In this document: piece by piece, positions 1 through 64,000 of the stretch
Layout of the letters: every line of letters begins with the position of its first letter
Numbering within the stretch: the stretch's first letter is position 1
Assembly: GCF_030406045.1 (NCBI RefSeq)
Contig: NZ_CP128988.1
Span: 248,001-312,000, forward strand
DNA: 64,000 bases
Source of the DNA: Thiohalobacter sp. IOR34
GTDB lineage: Bacteria; Pseudomonadota; Gammaproteobacteria; Thiohalobacterales; Thiohalobacteraceae
Reading direction: 5' to 3'
The notes under the pieces: model-generated
The model's database searches: none
What the model was told of the DNA's origin: nothing
What the model saw: only the letters and a program-made list of their open reading frames with translations
Translations under genes and position numbers: made by a program

Positions 1-41
1 CGCATGCCGGACAGGGAATGACGGCCGCCATGCAGGCGTCC

Positions 42-293
42 TAACCCGCATATTGCACCAAGGCGGCTGGCATGAATGGGGCTCGAGCTGTCATACAAGG
101 GCGCCATGACCATGAAAGGCCCGCCTGGGCGGGTTACGGTTTGTGCCTGTTCGATGTCAGGCCGACTCTGGCTGCGCATCCTGGGTGATCCTCCTCAAGC
201 CATAGCGACGGCTATGACTTTTCGGACGATCACCCAGGCTGCCTTGCCAGCCTCGCCCTGAGCATCGAATCCTTGGTGCAATATCCGGGCTAA
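42..293. repeat. Modular inverted-repeat element A (no REPIN core)
   Basis: The left arm (42-66) and right arm (271-293) are inverted copies of the outer arm AGCCCGGATATTGCACCAAG seen at six other sites in the window. Unlike those, the core has no REP pair. It holds a hairpin at 180-239, where CCTGGGTGATC pairs with GATCACCCAGG and an inner CATAGC pairs with GCTATG. Positions 42-139 match 43663-43760 in inverted orientation. This fills most of the gap before the first gene. I see no coding potential in it. Confidence 0.8.
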
Positions 294-360
294 CGACAAC
301 GGCCGGTGCTCGTGGAGGGGCGGCGCCGGTTGCCAGGGAAGGGTTCGGGGGAGGACGGTC

Positions 361-1242
361 TTGCCTATGCCAGCAGCCAGCTTCATGCACCGGTCCCGGG
401 GTGCCGGCCGCGGGCGCCGTCTGCTGCCGGTCCTCCTGCTTGCATTCCTCCTCGGCGGGGCGGAGGCGGCGGAGCCGGAGCGGACGCGGCTGGTGTTCGG
501 TTTCCTCCCCATCGTCAGCCCGGAACGCCTGGTGCGCCGTTTCGCCCCCCTGGTGGATCATCTCTCGCAGCGTCTGGGCGTCGAGGTGCGCCTGGAGACG
601 GCGCCCGATTTCGCCGAGTTCCTGCGCCGCACCCACGAGGAGCAGCGCTACGATCTGCTCTTCACCGCCCCCCATTTCTATCCGCTGGCCCGGGAGCGGG
701 CCGGTTACCGGGCACTGGTCCGGGTCGGCGGGCCCGGCATGCGGGCGGTGATCGTGGTGCCGCGCCAGAGCGCCATCCGCTCGCTGCAGGACCTGCGCGG
801 CCGGCGCCTGGCCACGGTCGACCCACTGGGGCTGGCCACGGCGCTGGTGCGTGCCCGCCTGTCGCGCGCGGGGCTGGATCCGCAACGCGATCTGACGCTG
901 GTCAGCACGCCGAGTCACAACGCCTCGCTGTTGAGCGCCTACCAGGGACGCACCGACGCCGCCTCGCTCATGCTGCCCCTCTATCGCCAGGCAGTGCCCG
1001 AGGTGCGCGACGGGATGCGCATCCTGGCCACCACCGCGGCCAGCCAGCACATGCCGATCAGCGCAGCGCCCTGGCTCGACGCGGCCGAGGTCGAGCGTAT
1101 CCGCGGGTTGTTGCTGGGACTGGGGGCGGACGAAGCGGGGCGCCGCCTGCTGCGCCGCCTCGACTGGCCGGCCCTGGTGCCGGTCGCGGACGGTGATTAT
1201 GCCGACCTCGGCTGGGCGGCTCCCCGCCTGGGGCGTCCCTGA
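361..1242 (+). CDS. PhnD-like periplasmic substrate-binding protein
   Basis: Predicted secreted binding protein of the phosphonate-binding (PhnD/SsuA) fold, 293 residues. The N-terminus is Arg-rich (RGRR) and followed by a Leu-rich signal core ending near AEA at about residue 36. The mature part keeps the family layout, with the segment YDLLFTAPHFYPLA about a third of the way in. A GAGGA sequence sits 5 nt before a TTG at 361, which I prefer; the ATG at 367 is the alternative. No permease or ATPase lies beside it. It is followed after 2 nt by a sensor kinase, so it probably delivers a ligand signal rather than importing a solute. PhnD-type domains are fused to the kinase in the tetrathionate sensor TtrS, so a sulfur or phosphorus oxyanion is a reasonable guess. 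The ligand cannot be read from the sequence. Confidence 0.75.
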   Translation: MPMPAASFMHRSRGAGRGRRLLPVLLLAFLLGGAEAAEPERTRLVFGFLPIVSPERLVRRFAPLVDHLSQRLGVEVRLETAPDFAEFLRRTHEEQRYDLLFTAPHFYPLARERAGYRALVRVGGPGMRAVIVVPRQSAIRSLQDLRGRRLATVDPLGLATALVRARLSRAGLDPQRDLTLVSTPSHNASLLSAYQGRTDAASLMLPLYRQAVPEVRDGMRILATTAASQHMPISAAPWLDAAEVERIRGLLLGLGADEAGRRLLRRLDWPALVPVADGDYADLGWAAPRLGRP

Positions 1243-1244
1243 GC

Positions 1245-2990
1245 ATGGCGGTGCCACTGCTGCGTTCCCTGCGCACCCGGCTCATCGCCAGCGTGGTGCT
1301 GATCGAGATCGTCATGCTCTCGCTGCTGGTCTGGAACAACATGAGCCTGATTCGCCAGGCCCATGCCGACCGGCTGCGGGACACGGCGGCCAGCATGTTG
1401 CAGCAGATCGCCAGCACCGCTGGCAGCTACCTGGTGGAGGTGGACTACGCGCGGCTGGAGGAATATCTGGGCAACATCGCCGGCCATCCGGAACTCGCCT
1501 ATCTGGCCGTGCTGGACGGCGACCAGCGGCCGGTGGTGCGATTCGGTGAGCTGCCCGTCGGCGGCTGGCCGGAGGCGGACCGCCACCCTGCCGCCGTGGA
1601 CGACGGGCGCTATGACCGGGTGGCCGAGATCCGCTTCGCGGGGCGGGGCATGGGCCAGGTACGGATGGGCTTTTCGCTGGCCCGGATGGAGCAGGCGATC
1701 CAGGCGGCGCGCATGCGCAGCGTGGCCATCGCCGGTGGCGAGATCGTGCTCACCGTGCTGGCGACGGTGCTGCTCGGGCTGGGGTTGACCCACCGCCTCG
1801 GCCAGCTCGCCGCCGCGGCCCAGCGGGTCGGGGCCGGCGACTACGGTGTCACCGTGCCCACCGGCGTGAAGGACGAGGTCGGCATGACCGCGGCGGCCTT
1901 CAACCGCATGGTGGCGGAGGTCTCGCAGCGTACCTGCCGCCTGCAGGAGGCCCTGGCGCGGGAACGGGTCATCGAGCAGACCGCCATCGACGGCATGATC
2001 ACTTACGATGCCAGCGGTCGCATCCTGTCGGTGAATCCCGCCATGGAGGCGCTGTTCGGCTACCGTGGTCAGGAGCTGCTCGGCCGTAACGTGGCCCTGC
2101 TGCTGGAGGCAGAGGCGGGGGCGGCGCTGTGGAACCGCGCCACGGGCCGCCGCCAGGAACTCCAGGGTCGGCGCCGGGACGGCAGCCGCTTCCCGCTGGA
2201 GCTCTATATCGGCCAGGTGGATGTCCGCGGTGAGCCGCTCTATGCCGCCACCCTGCACGACATCACCGAGCGCAAGCGGGCGGAAAACGAGTGCCGGACC
2301 CTGCTCCAGGGCAACCGCTTCCTGATCCACAAGTCGCTGGCTGTGCAGGAGGAGGAGCGCCGCCACCTGGCGCGCGAGCTGCACGACGAGCTCGGCCAGT
2401 GCACCACCGCCATCCAGGCGGATGCCGAACTCATCCATGAACGTGCCCAGGGGGGAGACGGTCAGGTGGCGGCCAGCGCCGCGGCCATCATCGGCGTCTC
2501 GGCGCGCATGTACGATGTGGTGCATTCGATGATGCGCCGTCTGCGGCCGACCGTGCTCGACGACCTGGGACTGGTCGCTGCCCTGGAGGAGGCGGTGCAG
2601 GACTGGCGACAGCGTCAGCCGGAGATCGGCCTGGAGTTCACCAGCCGCGGTGAACTCGGCGATCTCGGCGAGGCGGTCAACATCTCCCTGTACCGCATCG
2701 TCCAAGAGGGGCTCACCAATATCGCCCGGCATGCCGGGGCGCGGCGGGTCGGCATCCGCCTGAGCCGCGAGCTCGAGGCCGGCCGGTCGCTGGTGCGGCT
2801 GGAGATCGAGGACGACGGCTGCGGCATGGAACCCCAGGCAACCGGTCAGGGGCTGGGGCTGATCGGCATGCGCGAGCGGGTCGAAGCGCTGCACGGCAGC
2901 CTGGAGCTGGTATCCAGCCCCGCTGCGGGCACGGCCATCCGGGTGCGCATCCCGCTGACGGAAGAAGAAGGAGATCGCGGTCATGGTTGA
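1245..2990 (+). CDS. Sensor histidine kinase, NarX/UhpB type (HisKA_3), with PAS domain
   Basis: Inner-membrane two-component kinase of 581 residues. In order: first membrane segment at about 12-30, a periplasmic loop of about 125 residues, second membrane segment at about 158-181, HAMP linker, PAS domain (about 240-345) ending in DITERKRAE, a HisKA_3 dimerisation domain with the phosphorylated His in LARELHDELGQ (about residue 380), and a C-terminal ATPase domain with an N-box-like region and a GLGLIGMRERV G-box. The gene starts 2 nt after the PhnD-like gene and overlaps the response regulator by 8 bases, so the three are surely cotranscribed. The periplasmic loop may sense the neighbouring binding protein. 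The signal is unknown. Confidence 0.9.
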   Translation: MAVPLLRSLRTRLIASVVLIEIVMLSLLVWNNMSLIRQAHADRLRDTAASMLQQIASTAGSYLVEVDYARLEEYLGNIAGHPELAYLAVLDGDQRPVVRFGELPVGGWPEADRHPAAVDDGRYDRVAEIRFAGRGMGQVRMGFSLARMEQAIQAARMRSVAIAGGEIVLTVLATVLLGLGLTHRLGQLAAAAQRVGAGDYGVTVPTGVKDEVGMTAAAFNRMVAEVSQRTCRLQEALARERVIEQTAIDGMITYDASGRILSVNPAMEALFGYRGQELLGRNVALLLEAEAGAALWNRATGRRQELQGRRRDGSRFPLELYIGQVDVRGEPLYAATLHDITERKRAENECRTLLQGNRFLIHKSLAVQEEERRHLARELHDELGQCTTAIQADAELIHERAQGGDGQVAASAAAIIGVSARMYDVVHSMMRRLRPTVLDDLGLVAALEEAVQDWRQRQPEIGLEFTSRGELGDLGEAVNISLYRIVQEGLTNIARHAGARRVGIRLSRELEAGRSLVRLEIEDDGCGMEPQATGQGLGLIGMRERVEALHGSLELVSSPAAGTAIRVRIPLTEEEGDRGHG

Positions 2991-3627
2991 GGGGCGCATC
3001 CGGGTGCTGCTGGTGGACGATCACGAGGTGGTGCGGGCCGGCTACCGGCGCCTGTTCGAGGGCACGGAGGATATCGAGGTGGTGGCCGAGGCCGACAGTG
3101 GCGAGGCGGCCTATGCCTGCTATCTGGAGTGCCAGCCCGGGGTCGTGGTGATGGATCTGAGCATGCCGGGGATCGGTGGCATGGATGCCAGCCGGCGCAT
3201 CCTGGCCCGCGACAAGGCGGCCCGCATCCTGGTGTTCAGCGTGCACGAGAACGAGATCTATCTGAACCGCGCCCTGGATCAGGGCATCCTCGGTTACATC
3301 TCCAAGCGCAGTGCCTCGCGGGTGATGCTGGAGGCGGTGCGCCAGGTGGCCCGGGGCGAGCTGTTCATCGGCCAGGAGCTGCTGCCCTTCCTGGTCAACC
3401 GCAACGCCTCGGAGGATGGCAGCCGGGTCGGCGGTCTGTCGCCACGCGAGTTCGAGGTCTTCCGGCTACGCGCCGAGGGCCGCTCGGTCAACGACATCGC
3501 CGTCCTGCTCAACGTCAGCCCCAAGACCGTCGGTCACCACAATACCCGGATCAAGCAGAAACTGGGCGTGGACAGTGCCGCCGAGCTGACCCGGCTGGCC
3601 ATCCGCCTCGGCCTCATCACCCCCTGA
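2983..3627 (+). CDS. LuxR/NarL-family response regulator
   Basis: DNA-binding response regulator of 214 residues. The receiver domain has the acidic pair VDDH at 11-14, the phosphoacceptor Asp in VVVMDLSMPG (about D58) and the conserved Lys in ISKRSA. A C-terminal LuxR-type helix-turn-helix follows (LSPREFEVFRLRAEGRSVNDIA, then SPKTVGHHNTRIKQKL). The resemblance is to the GacA/UvrY and NarL group. The start has a good ribosome site (AAGGAGA) inside the end of the kinase gene. Its cognate kinase is the upstream HisKA_3 protein. The nearest downstream target candidate is the SoxB-like gene 165 bp away, but no binding site is proven. Confidence 0.92.
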   Translation: MVEGRIRVLLVDDHEVVRAGYRRLFEGTEDIEVVAEADSGEAAYACYLECQPGVVVMDLSMPGIGGMDASRRILARDKAARILVFSVHENEIYLNRALDQGILGYISKRSASRVMLEAVRQVARGELFIGQELLPFLVNRNASEDGSRVGGLSPREFEVFRLRAEGRSVNDIAVLLNVSPKTVGHHNTRIKQKLGVDSAAELTRLAIRLGLITP

Positions 3628-3791
3628 GCCGCCCCGGCCCCGGCCCCGGATCAGGTTTCCTCCCGGGGGCGATTCAGGATTTTCCCTATTCTCCGTCTCC
3701 CGGCCCTGCGCTTAGGCTGGCAGCTGCCCGCTTGGGCAGGCTGCGATCGATGCAGCAGACATCGAAAGCGAGACATCCTGAGGAGGAAACG

Positions 3792-5915
3792 ATGAACAAG
3801 CTATTTGATCCGGCGCGGGCCGGGCGTGGCACGCTGCTGGCCCTGGCGCTGGCGGCGGGCAGTGCCCCGGCGCTGGCCGACAGCCGCATCACCCTGATCG
3901 AGATGGGTGACCTGCACGGCACCCTGGTGCCCCATGCCGCCGTGCTCAAGAATCCCGACGGCAGCGAGCGCATGGTGGCGAGCAGCGGCGGCCTGGCGCG
4001 GCTGAAGACCCTGGTCGACGACATCCGTGCCGACAATCCCGAGGCCGTGCTGCTGTCCTGCGGTGACCTGACCCACGGCAGTGCCGAGGCCATGTTCACC
4101 GTCGGTGACGCGATGATGAACGCCATCAACGCCTTCGACATCGACGTCTTCACTCCGGGTAACTGGGACTTCGGCTACGGCGCGGCGGTGTTCCGCAACC
4201 GCTTCGCCAGCCGGCCGCCCTTCCCGCCGCTGCCGGCGAACATCCAGGTGATGGCCTCGGCCGACGGCGTGCCCGGTGTCACCCGGGCCGCCTTTCCGGT
4301 GGTGGCCGCCAACCTGTACAACGATCCCGCCCTGCCGTTGCCGCCGCAGCTGGACGGCAAGCGGATCCTGGATCCGTACCGCATCCTGGAGCGTGACGGC
4401 GTGAAGATCGCCGTGATCGGCCTGACCGCGGCCATCGTTCCCCAGCAGGCCGACACCTTCAACATCGGCCTGCGCTTCACCCAGGGGGTCGAGGAACTGC
4501 CGGGCCTGCTGGAGGAAGTCAAGGCGGCCGGTGCCGACATCATCGTGGTGCAGTCGGAACTCGGCATGTCGCAGAACCTGAAGCTTGCCGAGAGCTTCCC
4601 CGACATCGATGTCATGTATTCGGCCCACACCCACGAGGTCACCCTGGGTGCCCTGCTGGCCGGCAACGGCAAGTCGGTGCGCACCACCCCCGGTGAGCGC
4701 CTCAGCCACAGAGAGCGCCGCATGCTGCGCCGCGGTGCCGCCATCGTGGTGGAGACCAACCGCGACATGTATGTCGGCCGTCTCGACCTGACCGTGGACG
4801 ACGGGCGGATCGTGGACTTCACCTGGGAGGCGATCCCGGTGGACGAATCGGTGGCCGAGGATCCGGACATGGCCGCACTGGTGGCCTCCATCGAGGAAGA
4901 CTTCGTGGCCGGTGAGGACGGCATCGTCAAGCGCCACAGCTTCCTGCCGGGCGGTTTCGGCGGCGACCCCAGCCTGCGCGGTCTGCAGCTGGTCGACGAC
5001 CTGGATACCGTGGTCGGCTACACCGATACCCTGCTGCTCAGGCATCATGTGCTGGAGGACACGCTGAACAACTTCCTGGCCGATGCCATCCGCGCGGTGA
5101 CCAGCCCGGTGGTCGCGGCCAGCGGCATGCCCGGCTGGGAGAACGGCGTGGACATCTCCATGGCCAACGGCTTCCGCTTCGGCAATGCGGTCCTGCCCGG
5201 CAGCGCCATCACCCTGCGTGATCTCTACACCTGGTTCCCGATTGCCCCGGCGGTCAACGTGGCCGACTTCTCCGGCCAGTCGATCCAGAACAGCCTGGAG
5301 ACCATTCTCGGCGCCGTGTTCAACCGCAATCCCTTCCTGCAGCGCGGCGGCTGGTATCTGGGCCTGTCCAACATGACCCAGAAGATCGACCTCGACAACC
5401 GCCCGTTCAGCAGCTCCAGCGGGCGCATCGTCGAGACCACGGTCGGTGGCCAGCGGCTGGATCCGGGCCGGCGTTATGTGTTCGCCTCCTGCTATGGCCA
5501 CGGCAACCCGCTGGACGAGGTGTGCCGGACCGGCGGCGGGGCCAACTTCCGCTTCTTCGAGCTGGCCGATCCCGACGACTACAACAGCGCCCTCAGCCTG
5601 GTGATGCCGGTCAACGAGACGGGCATCATCCGCGGGCCGGTGGTCAAGCAGGTGGCGCCGGACAACTTCCTGCATCCGGTGCATGCCCTGCGTCGCTATC
5701 TCGACAGCCTGCCGGACCGCACCGTGCACGAGGCCGATTTCGGCGTGGGGCGCGTCCAGACCGTGGATTCCACCCGCGAGGGCAATCCGCCGGTGCCGCC
5801 GCCGGTGCCGGAGCCCGATCCGACCTTCGTGCAGCCGCCGCAGGGCGCGGGTCCGGTCTTCCTGTCCGGCGTGCTCGGTGGCCGAGAAGGTCAGCGTCGG
5901 CACCATCACGACTAG
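3792..5915 (+). CDS. SoxB-like secreted metallophosphoesterase / 5'-nucleotidase family protein
   Basis: Secreted enzyme of 707 residues with a signal peptide ending ALA at about residue 29. The metal-binding motifs of the 5'-nucleotidase superfamily are visible: D-x-H in MGDLHGT (40-42), GD in LLSCGDLTHG, GNWDFGYG (about 123-130) and SAHTHE (about 276-281). The tryptophan-containing GNWDF and HTHE motifs are closer to the thiosulfohydrolase SoxB (GHWEF) than to ordinary nucleotidases. However, the protein is longer than typical SoxB (about 570 residues) and has the 5'-nucleotidase C-terminal domain. The end is a Pro-rich linker and a short tail RRHHHD. An AGGAGG site lies 7 nt before the ATG. 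It is likely periplasmic and its substrate is unknown. No other sox gene is in the window. Confidence 0.75.
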   Translation: MNKLFDPARAGRGTLLALALAAGSAPALADSRITLIEMGDLHGTLVPHAAVLKNPDGSERMVASSGGLARLKTLVDDIRADNPEAVLLSCGDLTHGSAEAMFTVGDAMMNAINAFDIDVFTPGNWDFGYGAAVFRNRFASRPPFPPLPANIQVMASADGVPGVTRAAFPVVAANLYNDPALPLPPQLDGKRILDPYRILERDGVKIAVIGLTAAIVPQQADTFNIGLRFTQGVEELPGLLEEVKAAGADIIVVQSELGMSQNLKLAESFPDIDVMYSAHTHEVTLGALLAGNGKSVRTTPGERLSHRERRMLRRGAAIVVETNRDMYVGRLDLTVDDGRIVDFTWEAIPVDESVAEDPDMAALVASIEEDFVAGEDGIVKRHSFLPGGFGGDPSLRGLQLVDDLDTVVGYTDTLLLRHHVLEDTLNNFLADAIRAVTSPVVAASGMPGWENGVDISMANGFRFGNAVLPGSAITLRDLYTWFPIAPAVNVADFSGQSIQNSLETILGAVFNRNPFLQRGGWYLGLSNMTQKIDLDNRPFSSSSGRIVETTVGGQRLDPGRRYVFASCYGHGNPLDEVCRTGGGANFRFFELADPDDYNSALSLVMPVNETGIIRGPVVKQVAPDNFLHPVHALRRYLDSLPDRTVHEADFGVGRVQTVDSTREGNPPVPPPVPEPDPTFVQPPQGAGPVFLSGVLGGREGQRRHHHD

Positions 5916-5938
5916 GGCGGCCCCGGGCCGCAAACGAA

Positions 5939-5969
5939 AAGGGGCGGTGCGTCTGGCGCACCGCCCCTT
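5939..5969. terminator. Bidirectional intrinsic terminator
   Basis: An 11-bp GC-rich stem (5941-5951 with 5957-5967) and a 5-base loop, extended by AA/TT pairs. It lies between the convergent SoxB-like gene and rpoH and can serve both strands, with a T-rich run on the + side and the A-run before the stem giving T residues on the - side. Confidence 0.85.
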
Positions 5970-6008
5970 CCTTTTGGGTGGGTTCGATCGGCGTCGGGAT
6001 GGCCGCTG

Positions 6009-6878
<870 letters not shown>

Positions 6879-6918
6879 GCTTGTGCCCTCCCCGTGAATT
6901 CCTTTTTCTTCATTCATG

Positions 6919-6948
6919 ATATTAGCAGTCGAGCGATTAGAGTGCCAA
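6919..6948 (-). promoter_or_regulatory. rpoH promoter overlapped by CIRCE-like (HrcA) operator
   Basis: On the minus strand, TTGGCA (6948-6943), an 18-base spacer and TAATAT (6924-6919) with an upstream TG form an extended -10 sigma-70 promoter about 40 bases before the rpoH ATG. The same bases, read on the plus strand from 6922 to 6948, give TTAGCAGTC-N9-GAGTGCCAA, which matches the CIRCE consensus TTAGCACTC-N9-GAGTGCTAA at 16 of 18 positions. CIRCE is the operator of the HrcA repressor. HrcA control here is inferred; hrcA is not in the window. Confidence 0.6.
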
Positions 6949-6989
6949 TTTTCGGGAAAAGTTCCGCGCCATATGCAATATTTTGAAAA

Positions 6990-8303
6990 TTAACAGGATA
7001 TGCGGTTTCTGCCGCCGTTCTTGGCGGCGTACAGGGCGTGATCGGCGCGCGAGAGCAGCCGGGTGAGGTCGAGATCGGGGCCTTGCTCGGTGGTGGCCAC
7101 GCCAATGCTGACCGTGACCCGGTGGCCGGCCGGGTTGAGGGCCTCGATCTGATGGCGCAGATCCTCGGCGCGGCGCTGTGCCTCGTCCAGGCCGCAGCGC
7201 GGCAGGAGGATGGCGAACTCCTCGCCGCCGAAGCGGATCACCAGGGTGTCGTCGCGCAGCAGGCCACCGAGCAGCCGGCCGATGGTTTCCAGTACGCGGT
7301 CGCCGGTGATGTGCCCGTGGCGGTCGTTGAGCTGCTTGAAATGGTCGATGTCCAGCAGCAGGGCCGCCACCGGCTGATGTCGCCGGTCGGCGACGAACTG
7401 CTCGCCACGGTCCAGCAGGAAGCGCTTGTTGCGCACGCCGGTGAGGCTGTCGGTGATGCTCAGCTGATGCATCTCCTCCGTCTTGCGCTGCAGGGCGCAG
7501 AACTGTTGCTTGATCAGCAGCAGGGCGCGCAGCCGCGCCATGAGGATCTCGTCGACGATGGGCTTGTGCACGAAGTCGTTGGCCCCGGCGTGAAACACCC
7601 GGGCCTGGTGGTCGCTGCTGGTGTCCGTGGTCAGCATCAACACCGGCATTTCCTGCTGCGAATAGCGCAGCCGGACGCGGATGGCGCACAGCAGGTCGCC
7701 GCCGGTCATCGTCCCCTGCAGGTTGAAGTCGGTGATGACGATGTCGAAGCCGCTGTTGCAGCTGCAGCGCCCGGCGGCCTCCTGCTGCAGCCATTCGATG
7801 GCCTGTTCGGCGCTCGGCGTGTGGCTGACCGCGATGCCGTGATTCTCGATCAGGGCGCAGACCCGGCGGGCGTTCCAGGCATCGTTCTCCACATAGAGCA
7901 CGCGGCCCGCCAGACCGGCATGACGCTGGTTGAAGGCCTTGATGAATTCGACGAAGGCCTGGTGGCCGAGGGACTTGTCGAAGTAATCGGTGATCCCGGC
8001 CTCGAAGCCCTCGCGCAGCAGGCGCTGGTCCGCATCCCCCGAGACCACCACCACCGGCGTGTGACGGTGCTGGCGGCTGCGGCGGATCCAGCGGCCCAGA
8101 TCGAGGCCGTCCATGTCCGGCAGCATCAGCGCGGTGGTGATGAGTTCGAAGCGCTCCTGCTCCAGCCGTTCGATGGCCTCCCGGCCGCTGCCGCAGAGAC
8201 TGATCCTGGCCTCCGGCAGCTCCTCGTCGAGGATGCGCCGGATGATGGTGCGGGCGACCTCCGAGCCGTCCACCACCAGGATTTGGTCAGGCGGTTTGAG
8301 CAT
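6990..8303 (-). CDS. Diguanylate cyclase response regulator (REC-REC-GGDEF)
   Basis: Predicted cytoplasmic enzyme making cyclic di-GMP, 437 residues. The first receiver (about 5-125) is degenerate: the phosphoacceptor position in LITTALMLPDMDG carries Ala (about A58), not Asp, and the acidic pair is VDGS. The second receiver (about 134-262) keeps Asp in DIVITDFNLQG (about D192) and Lys in VHKPI. The GGDEF domain has an intact GGEEF signature (359-363). The inhibitory RxxD site is not canonical, reading RDDT before LVIRF. It lies between ftsX and rpoH on the same strand but is separated from ftsX by a repeat element, so it is probably transcribed separately. The cognate kinase is unknown. Confidence 0.92.
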   Translation of the reverse strand: MLKPPDQILVVDGSEVARTIIRRILDEELPEARISLCGSGREAIERLEQERFELITTALMLPDMDGLDLGRWIRRSRQHRHTPVVVVSGDADQRLLREGFEAGITDYFDKSLGHQAFVEFIKAFNQRHAGLAGRVLYVENDAWNARRVCALIENHGIAVSHTPSAEQAIEWLQQEAAGRCSCNSGFDIVITDFNLQGTMTGGDLLCAIRVRLRYSQQEMPVLMLTTDTSSDHQARVFHAGANDFVHKPIVDEILMARLRALLLIKQQFCALQRKTEEMHQLSITDSLTGVRNKRFLLDRGEQFVADRRHQPVAALLLDIDHFKQLNDRHGHITGDRVLETIGRLLGGLLRDDTLVIRFGGEEFAILLPRCGLDEAQRRAEDLRHQIEALNPAGHRVTVSIGVATTEQGPDLDLTRLLSRADHALYAAKNGGRNRISC

Positions 8304-8436
8304 GAATGATTCCCGAAGCCGATGACGAGGGGCCGCCCACCCGGGCAGGGCCGACGGCAGGGCGAGCGCGACCGCGCCGACTCGTCCTGCCGGTTTCCCC
8401 CTCGATAGCGGCAGGCGGGGGCGAAGGTTGAGCAGC
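8304..8436. other. Upstream region of the diguanylate cyclase gene
   Basis: Non-coding stretch between the cyclase start codon and repeat element B. It should hold the cyclase promoter, but I see no convincing -35/-10 pair, terminator or small gene. Confidence 0.5.
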
Positions 8437-8678
8437 TAGCCCGCATATTGCAGCAAGGATTCGAGTTTCAGGGCGAATCTGGCCAAGCAGTTTGTTCGAT
8501 CGCCCGCGGATTCAGTTGCCGGGTTGATAACACCACGCCAATCGCGGTCTGGAGACCGCTCCTACAACACATTGTGCCGCCCTGCCCCGCAGGAGCGGCC
8601 TCCAGGCCGCGATACCCGCAGTCAATCGAACAGCCTGCACGCCGATCATGCGGCCCGCCTTGGTGCAATTAGACGGGC
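8437..8678. repeat. Composite inverted-repeat element B with REPIN
   Basis: The outer left arm (8437-8458) matches the family arm. The right arm (8658-8670) is cut or altered where it meets the ftsX stop codon (8669-8671). The core is a REPIN: an inverted REP pair at 8541-8565 and 8589-8613, separated by 23 bases. The segment after the left arm resembles the inverse of the right half of element A. It lies at the 3' side of ftsX and may act as its transcription end. Confidence 0.8.
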
Positions 8679-9681
8679 TCGATGGCCTGCAGATGGCGGC
8701 CGACCGCCAGCCAGGCGCCGAGCCAGCCGAGCAGGCTGCCGCCCAGCAGCAGGGCGAGGCTGCCGGCGATTCCCGGTGGCTGGAGCAGGAAGTCGCTCTG
8801 GTAGAGGCCGGCCAGCCGCTGCACCGGACCGCCGAGCAGCCCGAAGGCGAATTGCACCAGCAGCCAGGCCAGCAGGCCACCGATCAGGCCGTACCAGAGG
8901 CCGCTGTAGAGGAAGGGGCGGCGAATGAAGGCATCGGTGCCGCCGATCAGCTTGCAGACCTCGATCTCCTCGCGCCGGTTCTGGATGTCGAGGCGGATGG
9001 TGTTGCCGACGATCAGCAGCACCGCCAGCCCGAGCAGGCCGCCGACCACCAGGATGCCGCGCCGGCCGATCTCCATCAGTGCCTGGAAGCGCTTCACCCA
9101 CTGCAGGTCGAGTTGCACCAGGTCGGTCTCCGCGAGGCCGCGCAGCTGTTCCACCAGGGCGGCAGCAGCAGTGGCGCCGCTGTGGGCGGGGGCGGGGCGG
9201 ATCACCAGTACCGCCGGCAGGGGATTCTCGCCCAGGCTGTCCAGAGCCTCGCCGAAGCCGGACAGGCGGCGGAACTCGGCCAGGGCGTCGGCCCGGTGCA
9301 GGCTGTCCACGGCGGCGATCTGCGGCCAGGCGGCGAGCCGCCTGGCCAGGGCATCGGCCCCGGCGTCGCTGATCTCGGCCTTCAGGAACAGGGAGATGCT
9401 GGCGCCGCCGTCCCAGCCGCTGCCGAGGCGTTGCAGGTTGTCGAGCAGGCTGAGCAGGCCGGTCGGCAGGGCCAGGGCGATGCCGATCACCGCCGCGGTC
9501 ATCAGGCTCGACAGCGGGGTCCGGTACAGCCGGCCGAGGCTCGCCAGCAGGGTCTGGGCATGCAGCCGCAGGTAGCCGCGCGGATCGAGGGCGGCCAGAC
9601 GTGGCCCGTGTTGCCGCGAGGCCCCGGGGCCCGGGCGGGGTGGGGGCGGGGTGCGGCGCGCCGGGCGCCGGCGGGCCTGCT

Positions 9682-9685
<4 letters not shown>
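8669..9685 (-). CDS. ftsX: Cell division ABC-type protein FtsX
   Basis: Membrane partner of FtsE at the division septum, linking FtsE ATPase activity to peptidoglycan amidase activation. 338 residues with a basic Pro-rich cytoplasmic N-terminus, a first membrane segment (SLMTAAVIGIALALPTGLL), a large periplasmic domain (about 95-210) and three C-terminal membrane segments, as usual for FtsX. The start codon overlaps the ftsE stop (ATGA), so the two are translationally coupled. The last codons and the stop lie at the arm of repeat element B, so the natural C-terminus may have been modified by the repeat. Confidence 0.96.
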
Positions 9686-10350
<665 letters not shown>

Positions 10351-10381
10351 CTGTGGAGGTGGGTCGGTGCCGCCAGTGGCC

Positions 10382-11446
10382 TCAGGCGGCGTCCTGGTCG
10401 CCGGCCTCGCGGCTGAACAGGGCGTCGACGAACTCGTCGGCGTCGAACACGCGCAGATCCTCGATGCCCTCACCGACGCCGATGAAGCGGATCGGCACCC
10501 CCAGCCGCTTGGCGATGGCGAAGATGATGCCGCCCTTGGCGGTGCCGTCCAGCTTGGTCAGGGTGAGGCCGCTCAGGCCCACCGCCTGGTGGAATTCCAG
10601 GGCCTGGTTGAGGGCGTTCTGGCCGGTGCCGGCATCGACCACCAGCATCACCTCGTGCGGAGCCTGGGGGTCGATCTTGGTCAGCACCCGCTTGATCTTC
10701 TTCAGTTCTTCCATCAGGTTCGACTGGGTGTGCAGGCGGCCGGCGGTGTCGGCGATCAGCACGTCCATGTCACGCGCCCGCGCCGCCTGGAAGGCGTCGA
10801 AGATCACCGAGGCGGAGTCGGCGCCCTGCTGCTGGGCGATCACCGGGATGCCGTTGCGCTCGCCCCAGACCTGGAGCTGTTCCACCGCGGCGGCGCGGAA
10901 GGTGTCGCCGGCGGCCAGCATCACCCGCTTGCCCTCCTGTTGCAGCCGGTTCGCCAGCTTGCCGATGGTGGTGGTCTTGCCGACGCCGTTGACGCCGACC
11001 ATCAGGATCACGAAGGGCCGGGTGTCGTCGGGGATCTGCAGCGGTACCGCGACCGGGCGCAGGATTTCCGCCATGTCCTCGCGCAGCGCCTGCATCAGTG
11101 CCTCGGCATCCTTCAGCTGCTTGCGCTCGACGCGGCGGGTGAGGTCCTCGATCACCGCCTGCGTGGCCTCCACGCCGACGTCGGCGATCAGCAGCTGGGT
11201 CTCCAGTTCCTCCAGCAGCTCGTCGTCGATCTGCCGCCGGCCGAGCAGCAGGCTGGCGATGCCCTCGGTCAGTCCGCTGCGGGTCTTGGCCAGTCCGTCC
11301 CTGAGGCGCGCAAACAGGCCGCGACGCGGCGTCGACTCGGCGGCCGCGTCCGTTTCCTCCGCCTGCGGGCGCCCGGCCTCGGTCGCCTCGGCCTGGGCCG
11401 GCTTCTGCGTCGGGTCGTCCTTCTTTCGTCCGAAACCAAAGATCAT
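10382..11446 (-). CDS. ftsY: Signal recognition particle receptor FtsY
   Basis: GTPase that docks SRP-ribosome complexes at the inner membrane. About 354 residues: a charged acidic N-terminal A region, then the NG domain with P-loop GVNGVGKTTT, DTAGRLHT, and TKLDGTAKGG. The start MIFGFGRKK at 11446 fits the family; an in-frame ATG at 11458 is possible. Neither has a good ribosome site. A 267-bp terminal-inverted-repeat element begins at 11460, so the promoter and leader of ftsY must come from, or lie beyond, that element. It is the first gene of ftsY-ftsE-ftsX. Confidence 0.96.
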   Translation of the reverse strand: MIFGFGRKKDDPTQKPAQAEATEAGRPQAEETDAAAESTPRRGLFARLRDGLAKTRSGLTEGIASLLLGRRQIDDELLEELETQLLIADVGVEATQAVIEDLTRRVERKQLKDAEALMQALREDMAEILRPVAVPLQIPDDTRPFVILMVGVNGVGKTTTIGKLANRLQQEGKRVMLAAGDTFRAAAVEQLQVWGERNGIPVIAQQQGADSASVIFDAFQAARARDMDVLIADTAGRLHTQSNLMEELKKIKRVLTKIDPQAPHEVMLVVDAGTGQNALNQALEFHQAVGLSGLTLTKLDGTAKGGIIFAIAKRLGVPIRFIGVGEGIEDLRVFDADEFVDALFSREAGDQDAA

Positions 11447-11459
11447 GGGTACTGTCATC

Positions 11460-11726
11460 AGGGCCTGTGAACACGATCCCAATGGGTTCTGCTGGGACTC
11501 TTTTTTCGTCCAGCAAGGCAGAATGAGCGAAATGTAGTCAATCTGCCTGAGCGAATGATAACGCCGCCGGACGGAAAAACAGCCCCAGCCCTCCGGGTTG
11601 CGCCTGAAAAAGCGCCACTCCGCGTTGCTCGTCGTTCATTTGGCGTCACCAAACCTCTCTCCTCGCGCCTTGATTGGCGCTTTTTCAGGTGCAACAGAGC
11701 CCATTGGGATCGTGTTCACAGGCCCT
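11460..11726. mobile_element. MITE-like element with 32-bp terminal inverted repeats
   Basis: The left end (11460-11491) begins AGGGCCTGTGAACACGATCC and is matched by the inverted right end (11695-11726) with one mismatch in 32. A nested inverted repeat of 20 bases (11598-11617 with 11675-11694, 19 of 20 matching) sits against the right end. There is no transposase; short ORFs inside look non-coding. No clear target duplication is seen. It fills the divergent gap between ftsY and the M16 peptidase gene. Confidence 0.8.
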
Positions 11727-11794
11727 AGGAAAAATAGGGTGGCGCGCTTATCCTACCACCCGGCCCACAGCAACGTAAGGAAGGACGATATCCC

Positions 11795-13183
11795 ATGACG
11801 CGCAGCGTTCAACGAATGGCCCTGCTGCTTGCAGGGTTGTGGCTCTGCGGTGCGGCCTGGGCCGGCTCCGCGGTGCACGAGTACCGCCTCGACAACGGAC
11901 TGCGGCTGCTGGTCAAGGAGGATCACCGTGCGCCGGTGGTGGTGGCCCAGGTCTGGTACCGGGTCGGTTCCAGCTACGAGTACGACGGCATCACCGGTAT
12001 CTCCCATGTGCTGGAGCACATGATGTTCAAGGGTACCGCCAAGCACGGGCCGGGCGAGTTCTCGCGCATCATCGCCGAGAACGGCGGGCGCGAGAATGCC
12101 TTCACCAGCCGCGACTACACCGCCTATTTCCAGCGTCTGGAGAAGGGCCGGCTGCCGGTGTCCTTCGAACTGGAGGCCGACCGCATGCGCAATCTGAAGC
12201 TCGACCAGGCGGAGTTCGCCAAGGAAGTGCGGGTGGTGATGGAGGAGCGGCGCATGCGCACCGAGGACAATGCCGAGGCGCTGACCTACGAGCAGTTCAA
12301 TGCCACGGCCTTTCTGACCAGTCCCTATCGGATACCCACCATTGGCTGGATGGACGATCTGCAGAATCTGCGCCTGCAAGACCTGGAACGCTGGTATGCC
12401 ATGTGGTATGCGCCGAACAATGCCACCCTGGTGGTGGCCGGCGACGTCGATCCCGAGGCGGTCTTCGAGTTGGCGAAGACCTACTACGGCCCGCTGCAGC
12501 CGAGCGAGATCGAACCGCTCAAGCCGCGCCGGGAGATCGAGCAGCGCGGCCTGCGGCGGATCCGGGTCAAGGCCCCGGCCGAGGTGCCCTATCTGATCAT
12601 GGGCTACAAGGTGCCGGTGCTGCTGACCGCCGAGGCCGAGTGGGAACCCTATGCCCTGGAGGTGCTGGCCGGCATTCTCGATGGCGGCAACAGCGCCCGC
12701 CTGGCGCGTGAACTGGTGCGCGGCAGCCAGGTGGCGGCCAGCGCCGGTGCCGGCTACGACCTCTACGACCGCCAGCAGTCGTTGCTGCTGCTGGAGGGCA
12801 CCCCGGCCAGCGGGCGCAGCATCGATGAGCTGGAGGCTGCACTGCGCCGCCAGGTGCAGCGGCTGCGCAGCAAGCCGGTGGCGGCGGACGAGCTGGAACG
12901 GGTCAAGGCGCAGGTGGTCGCCGACCAGGTCTACCAGCAGGACTCCGTGTTCTACCAGGCCATGCAGCTCGGCATGCTGGTCTCGGTCGGTCTCGACTGG
13001 CGTCTCGCCGAGCAGCATGTGGCGCGTATCCAGGCGGTGACGCCCGAGCAGGTGCAGGCGGTGGCCCGCAAGTATCTGGTCGACGACCGCCTGACGCTGG
13101 CGGTGCTGGACCCACAGCCGATGGATGCCGAATCACGCGCCAGGGCGCGTGCTGCGAAGGGAGGGGCAGGTCATGGCCACTAG
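11795..13183 (+). CDS. M16 family zinc peptidase, catalytic member
   Basis: Predicted exported zinc protease of 462 residues with a signal peptide ending near AWAGS. It carries the inverted zinc motif HVLEH (about 70-74) followed by the downstream conserved glutamate in VRVVMEERRMRTEDN, so it should be active. A second M16 gene overlaps its 3' end by 11 bases. Paired catalytic and non-catalytic M16 proteins form heterodimers in several bacteria, which fits this arrangement. The substrate is unknown. It is divergent from ftsY across a MITE-like element. Confidence 0.93.
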   Translation: MTRSVQRMALLLAGLWLCGAAWAGSAVHEYRLDNGLRLLVKEDHRAPVVVAQVWYRVGSSYEYDGITGISHVLEHMMFKGTAKHGPGEFSRIIAENGGRENAFTSRDYTAYFQRLEKGRLPVSFELEADRMRNLKLDQAEFAKEVRVVMEERRMRTEDNAEALTYEQFNATAFLTSPYRIPTIGWMDDLQNLRLQDLERWYAMWYAPNNATLVVAGDVDPEAVFELAKTYYGPLQPSEIEPLKPRREIEQRGLRRIRVKAPAEVPYLIMGYKVPVLLTAEAEWEPYALEVLAGILDGGNSARLARELVRGSQVAASAGAGYDLYDRQQSLLLLEGTPASGRSIDELEAALRRQVQRLRSKPVAADELERVKAQVVADQVYQQDSVFYQAMQLGMLVSVGLDWRLAEQHVARIQAVTPEQVQAVARKYLVDDRLTLAVLDPQPMDAESRARARAAKGGAGHGH

Positions 13184-14501
13184 AAAGACAGGCAAGGTGC
13201 GCGGGCTGGGTGCCGGACTTGCCCTGCTGTTGCTGCTGCTGGGGCAGGCCGCGCTGGCCATGGCGCCCATCCAGCACTGGCAGACGGCCAACGGGGCGCG
13301 GGTCTATTTCGTGCCGGCACCGGAGCTGCCGATGCTGGATATCCGCGTGGTATTCGATGCCGGCAGCGCCCGTGACGGTGACCGGCCGGGACTGGCCCGG
13401 CTGACCAGCAGCCTGCTCGACAGCGGTGCCGGGGGGCTCAGCGCCGACCAGATCGCCGAGCGCCTGGAGGGCGTCGGGGCCCGACTGGGCAGCGGGGCGC
13501 TGCGTGACATGGCCTGGGTGTCGCTGCGCAGTCTCAGTGATCCGCAGCGCCTCGATGCGGCACTGGCCGTGTTCACCAAGGTGCTGGCCGAGCCCGAGTT
13601 CCCGCCTGCCGACCTCGCCCGCGAGCGGGAACGCATGCTGGTGGGCCTCAAGCATGCGCTGCAGAGGCCGGGGGAGGTCGCCAGTCGTGCCTTCTATCGC
13701 GCCCTCTATGGCGACCACCCCTACGCCAGTCCGCCCTCGGGCACGCCGGAGAGCGTCAGGGCACTGCGTCGCGAACAGGTGCTGGATTTCTACCGGCGCT
13801 ACTACGTGGCGCGCAACGCGGTGATCGCCATCGTCGGCGACCTCGATCGGGCCGCCGCCGAGCGCCTTGCCGCCTCCCTGGCCGGTCGCCTGGCCAGCGG
13901 CGAACGGGCCCCGCCGCTGCCGCAGGTCGCCGATCTGCTGACGGCACGCGAGGAGCGCATTCCGCATCCCTCGACCCAGGCCCATGTGCTGATGGGCCAG
14001 CCCGGTCTGCGACGCGGCGATCCCGACTACTTCGCCCTCTACGTCGGCAACTACATCCTCGGCGGCGGCGGGCTGGTGTCGCGCATCAGCGAGGAGATCC
14101 GCGAGAAACGCGGCCTGTCCTACAGCGCCTACAGCTACTTCATGCCCATGGCCCGGCGCGGTCCCTTCGTCCTCGGCCTGCAGACCCGCAGTGACCAGGC
14201 GGACGAGGCACTCAGCGTGCTGCGCGAGACCCTGCGCGGTTTCGTCGCCGAGGGGCCGACGGCCGCGGAGCTGGAGGCCGCCAAGAAGCACATCACCGGC
14301 GGTTATGCCCTGCGCATCGACAGCAACGGCAAGATCCTCGAATACCTTGCCATGATCGGCTTCTACGGCCTGCCGCTGGACTACCTGGAGACCTTCAATG
14401 CGCGGATCGAGGCGGTCGGCCTCGAACAGGTCCGCGACGCTTTCCGGCGCCGGGTGCAGCCGGCGCGGATGGTGACGGTGATCGTCGGTTCGGGTGACTG
14501 A
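13173..14501 (+). CDS. M16 family protein, non-catalytic partner
   Basis: Exported M16-family protein of 442 residues with an N-terminal signal (LALLLLLLGQAALAMA). At the place of the zinc motif it reads LARLTSSLLDSG, so the HxxEH ligands are missing and it is unlikely to cleave peptides alone. The C-terminal half keeps the M16 signature (RISEEIREKRGLSYSAYSYF). The start at 13173 has a GGAGGGG-like ribosome site (GAGGGGCAGGTC) and lies within the end of the catalytic gene, so the two are coupled and probably form a heterodimer. Confidence 0.92.
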   Translation: MATRKTGKVRGLGAGLALLLLLLGQAALAMAPIQHWQTANGARVYFVPAPELPMLDIRVVFDAGSARDGDRPGLARLTSSLLDSGAGGLSADQIAERLEGVGARLGSGALRDMAWVSLRSLSDPQRLDAALAVFTKVLAEPEFPPADLARERERMLVGLKHALQRPGEVASRAFYRALYGDHPYASPPSGTPESVRALRREQVLDFYRRYYVARNAVIAIVGDLDRAAAERLAASLAGRLASGERAPPLPQVADLLTAREERIPHPSTQAHVLMGQPGLRRGDPDYFALYVGNYILGGGGLVSRISEEIREKRGLSYSAYSYFMPMARRGPFVLGLQTRSDQADEALSVLRETLRGFVAEGPTAAELEAAKKHITGGYALRIDSNGKILEYLAMIGFYGLPLDYLETFNARIEAVGLEQVRDAFRRRVQPARMVTVIVGSGD

Positions 14502-14509
14502 GTGGCAGC

Positions 14510-14639
14510 TAGCCCGGATATTGCACGAAGGCGGTCTGCATGATCGGCATTGGGGCTGTTATACCCGGGGATCGCGGCCTGGAGGCCGCTCCTACGGGGC
14601 ATGGCGGCACCCTGGTAGGAGCGGCCTCCAGGCCGCGAT
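14510..14639. repeat. Partial composite inverted-repeat element C with REPIN
   Basis: The left outer arm (14510-14534) begins 8 bases after the M16 stop codon. A REP pair lies at 14571-14595 and 14615-14639. There is no right outer arm, so this copy is truncated. The rest of the gap up to 14871 holds the small hairpin at 14655-14674 and the promoter region of the VPLPA-CTERM gene. Confidence 0.78.
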
Positions 14640-14654
14640 TGGCGTGGTGTTATT

Positions 14655-14674
14655 AACCCGTCAGAGGGTTTTTC
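14655..14674 (+). terminator. Weak intrinsic terminator
   Basis: A 5-bp stem AACCC/GGGTT with a 6-base loop followed by a T run, just after the REPIN behind the M16 pair. The stem is short, so function is uncertain. Confidence 0.35.
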
Positions 14675-14871
14675 AAACAGCCTGTTGGTCCGCCTGTTGC
14701 GCCAAAAGGCGGCCTGTATGAATGAAGGTTCCGTCAGAAAATTCTTACAGCATGCTTGGGGATTTTCCGATATCCGCCACCGCCGTCGCTGGCTAGACTC
14801 AAATTGTTCGCCCAAGGATTGGGTGGGCACCACAATCCAACGTCACGAGCCATCAGGGAGGATAATCGGCT

Positions 14872-15504
14872 ATGGAACGGCTGACCCTTCGGCGCGCATT
14901 ATGCGCGCCTTTGTTTTTCTGTCTACCCGCGGCTGCCAGCGCGCAGCTGCTGATCTCCGAGGTTTTCTACGATGCCAGCGGCGGTGATGCCGGCAAGGTG
15001 TTCGTCGAGCTGTTTGGCACACCGGGCATGGACCTCACCGGCCTGCTGCTGCAGGGCGTCAACGGCAACGACGGCAAGGTCTACCGCTCACTGAGCCTGA
15101 GCGGGGTGATCCCGGCGGACGGCGTGTTCGTCATCGCCGATGACGATGGCAGCGGCAGCACCAGGGTCGCCGGGGCCGATCTGGTCGCCGACATCGACCT
15201 GCAGAACGGGCCGGACAGCCTGCAGCTGCTCGACGGCGGCCGGCTGCTGGATGCCGTCGGCTACGGAGATTTCAGCGGCATGATCTTCGCCGGCCTGGGA
15301 GCGGCGGCCCCCGACGTTCCGGCCGGCAGCAGCCTGGCGCGGTTCGCCAACAGTGGTGATAACCTCGCCGACTTCCAGGTGCTGGCGACGCCGACGCCCG
15401 GGACCAGCAACCTGAGCGCGGTGCCGCTGCCGGCGGCCTTCTGGCTATTCGGTTCGGGGCTGGCCCTGCTCGGGGCACGGCTGCGATCGCGGTCCGCGCC
15501 CTGA
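14872..15504 (+). CDS. Lamin-tail-domain-like secreted protein with VPLPA-CTERM sorting tail
   Basis: Small exported protein of 210 residues. The signal peptide ends near ASAQ (about 24-25). The start LLISEVFYDASGGDAGKVFVELF looks like the lamin-tail/LTD fold found in bacterial surface proteins. The C-terminus is a clear VPLPA-CTERM signal: VPLPAAFWLFGSGLALLGARLRSR, that is motif, hydrophobic helix and basic tail. By family knowledge such tails are processed by an exosortase during exopolysaccharide export; no exosortase is in the window. The ribosome site GGAGGAT precedes the ATG. Function unknown. Confidence 0.8.
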   Translation: MERLTLRRALCAPLFFCLPAAASAQLLISEVFYDASGGDAGKVFVELFGTPGMDLTGLLLQGVNGNDGKVYRSLSLSGVIPADGVFVIADDDGSGSTRVAGADLVADIDLQNGPDSLQLLDGGRLLDAVGYGDFSGMIFAGLGAAAPDVPAGSSLARFANSGDNLADFQVLATPTPGTSNLSAVPLPAAFWLFGSGLALLGARLRSRSAP

Positions 15505-15522
15505 AGGTTCCGCGTCCCGATT

Positions 15523-15587
15523 GACGGGCCATGCCCCAGGCCGGAAACTGGCCGCTTTGCGGCAACCCGGTAGCGGCATGGCCCGTC
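15523..15587. repeat. 13-bp perfect inverted repeat enclosing the rsmD start codon
   Basis: GACGGGCCATGCC at 15523-15535 pairs with GGCATGGCCCGTC at 15575-15587, and a smaller hairpin (GCCGC-TTT-GCGGC) lies inside. The right arm contains the rsmD ATG at 15578, so the folded mRNA would hide the start. Confidence 0.6.
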
Positions 15588-16183
15588 CTCGCGGCAGAAA
15601 CCAGTTACGCATCATCGGCGGCGAGTGGCGCGGCCGGCGGTTGCCCTTTGCCGATGTGCCGGGGCTGCGCCCCACCCCGGACCGGGTGCGCGAGACGCTG
15701 TTCAACTGGCTGACGCCGCGCATCCATGGTGCCGCCTGCCTGGACCTGTTTGCGGGTAGCGGGGCGCTGGGCTTCGAGGCCGCGTCGCGCGGTGCCGCCC
15801 GGGTGGTGCTGGTGGAACGGCATCCGGCGGCCGTCGCCTGCCTGCGCGACAACCAGCAACGGCTCGGCTGCCCGCGCATCGAGGTGGTGGCCGCCGACGC
15901 CCTGACCTATCTGCAGGGTGAACCCCAACCCTTCGACGGCGTGTTCCTCGATCCACCCTTCGGCCAGGACTGGCTGCCGCGCTGCCTGGAGGCGCTGGCC
16001 GGCGGCTGGCTGGCGCCACGCGCCTGGCTCTACCTGGAGGCGGAGCGCAGCCTGTCGTCCGCGACACTCGCCGCCTGGTTGCCGGCGGGTTTCCATCTGC
16101 GGCGCAGCAAGGCCGCCGGCCAGGTCGGTTACCACCTGGCGGTGCGCGATGCGCCGGACGAGGGGGCGGGGCCGCCGGCCTGA
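15578..16183 (+). CDS. rsmD: 16S rRNA (guanine966-N2)-methyltransferase RsmD
   Basis: Methylates G966 of 16S rRNA using S-adenosylmethionine. 201 residues. The N-terminus RIIGGEWRGRRLPF and TPDRVRETLFNWL are family hallmarks, the SAM-binding loop is LDLFAGSGALGFEA, and the catalytic motif is DPPF. The ATG at 15578 is chosen because it starts just before the conserved part. It has no strong ribosome site and sits in a predicted hairpin. rsmD-coaD is a common bacterial pairing, seen here with a 45-base gap. Confidence 0.95.
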   Translation: MARPRGRNQLRIIGGEWRGRRLPFADVPGLRPTPDRVRETLFNWLTPRIHGAACLDLFAGSGALGFEAASRGAARVVLVERHPAAVACLRDNQQRLGCPRIEVVAADALTYLQGEPQPFDGVFLDPPFGQDWLPRCLEALAGGWLAPRAWLYLEAERSLSSATLAAWLPAGFHLRRSKAAGQVGYHLAVRDAPDEGAGPPA

Positions 16184-16708
<525 letters not shown>

Positions 16709-16755
16709 TATCGCAATTTGCTAATGTTTGACGGCCGGCCTGCCGGCCACCCTGA

Positions 16756-17022
<267 letters not shown>

Positions 17023-17042
17023 GTCGGCCTCTCCGGCCGACA

Positions 17043-17066
17043 GGGCCCCGTGAGGGGCCCTTTTGC
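17043..17066 (+). terminator. Intrinsic terminator after the ferredoxin gene
   Basis: A 7-bp stem GGGCCCC/GGGGCCC with loop GTGA is followed by TTTTGCTTT. A second GC-rich hairpin (17023-17041) lies directly before it. Confidence 0.85.
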
Positions 17067-17108
17067 TTTATGCTGCCGCTGTTTTCCTCCACCACGAGGC
17101 GTTCCGTC

Positions 17109-18803
17109 ATGCGTCAGCCACGCCTTTTCACCGCCGTTCTCGCAGGCTGGCTGTTGCTTGCCAGCCTTCCCCTCGCCGCCGCCTCGCCACCCCGGGCCGC
17201 CGTTGCCAGTGCCCATCCACTGGCCACCCGGGCCGGCCTGGAGATCCTCGCCGCCGGCGGCAACGCCTTCGATGCGGCGGTGGCGGTCAGTGCCGCGCTG
17301 GCGGTGGTCGAGCCCTACAGCTCGGGGCTGGGCGGGGGTGGTTTCTGGCTGCTGCACCGGGCGCGGGACGGCTTCGAGGTCATGGTCGACGGCCGCGAGC
17401 GGGCGCCGCTGGCGGCCCGGCGCAACATGTTCCTCGATGCCGAGGGACGGCCGGTGCCCGGGCTGTCGATGGACGGTCCGCTGGCCGCCGGCATCCCCGG
17501 CGAGCCGGCCGCCCTGGCCCACATCGCCGCCCGCTATGGCCGCCTGGGCCTGGCGCGTGACCTGGCGCCGGCGATCCGCCTGGCCCGTGAGGGCTTTGCC
17601 GTGGATGGTCACTACCGGCGCCTGGCCGGCTTCCGGCGCGACGTGCTGCGCCGCTTCCCTGCCGCCGCGGCCCGGTTCCTGATCGCTGGCGAGGTGCCGC
17701 CGGAAGGGCACATCATCCGTCAGCCGGATCTGGCCCGCACCCTGGAGGCGCTGGCCAGCCGGGGGCACGAGGGGTTCTATGGCGGCGCGCTGGCGCGGCG
17801 CCTGGTCGAGGGGGTGCGCGCCGCCGGCGGTATCTGGACCCTGCGCGACCTGGCCGAATACCGGGTGGTGGAGCGCGAGCCGCTGCGTGGGGAGTACCGG
17901 GGCATCCGCGTCACCAGCGCTGCACCGCCGTCCTCGGGCGGGGTCGCCCTGATCACCCTGCTCAACATCCTCGCCGGCTACGACCTGGCTGCATTGGACG
18001 AGGCGGGCCGCGTCCATCTGCTGGTGGAGGCCATGCGCCGCGCCTACCGCGACCGCGCCCAGTACCTGGGCGACCCCGATTTCGTCGACATGCCGCTCGA
18101 GCGCCTTACCCATCCCTTCTATGCGGCCGGCCTGCGCGCCGCCATCCGTCTCGACCGGGCCCTGCCGAGCAGCCTGCTGGCGCCGGTGGCGCCGCCACGC
18201 GAGGGGCCGCACACCACGCACTTCTCCATCCTCGACACCGAGGGCAACCGGGTCGCCGCCACCCTGTCCATCAACTACCCTTTCGGCTCCGGCTTTCTGG
18301 TGCCGGGCACCGGGGTGCTGCTGAACGACGAGATGGACGACTTCTCGATCAAGCCGGGGGTGCCCAACGTCTATGGCCTGGTCGGCGCCGAGGCCAATGC
18401 CATCGCCCCCGGCAAGCGCATGCTCTCCAGCATGACCCCGACCTTCCTCGACGACGGGGAGCGGCTGGCCATCCTCGGCACCCCCGGCGGCAGCCGGATC
18501 ATCAGCATGGTGCTGCTCGCCACCCTGGAGTTCGCCGCCGGCCGCGAGCCGGCCGCCTGGGTGGCGCGGCCGCGCTTCCATCACCAGTATCTGCCGGATG
18601 CCATCCAGTTCGAGCCCGGCGCCCTGGCGCCGGCGCTGCAGCGGCGGCTGGAGGCCATGGGCCACCGCCTGCGGCCGCTGGACGCCCCCTACGGCAACAT
18701 GCAGGCCGTGCTCTGGGATCGGCGGAACGGGCGGGTGCTGGCCGCCAGCGATCCGCGCGGGGTGGGGGCGGCGCGGCTAGCAGCCTGTCGGACTCAGGAC
18801 TGA
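17109..18803 (+). CDS. ggt: Gamma-glutamyltransferase (Ntn hydrolase)
   Basis: Periplasmic enzyme that cleaves or transfers the gamma-glutamyl group of glutathione. 564 residues with a signal peptide (LAGWLLLASLPLAAA). It is synthesised as a proenzyme and should self-cleave before the Thr in GPHTTHFSILD, which gives the nucleophile. The small subunit keeps LSSMTPTF and GTPGGSRIISMVL. The start at 17109 gives a normal signal; an ATG at 17070 is an alternative. The last eight codons and the TGA stop lie inside the 165-bp hairpin repeat that begins at 18779, so the tail LAACRTQD is repeat-derived. Confidence 0.93.
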   Translation: MRQPRLFTAVLAGWLLLASLPLAAASPPRAAVASAHPLATRAGLEILAAGGNAFDAAVAVSAALAVVEPYSSGLGGGGFWLLHRARDGFEVMVDGRERAPLAARRNMFLDAEGRPVPGLSMDGPLAAGIPGEPAALAHIAARYGRLGLARDLAPAIRLAREGFAVDGHYRRLAGFRRDVLRRFPAAAARFLIAGEVPPEGHIIRQPDLARTLEALASRGHEGFYGGALARRLVEGVRAAGGIWTLRDLAEYRVVEREPLRGEYRGIRVTSAAPPSSGGVALITLLNILAGYDLAALDEAGRVHLLVEAMRRAYRDRAQYLGDPDFVDMPLERLTHPFYAAGLRAAIRLDRALPSSLLAPVAPPREGPHTTHFSILDTEGNRVAATLSINYPFGSGFLVPGTGVLLNDEMDDFSIKPGVPNVYGLVGAEANAIAPGKRMLSSMTPTFLDDGERLAILGTPGGSRIISMVLLATLEFAAGREPAAWVARPRFHHQYLPDAIQFEPGALAPALQRRLEAMGHRLRPLDAPYGNMQAVLWDRRNGRVLAASDPRGVGAARLAACRTQD

Positions 18804-18943
18804 TCTACTGCGCGGGTGGGAGAGCGGCCCGAATCTTCACGATTTCTCGTTGCGTAGTGCCCACTATGCGCCTCGAAATCGTGAAGATTCGTTCTCGTTC
18901 TCCCACCCTGCTCGCTACGATCGCCTAAGTCCGACAGGCTGCT
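18779..18943. repeat. 165-bp hairpin element, copy 1
   Basis: The ends AGCAGCCTGTCGGACT and their inverse (18924-18943) match at 19 of 20 bases. Inside, further paired segments (GGGTGGGAG/CTCCCACCC, GAATCTTCACGATTT with its inverse, GCGTAGTG/ACTATGCGC) make nearly the whole element fold as one hairpin. The second copy is at 43956-44120, the same length with two base differences that I can see. It joins element D at a CTAG. Confidence 0.85.
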
Positions 18944-19196
18944 AGCCCGGATATTGCACCAAGCCGGTCCGCATGATCGGCGTGCAGGCTGGTAAACGGA
19001 TCGGGAACGCGTAACCCGGCTTTTGTCTGTTCGATTGGCCCCGGGCATTGCCCGCCGTGGATTCCCCGATCGCGGCCTGGAGACCGCTCCTACGACAACA
19101 CATTGTGCCGCCATGCTCCGTAGGAGCGGTCTCCAGGCCGCGATCCCCGGCGGGTCCGGCCAGGCCATCATCCGGGGCCGGATGCAATATCCGGGC
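18943..19196. repeat. Composite inverted-repeat element D with REPIN
   Basis: The left arm (18943-18967) joins the 165-bp element at CTAG and the right arm is at 19183-19196. REP pair at 19069-19093 and 19120-19144. It lies between the convergent ggt and mutM genes, where no conventional terminator is seen. Confidence 0.85.
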
Positions 19197-19213
19197 AGGG
19201 CCCGCGCCGCGGT

Positions 19214-20029
19214 TCAGCGCTGACAGCGGGGACAGTAGAAGGTGGAACGCTGGGCGAGTCGGGTCTCGCGGATCGGCGTGCCGCAGCGGGGGCAGGGCCG
19301 GCCGCCGCGGCCATAGACCCGCAAGGTCTGCTGGAAATAGCCGGGCCGGCCGTCGCCGTCGACGAAGTCGCGCAGGGTGGTGCCGCCGGCGGCGATGGCC
19401 GCGGTCAGCACTTCGCGGATGGCGTCTGCCAGACGCCGGTAGCGTTGTTGCCCGATGCGTCCGGCCGGCCGCGCCGGATGGATGCCGGCCAGGAACAGTG
19501 CCTCGTTGGCGTAGATGTTGCCGACCCCGACCACCACCTTGCTGTCCATGATGAAGGGTTTCACCGCCAGTCGCCGGCCGCGCGAGCGCCGGTAGAGATA
19601 GTCGCCGTCGAAATCCGGGCCCAGGGGTTCGGGGCCGAGGCCAGCCAGCAGCCGGTGGCGTTCCGGCGGCCGCCGTGTCCAGAGCACGGTGCCGAAGCGG
19701 CGCGGGTCGGTGAAGCGCAGGCAGCGACCGTCGTCCAGGGCGATGTCCAGGTGATCGTGGGGGCCGGGCGGGGCATCGCAGGGCAGCAGCCGCAGCGAAC
19801 CGGACATCCCCAGATGGAGGATGACCGTTCCCGCCGTGCTCTCCAGCAGCAGGTACTTGCCGCGGCGGCGCAGTTCCCCGAGGCGCTGGCCCGGCAGTTC
19901 GCGCTCCAGGGCACGGGGCACCGGCCAGCGCAGGCGCCGCTGGCGGACTGTCACGCTGCGCACCCGTCGTCCCGCCAGATGCGGGGCCAGTCCGCGACGG
20001 GTGGTTTCGACTTCGGGCAGTTCGGGCAT
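19214..20029 (-). CDS. mutM: Formamidopyrimidine-DNA glycosylase MutM
   Basis: Base-excision repair enzyme removing 8-oxoguanine. 271 residues. The N-terminal catalytic PELPEVE is intact, with Pro2 as nucleophile after Met removal and Glu3. The DNA-binding helix-two-turn-helix includes [14 protein letters not shown], and the C-terminal zinc finger has CPRCGTPI...FYCPRC. All catalytic features are present. It stands alone, convergent with ggt, with its stop 18 bases from repeat element D. Confidence 0.97.
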
Positions 20030-20148
20030 GGGCCCTCCTTCCTGAAAAAGAGGGGCTATTGTGGTGGTCGGCGGCGGATGAGTACAGCCGGGCGGCGCTG
20101 TTACAATGGCGCCTTCCCGATCAGGTCTTGAACACAGGAACCCATCCC

Positions 20149-21555
20149 ATGAGCAGAGACGTCGACGTTGCCATCATCGGGGCCGGCAGTGCCGGCCTGT
20201 ATGCCCTTTCCCAGGTCCGCCGCGCTACCGACAACTGGGTGCTGATCGACGGCGGCGAGCTGGGGACCACCTGTGCCCGGGTCGGCTGCATGCCCTCCAA
20301 GGCCCTGATCCAGGTTGCCGAGGACTTCCAGCGGCGTCAGCTGTTTCGCCGCGAGGGTATCGAGGGCGGCGACGGCCTGTCGGTCGATTTGCCCGCCGCC
20401 CTGGAGCATGTGCAGGACCTGCGCGACCTGTTCGTCGAGAAGGTGCTGGCGAACAGCATCGACCAGATGGACGAATCCCGCTTCATCGCCGGCCAGGCGC
20501 GCTTTGTCGCGCCCGATACCCTGGAGGTCGACGGCCAGACCCTGAAGGCGAAGTCGATCATCGTCGCCACCGGTTCGCGGCCCAGCGTGCCCGAGGCCTG
20601 GCGTGCCTTCGGTGATCGGGTGCTGACCACGGACGAACTCTTCGAGCTGGAGGATCTGCCGGCCTCGCTGGCGGTGATCGGTCTCGGCGTGATCGGCCTG
20701 GAACTGGGTCAGGCCCTGGCGCGGCTCGGCGTCGAGGTGGCCGGCTTCGAGATGGGTGAGCGCATCGGCGGCATGGAGGACCCCGCGGTCAGCCGGGTCG
20801 CCGTGGAGATCATCGGCAAGGAGTTCCCGCTGCACCTGGGTGCCGCCGCCGAGATCGAGGCCGAGGCCGACGGCCGGCTGCGGGTCACCGCCGGCGAGCA
20901 GTCGGTGGTGGTCGAGCGGGTGCTGGCCTGCATGGGCCGGATGCCCAATGTCGAGGGGCTGGGCCTGGAAGTGCTGGGGGTGGAGCGGGATGCCCGGGGC
21001 GTGCCCCTTCACGACCGGCACAGCATGCAGGTCGGGTCGCTGCCGGTGTACCTCGCCGGTGACGTCACCGGCGAACGGCCGCTGCTGCACGAGGCCGGTG
21101 ACGAGGGGCGCATCGCCGGCTTCAACGCGGTGCATGAGCGGCCGCGTTCCTTCGCCCGCAAGACACCGCTGGCGATCACCTTCAGCGATCCCAACCTGGT
21201 AATGGTCGGCGCCGCCCTGGATGAACTGGATCTGCAGGCCATCGCCATCGGCGAGGTGCGCCTGGGACCGCTTGGGCGGGCCCTGATCATGGGCAAGAAC
21301 AAGGGGTTGCTGCGGGTCTATGCCGACCGCCGCGACGGCCGGCTGCGGGGTGCGGCCCTGTGCGGCCCGCGCGCCGAGAACCTGGGTCATCTGCTGGCCC
21401 TGGCCATCGGTCAGGGGTTGACGGTGTTCGACATGCTCAAGCAGCCCTTCTATCACCCGACCCTGGAGGAGGGGCTGCAGGCGGCCCTGTACGATCTCAA
21501 GGGTCAGTTCGAGACATCGGACGAGGTGCCGGTGGAACTGTCGCCGCTCGACTGA
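20149..21555 (+). CDS. Dihydrolipoamide dehydrogenase homologue
   Basis: FAD-dependent pyridine nucleotide-disulfide oxidoreductase of 468 residues. The FAD-binding motif is [12 protein letters not shown], the redox-active disulfide is CARVGC, the NAD-binding motif is [12 protein letters not shown], the second FAD motif is VYLAGDVTG, and the C-terminal dimer domain has the catalytic His-Glu pair in YHPTLEEGL. All are intact. It is not beside any 2-oxoacid dehydrogenase gene, so it may be a stand-alone paralogue with another partner. The 3' end overlaps the convergent DUF4340 gene by 52 bases. Confidence 0.88.
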
Positions 21556-22397
21556 GCGCCCTCCGCCTGCAGCTGCAGCAGGGACTGCAGGACGGCGGGG
21601 CCGAGGTGGTAGGCCAGGCCCAGCTCGGGTCGGAGCAGCAACTGTCGTCCGTCCTGGGTGACGAGCTGGAAACGTAGCGGCTCGGCCATCCCTTCCAGTT
21701 CGATCTCGATCGCCTTGCCGTCCGCCGCTTCCTTGCTGGCGCTGACCCAGATCGCCCGTGCCTGCTGCCAGCGGTCGATCAGCCGGGCCACGGCATCGGC
21801 GGACAGCCCGGTCGGTTCCGGCTCCACCTGCCAGTGGCTGTCCTCGCCGCGGCGCAGGCTGCGGTCGGGGAGCTGCAGGCGGCGGATGCGGCTGCCTTCC
21901 GGCAGCAGGCGGCGGGAGGCGAACTGGGCCCGCCGCCCGGAGACCATGGGGCCGTAGCGGTCCTCGACCAGGGCGACTCGCTCGCCGATGCGCACATAAC
22001 GCAGCCGGCCGAGCGGTTCGGTAGCGCCGAAGGCGATCTCCAGCCCGTCGAAATGGAGCCGGGACTTCGGCGGGTCGAGCCCGGCCTGGTCGAGCTGCAC
22101 GGCGTTGGCCGGATAGCTGCGCTCCGGGACCACCGAGAGCAGGCCGAGCAGGCTGCCGATCTGCAGCGGGTCGGCCGGGATGTCCGGCGGCCCCAGCAGC
22201 ACCCACCCCTGCGCCTGCTTCTCGAACCGCAGCCGGACCTCGTCGTGCTCGATGAGGATCTGCCGTACCTGGCCGGCGTCGAGCCGGGTCAGGTGTTCCG
22301 CTGCCGGCGGTTCCAGCCCGGGGCGCTGCCAGGCCAGCAACGCGAGCCCCAGCACGCCGAGGCCGAGGAGCAGATTGAGCCAGCCGCGACTGCCCAT
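21504..22397 (-). CDS. DUF4340-domain protein of the GldA/GldG-type ABC cluster
   Basis: Membrane-anchored protein of 297 residues with one N-terminal transmembrane segment (LNLLLGLGVLGLALLAW) and an extracytoplasmic region of the DUF4340 type. It ends in a low-complexity tail rich in Ser, Thr and Gly. It is the last gene of a four-gene operon (ATPase, permease, GldG-like, DUF4340), with a 4-base gap to the preceding gene. Such gene sets are widespread; their role is not settled. The tail is encoded antisense to the 3' end of the dehydrogenase gene. Confidence 0.8.
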   Translation of the reverse strand: MGSRGWLNLLLGLGVLGLALLAWQRPGLEPPAAEHLTRLDAGQVRQILIEHDEVRLRFEKQAQGWVLLGPPDIPADPLQIGSLLGLLSVVPERSYPANAVQLDQAGLDPPKSRLHFDGLEIAFGATEPLGRLRYVRIGERVALVEDRYGPMVSGRRAQFASRRLLPEGSRIRRLQLPDRSLRRGEDSHWQVEPEPTGLSADAVARLIDRWQQARAIWVSASKEAADGKAIEIELEGMAEPLRFQLVTQDGRQLLLRPELGLAYHLGPAVLQSLLQLQAEGAQSSGDSSTGTSSDVSN

Positions 22398-22401
22398 GGT
22401 G

Positions 22402-23778
22402 TCAGCGTTTCCTGCGCCGCAGCCAGATGAACAGGCCGGCGCCGAGCAGCAGGCCGGGGATCGCGAACAGGAAGCCGAAGCCGATCACCGCCTGGGCGGT
22501 GGGGCTGAGGGTCAGCACCAGGTCCGGTGCCGGGCGCGGCCGGACGGCGATGAAGTCGTCGTCATGCCCCAGCCAGTGGACGATGTTCAGCCCCAGATCC
22601 AGGTTGCCGCCGTTGCCGAGGTAGCTGTTGGACAGGAAGTCGCCGTCGCCGATCACCACCACCCGCTGTTCGCGGCCGGCGGCTTCGCCATCGGTGTCGT
22701 CCGCCTCCTCCAGGGTGCGCTGCAGGGCATAGCCGATATCCAGCGGGCCGCGGCGCTCGTCGCTGTCGGCATCGAAGCGGATCTCGCCCTGCAGCGGGCC
22801 GGTCTCGGTCCAGGCGCGGTCCAGGGTGCTGAGCAGGGGCTCGCCCTGCCACGCGTTGCTGGCCTCCCAGAGCATGGCCTGCACGCCGGGGAACAGGGTG
22901 ATGCTCGGCAGATCGCGGGTGATGGGGTGGGGCGGATAGTCCGGGATCAGCACGAACTCCGGGTTCTGGATGCCGAACAGCTGGGTGTTGGCGTCCACGA
23001 TCACCCCCGGCAGGAACTCGAGGCCGAAGTACTCGGCGAGCGGTTCCAGGCCGGCGTCCTCGCCGGGATCGGTCAGCCAGAGCAGGTTGCCGCCCCGGTC
23101 GAGAAAGTTGCGGATGCGCTTCACCTCCCCGGGCAACAGGGCCACCTGGGGACTGGCGACCACCAGTACCCCGACGTTGTCCGGGATGTCGCGATCGCGT
23201 GCCAGGTTGAGCTGCTGGAGCTTCAGTCCGCGCCGCTCCAGCTCGGCACCGAACTGGCCGAGGTCGTGGTTGGCCTGGCCATGCGGGTCGCGCTCGCCGT
23301 GACCGGCGAGGAAGGCCACCCAGCGTTCGCCCTGGCGCGCCACCCGCAGCAAGGCGTTGGTGATGGCCTGTTCGGTCAGCTCCTGCACCCGTTCGCTGCG
23401 CCCCTGGTAGGCGATGCGCAGCTCGCCGTCGAGGGTCACCCCCAGCTCGCGAACCCGTTCCGGTTCGGCGTCGGGGTTGACGAAGTTCAGGCGGATGTCG
23501 GACTTGACACGCTGGTAGCGACCGATGAGGTCGCGGATCTGCTTGCGCAGGGTCTCGTTGTTGCGGGCGAAGGCGGTGATGATCACCGGTGCATCCAGTT
23601 CCTGCAGCAGGCGGCGGCTGGAATCGCCCAGGCTGTTGCGGCTGCCGGCCGTCCAGTCGGCCTGGTAGACGTACTGGGTGCTCAGCCAGCCGAGCAGGCC
23701 GATGGCGCCAAGGAACAGCAGCGTCGCCAGGTAGCGCTGGAGGCGGAGTCTGCGGGTGCTCTTGCGGTTGACGTCCAT
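22402..23778 (-). CDS. GldG-like ABC transport-associated membrane protein
   Basis: 458 residues. There is an N-terminal membrane segment after a basic start (YLATLLFLGAIGLLGWLSTQYVYQ), a long periplasmic domain and a C-terminal membrane segment with a basic end (FGFLFAIPGLLLGAGLFIWLRRRKR). The large domain contains the family segment VAFLAGHGERDPHG and LDRGGNLLWLTDPG, as in GldG-type uncharacterised ABC components. Six bases separate it from the permease gene. It probably works with the ATPase and permease in one complex. Confidence 0.85.
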   Translation of the reverse strand: MDVNRKSTRRLRLQRYLATLLFLGAIGLLGWLSTQYVYQADWTAGSRNSLGDSSRRLLQELDAPVIITAFARNNETLRKQIRDLIGRYQRVKSDIRLNFVNPDAEPERVRELGVTLDGELRIAYQGRSERVQELTEQAITNALLRVARQGERWVAFLAGHGERDPHGQANHDLGQFGAELERRGLKLQQLNLARDRDIPDNVGVLVVASPQVALLPGEVKRIRNFLDRGGNLLWLTDPGEDAGLEPLAEYFGLEFLPGVIVDANTQLFGIQNPEFVLIPDYPPHPITRDLPSITLFPGVQAMLWEASNAWQGEPLLSTLDRAWTETGPLQGEIRFDADSDERRGPLDIGYALQRTLEEADDTDGEAAGREQRVVVIGDGDFLSNSYLGNGGNLDLGLNIVHWLGHDDDFIAVRPRPAPDLVLTLSPTAQAVIGFGFLFAIPGLLLGAGLFIWLRRRKR

Positions 23779-23784
23779 CTTCGC

Positions 23785-24537
23785 TCAGTGGGGCAGGCGC
23801 TGGGCATCGAGCCGCTGCACGCTGAGGACCAGGAAGGCAAGGATGAACAGCAGGTAATAGAGGACATCGGTGCTGTCGAACAGTCCCTTGAGCAGCGATT
23901 CGTAGTGGCGCAGCAGGGACAGGTAGGCGAAGACCCCACTGACCTCTGTGCCGCTGTTGCCGGCCCAGTCGATGATCCACAGCAGCAGCAGCAGGCCGAA
24001 GCTGCTGATGGCGGCGATGGTCGGCTGGTCGGTGAGGCTGGACATGAACAGGCCGGCGGCGGCGAAGGCGCCGAGCAGCAGGGCCAGGCCGAGCAGGCCG
24101 CTGAACAGCTTGCCCAGGTCGAGGCTGGTACCGGCCAGCAGTGACAGCGACATGGCTGCCACCAGTGCCAGCAGCAGGAAGAAGAAGCCGAGCAGGCCGA
24201 GGTACTTGCCGAGGACGATCTCGGTCATCGATACCGGTGCCGAGAGCAGCAGTCCGAGGGTCCGGCTGCGGCGTTCCTCGCTGAGCACGCGCATGGTGAT
24301 CAGCGGCGCCACCAGCAGCAGCACCACCGCGGTGTTGCCGAGTAGCGGTGCGATGACCACGTCGGTCACGCCGGGGGCGTCTTCCAGCGCCGCCAGGCGC
24401 GGCGCCAGTTGCATGTAGGTGTCGAGCTGGGCCAGGAACAGGTAGGCGAGGATGAACTGCACAACCGCCAGGATCGACCAGGCCAGCGGTGACAGGAACA
24501 GGGAGCGCAGTTCGCGGGCGGCGATGTGGAGGATCAT
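23785..24537 (-). CDS. ABC-2 type transporter permease
   Basis: Polytopic inner-membrane protein of 250 residues with about six hydrophobic segments and the ABC-2 permease layout. The start IAARELRSLFLSPLAWSILAVVQFILAYLFL and the conserved loop EERRSRTLGLLLSAPVSMTEIVLGKYLG are typical. Its start codon overlaps the ATPase stop. It is the translocation subunit of the GldA/F/G-like system. Confidence 0.9.
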   Translation of the reverse strand: MILHIAARELRSLFLSPLAWSILAVVQFILAYLFLAQLDTYMQLAPRLAALEDAPGVTDVVIAPLLGNTAVVLLLVAPLITMRVLSEERRSRTLGLLLSAPVSMTEIVLGKYLGLLGFFFLLLALVAAMSLSLLAGTSLDLGKLFSGLLGLALLLGAFAAAGLFMSSLTDQPTIAAISSFGLLLLLWIIDWAGNSGTEVSGVFAYLSLLRHYESLLKGLFDSTDVLYYLLFILAFLVLSVQRLDAQRLPH

Positions 24538-25484
24538 CAGGCGGCCTCGTCTTCCGCGCCCGGGTCGCGGGCGGTCAGTTCGATGAAGATCTGCTCCAGG
24601 GTGCGGCGCTCCGGGATCAGCGCCTGCAGGCCCCAGCCGCCGGCCACCGCGTGTTCGGCGATGGCCTCGGCAGGACTCTCCCCGTTATAGGCGATCCGGA
24701 AGCGGCCGTCCGTGAGTGCCTCCACATCGTCCACGCCCGGCAGGGCGGCCAGGGTTCCGGCTGGCGGCGGGGTGCGCAGGGCGACGAGCAGCTGCCCGCC
24801 ATGCAGTTGCTGCTGCAGCCCGTGCATGCTGTCGCTGAACACCAGCCGGCCGCGGTGGATGATCTGTACCCGGTTACAGGTGCTCTCCACCTCCGGCAGT
24901 ATGTGGGTGGAGAGGATGATGCCGTGCTCGCGGCCGAGTTCGCGGATCAGGGCGCGGATCTCGCGGATCTGGATCGGGTCCAGGCCCACGGTCGGCTCGT
25001 CGAGGATCACCACCGCCGGCGTGTGGAGGATCGCCTGGGCGATGCCGACCCGCTGCTGATAGCCCTTGGACAGGTTGCCGATCAGCCGCCGGCCGACCGC
25101 CTCCAGGCCGCAGCGCTCGCGCGCGCTGTCGACCGCCCGGCGGATGGCGCGACGCGGCACGCGGTGCAGCCGGGCACAATAGGTGAGGTATTCGTCGACC
25201 GTCAGTTCACGGTACAGCGGCGGTTGCTCGGGCAGGTAGCCCAGCTCCCGCTTGGCGGCCTTGGGCCGGTCCAGCAGATCGATGCCATGGACCTCGATGC
25301 GCCCGGCGCTGGGGGCCAGGTTTCCGGTCAGCATCTGCATGGTGCTGGACTTGCCGGCGCCGTTGGGGCCGAGAAAACCCAGCACATCGCCCTTGGCCAG
25401 TTCAAAGCTGAGGTCGCGCACCGCGCAGTTGGGCCCGTAGTAGCGGTATAACTGCTGGGCGCGAATGAGGATCTCCCGGTCCAT
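24537..25484 (-). CDS. ABC transporter ATP-binding protein, GldA-like
   Basis: ATPase of the four-gene ABC operon, 315 residues. Visible: Walker A GPNGAGKSS (about 39-47), Q-loop GYLPEQPPLY, signature LSKGYQQRVGIAQ, Walker B VVILDEPTVGLDP and switch STHILPEVE, followed by an extra C-terminal domain ending RRTLEQIFIELT as in multidrug and gliding-type exporters. It is the first gene of the operon and is divergent from the globin-coupled cyclase across about 100 bases. Confidence 0.92.
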   Translation of the reverse strand: MDREILIRAQQLYRYYGPNCAVRDLSFELAKGDVLGFLGPNGAGKSSTMQMLTGNLAPSAGRIEVHGIDLLDRPKAAKRELGYLPEQPPLYRELTVDEYLTYCARLHRVPRRAIRRAVDSARERCGLEAVGRRLIGNLSKGYQQRVGIAQAILHTPAVVILDEPTVGLDPIQIREIRALIRELGREHGIILSTHILPEVESTCNRVQIIHRGRLVFSDSMHGLQQQLHGGQLLVALRTPPPAGTLAALPGVDDVEALTDGRFRIAYNGESPAEAIAEHAVAGGWGLQALIPERRTLEQIFIELTARDPGAEDEAA

Positions 25485-25588
25485 GGCTCTTGTATGATGT
25501 CTGCAAAGTCCGGTAATGTCGAATCACGGTCAGGATGTCCGGCCGATATTCTAATCAAATTGCGGGGCGGGACCAGACCCGGTTCACG

Positions 25589-26644
25589 ATGTCTTCTCCC
25601 ACACACTACTGCGAGACCTATGGCTTCGATGCCGATTGGCGCCGCACCCGGCTGATGCTCATCGGGCTGGGCGAGGAGGACCTCGACAGGGTGCCGCGCT
25701 TGCACGAGATTCTCTGCCACCGTGCCGGGGAAATCGTCGAGCGCTTCTATGACCACATGACCGCCCACCCGGAGACGGCGCCGCTGCTCAACGGCTTCGA
25801 TATCGAGGTGCTGAAGCGCACCCATGCCGAGTACCTGAGCAGTTTCGGTGTGGATTTCATGGGGCTTGGCTATTTCGAGGAGCGCCTGCGGGTGGGCATG
25901 GTCCACGCCTGGGTGCAGATTCCGCTGAGCATCTATATCGCCGCCTTTGGCGTGCTGCAGCGGCTGATGCATGAGGTCATAGAGGCGGACAGTGCGGAGG
26001 AGGCCGAGCGGCGTGCGCTGTGCAGCCTGATGCTCAAGCTCTCGGCCCTCGACGTGTCGCTGGCCTCCGAGATCTACCACCAGGCCCAGGTGCGTGAGCT
26101 GGAAGCCTCGGTGCAGAATCTGCGCAGCGAACGCCGCCTGCTGCGTGAACAGGTCGATACCGACCGGCTGACCGGCCTGTACAGCCGCACGCAGACCCTT
26201 GCCCTGCTGGGGGAGGCGCTGCGGGAGGCGGCGCGCAGCGGTGATCCGCTGTGCGTGATCATGGCCGATCTCGATCACTTCAAGCGCATCAACGACGAGA
26301 ACGGTCACCAGACCGGTGACCGGGTGCTGCGCGATGCCGCGCGCCGCATCAAATCGGCGCTGCGCGACTTCGACGTGGTGGGCCGCTACGGCGGAGAGGA
26401 GTTCCTGGCCATCCTCTATCGCACCGACCGGCAGACGGCGGCCCAGGTCGCCGAGCGTGTCCGGCGCCGCATGGCGGAACATCCGATCCACGCCTACGGC
26501 GCCTCCTATGCCGTCACCCTCAGTCAGGGGGTGGCCGAGGCGCATCGCGGGGAGAGCGTCGAGAGCCTGGTCAGCCGGGCCGACCAGGCGCTGTATGCGG
26601 CCAAGCGGGCCGGTCGCAATTGCGTGGTGGTGGCGGATGACTGA
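25589..26644 (+). CDS. Globin-coupled sensor diguanylate cyclase
   Basis: Predicted oxygen sensor making cyclic di-GMP, 351 residues. The N-terminal protoglobin-type domain (about 1-165) has the probable haem-ligand His in LRVGMVHAWVQIPLSIYIAAF. A middle segment with a short coiled coil (VRELEASVQNLRSERRLLREQ) links it to a GGDEF domain with intact GGEEF and an upstream inhibitory RxxD site (RDFD). The ATG at 25589 begins the conserved part; 25535 is a longer alternative. The next gene starts 18 bases after its stop, so they may be cotranscribed. Confidence 0.9.
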   Translation: MSSPTHYCETYGFDADWRRTRLMLIGLGEEDLDRVPRLHEILCHRAGEIVERFYDHMTAHPETAPLLNGFDIEVLKRTHAEYLSSFGVDFMGLGYFEERLRVGMVHAWVQIPLSIYIAAFGVLQRLMHEVIEADSAEEAERRALCSLMLKLSALDVSLASEIYHQAQVRELEASVQNLRSERRLLREQVDTDRLTGLYSRTQTLALLGEALREAARSGDPLCVIMADLDHFKRINDENGHQTGDRVLRDAARRIKSALRDFDVVGRYGGEEFLAILYRTDRQTAAQVAERVRRRMAEHPIHAYGASYAVTLSQGVAEAHRGESVESLVSRADQALYAAKRAGRNCVVVADD

Positions 26645-26662
26645 ACGGAGCGCCGCGGCCTG

Positions 26663-28624
<1,962 letters not shown>

Positions 28625-28647
28625 GGCAGCGAACCGTGCCGTTGATC

Positions 28648-28902
28648 AGCCCGGATATTGCACCAAGGCGGCCCGCATGATCGGCATGCAGGCTGGTATT
28701 AACCCGGCTTTGTGCCTGTTCGATACGCCGGCCATTGCACGCCGTGGATCCCCCGATCGCGGCCTGGAGGCCGCTCCTACAGGTCACGGCACAATGTGTT
28801 GTCGTAGGAGCGGTCTCCAGGCCGCGATCGAGGCGCAAGGGGTACCGCGCCATCCTGCCACCCCGGCCCACGGAGCCTGCCTTGGTGCGATATCCGGGCT
28901 AG
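28648..28902. repeat. Composite inverted-repeat element E with REPIN (most complete copy)
   Basis: Outer arms at 28648-28673 and 28880-28902; REP pair at 28756-28780 and 28804-28828. The two flanks between outer arm and REP differ from each other, so the element has a left and a right side. It fills the gap between the convergent hydantoinase and EAL/HDOD genes. I see no other terminator there. Confidence 0.87.
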
Positions 28903-28956
28903 GATTGGCGTTCGAATGCCCTTCTTGAGGGGGCTGGTGGGCGATGGCTTTGGGGC

Positions 28957-30162
28957 TCAGTTCGCCAGCATCTGGGTCGCCTCGTCGGCCCACTGGGCAG
29001 CCTGCATGTAGATCTCGGTGATCTGCGAGCCGGAGAGGTCGTTGAAGTGCACCCGTTCCCATTCGGCGGTCTCGTAGGCCAGGGTGCAGCGCAGCGCCTC
29101 GCCGTAGGGGCCTTCGAAGGCCAGCAGGGCGTTGCGGATCTCGTCGCTCAGGGGCAAGGAGTCCAGCACCTTGGGCAGGGGGGCCTCGAGCAGGGGCTCC
29201 AGGGCGGAGAACAGGCCGACGGTGAAGAAGGCGTCGCTGCGCGCCTCGCCGCTGGCCTCGGCCAGCAGTTCACACATCTTGGCGCGCAGCATGGCGGTGG
29301 TCATGAGTTCGTGCGGCTTGTCCTCGATGCCGCTGAACACCAGCAGCGTGGCCCAGGTCTTGATCGCGCGGTTGCCGAGATAGACCACGGCCTGGCGGAT
29401 CGACTCCACGGCCTTGGGCAGGGAGAAGAAGGCGGAATTGATGTAGCGCAGCAGCTTGTAGCTGAGCCCCACATCCTGGCTGATCAGCCGTTCCAGTTCC
29501 TCGGCGCTGGCCTGGGGGTCCTGCAGCCGGCCCAGCAGCTGCACCGTGGCCAGGCCGTTGGGCGGGATTTCGCGGGCAGAGATCACCTTGGGTCGGGACA
29601 GGAAATAGCCCTGGAAGTACTCGAAGCCCAGCTCGCGGCAGAAGCGGAACTCGTCCTGGGTCTCGATCTTCTCGGCCAGCAGCCTGACCGGGTAGTTGCG
29701 CAGCTCACGGACGTGCTCGATCAGCGCCTGTTCGGAGAGCGGCTTGATGTCGATCTTGATGATCTCGGCGTGCTCGATCAGCGGTTTCAGCGAGGCATGG
29801 TAGATGAAGTCGTCCAGCGCCAGGCTGAAGCCCTGGGCGCGCAGGCTGCCGACGGCGCGAATCACCTCCTCGTCCGGCTCGATGTCCTCGAGGATCTCCA
29901 GCACCACCTTGTCCTTGGGGAAGGGCAGCGGCCAGTCGTTGATCAGAAAGCCGCGGGTCAGGTTGAGGAAGGCGCGGTGGCGGCCGACGATCTTGTCCAG
30001 GCCGATCTCGATGAAGCTGTTGCTGATGACCCGGGAGGTGGCCTGGTCGCCGTCGGTGAATCCCGCGGCGTTGGTGTCGCTGTTGCGAAACAGCAGCTCG
30101 TAGGCGTAGACCCGCAGATCGCGGTCGAAGATGGGCTGGCGCCCGATGAAGATATCCTGCAT
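28957..30162 (-). CDS. EAL-HDOD signalling protein (YuxH-like)
   Basis: 401 residues. The N-terminal EAL-like domain (about 1-195) has YAYELLFRN in place of the EAL signature, with LALDDFIY and KIDIK still present, but key acidic positions of active phosphodiesterases look incomplete. It may therefore bind cyclic di-GMP or a partner rather than hydrolyse it. A C-terminal HDOD domain (about 200-390) follows, without the catalytic HD pair. The start MQDIFIGRQPIFDR is the family N-terminus. It is the third gene in this 5-kb stretch related to cyclic di-GMP or HD-type signalling. Confidence 0.9.
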   Translation of the reverse strand: MQDIFIGRQPIFDRDLRVYAYELLFRNSDTNAAGFTDGDQATSRVISNSFIEIGLDKIVGRHRAFLNLTRGFLINDWPLPFPKDKVVLEILEDIEPDEEVIRAVGSLRAQGFSLALDDFIYHASLKPLIEHAEIIKIDIKPLSEQALIEHVRELRNYPVRLLAEKIETQDEFRFCRELGFEYFQGYFLSRPKVISAREIPPNGLATVQLLGRLQDPQASAEELERLISQDVGLSYKLLRYINSAFFSLPKAVESIRQAVVYLGNRAIKTWATLLVFSGIEDKPHELMTTAMLRAKMCELLAEASGEARSDAFFTVGLFSALEPLLEAPLPKVLDSLPLSDEIRNALLAFEGPYGEALRCTLAYETAEWERVHFNDLSGSQITEIYMQAAQWADEATQMLAN

Positions 30163-30292
30163 GCCGGCGTTTCCGTGGACCTTCCTGGTCTTTGATGTTC
30201 GTTGTTTTTGTTGTCCGTGCCTTCCCCGAATAGTAGCAGATCGCGGGCCGGTGCCGGAAAAGGGCCGGGGATGGGCGCCTGTCATAGGCAAT

Positions 30293-30318
30293 AAAAAACC
30301 CGGCCAGGCCGGGTTTTT
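30293..30318. terminator. Bidirectional intrinsic terminator after rpmG
   Basis: CCCGGC/GCCGGG stem with a 3-base loop, flanked by an A run on one side and a T run on the other. It ends the rpmB-rpmG transcript, 20 bases after the rpmG stop. Confidence 0.88.
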
Positions 30319-30337
30319 CGGGATTCTCCAGGGGCGC

Positions 30338-30505
30338 CTACTTGATCTTGGCTTCCTTGTAGATCACATGCTTGCGCACCACCGGGTCGTACTTCTTGCG
30401 CTCCATCTTGTCCGGAGTGTTGCGCTTGTTCTTGGTGGTGGTATAGAAGTGTCCCGTCCCGGCGCTGGAGACGAGCTTGATCTTGTCACGTGCACTCTTG
30501 GCCAT
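30338..30505 (-). CDS. rpmG: 50S ribosomal protein L33
   Basis: 55 residues, read directly from the minus strand: [20 protein letters not shown] at the start and [11 protein letters not shown] at the end, normal for bacterial L33. It lacks the CxxC zinc pairs, so it is the zinc-free form. It follows rpmB by 11 bases. Confidence 0.97.
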
Positions 30506-30516
30506 GATGCGTCTCC

Positions 30517-30753
30517 TTAGACCTTCTCGCCGCGGGCGCGGATCTCCGACAGAACCGCGTCGATGCCCTTCTTGTCGATGATGCGCATGCCCTTGCCGGA
30601 GACGCGCAGCTTGACGAAGCGCTGCTCGCTCTCCACCCAGAAGCGGTGGGTGTGCAGGTTCGGCAGGAAGCGCCGGCGCGTCTTGTTGTTTGCGTGGGAA
30701 ACGTTGTTGCCCGTGACCGGACGCTTCCCAGTGACCTGGCAGACTCTAGACAT
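30517..30753 (-). CDS. rpmB: 50S ribosomal protein L28
   Basis: 78 residues, standard length. [29 protein letters not shown] and the [14 protein letters not shown] segment are family hallmarks. It is the first gene of rpmB-rpmG, with a good promoter 57 bases upstream. Confidence 0.98.
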
Positions 30754-30809
30754 CGTTCGAAATCCTTAAAATCCGTGTTCGGGGCGGTGCCCGGAATAAA
30801 GAGCCGCGC

Positions 30810-30838
30810 ATTATGGCAGAAGGCCCGGTGCCAGACAA
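30810..30838 (-). promoter_or_regulatory. Sigma-70 promoter of rpmB-rpmG
   Basis: On the minus strand TTGTCT, a 17-base spacer and CATAAT, about 57 bases before the rpmB start, in the short gap behind radC. Confidence 0.6.
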
Positions 30839-30849
30839 GACCCGCTCCC

Positions 30850-31524
30850 CTACAGCAGACCGCGCTCGGCAAAGGACACGGCTTCGCCGTCACCGATCAC
30901 CAGATGGTCCAGTACCCGCACCCCGACCAGCGCCAGGGCGTCGCGCAACCTGGTGGTAAGTGATTGATCTGCCTGGCTGGGTTCGGCGATCCCGGAGGGA
31001 TGGTTGTGGGCCAGGATGAGCGCCGCGGCATTGTGCGCCAGGGCGGCCTTGACCACCTCCCGGGGATGCACGCTGGCGGAATCCAGGGTGCCGCGGAACA
31101 GTTCCTCGTAGTGGATCACCCGGTGGCGGTTGTCGAGGAACAGGCAGGCGAACACCTCGTGCGGGTAGTGACGCAGACGGGCGCTGAGGTAGCGGCGGCT
31201 GGCGTCGGGACTGGTCAGGGCGTCGCCGCGCGCCAGCTGTTCGCCCAGATGGCGGCGGGCGATCTCCAGCGCGGCCTGCAGCTGGGCGTACTTGGCGGGA
31301 CCCAGGCCGCGGCGGGTGCAGAAGGCGCGCTGGTCGAGTTCCAGCAGGGGGCGCAGGCCGCCGTGGCTGGCGAGCAGCTCGCGGGCCAGGTCGACGGCGC
31401 TCTTGCCCGCGACGCCGGTGCGCAGGAAGATGGCCAGCAGTTCGCTGTCGGACAGTGCTGCCGGCCCCCGCGCCAGCAGCTTTTCGCGCGGCCGTTCGCC
31501 GGCCGGCCAGTCGGTGATCGGCAT
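30850..31524 (-). CDS. radC: RadC family JAB1/MPN protein
   Basis: 224 residues. An N-terminal helix-hairpin-helix-like part is followed by the JAB metal site: HPRE, then [18 protein letters not shown]. By family knowledge its role in DNA repair is doubtful; it is a putative metal-dependent enzyme. The ATG at 31524 follows a GGGGAGGC ribosome site and gives the usual N-terminus ([16 protein letters not shown]). It is divergent from coaBC by 61 bases. Confidence 0.94.
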
Positions 31525-31585
31525 CCGTGCCTCCCCGTGAGCCGCTTCATGTGGACAGTGCCAACAATCTGATAAACTGCGCCGC

Positions 31586-32830
31586 ATGTCCAGTCTGGCA
31601 AACAAGCGTGTCCTGCTCGGGGTCAGCGGCGGCATCGCCGCCTACAAGGCCGCCGAGCTGGTGCGCCTGCTGCGTGCCGCCGGGGCCGAGGTGCAGGTGG
31701 TGATGACCCGTGGCGCGACCCGTTTCATCACCCCCCTGACCCTGCAGGCCCTGTCCGGCCGGCCGGTGCGCGAGGCGCTGTTCGACGAGGCGGCGGAGGC
31801 TGGCGGCATGGATCACATCAGCCTGGCGCGCTGGGCCGATGTGCTGCTGGTGGCGCCGGCCACGGCGGACCTGCTGGCTCGCCTGGCCCAGGGGCGGGCC
31901 GACGATCTGCTGACCACGCTTTGTCTGGCCAGCCGGGCCCCCCTGCTGCTGGCGCCGGCCATGAATGTCGCCATGTGGGACCACCCAGCCACGCGGGCCA
32001 ATGTCGCGTTGCTCGAGTCTCGCGGCGTAGCCCTGCTCGGTCCGGCGGAGGGCGAGCTGGCCTGCGGCGAGGCGGGGGCGGGCCGGATGCTGGAGCCGGC
32101 GGAGCTGCTGGCGGCGCTGGAGGGCCGTTTCCGGCGCGGCTCGCTGGACGGCTGCCGGGTGCTGGTCACCGCCGGGCCGACCCGCGAACCGCTCGATCCG
32201 GTGCGCTATCTCGGCAACCGCAGCTCGGGCCGGATGGGCTATGCCGTGGCCGAGGCGGCCGCCCTGGCTGGCGCCCGGGTGACCCTGGTTTCCGGCCCGG
32301 TGGCCCTGGCCTGTCCGCCGGGGGTGGAGCGCGTTGTGGTCGAGACCGCTGCCGAGATGCATGCCGCGGTCATGGCGCGGGCCGGTGACTGCGACATCTT
32401 CATCGCCGCGGCGGCCGTGGCCGACTACCGGCCGCAGGCAGCGGCGGCGCAGAAGATCAAGAAGTCGGCCCCCCGGCTGACGCTCGACCTGGTGCGCAAC
32501 CCGGATATTCTGGCCGATGTCGCGCGTTTGCCACGGCCGCCGTTCACGGTCGGTTTCGCCGCCGAGACCGACGACCTGGAGCGTCATGCGCGGGCCAAGC
32601 GGATGGCGAAGGGGGTGGACATGATCGCCGCCAACCGGGTCGGTCCCGGGCTCGGCTTCGACACCGAGGACAACGAACTGCTGCTGATCCGCGAGGGCGG
32701 CAGCGAACGGCTGCCACGCGCCCCCAAGACCCGGCTGGCGCGGCAGCTGATCGAATCCATCGCCGCGGCCTGGCGGGCGCGGCGCGAGCCGGCCGCAACA
32801 GGGGACGACCATGCGCAAGGTACAGCTTAA
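31586..32830 (+). CDS. coaBC: Bifunctional phosphopantothenoylcysteine decarboxylase/synthase CoaBC
   Basis: Two consecutive steps of coenzyme A synthesis in one 414-residue protein. The N-terminal flavoprotein decarboxylase part has [18 protein letters not shown], and [16 protein letters not shown] carries the PXMNXXMW motif. The C-terminal synthase part has [27 protein letters not shown] and KIKKS. The gene overlaps dut by 20 bases, the same order as in E. coli. Confidence 0.97.
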
Positions 32831-33266
32831 GATTCTCGACGACCGCATCGGCCGCGAATTTCCGCTGCCCGACTACGCCACCGAGGGCGCGGCGGGCATG
32901 GATCTGCGCGCCTGCCTGGACGGCGAACTGACCCTGGCGCCGGGGCAGACCGAACTGATCCCCACCGGCATTGCCATCCACATGGAGGACACCGGTCTGG
33001 CAGCGGTGCTGCTGCCGCGCTCCGGGCTGGGGCACAAGCACGGCATCGTGCTCGGCAACCTGGTGGGCCTGATCGATTCCGACTACCAGGGGCAGGTGTT
33101 CGTCTCCTGCTGGAACCGGGGCAAGGAGAGCTTCAGCATCGCACCGGGGGAGCGCATCGCGCAGATGGTGTTCGTGCCCGTGGTGCGTGCCGCCTTCGAG
33201 CAGGTCAGCGAGTTCACTGCCTCGCAGCGCGGTGCCGGAGGCTTCGGACACACCGGGCGGGCTTGA
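32811..33266 (+). CDS. dut: dUTP diphosphatase (dUTPase)
   Basis: Hydrolyses dUTP to dUMP, keeping uracil out of DNA and feeding dTMP synthesis. 151 residues, standard trimeric dUTPase. Motifs in order: [36 protein letters not shown] and the flexible C-terminal [11 protein letters not shown]. It starts inside the end of coaBC. Confidence 0.98.
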
Positions 33267-33380
33267 GTGGTCTGCGATTTGCATCCTAAAGGCGCGAGGT
33301 CCATTTCGCGCCAGGTTTCCGGCGTGGCGTGTGGCATGCAGACAGCAGGACAAAGGGACGCGTAGATTCAAGGGCCATCG

Positions 33381-35978
33381 ATGGGTATCAGACTGCCGAC
33401 GTTTATCTCCTCGCGCCGCAAGGTGTCTCCCGAACAAAGCGCGCCGGATTCCGAGCTGCCCGACGGTGTCGAGGCGCCGGCCCGTGCCAGCCTGATGCAC
33501 TTTGCGCTGCTGGTCGCCCTGGCCGGCAGTGCGATCATCGCCGCCAGCAGTTTCTTCTTCTTCCAGCAGGCCCGCGAGGTGGCGGCGGAGAGCCGTCGCC
33601 ACGAGATCCAGCTCACCGCCGAGAATCTGGCCGACCGTATCGCCGCCGCCATCGGCGAATACGGGGAAAAGATGGATCTGCTGGTGCGGGATCCCGAGAT
33701 CGTGCGGCTCGCCAGCGAGGGCAGCGAGGCCGGGAAGCGCGCCAAGGAGGCGGAGCTCGGCTACCTGTTCCCCCGCGCGGTGCGGTTGCGCATCCTGCCG
33801 CCCGGCCTCAAGGACGTGGACCTGAAGGCCTCGCCGCCGCTCAGTTATGCCGCCCTGGACATGCTCCGCCAGGCCGAGACCCGGGAGACGCCGCCGCCGG
33901 CCGAGGTGCACATGTTCGGCACCCCCCAGCAGCACATCAACATGGTGCGGCGGATCCTCGATGCCAGCGGGCGGCGCATCGTCGGTGACCTGATGGTCAG
34001 CCTGGTGGTGCCGATGCTGCAGGAGATGATGGACGCCCCGCGCATGCCGCGCGGTTATGGCGAGATCTGGCAGGTGGCCCAGGGCAAGTCGGTGACCCTG
34101 GCGACCCGCGGTGACCGGGCCCTGCGCCAGGGGCCGCCGGTGGTCGAGGTGCCGATCGCGGGCACCCGGTGGAAGATCGCCTACTGGGCCGGACCGGTGG
34201 GGGCCAGCGCCACCTTCAGCGGGCTGCTGACGGTGGCCGGTGGCGCCATGCTCCTGTTCGTGCTGCTGGTGCTGCTGGTGGCGCAGCGTTTCCGGCGGCT
34301 GCTGCAGCAGGATCAGACCACCCTGCTGGGCGCGGTGCGCGATGCCCGCAACGGCCGGCTGCAGGACAGCTATGCGATGCAGCTCAAGGAGTGTGCCGGC
34401 TCGGTGGTGGCCCTGCACAAGCTGTTCGAGTCCGGTACCGGCGCCTTCGGCAGCGGTGCCCGGGTCGAGCGCCTGGTGCAGGCCATGGCGCAGGAGCAGG
34501 CGGCCGTCCCCTCGGTCAGCGCAGCGCCGGATTTCACCGTGCTCGACGACAGCCTGGCCGGTGGTGCCGCGTCGCCGGCTCCGGCTGCGACCACGACCAC
34601 TGCGCCGGCCATCGATCCGTCCATCTTCCGTGCCTACGATATCCGCGGGGTGGTCGGCGAGACCCTGAATACCGAGGTCGTCTATCAGCTTGGCCGGGCC
34701 ATCGCCAGCGAGGCCGCTGCGCGCGGCGAGAGTTCGGTGGTGGTGGCGCGCGACGGTCGGCTCTCCGGCCCCGAGTTGTCCGAGGCGCTGATCCGCGGCC
34801 TGCGTGATGGTGGCCAGAACGTGAAGGATATCGGCATGGTGCCCACGCCGGTGCTCTATTTCGCCGCCCAGTATCTCGACACCCGTTCCGGGGTGATGCT
34901 GACCGGCAGCCACAACCCGCCACAGTACAACGGCCTGAAGATCGTGATCGCCGGCGAGACCCTGTCCGGCGACGGCATCCAGGCGCTGCACCGGCGCATC
35001 GAGCGTGGCGAGCTGGCCAGTGGCAGCGGTGAGCTGGAACAGGTCGATGTGCTCGGCGACTATATCGAGCGCATCCGCACCGACGTGCAGGTGGCGCGGC
35101 CACTGAAGGTGGTGGTCGATTGTGGCAACGGTGTCGCCGGGGTGGTGGCCCCGCGGCTGCTGGAGGCGCTGGGCTGCCAGGTGATCCCGCTGTTCTGCGA
35201 GGTCGACGGCCACTTCCCCAATCATCACCCGGACCCGAGCAAGGTGGAGAACCTGACCCCCCTGATCGAGGCGGTGCGCGAACAGGGCGCCGACCTCGGC
35301 CTGGCCTTCGATGGCGATGGTGACCGGCTCGGCGTGGTCGCCTCCGGTGGCGAGATCATCTGGCCGGACCGGCTGCTGATGCTGTTCGCCATGGACATCC
35401 TCAGCCGCAACCCGGGTGCCGACATCATCTATGACGTCAAGTGCTCGCGGCATGTGGCGAAGATCGTGCGCGACTTCGGCGGCAGCCCGGAAATGTGGAA
35501 GACCGGCCACTCCCTGATCAAGGCGCGGATGAAGGAGACCGGGGCGCTGCTGGCTGGCGAGATGAGCGGCCACGTCTTCTTCCAGGAACGCTGGTTCGGC
35601 TTCGATGACGGCCTCTATGCGGCGGCGCGGCTGCTGGAGATACTCTCCAACGACCACCGCGATTCCAGTGCCATGTTCGGCGCGCTGCCGGACAGCGTCA
35701 ATACCCCGGAGCTGCAGGTGATGCTGCAGGAGGGTGAGCCGCAGCGCTTCATGGAGCGGCTCCTCGAGCAGGCGCAGTTCGAGGATGCCGAGATCAGCCG
35801 CATCGACGGCCTGCGCGCCGACTTCAGCGACGGCTGGGGGCTGGTGCGCGCCTCCAACACCACGCCCAGCCTGGTGCTGCGCTTCGAGGCTGACGACGAG
35901 GCGGCCCTGGCCCGCATCCAGGGGCGCTTCCGCAGCCTGATGCAGGCTGTCGAGGCGGACATCGAACTGCCCTTCTGA
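33381..35978 (+). CDS. algC: Phosphomannomutase/phosphoglucomutase AlgC, long membrane-anchored form
   Basis: 865 residues. The C-terminal 450 (from about 413, SIFRAYDIRGVVGE) are a complete hexose phosphomutase: phosphoserine loop TGSHNPPQYNG (about 507), metal loop DGDGDR (about 643), sugar loop GEMSGH (about 725) and phosphate-binding RASNTTP. It interconverts mannose- or glucose-1- and 6-phosphates for polysaccharide precursors. The first 410 residues are extra: a membrane segment at about 38-62, a periplasmic part and a second membrane segment at about 280-303, then a linker. Long AlgC versions occur in pseudomonads, so this is probably not a misassembly. It sits between dut and argB as in Pseudomonas. 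Confidence 0.94.
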   Translation: MGIRLPTFISSRRKVSPEQSAPDSELPDGVEAPARASLMHFALLVALAGSAIIAASSFFFFQQAREVAAESRRHEIQLTAENLADRIAAAIGEYGEKMDLLVRDPEIVRLASEGSEAGKRAKEAELGYLFPRAVRLRILPPGLKDVDLKASPPLSYAALDMLRQAETRETPPPAEVHMFGTPQQHINMVRRILDASGRRIVGDLMVSLVVPMLQEMMDAPRMPRGYGEIWQVAQGKSVTLATRGDRALRQGPPVVEVPIAGTRWKIAYWAGPVGASATFSGLLTVAGGAMLLFVLLVLLVAQRFRRLLQQDQTTLLGAVRDARNGRLQDSYAMQLKECAGSVVALHKLFESGTGAFGSGARVERLVQAMAQEQAAVPSVSAAPDFTVLDDSLAGGAASPAPAATTTTAPAIDPSIFRAYDIRGVVGETLNTEVVYQLGRAIASEAAARGESSVVVARDGRLSGPELSEALIRGLRDGGQNVKDIGMVPTPVLYFAAQYLDTRSGVMLTGSHNPPQYNGLKIVIAGETLSGDGIQALHRRIERGELASGSGELEQVDVLGDYIERIRTDVQVARPLKVVVDCGNGVAGVVAPRLLEALGCQVIPLFCEVDGHFPNHHPDPSKVENLTPLIEAVREQGADLGLAFDGDGDRLGVVASGGEIIWPDRLLMLFAMDILSRNPGADIIYDVKCSRHVAKIVRDFGGSPEMWKTGHSLIKARMKETGALLAGEMSGHVFFQERWFGFDDGLYAAARLLEILSNDHRDSSAMFGALPDSVNTPELQVMLQEGEPQRFMERLLEQAQFEDAEISRIDGLRADFSDGWGLVRASNTTPSLVLRFEADDEAALARIQGRFRSLMQAVEADIELPF

Positions 35979-36020
35979 ACCCTTCCCCGGCGCCCGCCGG
36001 GAATCGCCGCCGCGTCGGCC

Positions 36021-36052
36021 TTTGCGCCGCCGGCGGCTTTGCGGTGAAATAG
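36021..36052 (+). promoter_or_regulatory. Motif upstream of argB shared with pilU
   Basis: TTTGCG-N5-GGCGG-N2-TTGCGGTGAAATAG, ending 35 bases before the argB ATG. All 25 specified bases recur with the same spacing at 47724-47755 before pilU. It may be a promoter or a regulator site. Confidence 0.5.
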
Positions 36053-36075
36053 CCGCTTCAAACGGCACCTATTAA

Positions 36076-36981
<906 letters not shown>

Positions 36982-37008
36982 ATTCTGTCCTGGCCTGTCC
37001 CAGGCGGA

Positions 37009-37273
37009 AGCCCGGATATGGCACCAAGGCAGGCTCCGTGGGTCGGGGTGGCAGGATGGCGCGGTACCCCTTGCGCCTCGATCGCGGCCTGGAGACCGCT
37101 CCTACGCCAACACATTGTGCCGCCATGCCCTGTAGGAGCGGCCTCCAGGCCGCGATCGGGGGATCCACGGTGGGCAATGCAATGCCCGGAGTCAATCGGA
37201 CAGGCACAAAGCCGGGTTAATACCAGCCCGCACGCCGATCATGCGGGCCGCCTTGATGCAATATGCGGGCTAG
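37009..37273. repeat. Composite inverted-repeat element F with REPIN
   Basis: Outer arms at 37009-37033 and 37251-37273; REP pair at 37081-37105 and 37132-37156. It is inserted in the opposite orientation to element E, so its left flank is the inverse of E's right flank. It lies between the convergent argB and DUF4124 genes, and its outer arm supplies the TAG stop of the latter. Confidence 0.86.
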
Positions 37274-37944
37274 CGTCGCCGCACGGCTTCTTCCGGCGGC
37301 TTGCGCTGCGACTCCTTGAGTTCGCGGAAGCGGCGGATGTCGGCCTCGAACTGCTTGCGGATCTCTTCCTGTTCCCGGCGCTTGCTGGCGATGTAGTCGT
37401 GATAGCGCTGGATCTGGGCGCGGGCGCCGAGGATGTTCTCCTGCAGGGACTCCGGGATCGGCTGGCCGAGGCGTTCGCGCTCGGCCGCCTGGCGGGTGTA
37501 ACGCTCGAGATTCTGCTGCAGCTTCTCGATCCGCCCGCGGGTGACCCGGATCACGCTGTCGATGGCGGCGATCTTGCCGTCGCGGGTCATCACCATGTCG
37601 TCTTCGCTGGTGAAGGTGGCGAGCAGCATACGGTCGTGGGCGGCCTGTTCGGCCTTGCGCAACTCCTCCAGGCGGCGCTGTTCGGCGATGCGCTTCTCTT
37701 CGGCGAGCTGTTCCGGGGTCTTGGCCGCCTCCAGGGTCTTGACGGCGACGCCCTGTTCGTTGAGCACCTTGCGTTCCTGGCGGGCGTATTCCGGTGGCAC
37801 CTTGTCGCCATAGTGGACCTTGCCGTTCTCGTCGGTCCACTTGTAGAGCCGGCCGGCCTCGGCCGCCGTCCCGCCGCTGGCCAGGGCCAGGCCGAGCAGG
37901 GCACCCAGCAGGCTGTGCCGTGGCTTGATCGCGTGCTGCATCAT
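37270..37944 (-). CDS. DUF4124-domain envelope protein
   Basis: Exported protein of 224 residues with a signal peptide (LLGALLGLALASGGTAAEA) and a DUF4124 start, RLYKWTDENGKVHYGDKVPPEY. A long charged helical region rich in Arg, Glu and Gln follows, probably coiled coil. The start at 37944 (or 37941) gives the signal sequence; a much longer reading frame upstream is antisense to the TSUP gene and is rejected. The TAG stop is part of the outer arm of repeat element F, so the present C-terminus (EEAVRRR) may be shortened. Function unknown. Confidence 0.85.
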   Translation of the reverse strand: MMQHAIKPRHSLLGALLGLALASGGTAAEAGRLYKWTDENGKVHYGDKVPPEYARQERKVLNEQGVAVKTLEAAKTPEQLAEEKRIAEQRRLEELRKAEQAAHDRMLLATFTSEDDMVMTRDGKIAAIDSVIRVTRGRIEKLQQNLERYTRQAAERERLGQPIPESLQENILGARAQIQRYHDYIASKRREQEEIRKQFEADIRRFRELKESQRKPPEEAVRRR

Positions 37945-38004
37945 GAAGGGGTATCCTGCCTGTTTCCTGTTTCGCCTGGCCCGTAAAACTACCACAATCA
38001 TCCC

Positions 38005-38760
38005 GTGGACGGCATTGCGCACATCGCCCTGTTCCTGGTCTCGCTGCTGGCCAATCTGTTCTCGGCCTTTTCCGGGGGCGGGGCGGGCCTGATCCAGTTG
38101 CCGGTGCTGATCTTTCTCGGCCTGCCTTTCGCCGTGGCCCTGGCGACGCACAAGCTGGCCAGCGTTGCCTTGGGTATCGGCGCCACCCTGCGCCACTTGA
38201 GGGAGGGCTCGCTGGATCGTGGCTTCAGCCTGCTGTTGCTGGCGGCCGGTCTGCCCGGTGTGCTGCTGGGGGCGAATCTCATCCTGCGCGTTCCCGACCG
38301 GGCGGCAGAGATCGCGCTGGGGCTGCTGACCCTCGCCCTCGGCCTCTACTCGCTGTTCAATCCGCGGCTGGGGCTACAGGCCGCGCGCCTGCATCGCAGC
38401 CGGCGCGGCTACCTGGTCGGTGCCCTGGTGCTGTTCGCCATCGGTGTCCTGAACGGCTCGCTGACCTCGGGCACCGGGCTGTTCGTCACCCTCTGGCTGG
38501 TGCGCTGGTTCGGCCTCGACTACCGGCGGGCGGTGGCCTACACCCTGGTGCTGGTTGGACTGTTCTGGAACGGCACCGGTGCCCTGACCCTCGGTCTGCT
38601 GAGTCAGATCCACTGGCCCTGGCTTCCGGCGCTGCTGCTCGGCTCGCTGCTCGGCGGCTACCTGGGCGCGCACCTGGCGATCGCCAAGGGCAATCGCTGG
38701 ATCAAGCGCGCCTTCGAGGTCATCACCCTGCTGGTGGGGGTGCGCCTGATCCTCGGCTGA
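38005..38760 (+). CDS. TSUP (TauE/SafE) family membrane transporter
   Basis: Polytopic inner-membrane protein of 251 residues with about eight hydrophobic segments in two similar halves. FSGGGAGLIQLPVLIFLGLP in the first half and LNGSLTSGTGLFVTLWLV in the second are the repeated TSUP motifs. GTG start at 38005. Family members export or import small anions such as sulfite, sulfoacetate or thiosulfate. The substrate here cannot be read. Confidence 0.88.
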   Translation: MDGIAHIALFLVSLLANLFSAFSGGGAGLIQLPVLIFLGLPFAVALATHKLASVALGIGATLRHLREGSLDRGFSLLLLAAGLPGVLLGANLILRVPDRAAEIALGLLTLALGLYSLFNPRLGLQAARLHRSRRGYLVGALVLFAIGVLNGSLTSGTGLFVTLWLVRWFGLDYRRAVAYTLVLVGLFWNGTGALTLGLLSQIHWPWLPALLLGSLLGGYLGAHLAIAKGNRWIKRAFEVITLLVGVRLILG

Positions 38761-38770
38761 GGTCGGCGGA

Positions 38771-39412
38771 TCAGACGCCGTAGCTCTCGCGGTAGGCCCG
38801 CACCGCTGCCAGATGGTCGCTCATCTGCGGCCGGTCGGCCAGATAGTCGATGAGCTGGTCGAGGCGCACGATGCTGATCACCGGGATGCCGATGTCCTGT
38901 TCGATCTCCTGGATGGCGGAACGTTCGCCGCGGCCGCGTTCCTGGCGGTCGAGGGCGATCAGCACAGCGGCCGGGCGGGCACCGGCGGCGGCGATAATCT
39001 CCAGCGACTCGCGGATCGCGGTGCCGGCGGTGATCACGTCGTCGACGATCAGCACCCGGCCGGCCAGCGGGGCGCCGACCAGGTTGCCGCCCTCGCCGTG
39101 GTCCTTGGCCTCCTTGCGGTTGAAGCAGTAGGGCAGGTCGCGGTCGTGCCGGTCGGCCAGGGCGATGGCGCAGGCGGCCGCCAGGGGAATGCCCTTGTAG
39201 GCCGGTCCGAACAGCACGTCGAAGTCGATGCCGGCATCGACCGCCGCGGCGGCATAGAAGCGGCCAAGGCGGGCCAGGCGGCGGCCGGTGTTGAACAGTC
39301 CGGCGTTGAAGAAATAGGGGCTGACGCGGCCGGATTTGAGGGTGAATTCGCCGAAACGCAGCACCTGCGCCTCGATGGCGAAGTCGAGAAATTCACGTTG
39401 ATAGTCTTGCAT
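38771..39412 (-). CDS. pyrE: Orotate phosphoribosyltransferase
   Basis: Joins orotate and PRPP to form OMP in pyrimidine synthesis. 213 residues, standard. Visible are [42 protein letters not shown] (catalytic loop) and the PRPP-binding [16 protein letters not shown]. The ATG at 39412 is the usual family start (MQDYQREFL). It is divergent from the exonuclease III gene by 102 bases, a common gammaproteobacterial arrangement. Confidence 0.97.
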
Positions 39413-39514
39413 GCTGTCGGATTCCCGCGAAGGTGCGGCCGCCCGGCTGCTGTGGGGCTGGGTCCGGGTGGCGGGGTCGTTTATCATACACAGCCCCACC
39501 GAGCGGAAAAAGCC

Positions 39515-40285
39515 ATGCGCATCATCAGTTTCAACGCCAACGGCATCCGTGCCGCGGGCCGCAAGGGTTTCTTTGTCTGGCTGGCCCGGCAGCGCGCCGA
39601 CCTGGTCTGCATCCAGGAGACCAAGGCCCAGGAATACCAGCTGCGCGAGCCGCTCTATTACCCGCGCCCCTTCCACTGCTTCTATCACGATGCCGAGAAG
39701 AAAGGCTACAGCGGGGTCGCCATCTACAGCCGCCAGCAGCCGGACCGGGTGATCATGGGCCTGGACTGGCCCGAGTTCGACCGCGAGGGGCGTTATATCG
39801 AGGTGCAGCTCGGACGGCTCAGCGTGGTCTCGCTATACCTGCCGTCCGGCTCCTCCAGCGAGCTGCGTCAGCAGGTCAAGTTCGAGGTCATGGATCGGCT
39901 GATGCCGCATTTCCGCAGCCTGCGCCGGCGCCGCCGTGAGTACGTGCTGTGCGGCGACTGGAACATCGCCCACAAGAAGATCGATATCCGCAACTGGCGC
40001 GGTAACCAGAAGAATTCCGGCTTCCTGCCCGAGGAACGGGCCTGGATGGACCGGCTGTTCGGCAGTGCCGGTTTTGTCGACGCCTTCCGCGTCGTCGATC
40101 CGCGCCCCGAGCAGTACACCTGGTGGTCGAACCGCGGCCAGGCCTGGGCCAGGAACGTCGGCTGGCGCATCGACTATCAGGTGGTCACCCCGGGACTTCG
40201 GGAGCGGGTGCGCGCCGCCCGCATCTACAAGGACCGGCGGTTCTCTGACCACGCCCCGCTGATCCTCGACTATGACTGGCCTTGA
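39515..40285 (+). CDS. Exodeoxyribonuclease III family AP endonuclease
   Basis: Base-excision repair nuclease of 256 residues. Catalytic segments: [17 protein letters not shown] (metal Glu), [16 protein letters not shown] (Asp-Trp-Asn), WWSNRGQAW and the C-terminal FSDHAPLI with the active His. It matches the XthA/CrcC branch found beside pyrE in pseudomonads. The next gene begins 3 bases after the stop. Confidence 0.94.
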
Positions 40286-40288
40286 AGC

Positions 40289-40996
40289 ATGTTGAGCGAG
40301 AGCGGATTCCTGGCTGCCCTGCTGGTCGGCCTGTTCGGCGGCGTGCACTGCATCGGCATGTGCGGCGGCATCGTCGGCGCCCTTGGCCTGTCGCTGCCCG
40401 AGTCAGGGCGCGCCAGGCTGGCGGCACAGCTGCCCTGGCTGCTGGCCTACAACCTGGGGCGGATCGCCAGCTACTGCCTGGCCGGGGCGCTGCTCGGCGG
40501 GATCGGCGGTCTTGCCGCCCACTGGGCGGGGCTGCGCGAGGCGCAACTGCTGCTGCAGCTGCTGGCCGGCCTGATGATGCTGGCCCTGGGGCTCTATCTG
40601 GGGGGCTGGTGGCTGGGTCTGACACACATCGAACGGGCAGGGGGGCGGCTGTGGCAGCGGCTGGAGCCGCTCGGCCGGCGGCTGCTGCCGGTACGCAGCT
40701 GGCCGCAGGCGCTGCTGCTGGGGCTGGTCTGGGGCTGGCTGCCCTGCGGTCTGGTGTACAGCGTGCTGATCTGGGCGATCGCCGCCGGCAGCGCCGCCCA
40801 GGGTGCCCTGCTGATGCTGGGTTTCGGTCTCGGCACGCTGCCGGCCCTGCTGGTGATGGGCAGCCTGGCGGCGCGCCTTGGCACCCTGCTGCGCAGTCCG
40901 CCGGCGCGACGTCTGGCCGGCGGACTGGTGCTGGGCTTCGGGATCTATGCCACGGGGCTGGCCCTGGCAGGCCTGGCCCGCAGCCTCAGCGGGTGA
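40289..40996 (+). CDS. SafE-type membrane protein with GGVHCIGMCGG motif
   Basis: Inner-membrane protein of 235 residues with about six hydrophobic segments. The GGVHCIGMCGG motif near residue 17 and LPCGLVYSVL later are typical of the SafE/UreH-like proteins often found beside copper-handling cytochrome oxidase assembly genes (ccoGHIS), where the His and Cys residues may bind metal. No cco genes are nearby. It is cotranscribed with the exonuclease gene, and its end overlaps the convergent DUF4426 gene by 11 bases. Confidence 0.85.
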   Translation: MLSESGFLAALLVGLFGGVHCIGMCGGIVGALGLSLPESGRARLAAQLPWLLAYNLGRIASYCLAGALLGGIGGLAAHWAGLREAQLLLQLLAGLMMLALGLYLGGWWLGLTHIERAGGRLWQRLEPLGRRLLPVRSWPQALLLGLVWGWLPCGLVYSVLIWAIAAGSAAQGALLMLGFGLGTLPALLVMGSLAARLGTLLRSPPARRLAGGLVLGFGIYATGLALAGLARSLSG

Positions 40997-41438
40997 AGAA
41001 CTGCTGGCGGAAGTGGACCAGGAAGGGCTCGGCGACGCCCTTGGGCTGGACGCGGATCCTGAAGTCCAGCGATTCCTCGTGGCTGACCGGGAATTCGGCG
41101 ATGTAGTAGAGGGCGTTGGGTTCGCGGATCTCGCGGAATTCGAGTTCACGCTGCCGGCCGGTAAGGCTGGTGGAGGTGCCGCTCACCCTGGCCGGGGTCG
41201 GTGTGCCGGAGGCGCCAAGCACTTTTTTCAGTACCACGATATTCAGCATGCCACGGTTCTGGCTGCGCTTGATGGCGTATTCCTGGGCCACCTTGGGTGG
41301 CAGCATGTCCGTGTTCAGGGCATTGAAATGCACCACATAGTCGCCGAAGTCCTGCACGTTCTCGGCACGGGCCGCCAGGCTGGAGAACAGCACGGCGAAC
41401 AGAAGGGAAAAGAGGAGGGGGTTTTTCTTGTTGGCCAT
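40986..41438 (-). CDS. DUF4426 family periplasmic protein
   Basis: Exported protein of 150 residues with a signal peptide (PLLFSLLFAVLFSSLAARAE). The mature part starts with a DYVVHFNALNTDMLPPKVAQEY segment and continues with AIKRSQNRGMLNIVV, typical of DUF4426 proteins of gammaproteobacteria. The start at 41438 has an AGGAGTG ribosome site. Function unknown. Confidence 0.85.
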   Translation of the reverse strand: MANKKNPLLFSLLFAVLFSSLAARAENVQDFGDYVVHFNALNTDMLPPKVAQEYAIKRSQNRGMLNIVVLKKVLGASGTPTPARVSGTSTSLTGRQRELEFREIREPNALYYIAEFPVSHEESLDFRIRVQPKGVAEPFLVHFRQQFFTR

Positions 41439-41527
41439 GACAACACTCCTTCGGATGATCGCGTACCTTCGAGTATAGACCACCCGAAGGGGCTGCCGGC
41501 TTCGTTGCAGGTCGCTGGGTGGTCGAC

Positions 41528-43507
41528 TCAGACGGCCTGGGCGACCTGCTGCGGATCCGTCAGGCTGTCCAGTTCCGGCAATGGCCGGTTCAGCACCTCG
41601 CGCATGGCAGCGATGGTCTCCAGGTCCGTGGCCAGGGCCTCGGCCTGCTGCTCCAGTTCACCGATCCTGGATTCCAGGGTGTCGCGCGATTCGTTGATGC
41701 GGCGCAGGGTGTCGAGCCGCTTCTCCATCACCCGCTTGTGGTCCTTGATCTGCTGGACCAGCGGGTTCATGACCTCCTTCAGCCAGCTGTCCGCCTCCTG
41801 GTTGGCGCGGAAGAAGATGCTGCGCGCCTGGCTGACCATGGAGATGAAGAACTTTTTGACCACGAAGCTCTGCTCGGTCATGGTGGTGATCGGGCTGTTG
41901 CGGAACAGCTCGGCCTCGTGCAGCAGCTGGTGCAGGTCCATGTTGTACTGGTCCACCGAGAACACCTTGGGGGTAATGGCCGGCAGGCCGTGCTCCTCGT
42001 GGAACTTGCGGTAGGTGGCGCGGATCAGGGTACGGGTCTGCTCGGCCTGCTGGGCGACCTGGTCCATGGTGTCGCGGGCGCCGTCGAAGAAGGTCTGCAT
42101 GCCGCGCTTGATGCCGGCCGTGGTCCAGGCGCCGGTCATGTCCTTGCGGGTCTTGGCGATCAACCGGTCGAAGGCCTCCAGGCTCAAGGCATCGAGCATG
42201 GCCCTGGCCTGGCTCTTCAGCACCCGGCGGCTGGCCTGGAAGCTCTCCACGTTGCGCAGGTAGGCGGCCTGCTCCTCGCGCGACTTGGCCATCAGGTGCT
42301 GGATGACATCGGCGTTCTTGCCGCGCAGCGAGACGAGGTTCTGCAGTTCGCGCCGGGTCTGGTGCAGGCGGCCCTCGAGAATGCTGTAGGTCTCGTTCTG
42401 CAGCCCGCCGACCTCCTGCAGGATGTGGTCGCGCAGCACGGCCAGTTTGTTCGGCAGCACCTCTTCGGCGAGGAAGGCCTCCAGGGCCGGCAGCCGGCTG
42501 CGTTCCAGCAGGCCGGCGTCGTCGCGGACCTTGGCCACCAGCCCCTTCTGGGCGGAGAGCGGGAAGACCTGGGCGCTGTCGAGATGCAGCTGATCCGCCG
42601 CACGGCGGCGCTGGCTCTCGATGCTGGCCTCGATGCTGGCCTCGTCCTTGAGATCGTCCCACAGGGTGTCGATCTTGTTCAGGGCCACCACCAGGTGCTT
42701 GTTGTGCTGGCTGGTGACGCTGTGCACATGGTGTTCCCACATCTCCAGGTCGGATCGGGTGACGCCGGTGTCCGCGGCCAGCACGAAGAGCACGGCCTGG
42801 GCCGAGGGCAGCATGCTCACGGTCAGTTCCGGCTCGTTGCCCAGGGCGTTGAGCCCGGGCGTGTCGAGGATCACCAGCCCGCGCTTGAGCAGGGGGTGGG
42901 GGAAGCTGATCAGGGCATGGCGCCACATCGGGATCTCCACCGTCTCCGGGTGCTCGCCGTGCTGCTTGAACTGCGGGTCCTGGGTCTCGTCGTAGAGGCC
43001 CAGGGCACGCGCCGTCTCCAGCGGTACCCGCTTGGTCTTGACCACCTCGCGGAAGGTCTCGGCCATCTGTTCGGCCGACTCGGTGTCGAGCGACAGGTGC
43101 ACCCAGTCCTCTGCACGCTGCTTGTAGTCGGCGATCGAGGTCTCCTCGCTGCGCGTCTCGATCGGCAGCAGGCGAATGTAGGCATGCCCGGCATCGTGGT
43201 CGTAGAACAGCTCGCTGGGACACATGGTGGTGCGCCCGGCATCGGAGGGCAGAAGCCGCCGGCCGTAGCCGGCGAAGAAGATGGCGTTGATCAGCTCGGT
43301 CTTGCCTCGCGAGAACTCGGCCACGAAGGCCAGGGTCAGGCGGTCCCTGCGCAGTGCCTCCATGGTGTCGAAGATGCGCAGGTTGCTTTCACCTTCGTCG
43401 AGCTGGTGCGCGTCGAGCCAGTCCTGGAATGCCTGCAGCGTCTGCAGTACGTCCGCCTTCCAGACGTCATAGGCCTGCATGCGGCGGCTGAACTGATCTT
43501 GCGGCAT
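41528..43507 (-). CDS. Bacterial dynamin-like GTPase
   Basis: 659 residues. GTPase motifs in order: P-loop VAEFSRGKTELIN (about 62-74), switch Thr in GRTTMCPSEL, LVILDTPGLNALG (DTPG at 215-218) and VALNKID (277-280). Long helical stalk segments follow, and the C-terminal third (ESRIGELEQQAEAL) looks coiled coil. Such proteins remodel or fuse membranes or protect them under stress; the specific role here is unknown. It has a strong ribosome site (GGGAGGAGA). Its upstream region carries three repeat modules. Confidence 0.9.
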   Translation of the reverse strand: MPQDQFSRRMQAYDVWKADVLQTLQAFQDWLDAHQLDEGESNLRIFDTMEALRRDRLTLAFVAEFSRGKTELINAIFFAGYGRRLLPSDAGRTTMCPSELFYDHDAGHAYIRLLPIETRSEETSIADYKQRAEDWVHLSLDTESAEQMAETFREVVKTKRVPLETARALGLYDETQDPQFKQHGEHPETVEIPMWRHALISFPHPLLKRGLVILDTPGLNALGNEPELTVSMLPSAQAVLFVLAADTGVTRSDLEMWEHHVHSVTSQHNKHLVVALNKIDTLWDDLKDEASIEASIESQRRRAADQLHLDSAQVFPLSAQKGLVAKVRDDAGLLERSRLPALEAFLAEEVLPNKLAVLRDHILQEVGGLQNETYSILEGRLHQTRRELQNLVSLRGKNADVIQHLMAKSREEQAAYLRNVESFQASRRVLKSQARAMLDALSLEAFDRLIAKTRKDMTGAWTTAGIKRGMQTFFDGARDTMDQVAQQAEQTRTLIRATYRKFHEEHGLPAITPKVFSVDQYNMDLHQLLHEAELFRNSPITTMTEQSFVVKKFFISMVSQARSIFFRANQEADSWLKEVMNPLVQQIKDHKRVMEKRLDTLRRINESRDTLESRIGELEQQAEALATDLETIAAMREVLNRPLPELDSLTDPQQVAQAV

Positions 43508-43662
43508 CGAGCATCTCCTCCCTCGTGTTCATGGCGCAGGGCGACCCAAGGTCGCGTGATTCCTTGTCGTGCTAGCGACCGTGGACAGGAAAACCTGAAG
43601 CGGAATTACAGGGGCTTAGGGTATCAGGGGCGGCATTGTGTGACAGCGTTCACGGCGCACTG
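43508..43662. other. Leader of the dynamin-like gene
   Basis: Between the start codon and the first repeat module. It must hold the promoter of the dynamin-like gene; I see the ribosome site but no convincing -35/-10 pair and no small gene. Confidence 0.5.
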
Positions 43663-43760
43663 AACCCGCCCAGGGGGCCTTTCATGGCCATATCGTCCCT
43701 GTATTGCAGCACGCCCCCCTTCATGCGCGCCGCCTTGGTGCAATATCCGGGTTAACCCGG
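43663..43760. repeat. Half-element, inverted copy of positions 42-139
   Basis: An outer arm plus flank that aligns along about 95 bases, in reverse, with the left half of element A. It is joined directly to the next module at TTAACCCGG, showing that half-elements are exchanged as units. Confidence 0.7.
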
Positions 43761-43956
43761 CTTTGTGCCTGTTCGATTGACCCCGGGTATTGCCCGCCGT
43801 GGGTCCCCCGATCGTGGCCTGGAGGCCGCTCCTACAGGTCACGGCACAATGTGTTGTCGTAGGAGCGGCCTCCAGGCCGCGATCGAGGCGCAAGGGGTAC
43901 CGCGCCATCCTGCCACCCCGGCCCACGGAGCCTGCCTTGGTGCCATATCCGGGCTA
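43761..43956. repeat. Composite inverted-repeat element G with REPIN
   Basis: The left flank lacks its own outer arm. REP pair at 43811-43835 and 43859-43883. The right outer arm (43935-43956) runs into the second 165-bp hairpin element at CTAG. Confidence 0.83.
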
Positions 43957-44120
43957 GCAGCCTGTCGGACTCAGGACTGATCTACTGCGCGGGTGGGAGA
44001 GCGGCCCGAATCTCCCCGATTTCTCGTTGCGTAGTGCCCACTATGCGCCTCGAAATCGTGAAGATTCGTTCTCGTTCTCCCACCCTGCTCGCTACGATCG
44101 CCTAAGTCCGACAGGCTGCT
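43956..44120. repeat. 165-bp hairpin element, copy 2
   Basis: Same length and nearly the same sequence as 18779-18943. The visible differences are two bases in the left stem (TCTCCCCG here, TCTTCACG there), which break pairing in this copy. Its right end touches the TAG stop codon of yggU. Confidence 0.85.
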
Positions 44121-44397
44121 AGCAGCCGGGCGGCAGTCGCCGCGGGGCGTGGATGCGCAGCTGTTTGCTGCGGCTGCCGTGGCCGGACAGCAGCTCGACG
44201 CGGGAGGGGGCGACGCCGCAGGCATCGGCCAGGAAACGGATCAGGTGGCGGTTGGCCTTGCCGTCGGCCGGTGGTGCGGTGATACGGATCTTCAGACGCT
44301 CGCCGTGCACGCCGGCAAAGCCGTCCTGCCGGGCGCGGGGCTGGACGTGCACGCTGAGGATCAGGTCCTCGCCGTCCCAGCGGTACCAGCCGGGCAT
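44119..44397 (-). CDS. yggU: DUF167 family protein YggU
   Basis: 92 residues. LSVHVQPRARQDGFAGVHGERLKIRITAPPADGKAN is the DUF167 signature. Its start overlaps the yggT stop by one base (TGATG). It is the last gene of yggS-proC-yggT-yggU. The stop codon TAG lies at the edge of the 165-bp hairpin element, and the final residues LPPGC may differ from the ancestral end. Function unknown. Confidence 0.92.
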   Translation of the reverse strand: MPGWYRWDGEDLILSVHVQPRARQDGFAGVHGERLKIRITAPPADGKANRHLIRFLADACGVAPSRVELLSGHGSRSKQLRIHAPRRLPPGC

Positions 44398-44960
44398 CAG
44401 AGCAGCAGGCGGAACAGCGGCAGGACCAGCATCTTCAGCACCTGCAGGGCGATCAGGGCCAGCAGCGGGCTGAGGTCGAGGCCACCGATCGGCGGCAGCA
44501 GGCGGCGTGCCGGGCGCAGCACGGGCTCGTTGAGGGCGTGCAGCAGGGCGGTGACCGGGTTGTAGGCGCCGGGATTCACCCAGCTGAGGATGGCCTGGAT
44601 GATGATCGAGAAGACGAACACGTTGAACAGCAGGCTGACCAGTTCGGCAATGCTTACCACCAGCAGTGTCCAGGGCGAGAAGGCGCCGCCGCGCAGCAGC
44701 AGGATCAGCGCCACGGCGGCCATCTGCACCAGCAGCATGAGCACGATGGCGGCGCTGTCGATGCGCCCCAGCGGCGGAATCAGCCGGCGCAGCGGCAGCA
44801 GCGGCGGATTGGTGATCTTGACCAGGAACTGGCTGACGGGGTTGTAGAAATCGGCCCGTACCCAGGCCAGCAGGGTGCGCAGCATGATGGCCAGCACATA
44901 GAGGTCGAACAGGGTGCTGATCAGGAACTCCAGGGGGGAGATGAGATAGCCGGCACCCAT
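44397..44960 (-). CDS. yggT: YggT family membrane protein
   Basis: 187 residues with two YGGT repeats. Each has a hydrophobic pair around a RADFYNPVSQFLVKITNPPLLPLRR or NPGAYNPVTALLHALNEPVLRPARR motif. By family knowledge it is linked to osmotic or cell-shape functions and often sits with yggS. There is no gap to proC, so it is translationally coupled. Confidence 0.93.
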   Translation of the reverse strand: MGAGYLISPLEFLISTLFDLYVLAIMLRTLLAWVRADFYNPVSQFLVKITNPPLLPLRRLIPPLGRIDSAAIVLMLLVQMAAVALILLLRGGAFSPWTLLVVSIAELVSLLFNVFVFSIIIQAILSWVNPGAYNPVTALLHALNEPVLRPARRLLPPIGGLDLSPLLALIALQVLKMLVLPLFRLLL

Positions 44961-45788
44961 CTACTGTTCCCCCAGCTGGCGGGCCAGCTCCTCGGAACGG
45001 TCGCGGGCCGCCCGCAGGGCCCGCTGCAGCAGCTCGCGCAGCCCCCCCTCTTCCAGCACCTGCAGGGCGCGTTCGGTGGTGCCGCCCGGGGAGGTGACCT
45101 GCTGGCGCAGCACCGCCGGCCCCTCGCTGCACTCGAGCGCCGTCTTGGCGGCGCCGAAGGCGGTCTGCAGGGTCAGCAGTCGGGCGGTCTCGGCCGGCAG
45201 GCCGAGGGACTCGCCGGCCGCCTGCAGGGCCTCCATGACCAGGAAGAAATAGGCCGGGCCGCTGCCGGAGAGGGCGGTGACGGCGTCCATCAGGGCCTCG
45301 TCTTCCAGCCACAGGGTGAGGCCGACGGCGCGCAGGATGGATTCGGCCAGGTCGCGCTGTTCGGCGCTGACCCGGGGATTGGCATAGAGAGCGGTAGCGC
45401 CGCTCTGCACCAGTGCCGGGGTGTTCGGCATGCAGCGCACCACCGCTGCCTCGCCGCCCAGCCAGCGTTCCAGGTCGCCGCTGCGGATGCCGGCGGCGAT
45501 GGAGATCACCAGCGGCTGCCCGGCCGTGACCTGTGGCGCCAGTTGCTGCGCCACCTGGTGCATGACCTGGGGCTTGACCGCCAGCAGCAGCACGTCGGCG
45601 CCTTCGGCGGCTGCACGGTTGTCCGCGAAGGTGGCGACGCCGAAGGCCTCGCCCAGCCCTTCGAGGCGGGCAGGGTCGGGGTCGGCGACGCGCATCCGGC
45701 CGGCCGGCAGGCCGTCGCTGATCAGGCCGCCGATCAGGCTGCGGGCCATGTTGCCGCCGCCGATAAAACAGATGATTTTCTCGTTCAT
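44961..45788 (-). CDS. proC: Pyrroline-5-carboxylate reductase
   Basis: Last step of proline synthesis. 275 residues. NAD(P)H-binding FIGGGNMARSLIGG at the N-terminus, VRCMPNTPALV, and the signature ALSGSGPAYFFLVMEAL with TSPGGTTERAL. The start MNEKIICFIGGG is the family one. It lies between yggS and yggT. Confidence 0.97.
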   Translation of the reverse strand: MNEKIICFIGGGNMARSLIGGLISDGLPAGRMRVADPDPARLEGLGEAFGVATFADNRAAAEGADVLLLAVKPQVMHQVAQQLAPQVTAGQPLVISIAAGIRSGDLERWLGGEAAVVRCMPNTPALVQSGATALYANPRVSAEQRDLAESILRAVGLTLWLEDEALMDAVTALSGSGPAYFFLVMEALQAAGESLGLPAETARLLTLQTAFGAAKTALECSEGPAVLRQQVTSPGGTTERALQVLEEGGLRELLQRALRAARDRSEELARQLGEQ

Positions 45789-45867
45789 GAGGGCGCCATT
45801 CGCTGTTGGGGCGGGATGGCGGCTATTGTCGCCATTTGTGCCGCCCAAGGCAAAGCCGGCACAGGAC

Positions 45868-46578
45868 TCAGCCCGTCTTCGGTCGACGCGGGCCGAAGAT
45901 CCCGGTACCGACGCGCAGCAGGGTGCTGCCCTCGGCGATGGCCGCCTCCAGGTCGGCGGACATGCCCATCGACAGGGTATCCAGCGCCAGGCCTTTCTCC
46001 TGCAGCATCCGGTAGGCCTGGTGCAGGGCGCGAAATGCCGTGCGCTGGGCGCCGAAGTCACGGCTCGGTGCGGGGATGGCCATCAGCCCGCGCAGCCGCA
46101 GCCGCGGCAGCCGCCTCACCGCCTCGGCCAGCGCCGGCAGCTCGGGCAGGGCCACGCCGGACTTGCTCGCCTCGCCGCTGATGTTGACCTGGAGCAGGAC
46201 GTTCAGGGGGGCGCGGTCGGCGGGGCGCTGGGCGCTGAGCCGTTCGGCGAGCTTCAGCCGGTCGAGGCTCTGTACCCAGTCGAAGTGTTCGGCGATGAGC
46301 CGGGTCTTGTTGGACTGCAGGGGGCCGATGAAATGCCACTCCAGCGGCAGGTGGCGCAAGGCGGCGATCTTCTCCAGTGCCTCCTTGAGGTAGGATTCGC
46401 CGAAGGCGCGCTGGCCGGCCGCGGCGGCCGCCGCCACATCGCTGGCGGGAAAGGTCTTGGAGACCGCCAGCAGGCGCACCGCCGCCGGCTGGCGGCCATA
46501 GTGGCGGCACCACTCGTCGATGGCATGGCGCAGCACCTCGAGCCGTCCGCGGATGATTTCTGCGCGCTGATCGCTCAT
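45868..46578 (-). CDS. yggS: PLP homeostasis protein YggS
   Basis: Pyridoxal-phosphate-binding regulator of 236 residues. The PLP lysine is in LLAVSKTFPA (about residue 41), with FIGPLQSNK and SMGMSADLEAAI in the C-terminal half. The common FGENYVQE segment is here FGESYLKE, with Asn replaced by Ser. It is first in yggS-proC-yggT-yggU and divergent from pilT. Confidence 0.96.
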   Translation of the reverse strand: MSDQRAEIIRGRLEVLRHAIDEWCRHYGRQPAAVRLLAVSKTFPASDVAAAAAAGQRAFGESYLKEALEKIAALRHLPLEWHFIGPLQSNKTRLIAEHFDWVQSLDRLKLAERLSAQRPADRAPLNVLLQVNISGEASKSGVALPELPALAEAVRRLPRLRLRGLMAIPAPSRDFGAQRTAFRALHQAYRMLQEKGLALDTLSMGMSADLEAAIAEGSTLLRVGTGIFGPRRPKTG

Positions 46579-46670
46579 GGCTGGCTATACTCTGTCCTGA
46601 TCAAGGGACCGGCACAGCGGACGATAGTATTCAGAGCATGGCTTCAACATAGATTCATCAGGGGATAGGA

Positions 46671-47708
46671 ATGGATATCGCAGAGCTTCTCGCCTTCGGC
46701 GTCAAGAATAACGCCTCCGACCTGCATCTGTCTGCAGATCTGCCGCCGATGATCCGCGTCGATGGCGACATCCGCCGCATCAACGTGCCGGCGCTGGACC
46801 ACAAGCAGGTCCATGCGCTGGTCTACGACATCATGAACGACAAGCAGCGCAAGGATTTCGAGGAGTTCCTGGAGACCGACTTCTCCTTCGAGATCCCCAA
46901 CCTGGCGCGTTTCCGCGTCAATGCCTTCAACCACAACCGCGGTGCCGGCGCGGTGTTCCGTACCATCCCCTCCAAGGTGCTGACCCTGGAAGAGCTGGGG
47001 GCGCCGGCGGTATTCAAGGAGATCGCCGACCAGCCGCGCGGCATCGTGCTGGTCACCGGGCCGACCGGTTCCGGCAAGTCCACCACCCTGGCGGCGATGA
47101 TGAATCATGTCAACGAGACCCGCTTCGAGCACATCCTGACCATCGAGGATCCGATCGAGTTCGTGCATGAATCCAAGAAGTGCCTGGTCAACCAGCGCGA
47201 GGTGCACCGCGACACCCTGGGCTTCTCCGAGGCCCTGCGATCGGCGTTGCGCGAGGATCCGGACATCATCCTGGTCGGCGAGATGCGCGACCTGGAGACC
47301 ATCCGCCTGGCATTGACCGCGGCCGAGACCGGCCATCTGGTGTTCGGCACCCTGCATACCAGCTCGGCGGCCAAGACCATCGACCGTATCATCGACGTCT
47401 TTCCCGCAGCGGAGAAGGACATGGTGCGATCCATGCTCTCCGAGTCGCTGCGTGCGGTCATCTCCCAGACCCTGCTGAAGAAGACCGGCGGCGGGCGCAT
47501 CGCGGCCCATGAGATCATGATCGGCACCCCGGCGATTCGCAACCTGATCCGCGAGGACAAGGTGGCGCAGATGTACTCCGCCATCCAGACCGGCCAGGCG
47601 GTGGGCATGCAGACCCTGGACCAGAACCTGCAGGATCTGGTCCAACGGGGGCTGATCAGTCGTCTCGATGCGCGCAGCAAGGCGGCCAACAAGGAGCTGT
47701 TCCGCTGA
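46671..47708 (+). CDS. pilT: Twitching motility ATPase PilT
   Basis: Retraction ATPase of type IV pili, 345 residues. An N-terminal PAS-like domain, Walker A GPTGSGKSTT, Asp box HILTIEDPIEFVHE, Walker B ILVGEMRDLETI with the AIRNLIRE motif, and His box HLVFGTLHTSSA. All key residues are intact. It is followed by pilU after 77 bases and diverges from yggS, as in Pseudomonas. Confidence 0.98.
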   Translation: MDIAELLAFGVKNNASDLHLSADLPPMIRVDGDIRRINVPALDHKQVHALVYDIMNDKQRKDFEEFLETDFSFEIPNLARFRVNAFNHNRGAGAVFRTIPSKVLTLEELGAPAVFKEIADQPRGIVLVTGPTGSGKSTTLAAMMNHVNETRFEHILTIEDPIEFVHESKKCLVNQREVHRDTLGFSEALRSALREDPDIILVGEMRDLETIRLALTAAETGHLVFGTLHTSSAAKTIDRIIDVFPAAEKDMVRSMLSESLRAVISQTLLKKTGGGRIAAHEIMIGTPAIRNLIREDKVAQMYSAIQTGQAVGMQTLDQNLQDLVQRGLISRLDARSKAANKELFR

Positions 47709-47723
47709 TTCCCGGCCGGGATT

Positions 47724-47755
47724 TTGCGTTGGCGGCGGCCTTGCGGTGAAATAGG
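47724..47755 (+). promoter_or_regulatory. Motif upstream of pilU shared with argB
   Basis: The same spaced 32-base motif as at 36021-36052, ending 30 bases before the pilU ATG in the pilT-pilU gap. This copy also contains TGGC-N7-TTGC (GG-N10-GC), as in sigma-54 promoters; the argB copy does not. Confidence 0.5.
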
Positions 47756-47785
47756 TCGGGAATGACGCAGACGGAGGGACGGCAC

Positions 47786-48919
47786 ATGGAACTCAACACC
47801 CTGTTGCGGGTGATGGTGGAGAAGAAGGCATCGGATCTGTTCATCACCGCCGGTATTCCTCCCAGCGTCAAGATCGACGGCCGGATCCGCCCGGTCAGCA
47901 AGGATCCGCTCAGTCCCGAGCAGGCGCGGGAGATGGTCTACAGCGCCATGTCACCCACCCAGCGCAACGAGTTCGACGCCTGCCACGAGTGCAACTTCGC
48001 CATCAGCGCCAGCGGTCTGGGGCGGTTCCGGGTCAGCGCCTTCTTCCAGCGCAACCACATCGGTATGGTGCTGCGGCGCATCGAGACCGAGATTCCCAGC
48101 ATCGAGTCGCTGCATCTGCCACCGATCATCAAGCAGCTGGCGCTGCTCAAGCGCGGCCTGGTGATCTTCGCCGGCGCCACCGGCACCGGCAAGTCGACCT
48201 CGCTGGCCTCGATGATCGGCTACCGCAACCGCCACGGGGACGGGCACATCGTCACCCTGGAAGACCCCATCGAGTTCATCCACCAGCATGACGGCTGCAT
48301 CATCACCCAGCGCGAGGTGGGTCTGGACACCGAGTCCTACGAGGTGGGGCTCAAGAACACCCTGCGCCAGGCACCGGACGTGATCCTGCTCGGCGAGATC
48401 CGCACCCGCGAGACCATGGACTATGCCATCGCCTTCGCCGAGACCGGTCACCTCTGCCTCTCCACCCTGCATGCCAACAACGCCAACCAGGCGCTGGACC
48501 GGATCATCAACTTCTTCCCCGAGGACCGCCGCGACCAGTTGCTGATGGATCTGTCGCTGAACCTCAAGGCGATCGTCGCCCAGCAGCTGATTCCGGGAGC
48601 CGACGGCAAGGGCCGGCGTGCCGCGGTGGAGGTGCTGATGAACACCCCGCTGGCGGCCGAGCACATCCGTCATGGTGAGATCTACAAGCTGAAGGACCTG
48701 ATGCGCCGCTCCAACCAGAGTGGCATGAAGACCTTCGACCAGGCGCTGTACGACCTGTACAAGGCCGGTGAGATCAGCTACGAGGATGCCCTGCACCATG
48801 CCGATTCGCCGAACGAGGTACGGCTGATGATCAAGCTCGACGAGGAAGATCCGGCGAAGCTGGCCGATGCCATCGGCAACCTGACCCTGGAGGACGCGGA
48901 CAAGCCCTACCGGCGCTGA
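47786..48919 (+). CDS. pilU: Type IV pilus retraction ATPase PilU
   Basis: Accessory retraction motor, 377 residues. Walker A GATGTGKSTS, HIVTLEDPIEFIHQ, Walker B ILLGEIRTRETM and LCLSTLHANNANQ identify the PilU branch. The ATG at 47786, with a GGAGGG site, is chosen over 47762. By family knowledge it works with PilT and needs it for activity. A possible internal promoter lies in the pilT-pilU gap. Confidence 0.97.
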   Translation: MELNTLLRVMVEKKASDLFITAGIPPSVKIDGRIRPVSKDPLSPEQAREMVYSAMSPTQRNEFDACHECNFAISASGLGRFRVSAFFQRNHIGMVLRRIETEIPSIESLHLPPIIKQLALLKRGLVIFAGATGTGKSTSLASMIGYRNRHGDGHIVTLEDPIEFIHQHDGCIITQREVGLDTESYEVGLKNTLRQAPDVILLGEIRTRETMDYAIAFAETGHLCLSTLHANNANQALDRIINFFPEDRRDQLLMDLSLNLKAIVAQQLIPGADGKGRRAAVEVLMNTPLAAEHIRHGEIYKLKDLMRRSNQSGMKTFDQALYDLYKAGEISYEDALHHADSPNEVRLMIKLDEEDPAKLADAIGNLTLEDADKPYRR

Positions 48920-48929
48920 GGGCCGTGAC

Positions 48930-49817
48930 TCAGGCCGCGGGAAACACCTCGCGGGCGTCGAACACCGGGCCGTCGACGCAGACCCGCCTCATGGCCGGGC
49001 CCGCCGGGGTCTCCACCGCCACGGTGCAGCCGGCGCAGCCGCCGACGCCGCAGGCCATGAACTCCTCCAGCGACACCTGGGCCGGCAGATCGTACTCGCG
49101 GGCCAGGGCCGCCACCGCCTCCAGCATGGGATGCGGTCCGCAGGCGAAGATCTCCACCTGCCGCCGGTGTTCCGTGCTGAGCGCCGCCAGCCAGTCTCGC
49201 GCCAGTTCCGTGATGTAGCCCTGATAGACCCCGGGCAGCTCCCGCTGGCTGGCGAGTCGGCAGGGCACCCCCCAGTCCTCCAGCAGCGGCATGCTGGCGA
49301 TGACGCCGTCCGGCAGGCCGGGGACGAGGATCTGCGAGGGGCGGTGCCGGAAGGGGAAGGGCACCTCCGAGGCGAGCAGGGCCAGCGGCTGCCAGTGGGC
49401 GTCGGCCTTCAGCATCTCGGCCAGGCATATCATCGGCGGCATGCCGACACCGCCACCCAGCAGCAGGGCGCGCGGTCGTTCGCGGTGGGGTTCGAAGGGG
49501 CGGCCGATGGGGCCGAGGATGTTCAGCTGCTCGCCCGGCTGGCGCCGGGCGAGCAGTCGGGTGCCCTCGCCGACCACCTTGTAGAGGAATTCCACCCAGC
49601 CGGCCTGCGCATCGGCGCGCATGATCGACAGCGGCCGGCGCAGCGGCCGCTGCGGATCGACCCGGATGTGGGCGAAGCTGCCGGGCCGGGCATGGGCCGC
49701 GCATTTCGGTGCCAGCAGGCGGAGCATGAACTGCCCGCCCTCGAAGCCCTGGTGGCTGAGGATCTCGGCCTCCTCGACGAAGAGGGTGCCGCGCTGGGAT
49801 CGGGCTGTGTCGTTCAT
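48930..49817 (-). CDS. PyrK-type dihydroorotate dehydrogenase electron transfer subunit
   Basis: Iron-sulfur flavoprotein of 295 residues. An FAD-binding barrel with RRPLSIM, an NAD-binding part with LLLGGGVGMPPMICLAE, and a C-terminal [2Fe-2S] motif CGVGGCAGCTVAV followed by CVDGPVF are visible. PyrK normally passes electrons from class 1B dihydroorotate dehydrogenase to NAD. The partner pyrD is not in the window. Its position at the end of pyrR-pyrB-pyrC' supports a pyrimidine role; a related oxidoreductase remains possible. Confidence 0.85.
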   Translation of the reverse strand: MNDTARSQRGTLFVEEAEILSHQGFEGGQFMLRLLAPKCAAHARPGSFAHIRVDPQRPLRRPLSIMRADAQAGWVEFLYKVVGEGTRLLARRQPGEQLNILGPIGRPFEPHRERPRALLLGGGVGMPPMICLAEMLKADAHWQPLALLASEVPFPFRHRPSQILVPGLPDGVIASMPLLEDWGVPCRLASQRELPGVYQGYITELARDWLAALSTEHRRQVEIFACGPHPMLEAVAALAREYDLPAQVSLEEFMACGVGGCAGCTVAVETPAGPAMRRVCVDGPVFDAREVFPAA

Positions 49818-49860
49818 GTCGATGTGCTCTTGGCTCGCGGGGATTATAACGCAGCGGTGT

Positions 49861-51162
49861 TCAGGGCTGGCGCTGGAACACCTGCCGGCCGCCGATCAGG
49901 GTATGGGTCACCCGGCCCTTCAGTTCCCAGCCAAGGAAGGGGGTGTTGTGTCCCTGACTGCGCAGGGTGTCGGGCCCGACCCGCCAGTGGGCCTCGGGGT
50001 CGATCACGATCAGGTCGGCGTTGCCGCCGGGGGTCAGGCTGCCGCTGCCGTCGGCGGTCAGGTCCAGCACCCGTGCCGGGCCGAGGCTGAGGCGCTCGAT
50101 CAGCTCCGGCAGGGAGAGCAGCCCCTCCTCGATCAACCGCAGGCCGAGCGACAGCAGGGTGTCGAGGCCGCTGATGCCGGGCTCGGTGGCGGGGAAGGGG
50201 GCCAGCTTGGCGTCGGCCTCGTGCGGCTGGTGGTCGGAACACAGTGCCGACAGGGTGCCGCGGGCCAGGGCGGCGCGCAGGCCGTCGCGGTCGCGCAGGG
50301 TGCGTAGCGGCGGGCGCAGGTGGCACTGGCTGTCGAAGCCGGTCAGGTCGACCTCGGACAGGAACAGGTAGGGGATGGCGACGTCGGCGCTGATCGGCAG
50401 GCCGTCGTACTGGGCGCGGGCGATCATCTGCGCCGCGCGCGCGGTGCTGATGCGGCAGAAGTGGGCGCGTACGCCGGTCTGCTCGATCAGCGCCAGGTCG
50501 CGGGCCACGGCGGCGGTCTCGGCCGCGGCCGGGATGCCGGGCAGGCCGAGACGGGTGGCGACCGCCCCCTCGTGGGCGCAGCCGCCGGCGGCCAGCCAGT
50601 GGTCCTCGGCATGGATGAACACCGTCAGGTCGAAACTGGCGGCGTACTCGAAGGCACGGCGTTGCACCAGGCTGTTGGCCAGCGGCCGGCCAGCGTTGGA
50701 CACGCCGCGGCAGCCGGCCGCCTTGAGCGCGGCCATCTCGCTCAGGTGTTCGCCGCGCAGCCCCTGGGTGAGGGCACCGAGGCTGACCACCCGCGCCTGG
50801 CCGGCTGCCTCGGCGCGCTGGCGGATCAGCTCGGCCACGGCCGGGGTGTCGATCATCGGCTCGGTGTCGGGCAGGCAGCACAGGGTGGTGATGCCGCCGG
50901 CGGCCGCGGCCCGGGTCTCGGAGGCGATGCTCGCCTTGTGTTCCTGGCCAGGCTCGCGCAGCCGTGCCGCCAGGTCGACCAGGCCCGGGCAGACCAGTTG
51001 ACCACCGGCGTCGATCTCGCGCTCCGCGGTGAAGCCTTCCGGCACGGCGCCGACGGCGAGGATGCGCCCCGCGGCGATGCTGATCTCCGCCGGGCCGTCG
51101 ACGCCGTTGGCCGGGTCGACCACATGGCCGCCGTGGATCAGGATCCGTTCGCCGCCGCTCAT
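49861..51162 (-). CDS. Non-catalytic dihydroorotase homologue PyrC' (PyrX)
   Basis: 433 residues. The fold and length are dihydroorotase, but the metal motif DxHxHLREPG reads [10 protein letters not shown] at about 63-72, so both histidines are lost (Ala65, Arg67). By family knowledge this is the pseudo-dihydroorotase that assembles with aspartate transcarbamoylase in Pseudomonas-type bacteria, while a separate active PyrC is elsewhere. Its start overlaps the pyrB stop by 4 bases. Confidence 0.93.
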
Positions 51163-52130
51163 GCCTCACCTCCGCCGCTGCGCATGGCCATGGACATCAC
51201 CGCCATGCGCACGGCGATGCCGTGTGTGACCTGCTGCAGGATCACCGAGTGCGGGCCGTCGGCGACCTCGGAGGCCATCTCCACCCCGCGGTTGATGGGG
51301 CCGGGGTGCATCACGGTGACGTCCGGGGCGGCCAGCGCCAGGCGTTCCTGGGTGAGGCCGAACAGGCGGAAGTATTCGTGCTCGCTGGGCAGCAGGGCGC
51401 CCTGCATGCGTTCGCGCTGCAGACGCAGCATGATCACCACGTCCACGTCGCGGATCCCCTGGTCGAAATCGTGATGGATCTGCACGCCGAGGGTTTCGGC
51501 CTCGGCGGGGATCAGGGTCCGCGGGGCGATCACCCGCACCTCTCCGGTGTTGAGGATGTTGAGGGCGTGGATCTGCGAGCGGGCCACCCGCGAGTGGAGG
51601 ATGTCGCCGACGATGGCCACCCGCAGGCGGCCGAAGTCCGGCCCCTTGACACGGCGGATGGTGAACATGTCGAGCATCGCCTGGGTCGGGTGGGCATGGC
51701 GGCCGTCGCCGGCGTTGAGGACGCTGACGTGGGGTTCCACGTGGCGGGCGATGAAGTGGGCCGCGCCGCTCTCGGCATGGCGGACCACGAACATGTCGAC
51801 GTGCATGGCCTGCAGGTTGCGCAGGGTGTCGAGCAGGGTTTCGCCCTTGGTGGTGGCCGAGGCGTTGATGTTCATGTTCAGCACGTCGGCCGAGAGTCGC
51901 TTGGCGGCCAGCTCGAAGGTGGTGCGGGTCCGGGTACTGGGTTCGAAGAACAGGTTGACGATGGTCTTGCCGCGCAGCAGTGGCACCTTCTTCACCTGCT
52001 GGGCACTGACCCCGGAGAAGGATTCCGCGGTGTCGAGGATGTCGGTGAGGACCTGCCGGTTCAACCCCTCGATGGTGAGGAAGTGGCGCAGCCGGCCCTG
52101 GGCGTCGATCTGCTGGTTGTCGCCGCTCAT
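51159..52130 (-). CDS. pyrB: Aspartate carbamoyltransferase catalytic chain
   Basis: Condenses carbamoyl phosphate with aspartate. 323 residues. STRTRTTFE binds carbamoyl phosphate, and [12 protein letters not shown] and MLRLQRERM bind substrate. The extended N-terminus is typical of the class that requires PyrC'. It overlaps pyrR and pyrC' by 4 bases on each side. Confidence 0.97.
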
Positions 52131-52633
52131 GCCGTCTTCTGCACCTCCAGGGTCAGGGGCTCGGGACCGCTCAGCTTGACGTGCTCGTCCGCAGCCAGCG
52201 GCATCTGCAGGCCGACCACGTCGGCCTCGATCGGCAGCTCGCGGCCGCTGCGCTCGACCAGTACGGCGAGGGTGATGGAGGCCGGCCGGCCGTAGTCGAA
52301 CAGCTCGTTCAGCGCGGCGCGGATGGTGCGGCCGGTATGCAGCACGTCGTCGACCAGGATGATGTGCCGCTCGTCGACCGTGAACGGCAGCTCCGAGGGC
52401 CGCACCTGGGGGTTCATGCCGATGCGGGTGAAGTCGTCGCGGTAGAAGGAGATGTCCAGGGTGCCGAGCGGCGCCTCCAGTTCCAGCAGTGGGTGCAGGC
52501 GTTCGGCGATCCAGACGCCGCCGGTGTGGATGCCGACCATGGCGGCATCCTCGCGCCCGCGCCGACGCATCAGCTCGCGCAGTTCGCCGCCCATGCGCTC
52601 GAGCAGGCCCTCGATCTCTCTCGAATCCGCCAT
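52127..52633 (-). CDS. pyrR: PyrR bifunctional pyrimidine regulator / uracil phosphoribosyltransferase
   Basis: 168 residues. [14 protein letters not shown] and the PRPP-binding [17 protein letters not shown] are intact. In other bacteria PyrR controls pyr genes through RNA and has weak uracil phosphoribosyltransferase activity. I do not see a clear attenuator in the short gaps around it, because pyrR is tightly coupled to ruvX (4-base gap) and pyrB. Confidence 0.94.
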
Positions 52634-52637
52634 GTCC

Positions 52638-53066
52638 TCAGTCCCCCTGGCCGTCCAGCCAGTTCTGCAAGATGATCCGCGCCGCCTCGGCGTCGATGCG
52701 CGCCGGATCGCGCCGTGCCTCGGCCCCCAGCAGTGCCTCGGCCTCGTGCGAGCTGAGCTGTTCGTCCATCCGCCGCACCGGCAGATGGTAGCGCCCTTCG
52801 AGGCGGCGCGCGAAACGTTCCGCGGCGACCGTGCTCTCGCTGTCGCTGCCGTCCAGCCTTCGTGGCCGGCCGACCACCAGCAGGGCCGGTTGCCACTCGG
52901 CGATCAGCTGCGACACCGTCTCCCAGTCCGGCTGACCCTCCCGGGCCGGCAGCGTGGTCAGCGCCCGGGCGCTGCCGGTCAGGGTCGAGCCGACTGCCAC
53001 GCCGATCCGGGTCCTGCCGTGATCGAAACCGAGCAGGGTGAGGGTTTCCGTCGCTGCCTCAGGCAT
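52638..53066 (-). CDS. ruvX: Holliday junction resolvase-like RuvX (YqgF)
   Basis: 142 residues, RNase H fold. [14 protein letters not shown] carries the first catalytic Asp, and [15 protein letters not shown] and [14 protein letters not shown] are conserved. By family knowledge it acts in 16S pre-rRNA 5' processing. Its start lies 8 bases inside yqgE. Confidence 0.96.
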
Positions 53067-53622
53067 GCCCGGTGTCGTTGGACAGCAGCTTGAGGTCCAC
53101 GCCGAGCAGCGCTGCGGCCGCTTCCCAGCGCCGTTCCACCGGGGTGTCGAAGAGGATGCGCGGGTCGGCCGGTCCGTTCAGCCAGGCGTTGTCCGCCATC
53201 TCCTGTTCCAGCTGGCCGGGGCCCCAGCCAGCGTAGCCCAGCGCCACCAGGGCCCGCTGCGGCCCCTGGCCGGCGGCCATGGCGGCGAGGATGTCCTGCG
53301 AGGCGGTGACGCCGATCTCATCGGTGACACGCAGCGTCGCCTGCCAGTCGCCGAGCGGCTGATGGAGGACGAAGCCGCGTTCCGGCTGTACCGGACCACC
53401 CTGGAACACCGGCCGGTCGGCGACGAAGGGGTCGCCGGGCTCGATCTGGGTGTGGGCGAAGACGTCGCCCAGGCGCATCTCCAGCGGGCGGTTGATGACC
53501 AGGCCCATGGCGCCGTCCTCGTCGTGTTCGCAGAGGTAGGTCACGGTGTGAAAGAAGTTGGGATCGGTCAGCCCGGGCATGGCAATCAGCAGGTGGTTGC
53601 AGAGGGAGGGGGCGTCAGGCAT
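53059..53622 (-). CDS. yqgE: UPF0301/DUF179 family protein YqgE
   Basis: 187 residues. LCNHLLIAMPGLTDPNFFHTVTYLCEHDEDGAMGLVINRP is the family signature, and GYAGWGPGQLEQEM lies in the second half. Always linked to ruvX; function unknown. Confidence 0.95.
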   Translation of the reverse strand: MPDAPSLCNHLLIAMPGLTDPNFFHTVTYLCEHDEDGAMGLVINRPLEMRLGDVFAHTQIEPGDPFVADRPVFQGGPVQPERGFVLHQPLGDWQATLRVTDEIGVTASQDILAAMAAGQGPQRALVALGYAGWGPGQLEQEMADNAWLNGPADPRILFDTPVERRWEAAAALLGVDLKLLSNDTGHA

Positions 53623-53665
53623 GGCGATAGTATCCGGCAGCGGCGGTGGCGCCGCAAGCGGCGCT

Positions 53666-54511
53666 TCAGCGGCTCTGCAGGCCGCTGCTCAGGAACTCCC
53701 AGGTGCGGGTGATGTGCAGGATGTCGGTGTCCTTGCGGATCTCGCCGGGCAGCGGCGGGAAGGGGGCGGCCAGGCGGACGATGCGCACCGCGGCGTCGTC
53801 GAGGATCTTGTGGCCGGAGGAGCGCAGCACGCTGATGTTGTAGATGCTGCCGTCAGGGTTCAGCGCCACGTCCAGCAGCAGGTTGCCGGAGAGGTGCTGG
53901 CGGCGCGCCGCATCCGGGTAGTTGAGATTGCCGACCCGCTCCACCTTGGCCACCCAGTCGTTCATGTAGTTGGCGTACTTGAACTCGCGGGTGCGGGCCG
54001 AGATGAAGGTCTGCCGGGGGCGCTTGGAATAGGCCTGCAGGGACTGCTTGAGTTGCTCGTCGAGGCTGGCCAGTTCCAGGCTGCGGTTGATCAGCTCGGC
54101 CGCGCTCTTCGGTCGCTTCTCCGCTGGCCGGGGTGCCAGCTCGGTCTGTTGGACCCGGGTCGGGGCTTGCTCCCGGGTCAGCACCTGGGGCGTCGGCGGC
54201 GCCGGTTCCGGGGGCGGCGCGCTCTTCATGCGTGCCTCCTGGGCGAGCCGCGGCTTGATCTTCTCGCTGACGTTGCCGGCGCCGTCCTGGTTGTGGGCCG
54301 CCAGATAGTCGGCTTCCTCGGGCGGCGGGCCCTGGGTCTTCTGCACCAGGGTGATGTCCAGGGTCGGCAGCTGTTCCGGCAGCGGCTCCTCCTCCTCGGG
54401 GCTGAAGCCGAGGCCGAGAATGAACAGGGCGTGCAGGGCCAGGGCCAGCAGCAGGCTGACGAGCAGCGGGTCGCCGCCGGGGCTGGTGGGGATTGTGCTG
54501 TGGTTCGACAT
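53666..54511 (-). CDS. tonB: TonB family energy transducer
   Basis: 281 residues. A single N-terminal membrane anchor (LLVSLLLALALHALFILGLGF), a Pro-rich linker (PPPEPAPPTPQ) and a C-terminal TonB domain with YPDAARRQHLSGNLLLDVALNPDGSI. It should transmit inner-membrane energy to outer-membrane receptors. No exbB or exbD is adjacent. The position before yqgE-ruvX matches the tonB3-type gene of Pseudomonas, which has been tied to twitching. Confidence 0.92.
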   Translation of the reverse strand: MSNHSTIPTSPGGDPLLVSLLLALALHALFILGLGFSPEEEEPLPEQLPTLDITLVQKTQGPPPEEADYLAAHNQDGAGNVSEKIKPRLAQEARMKSAPPPEPAPPTPQVLTREQAPTRVQQTELAPRPAEKRPKSAAELINRSLELASLDEQLKQSLQAYSKRPRQTFISARTREFKYANYMNDWVAKVERVGNLNYPDAARRQHLSGNLLLDVALNPDGSIYNISVLRSSGHKILDDAAVRIVRLAAPFPPLPGEIRKDTDILHITRTWEFLSSGLQSR

Positions 54512-54610
54512 GCTGTCCTGGGGGCGGCGTGCGCCGTGCAGATACATGATTATACGCTGCAGGCGGACAATGTGGCGGCGGCGGGGCGCATTCTCAACCC
54601 CGGCGCCGGC

Positions 54611-54961
54611 TCAGGGTTCATCCGCCAGGGGCAGGTAGAAGAACACGAAGCGGCCACCCTCCAGCTCCACCTTCAGCCGGGCCCCGTGGCTCAGGGCATA
54701 GTCGACATAACCTGGCACCGCCGAGTCCGCATGGCACTCGCTGGAATGCTGGGGGGATTCGAAGTCCCGGTCGCGGTCGTACCAGGCGAGCAGCATGGCC
54801 TCGCCGAGGTGTTCCTCGGCCAGCCGCCCGGCCAGGGCCATGGCCGCACGGTAGTCGGCAAGGCGTTCGGGCGGATCGAGACGGATGACCTTCAGTCCCT
54901 CAGGCTCCGTCTGCCGGGCCGGGCAGACGGGACCCGCTGCCGGGTTGTCGGTATCGCTCAT
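54611..54961 (-). CDS. Small conserved-looking protein, unknown function
   Basis: I do not recognise this 116-residue protein. It is soluble and acidic, with no signal peptide. The middle has HLGEAMLLAWYDRDRDFESPQHSSEC and the end VPGYVDYALSHGARLKVELEGGRFVFFYLPL, which looks folded and conserved. Its start overlaps the apbE stop by 4 bases, so it is cotranscribed with gshB and apbE. Confidence 0.75.
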   Translation of the reverse strand: MSDTDNPAAGPVCPARQTEPEGLKVIRLDPPERLADYRAAMALAGRLAEEHLGEAMLLAWYDRDRDFESPQHSSECHADSAVPGYVDYALSHGARLKVELEGGRFVFFYLPLADEP

Positions 54962-56016
54962 GGCGCTGTCTCCGGGGTCAGGGCCGCCGTCAGCCGGATC
55001 TCGGGCGGCGGCTGGCGCATGAATTGGACACGTGTCGCCATCGCCGGGTTCATTTCCACGCTGCCGTCGGGCTCGACCCGCAGCACGTAACGGATGCCCA
55101 TCTGGCGGGCGATGCGCGGCCAGTCGGCGGCGTCGGCGATGAGCAGGGCGGTGGCCGCCGCATCGGCGGTGGCGGCCTGCGGATGGATCACGGTCACCGA
55201 GCGGGCGCCCTCGGCCGGCCAGCCGCTGCGCGGATCGATGATGTGATGGTAGCGCCGGCCGTCGATCTCGAAGTAGCGCTCGTAGTCGCCGGAGGTGAAG
55301 ACGCTCTCGTCGCCGCCGAGTTCGATGCGTGCCAGGACACCGCCGGGACGCTGCGGGTCGCGGATGCCGATCCGCCAGGGGCGCTCGCCGTGACGGCCGA
55401 TGGCGCGCAGATCGCCGCCGGCGTTGACGATGGCGTTGCGCACCCCGCGCCGGCGCAGCTGCTCGACCACCAGGTCCACGGCATAGCCCTTGGCGAAGCC
55501 GCCGAAGTCGAGCTGCACGGCGGGGTTGCGGCTGCGGATGCGATTGCCCTCCAGGATCAGGTCGCTCATCCGCGGCCGGGCGGCGACCTCGGCGGCGATG
55601 CGCGCCGGGTCCGGCAGCCGCCGCGCGGGCTCGTCGGCCTGGAAGCCCCAGAGGGCGATCAGGCGGCCGATGGCCGGGTTGAACAGACCGTCGCTCTGCG
55701 CCGAGAGGCGGATGGCCGGTGCCAGCAGGGGCTGCAGCACCGCTGGCACTTCGACCGTCTCACCGCCGGCCAGGGCCCGGTTGAGCCCCACCAGGGGGCT
55801 CTCCTCCCAGGCATGCCAGTCGTGATGCAGGCGTTGGAATTCCGCCTCGACCTCGTCCAGCAGCCGACGGGCGCGCGGCGGGTCGATGTCGAACAGGGTC
55901 ACCTCGACCAGGGTGCCCATGGCGAGGAACTGGCGTTGCTGGCCGTCGGGCGGGGCGGAACAGCCGCCAAGCAGCAGGGCGAGGCCCAGCAGCAGGCTGG
56001 CGAGGCGGAGGCTCAT
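54958..56016 (-). CDS. apbE: ApbE family FAD:protein FMN transferase (lipoprotein)
   Basis: Attaches FMN covalently to target flavoproteins in the periplasm. 352 residues with a lipoprotein signal and lipobox LLGGCS. MGTLVEVTLF, LDFGGFAKGYAVD, NAGGDLRAIG and HHIIDPRSGWPA are conserved ApbE motifs. Its start overlaps the gshB stop by 4 bases. No Nqr or Rnf target genes are in the window. Confidence 0.94.
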   Translation of the reverse strand: MSLRLASLLLGLALLLGGCSAPPDGQQRQFLAMGTLVEVTLFDIDPPRARRLLDEVEAEFQRLHHDWHAWEESPLVGLNRALAGGETVEVPAVLQPLLAPAIRLSAQSDGLFNPAIGRLIALWGFQADEPARRLPDPARIAAEVAARPRMSDLILEGNRIRSRNPAVQLDFGGFAKGYAVDLVVEQLRRRGVRNAIVNAGGDLRAIGRHGERPWRIGIRDPQRPGGVLARIELGGDESVFTSGDYERYFEIDGRRYHHIIDPRSGWPAEGARSVTVIHPQAATADAAATALLIADAADWPRIARQMGIRYVLRVEPDGSVEMNPAMATRVQFMRQPPPEIRLTAALTPETAP

Positions 56017-56981
56017 GCCGGTCCGGCGGGGCGCCCGGCCAGGCTTTCCGCCAGACGGTCGAGCAGCTGGCCGGCGATGTCCAGTCCATAGAGGGCATCC
56101 AGCTCGCGGATGCAGGTCGGACTGGTGACGTTGATCTCGGTGAGATAGTCGCCGATCACGTCCAGGCCGGCGAAGCGCACGCCCTTCTCGCGCAGCACCG
56201 GGCCGACCTGCTGGCAGATCCAGCGGTCGCGGGCGCTGAGCTCGACCCCCACGCCGCGGCCGCCGGCGGCAAGGTTGCCGCGGGTCTCGCCCTCGGCCGG
56301 GATGCGTGCCAGGGCATAGGGCACCGGTTCGCCATCGATCAGCAGGATACGCTTGTCGCCGTCGCGGATCTCGGGGATGAAGCGCTGCGCCATGCACAGC
56401 GAGCGGCCGTGGCCGGTGAGGGTCTCGATGACCACGGCGATGTTGGGGTCGCCCTGGCGCAGGCGGAAGATGGAGGCGCCGCCCATGCTCCACAGCGGCT
56501 TGAGGATGATGTCCTCCTGCTCGGCCAGGAAGTCGCGCAGCAGTGCCGCGCTGGCCGAAACCAGGGTGGGGACGCAGCAATCGCGGAACCAGGCGGTGTA
56601 CAGCTTCTCGTTGATGTCGCGCAGGGCGCCGGGGCGGTTGACCACCAGGGTGCCGGCGGCCTCGGCGCGTTCCAGCAGGTAGGTGGTGGCGAAGAAGTCG
56701 AGATCGACCGGCGGATCCTTGCGCATCAGCAGGACATCGAGCGAATCCAGCGCTGCGATGCGGGCACTGTCCAGCTGGTACCAGTCCTGCGCATCGTCGC
56801 GCACGCTGAGGCCATGCAGCCGGGCATAGGCGCGGCCGTCGCGCAGGAACAGGTCGGGGGCCTCCATGTAGGCCAGTTCCCAGCCGCGGGCCTGGGCTGC
56901 CAGCAGCATGGCAAAACTGCTGTCCTTCTTGACGTTGATGCCCGCAATGGGGTCCATCAGTATGCCGAGGCGGATGCTCAT
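56013..56981 (-). CDS. gshB: Glutathione synthetase
   Basis: ATP-grasp ligase adding glycine to gamma-glutamylcysteine. 322 residues. The N-terminus LGILMDPIAGINVKKDSSFAML, the loop VNRPGALRDINEKLYTAWF, ILKPLWSMGGASIFR and TEINVTSPTCIRELD are diagnostic. It follows gshA after 102 bases on the same strand, so both steps of glutathione synthesis are encoded together. Confidence 0.98.
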   Translation of the reverse strand: MSIRLGILMDPIAGINVKKDSSFAMLLAAQARGWELAYMEAPDLFLRDGRAYARLHGLSVRDDAQDWYQLDSARIAALDSLDVLLMRKDPPVDLDFFATTYLLERAEAAGTLVVNRPGALRDINEKLYTAWFRDCCVPTLVSASAALLRDFLAEQEDIILKPLWSMGGASIFRLRQGDPNIAVVIETLTGHGRSLCMAQRFIPEIRDGDKRILLIDGEPVPYALARIPAEGETRGNLAAGGRGVGVELSARDRWICQQVGPVLREKGVRFAGLDVIGDYLTEINVTSPTCIRELDALYGLDIAGQLLDRLAESLAGRPAGPA

Positions 56982-57083
56982 CTGAAGATTGCTCTCCCTG
57001 GGATGGCCATGCAACAGGCGGAAGGAATGGTTGCCACGAAGCCTACGGAATCAACCCCTGTCTTCCCTGGCGACGGTGGGTCT

Positions 57084-58385
57084 TCAATGTTCCGCCAGCT
57101 CGCGCGCGGCGGCGAGCAGTGCCAGGCGGGCGATCACCCCGTAGGCATAGAAGCGGTTCGGTTCGGCGTCCGGCGACTGGTTCTGGTCCGGATTGTTGCA
57201 GGGGTCGGCGAAGGCCAGGGGTTCGAAATGCATGCCCGGGGCGTTGAGGTTCTCGTGGGCGGCGCGGCCGGTGTGTACCCGGTAGAAGCCGCCGACCACG
57301 AAATGGTCGATCATGTAGACCACGGGCTCGGCCACCGCCTCGTTCTCGCCCCAGGTCTCGAAGGTGTAGACGCCCTCCTGGAGCAGGAACTTGCTGACTC
57401 CTCCGCCGCCCTTCATGGAACCGAGCTTGGTGCGTTGCTTGCGGTTCAGGCTGCGCACCTCGTCGACGCTGGTCACCGAGATGATGGCCATGCCGTAGGT
57501 GCCGGCGTCCGCCTTGATGACCACGAAGGGCGGTTTGTCGATGCCGTATTCGTCATATTTCCGTTGGATGTCCTGCAGCAGGTCCGCCACATTCTTGACG
57601 AGGCAGGCCTCGCCCTCGCGTTTCTTGAAGTCCAGTTCGCCGCAGTTGCGGAACAGCGGGTTGATCAGCCAGGGGTCGATACCCAGCAGGCGGGAGAATT
57701 CCCCGGCCACGGCCTGGTAATGCGTGAAGTGGGCCGATTTCAGGCGGCTCGACCAGCCGAGACCGGGCGGCGGCAGTATCGGTTGGTCCAGACCTTGCAG
57801 GAGTTGCGGGAGGCCGCCGATCAGGTCGTTGTTGAGGATCACCACGCAGGCCTCGTAGTCGGCCAGGCCGAGGCGGTTGCCGCGGCGCACGATGGGTTCC
57901 AGCAGCACCTGCCGGCCCGAGGGGAGGTCGATGCATTCCACCTGTTCGAGATCGGGGCGCAGGGAACCGATGCGCACCTCGTAACCGGCATTGTGGATGA
58001 TGTCGCGCAGGGTGGCGAGGCTTTCCAGATAGAACAGGTTGCGGGTATGGTCCTCCGGGATCAGCAGCACCTTGGCGGCGGATTCGCAGACCAGCTCCAT
58101 CTTGGTCTGCATGGCCTGGATGCAGAGTGGCAGGAAGGCCGGATTGAGATTGTTGAAGCCGGCCGGGAACAGGTTGGTGTCCACCGGGGCCAGCTTGAAG
58201 CCGGCGTTGCGCAGGTCGACCGAGGCGTAGAGGGGTGCCGGCGTCCGTCGCCATTCGCTGCGAAACCAGGCCTCGATGGCCGGCTGTTCCAGCAGCAGCA
58301 GGGTCTCGATCTGCTGCAGCGGGCCGGTGAGGGCGGTGGTCAGGTGCGGCACGGCCTGCCAGCTATTGGGGTCATGGTTTGGCAT
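57084..58385 (-). CDS. gshA: Glutamate-cysteine ligase, Acidithiobacillus ferrooxidans-type GshA
   Basis: First step of glutathione synthesis. 433 residues. It does not look like E. coli GshA; segments such as ASVDLRNAGFKLAPVDTNLFPAGFNNLN, VVIKADAGTYGMAIISV and MKGGGGVSKFLLQEGVYTFE fit the proteobacterial GshA form first defined in A. ferrooxidans. Its place directly before gshB supports the call. The start at 58385 begins the conserved part. It diverges from pilG. Confidence 0.92.
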   Translation of the reverse strand: MPNHDPNSWQAVPHLTTALTGPLQQIETLLLLEQPAIEAWFRSEWRRTPAPLYASVDLRNAGFKLAPVDTNLFPAGFNNLNPAFLPLCIQAMQTKMELVCESAAKVLLIPEDHTRNLFYLESLATLRDIIHNAGYEVRIGSLRPDLEQVECIDLPSGRQVLLEPIVRRGNRLGLADYEACVVILNNDLIGGLPQLLQGLDQPILPPPGLGWSSRLKSAHFTHYQAVAGEFSRLLGIDPWLINPLFRNCGELDFKKREGEACLVKNVADLLQDIQRKYDEYGIDKPPFVVIKADAGTYGMAIISVTSVDEVRSLNRKQRTKLGSMKGGGGVSKFLLQEGVYTFETWGENEAVAEPVVYMIDHFVVGGFYRVHTGRAAHENLNAPGMHFEPLAFADPCNNPDQNQSPDAEPNRFYAYGVIARLALLAAARELAEH

Positions 58386-58630
58386 AAAGTTTGAAATGCA
58401 ACGGACGCTAAAGAGGGTCGAGGAAAGGGACAATACTAATGGATATCCGCAGGCCTGCGTCAATTCCTTCGCCTCGCGAACGGCATGCGAGGGATGTCGG
58501 TGGTGACCGGCCGGCGCAGCTGCAACGCCATAGCTGATGGAATTATAAGATATTTTGTGCTAACTGTTGGCCTTCGCCCCGGAGACGGGTGGTACGAACG
58601 GACAACAGGGAACGATCCAGAGGGGATGCT
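58386..58630. other. Divergent promoter region gshA / pilG
   Basis: This 245-base gap must hold both promoters. An AT-rich patch at about 58538-58565 is the likely pilG promoter area. I cannot assign -35/-10 pairs with confidence and see no gene. Confidence 0.5.
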
Positions 58631-59035
58631 GTGGAAACTGCATTACAACAAGATACCTTGGAAGGCCTGCGGGTAATGGTGATCGACGACAGCAAGACTA
58701 TCCGGCGGACCGCCGAGACCTTGCTGAAGAAGGCTGGCTGTGAGGTGGTGACCGCCACCGATGGTTTCGAGGCTCTGGCCAAGATCGCCGATCAGCGACC
58801 GGACATCATCTTCGTCGACATCATGATGCCGCGCCTGGACGGTTACCAGACCTGCGCCCTGATCAAGCACAACCAGGTCTTCAAGCACACGCCGGTCATC
58901 ATGCTGTCGTCCAAGGACGGCCTGTTCGACCGGGCGCGTGGCCGCATCGTCGGTTCCGACCAATATCTGACCAAACCCTTTTCCAAGGACGAGCTGCTCG
59001 GTGCCATCAAGGCGCACGTGCGGCCATCGACCTGA
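58631..59035 (+). CDS. pilG: Twitching motility response regulator PilG
   Basis: CheY-like single-domain regulator of the Pil-Chp chemosensory system, 134 residues. VMVIDDSKTIRRTAE, the phosphoacceptor in IIFVDIMMPRLDG and YLTKPF are intact. I choose the GTG at 58631 because GAGGGG lies just upstream and the length then matches PilG of Pseudomonas (135); a GTG at 58589 is the long alternative. First gene of pilGHIJK-chpA. Confidence 0.95.
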   Translation: METALQQDTLEGLRVMVIDDSKTIRRTAETLLKKAGCEVVTATDGFEALAKIADQRPDIIFVDIMMPRLDGYQTCALIKHNQVFKHTPVIMLSSKDGLFDRARGRIVGSDQYLTKPFSKDELLGAIKAHVRPST

Positions 59036-59146
59036 TGATCAGGGAGACAATCCAACCATTGTACAGAGTGGCTGTCTCGACCCTGGCCCTTGTCCGCAAG
59101 GGGCTCGATCCGGGGCGCGCAGAGACCACGTTGAAGGAGGTGCCGC

Positions 59147-59512
59147 ATGGCTCGAATTCTCATTGTTGACGATTCCCCGACCGAAATGCATGTACTGAAG
59201 AGCATGCTGGAGAAGAACGGCTATGAAATCCTCACCGCCGGTACCGGCGAGGAGGGGGTGGAGACCGCCAAGGCCGAGAAGCCCGACCTGGTGCTGATGG
59301 ATGTCGTGATGCCCGGCCTGAACGGCTTCCAGGCAACGCGCCAGCTGACCAAGAATGCGGCTACCGCGGACATTCCGGTCATCATCTGCACGACCAAGGA
59401 TCAGGAGACGGACCGGGTCTGGGGGATGCGCCAGGGGGCCAAGGACTACCTGACCAAGCCGGTGGTGGAGGCCGACCTGGTGAGCAAGATCCAGAAGGCA
59501 CTGAATGCCTGA
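59147..59512 (+). CDS. pilH: Twitching motility response regulator PilH
   Basis: Second CheY-like regulator, 121 residues. ILIVDDSPTEMHVLKSML, Asp in LVLMDVVMPGLNG and YLTKPV are intact, with the PilH-typical GMRQGAKDYL. The ribosome site AAGGAGG precedes the ATG. In Pseudomonas PilH opposes PilG in pilus control. Confidence 0.96.
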   Translation: MARILIVDDSPTEMHVLKSMLEKNGYEILTAGTGEEGVETAKAEKPDLVLMDVVMPGLNGFQATRQLTKNAATADIPVIICTTKDQETDRVWGMRQGAKDYLTKPVVEADLVSKIQKALNA

Positions 59513-59541
59513 ACATCGCCGCATGCTGCTGGAGGATGCAG

Positions 59542-60084
59542 ATGAGTGCTGAGACGACGGACCCCCTGGCCCTGCTACGCGATCTGGAACGCCGCTGCCG
59601 CAGCCATGCGCGGCCCCTGCCCAGCCAAGTGGAGATCAGGGAGGACTGGCTGGGCATCGGTTTCCGGGTCGGTGACAGCCGGCTGGTTGCGCCACTGGAC
59701 GAGGTGGCCGAGATTCTTACCTACCCGGGTTTTTCCAAGGTGCCCGGCTCCAAGGAGTGGGTCAGGGGCATCGCCAACGTGCGCGGCAATCTGTTGCCGA
59801 TCATGGATCTGAACGGCTATCTGCACGGGCGTCCGGCCTTGCCGGGGCGCAAGACGCGGGTGCTGGTCATCAACCACCGGGGCGTGTTCTCGGGGCTGGT
59901 CGTCGACGAGGTGCTCGGACTCAAGCATTTCCTCCCCGAGCAGCGGATCGACGAGGTGGAGGGGGTCGACGACACCCTGCAGCCCTACCTGAGCCATGGT
60001 TTCCACAACGAATCCGGGCTGTGGGGGGTGTTCAGCATGCGCCGCTTGGCAGAGACACCACAATTCTTGCAGGCCGCGGTCTGA
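59542..60084 (+). CDS. pilI: CheW-like adaptor PilI
   Basis: Links the PilJ receptor to the ChpA kinase. 180 residues, one CheW domain (VAPLDEVAEILTYPGFSKVPGSKEWVRGIANVRGNLLPIMDL). The ATG at 59542 is preferred to 59536 because of spacing from GGAGG. Confidence 0.94.
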   Translation: MSAETTDPLALLRDLERRCRSHARPLPSQVEIREDWLGIGFRVGDSRLVAPLDEVAEILTYPGFSKVPGSKEWVRGIANVRGNLLPIMDLNGYLHGRPALPGRKTRVLVINHRGVFSGLVVDEVLGLKHFLPEQRIDEVEGVDDTLQPYLSHGFHNESGLWGVFSMRRLAETPQFLQAAV

Positions 60085-60162
60085 TGGCCGGGGCCTTCGC
60101 GGTATGAAACAACAAGGATTCTTACACCATTTTCAGGATGTGACTGGGGCAGGAGATAGACG

Positions 60163-62205
60163 ATGAGCGCAGCACAAAATACTTCAGCAAAGCGTGGTGC
60201 CGGCAAACGGCAGCTGTATCTGATTCTTGGTCTGCTGGCCTCGCTGATAGCGATGGCGGGCATCTTTGTCTATGTCGGTCAGCAGGCCGAATACGACAAG
60301 GAATACATCAGCTACGCCAGTGAGCAGCAGGTGCTGTCACAGCGGATCGCCAAGTACGCACTGGAGGCCTCCTCCGGCCACGAGGCGGCCTTCGACAATC
60401 TGTTCAAGTCGCGCAATCGCTTCACGCAGACGCTGGACTACCTGCAGAACGGCAATCCCGAGACCGGTCTGCCGCCGACCGGCGAGGACAGTCCCGCCTT
60501 CGAGAAGCTGATGGCCCTGAGCAGCAAGTGGGATGCGTTCCGGGGTTCCGTCGACACGGTGCTGGAGGGCAAGGAGCTGGTGCTGTTCCTGAGCGAGGCA
60601 GTGTCGGCGATCAACGAACAGATGCCGATGCTGCTGGAGAACTCGGAGGCCATCGTCAACATCATGGTCGAGAAGCGCATGCCTTTGGACCAGGTGAGCA
60701 AGGCCAGCCGCCAGCTGATGCTGGCCCAGCGTATCGTCAACAACGTCAACCAGGTACTGGCGGGTGAAGGTGGCGAGGCAGCCACCGAGCAGTTCGCGGC
60801 CGACGTCGAGGAGTACGGCACGGTGCTCGACGGCATGGTCCGCGGCAACAAGGTGATCAAGAAGATCAACGACAAGGAAGTGCAGGCCAAGCTGTTCGAA
60901 GCCTCCATGCAGTTCAAGATCGTGGCCGACTATGTGGGTGAGCTGCTCGACAACGCCGAGGATCTGTTGGCCGTGCAGGAGGCTGCACGCCAGGCCGCCG
61001 AGCAGTCCGACGAGGTGTTCGCCGCCAGCGTCGCCCTGCAGAACGCCTATGCCATCGCCTCCATGCAGCGTGCGCTCACCGAGCAGCATGCCTACATGTT
61101 CGGCGCTGTGGCCCTGGTCTTCCTGCTCTGGCTGGGTTGGTCGCTGAAGCGTGACGCCGATCACCGCAGTCAGGTCGCCGAGGAGGCGAACCGCAAGAAC
61201 CAGGAGGCCATCCTGCGGCTGCTCGACGAGATGGGCAATCTGGCCGATGGCGACCTGACCCAGTATGCAACGGTGACCGAGGACTTCACCGGTGCCATCG
61301 CGGACTCCATCAACTTCACCATCGACGCCCTGCGTGACGTGGTGACCACCATCAACAGCACCTCGGAGCAGGTCTCCTCCGCTGCGGAGAAGACCAAGGC
61401 GACGGCGGTCAACCTGGCCGAGGCCAGTGAGCACCAGGCACAGGAGATCACCTCCGCGGTAACCGCCATCAACGAGATGGCAGTCTCCATCGGCGAGGTG
61501 TCGAAGAACGCCAAGGAGTCTGCCGCGGTGGCGCAGAAGTCGGTGGAGATCGCCAATCAGGGTGGTGAGACGGTGCGTCGCACCATCGAGGGCATGGATA
61601 CCATCCGCGAGCAGATCCAGGAGACCTCGAAGCGGATCAAGCGGCTCGGCGAGAGTTCCCAGGAGATCGGCGACATCGTGGAGCTGATCAACGACATCGC
61701 CGAGCAGACCAACATCCTGGCCCTGAACGCCGCCATCCAGGCGGCCATGGCCGGCGAGGCCGGGCGTGGTTTCGCGGTGGTCGCCGACGAGGTGCAGCGT
61801 CTCGCAGAGCGGTCCTCGAACGCCACCAAGCAGATCGAGGCGCTGGTCAAGGCGATCCAGACCGATACCAACGAGGCGGTCATCTCCATGGAACAGAGCA
61901 CCGCCGGCGTGGTCAACGGGGCACGGCTGGCCGAGGACGCCGGCGAGGCACTGGAGGACATCGTCAGCGTCTCCACCGACCTGGCAGAGCTGATCGAGAA
62001 CATCTCCAATTCCGCCGCCCAGCAGTCGAAGGCCGCGGACAACATCACCTCGACCATGACTGTCATCCAGGAGATCACCACCCAGACCAATGCTGCGACC
62101 AACGAGACGGCGACCTCCATCGGCGAGCTGACCGAGCTGTCGAGCGAGCTGCGTCGCACGGTGGCCGGCTTCAAGCTGCCCGAGGCCGAGGCGGGGGCGG
62201 AATAA
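60163..62205 (+). CDS. pilJ: Methyl-accepting chemoreceptor PilJ
   Basis: Membrane receptor of the Pil-Chp system, 680 residues. Membrane segments at about 21-43 and 305-325 bound a periplasmic helical domain with repeated PilJ-type halves. A HAMP domain follows, then a long signalling coiled coil whose tip reads [38 protein letters not shown]. The N-terminal PilJ domain ([20 protein letters not shown]) is characteristic. Confidence 0.96.
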
Positions 62206-62227
62206 GGGACAGGACGGACTGCAGCCG

Positions 62228-63118
62228 ATGACGCAAGCGGCCCAGAAGCTGGCGCAGCCCAGGCCCTGGGTGTCGCTGCCGGAACTCGATGAGGGACAGT
62301 TCCTGCAGTGGCGCCAGCTGCTGGCCACGCGTGGCGGGATCCACATCCCGGCCGAGCGACGGGACTTCCTGGCCAGCGGGCTGCGGGAACGGATGCGGGC
62401 CACCGGTTGTGGTGGCTACCAGGCCTACTTCGACTATCTGCAGGAGGGGCGCCGGCTGGCGGAATGGTCGCTGCTGGTGGACAGGATCACCGTTCACGAG
62501 ACCCGCTTCTTCCGCCATCCACCCTCCTTTCGACTGCTGCGCGATCGGTTGTTGCCGGACTTTCTGGCCGCGGAGCCGGACCATGGTTTCCATGCCTGGA
62601 GCATCGGCTGTGCCACGGGTGAGGAGGCCTATTCCCTCGCCATGTTGCTGGACGAGGCCCTGGCGGAGCGCGACGCGGGGTATGGCGTCACCGCCACGGA
62701 TCTCAGCCAGCCGGCCCTGCGCCGGGCACGCGAGGCCCGCTACCCGGTGCGCCGCCTGGAGGATATCGAACCCGGCCTGCGCGACAGCTACTGCGTGGCT
62801 GAGGCGGACGGCGGTTTCCGGATCTGCGCGACCCTGCGCCGGCGGGTCTGCTTCGCTCGGCAGAACATCGTCGAGCTCGACGACTTTCCGCTGGAGCGGC
62901 TGGACCTGATCTTCTGCCAGAACATGCTGATCTATTTCCCGCGCGAGACGCGATGTTCGCTGCTCGACCGGCTGGTGGGGCGGCTGCGGCCGGGCGGGGT
63001 GATGGTCCTGGGGCCGGCCGATGTGCCGGCCTGGGCACACCCGGAAATGGAAAGAATACGATTTGCCGGCACCCTGGCGTATCGACGCCGCGGGGCGGCC
63101 ACTGACGGAAAGGGATGA
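62228..63118 (+). CDS. pilK: Chemotaxis protein methyltransferase PilK (CheR family)
   Basis: SAM-dependent glutamate methyltransferase for the receptor, 296 residues. VDRITVHETRFFRHPPSF, SIGCATGEEAYSLAMLL (SAM loop), VTATDLSQPALRRARE and LIFCQNMLIYFPRETR are CheR motifs. It ends 2 bases before chpA. Confidence 0.95.
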   Translation: MTQAAQKLAQPRPWVSLPELDEGQFLQWRQLLATRGGIHIPAERRDFLASGLRERMRATGCGGYQAYFDYLQEGRRLAEWSLLVDRITVHETRFFRHPPSFRLLRDRLLPDFLAAEPDHGFHAWSIGCATGEEAYSLAMLLDEALAERDAGYGVTATDLSQPALRRAREARYPVRRLEDIEPGLRDSYCVAEADGGFRICATLRRRVCFARQNIVELDDFPLERLDLIFCQNMLIYFPRETRCSLLDRLVGRLRPGGVMVLGPADVPAWAHPEMERIRFAGTLAYRRRGAATDGKG

Positions 63119-63120
63119 AG

Positions 63121-64000
63121 ATGAGCGGAGCCATCGACCACAATACCCTCAGGTGGGTCAAGCAGGAGCTGGACGAGACCCTGAAACAGGCACGCCAGGC
63201 GCTCGAGGCGCACGTCGAGACTCCAGAGGACGAGGCGCAGCTGCGCTTCTGTGCCGTCCATCTGCATCAGGTCTACGGCACCCTGCAGATGGTCGAGCTG
63301 TACGGCGCCGGGATGCTCGCCGAGGAACTGGAGCAGGTGGTCCTGGCCCTCGACGACGGCCGCATTCCCCAGCAGCAGGAGGCCCTGGAACTGCTGATGC
63401 GCGGCATCCTGCAGCTGCCGGACTATCTCGACCGGATCGCTGCGGGGCACGCCGACATCCCCCTGGTGTTGCTGCCGCTGATGAACGACCTGCGGGCCAT
63501 CCGCGGCGAGAAGCTGCTCTCGGAGAATGCCCTGTTCTCGCCCGATCTGCAGCGGCCGCTGCCTGCGGAGATCACCGCCGAGACGGCGGAGGAGCCGCTG
63601 GCCGAGCGCTGCCGGCGCCTGCGCCATCCCTATCAGCTGGCCCTGCTCGGCTGGTTCCGGGACAAGGCGCCGGAGGCGAACCTGAAGCGGATGGGCGAGC
63701 TGCTGGCCGAACTGCGTGCCGCGGCCGTGGAACCGGCGGCGCGGACCCTGTTCTGGGTCGCCGGCGGGGTGACCGAGGCCCTGGCCGGCGGGCGGCTGGA
63801 GACCAGCATGTCGGTGCGCCTGCTGCTTGGCCAGGTCGAACGCCAGGTCAAGCGGCTGATCGACGAGGGCGAGCCGGCCTTCGCCGCCGAGCCGCCACAG
63901 GAACTGATCAAGAACCTGCTTTTCTACGTGGCCCGTTCCGAGCCGGGCAGCACCCTGGTGGACAGCGTTCGCCAGACCTATGGGCTGGCCAGCCTGCTGC
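63121..64000 (+). CDS. chpA: ChpA chemosensory hybrid histidine kinase, N-terminal part
   Basis: Open frame from the ATG at 63121 to the window end, so only about 293 residues are visible. The start SGAIDHNTLRWVKQELDETLKQARQALE and the helical segment RFCAVHLHQVYGTLQMVELYGAGMLAEELEQV match the N-terminal part of ChpA, which carries many Hpt-like domains. The kinase, CheW and receiver domains lie outside the window. Its position after pilK supports the call. Confidence 0.9.
   Translation, partial: MSGAIDHNTLRWVKQELDETLKQARQALEAHVETPEDEAQLRFCAVHLHQVYGTLQMVELYGAGMLAEELEQVVLALDDGRIPQQQEALELLMRGILQLPDYLDRIAAGHADIPLVLLPLMNDLRAIRGEKLLSENALFSPDLQRPLPAEITAETAEEPLAERCRRLRHPYQLALLGWFRDKAPEANLKRMGELLAELRAAAVEPAARTLFWVAGGVTEALAGGRLETSMSVRLLLGQVERQVKRLIDEGEPAFAAEPPQELIKNLLFYVARSEPGSTLVDSVRQTYGLASLL

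Follow-up and report, generated by a model that had tools for sequence, protein, structure and literature searches.

A 161-bp hairpin element with ISAzo2-like ends, a 4-bp target duplication and a conserved fold, very probably a non-autonomous IS1182 MITE

In the window (the whole stretch of DNA that was analysed, 64 kb), two near-identical hairpins each meet a REPIN-bearing repeat at a CTAG, one with the repeat on its right and the other with the repeat on its left. The question is what kind of element the hairpin is, what moved it, and whether it belongs to the REPINs beside it. The initial annotation described two 165-base copies of equal length that differ at two bases, fold as a single hairpin and are joined to their neighbour at CTAG, and all of this held. 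The differing bases are positions 59 and 61 of the 165, the joint is CTAG at both loci, and the 171-nt stretch around copy 1 folds at -61 kcal/mol, with an average of -24.5 for shuffled versions (z = -13.4). The 165 bases can be refined to a natural unit, a 161-bp core with CTAG on either side that starts with CAGCCTGTCGGACT and finishes with AGTCCGACAGGCTG. Copy 1 has its core at 18781..18941, between a left CTAG at 18777..18780 and a right CTAG at 18942..18945 that doubles as the border of the neighbouring repeat. The core of copy 2 lies at 43958..44118, between a left CTAG at 43954..43957 that is common to the neighbour's end and a right CTAG at 44119..44122. Both cores were assigned to the minus strand by their best score on the family model R1, which was 177.9 bits on the minus and 89.4 bits on the plus strand for copy 1 (18777-18945) and 176 bits on the minus strand for copy 2 (43954-44122). 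The core is too small for a transposase gene, holds none, and contains no REP sequences. About 41 copies are present in the genome of the window (one contig, 2.96 Mb), and 18 of them form a young set with 97-100% identity. Plasmids searched with the hairpin DNA gave no match.

The 4-mers flanking the element are equal in 17 of the 18 young copies, with 15 CTAG, one TTAG (L011) and one TTAA (L018); the single unequal copy is flanked by CTGG and CTAG. Because both borders match in the 17 copies, TTAG and TTAA included, the target rule is a 4-bp YTAR duplication, usually of CTAG. The initial annotation had proposed insertion at a CTAG target and named copies lacking CTAG at their borders as the observation that would speak against it. 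Such copies do exist (TTAG/TTAG and TTAA/TTAA); having equal 4-mers left and right, they broaden the target rule to YTAR and leave the proposal unrefuted. CTAG itself is rare, with 15 occurrences in the window. Insertion is further supported by an empty site: when the flanks of a hairpin copy in a second genome (L042, genome G008) are joined with a single 4-mer, their alignment to the corresponding site in a congeneric sister species (L373) has no gap at the joint. This is the one clean empty site for the hairpin itself among three candidates. The other two were set aside as clean cases, L053 for several gaps and L060 for a right flank that is a second hairpin fragment. An IS1182 element with the same terminal inverted repeat (TIR) on a Pseudomonas plasmid gave a second kind of empty site, where more than 100 related plasmids match the flanks once these are joined by a single CTAG, the best hits at about 89% identity and equal in length; the two sites that were inspected base by base are gapless at the joint.

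The empty sites of the hairpin and of the plasmid element fit a 4-bp duplication, and neither fits the loss of a target. Target loss would be expected if the hairpins had entered by stem-loop replacement, in which a target palindrome is removed without any duplication and the hairpin itself would also serve as an IS1182 target. IS1272, a member of the IS1182 family, replaces stem-loops in this manner (PMC5678879). That family membership, the position of the hairpins at the foot of an inverted-repeat element and the palindrome next to the L060 site in a sister genome would all suit such a process, but the equal 4-mers, TTAG and TTAA among them, do not, and the gapless joints at both kinds of empty site mean that nothing was replaced. 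Stem-loop replacement is largely refuted for these copies and is considered very unlikely. Two copies lie on stop codons. The right CTAG of copy 2, read on the minus strand, contains the TAG stop (44119-44121) of the open reading frame at 44119-45312, which has a YggU/DUF167-like tail, and a copy in a sister genome (L062, near 1501-1504) is placed on the TAG stop of a chemotaxis-receptor-like gene. A CTAG duplication preserves the stop codon, so that a CTAG at a stop codon may be a harmless target.

The neighbour at both loci is a repeat, here called C, that is about 245 bp long and has the inverted ends CCCGGATATTGCACCAAG. Beside copy 1 it occupies 18946..19195 on the plus strand (250 bp, MITE-like, inverted ends CCCGGATATTGCACC..., borders CTAG and CAGG) and carries a REPIN of two inverted 27-nt REPs at 19068..19145. 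Beside copy 2 a C-type repeat at 43756..43953 has a diverged left end with a TTAA border and a right end ...TATCCGGG followed by CTAG, and its REPIN lies at 43806..43888. The genome contains 439 C ends, equivalent to about 220 elements, and examples in the window are found at 45-289, 18946-19195, 28650-28898 and 37011-37269. The 4-mers flanking C are equal in 23 of 28 cases with YTAR on both sides; a parent of C was not found. C encloses a REPIN at both hairpin loci of the window, but does so in only 13 of the 40 C elements examined. The earlier statement that the hairpin is joined to the REPIN family is to be corrected, as the actual neighbour is C, a separate YTAR-flanked MITE with a REPIN in some of its copies.

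All 18 young hairpins adjoin a C end, each on exactly one side, with the sides split 11:7. This constancy, together with the presence of REPINs and of a RAYT gene beside a REP array in the genome, could mean that the hairpin and C/REPIN are one composite mobile unit, or that the hairpin belongs to the REPIN system and is moved by the RAYT. Either is highly improbable, because the 4-mer at the joint covaries with the outer 4-mer (CTAG, TTAG or TTAA), C is found on either side of the hairpin, solo C elements have their own equal 4-mers and most C elements carry no REPIN. Moreover, the hairpins inspected in sister genomes mostly lack a neighbouring C, and C borders 6 of the 13 pre-insertion CTAG sites in the window, so that availability accounts for much of the adjacency. 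The RAYT was also rejected as the mobiliser of the hairpin for want of matching ends. The simplest account is that the hairpin and C both use YTAR, each leaving new targets for the other, and that the hairpin/C/REPIN mosaic consists of nested elements, two of them with a common target. The reverse nesting is seen at three loci (L074, L077 and L078), where a short hairpin arm CAGCCTGTCGGACT runs into TTAG and then into a C end or CCCG; here C looks to have been inserted at TTAG within the hairpin arm, the remainder of the hairpin being gone. The RAYT-type gene (Y1_Tnp; L110, G000:C1:2573848-2577171) stands beside a REP array with a spacing of about 93 bp. The REP core of the array is that of the REPINs in the window, of which this gene is probably the cognate RAYT.

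The outer 18 bp of the hairpin, CTAG included, are identical to both ends of IS1182-family elements in Bradyrhizobium, a Verrucomicrobiia MAG and a Pseudomonas plasmid. Elements with the same TIR were found in Bradyrhizobium erythrophlei (two copies of 1605 bp), in a Verrucomicrobiia MAG (1650 bp), in Aromatoleum aromaticum EbN1, whose ISAzo2 carries all 18 bp of the hairpin on one side and the outermost 15 bp on the other, and in Pseudomonas, Methylobacter and Marinobacter plasmids; CTAG bounds both ends of all of them. Transposases beside such ends score 362 and 375 bits (L141 and L143) on NF033551, for which the family cut-off is 270 bits, and NCBI annotates such elements as 'IS1182-like element ISAzo2'. 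IS1182-type genes also lie next to the same TIR in hairpin-bearing genomes (G101, G183, G285, G360 and others). Identity between the hairpin and the IS1182 elements ends after about 18-22 bp, and beyond the ends the interior has no similarity to these insertion sequences. Since only the ends match, the interior is no obvious deletion product, and the hairpin would be a type II and not a type I MITE. No IS1182 transposase above the NF033551 cut-off was found in the genome of the window or in its sampled family; a cognate transposase in the same genome is not a strict requirement for a MITE. A literature search by the TIR strings found no paper on bacterial repeats in the collection searched, and a search on MITEs and IS1182 had IS1272 as its sole relevant return.

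Candidate parents within the genome of the window were rejected. The ends of its DDE_Tnp_1 elements are unrelated to the hairpin (GGAACCTCTGATCAAT with YTAR flanks, TGTCCGGA and GGGCGTGTTAACAC), and a pair of TIRs 1.1 kb apart at genome positions 925947-927056 encloses an ordinary membrane-protein-like gene and no transposase. The insertion sequence that has GGAACCTCTGATCAAT as its ends and encodes a DDE_Tnp_1 transposase of 335 aa (L086, L089 and L090) is flanked by CTAG or CTAA pairs, as checked at L089 and L090, making it the third element in this genome to use YTAR targets.

Taken together with the fold described below, the hairpin is very probably a non-autonomous IS1182 (ISAzo2-like) MITE that is moved in trans, duplicates 4 bp at YTAR, has C elements as neighbours and probably has a selected fold. 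We infer that an ISAzo2-like transposase is what moves it. This DDE transposase, supplied in trans, would bind the terminal repeat (CAGCCTGTCGGACT, or GAGYCTGTCGGACT) and put the element into a YTAR site, usually CTAG, where host fill-in would yield the 4-bp duplication. The abundant C, which follows the same target rule, would offer YTAR on both sides, hairpins would land at its feet, and the composite would result. The latest burst may have used an ISAzo2-like transposase that has since been lost from the genome.

The element is widespread. A sample of 369 gammaproteobacterial genomes had the TIR with YTAR in 61 of them, compared with only about ten control matches, and often in inward pairs 168-169 bp apart. 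An exact scan of GTDB contigs for the TIR pattern added, among the matches listed, loci from betaproteobacteria, alphaproteobacteria, Verrucomicrobiota and other groups. When 29 elements from gamma- and betaproteobacteria were made into a covariance model, it matched in 54 of 398 genomes from a phylum-wide sample, chiefly in a single family (f207) of another class, possibly Zetaproteobacteria. The elements there are mostly 167-169 bp long with CTAG ends, and a subset has the TIR altered on both arms (GGAGGCTGTCCGAGAATAG / CTATTCTCGGACAGCCTCC). Many gamma- and betaproteobacteria, as well as members of another class, hold elements of the same architecture, nearly always 167-170 bp in length. Other elements with the TIR were also seen. 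Opitutaceae MAGs (L154, L157, L178, L204 and L206) contain an element of 125-126 bp that keeps the TIR and the CTAG ends but has a different interior; these are independent MITEs of the same transposase group, and their existence means that a common TIR does not equal a common fold. The Betaproteobacteria MAG JACPTK01 has tiny solo hairpins made of two TIRs only (CTAGCAGCCTGTCGGACCCAAGTCCGACAGGCTGCTAG, 38 bp) as well as nested variants (L221 from 5061, L155 near 7375 and L166 near 852). The hairpin-type TIR is also present on two IMG/VR contigs (L435 and L436).

The fold was examined in alignments of elements with the hairpin's architecture. In the 35-element alignment, where the length is 167-169 and the interior identity 0.38 to 0.93 (median 0.58), 94.8% of the cells are paired and double-sided changes occur at 43 of the 58 pairs. 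Double-sided changes account for 350 cells, compared with 109 +/- 7 in shuffled and at most 107 in slid controls, and the 29-element alignment gave the same picture (215 vs 62 in shuffles). Although the shuffles leave the relatedness of the elements in place, a covariation artefact is unlikely in view of the slid controls and of how large the effect is. Conservation is also found outside the pairs, with 17 unpaired columns conserved at 85% or more and G29, A97 and A140 of alignment A3 at 100%. The model prefers one strand by about 2:1 in bits (copy 1: 178 vs 89), which indicates that the two arms are not equivalent.

Pairing of this kind could persist in an ordinary MITE with an unselected fold if it were kept by intra-strand templated repair (quasipalindrome correction). 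The correction of one palindrome arm from the other is a known mutational process and would yield covariation without function, but it would also wipe out asymmetric bulges, yet G29, A97 and A140 do not vary, and arm polarity is maintained between classes while the paired columns drift. Repair alone is thus possible and on balance unlikely, and selection on the fold, which explains both the pairing and the bulges, is favoured. A structured RNA gene or a bidirectional host terminator, spread by recombination and not by transposition, would likewise combine a strong hairpin with covariation, and the location of copies at gene ends, one of them on a stop codon, would suit it. We consider it improbable in view of the target duplications, the insertion-sequence ends, the multi-copy identity inside each genome and the empty site; a search of Rfam gave no family match at the gathering score, only chance microRNA hits. 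The hairpin appears to be a MITE with a selected fold. Selection would act on the folded form, either single-stranded hairpin or cruciform DNA or the same fold in RNA, and most likely does so because the fold is required for the element's own spread or renders that spread tolerable.

Bacterial MITEs are mostly taken as passive leftovers of insertion sequences, confined to a single species or genus. In the present case a single architecture of 168 bp is found again and again across many proteobacterial families. The compensatory stem changes and fixed unpaired bases are the signature of a selected fold and pose the question of whether a DDE transposase or a host factor reads the folded element. 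A tentative and rather doubtful extension, drawn by analogy, is that this deeply conserved mobile hairpin is a DDE-type MITE relying on folded DNA (or RNA) much in the manner of integron attC sites, the folded strand with its unpaired bases and polarity being the substrate for a transposase or host protein.

Among known systems, the hairpin is like ISAzo2 and its IS1182 relatives in having CTAG flanks of 4 bp and, at each end, the repeat CTAG[CG]AG[CT]CTGTCGG[AG]CT; unlike the hairpin, those elements are about 1.55-1.65 kb long, carry a transposase gene and have no interior hairpin. With IS1272 it has in common the IS1182 transposase family and the involvement of palindromes, but it shows a 4-bp duplication in place of stem-loop replacement; the enzyme group named by the analysis is ISAzo2-like IS1182. 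It resembles bacterial MITEs such as ERIC, Correia/NEMIS, QMITE2 of Coxiella and MITEAba12, being short and non-coding, with inverted ends, a target duplication and many intergenic copies. It differs from them in that its members are spread over several genera and families and at least two classes, with a length that hardly changes, unpaired bases that stay fixed and a stem that covaries. REPINs and their RAYTs are comparable as short palindromic mobile repeats of the same intergenic regions, whereas the hairpin has other ends, another target rule and another enzyme, and no REP. In integron attC sites the paired arms vary while unpaired bases and polarity are conserved. The hairpin is similar in these respects, a likeness in how the two may work; unlike attC, it has no integrase or cassette context and has the ends of an insertion sequence instead.
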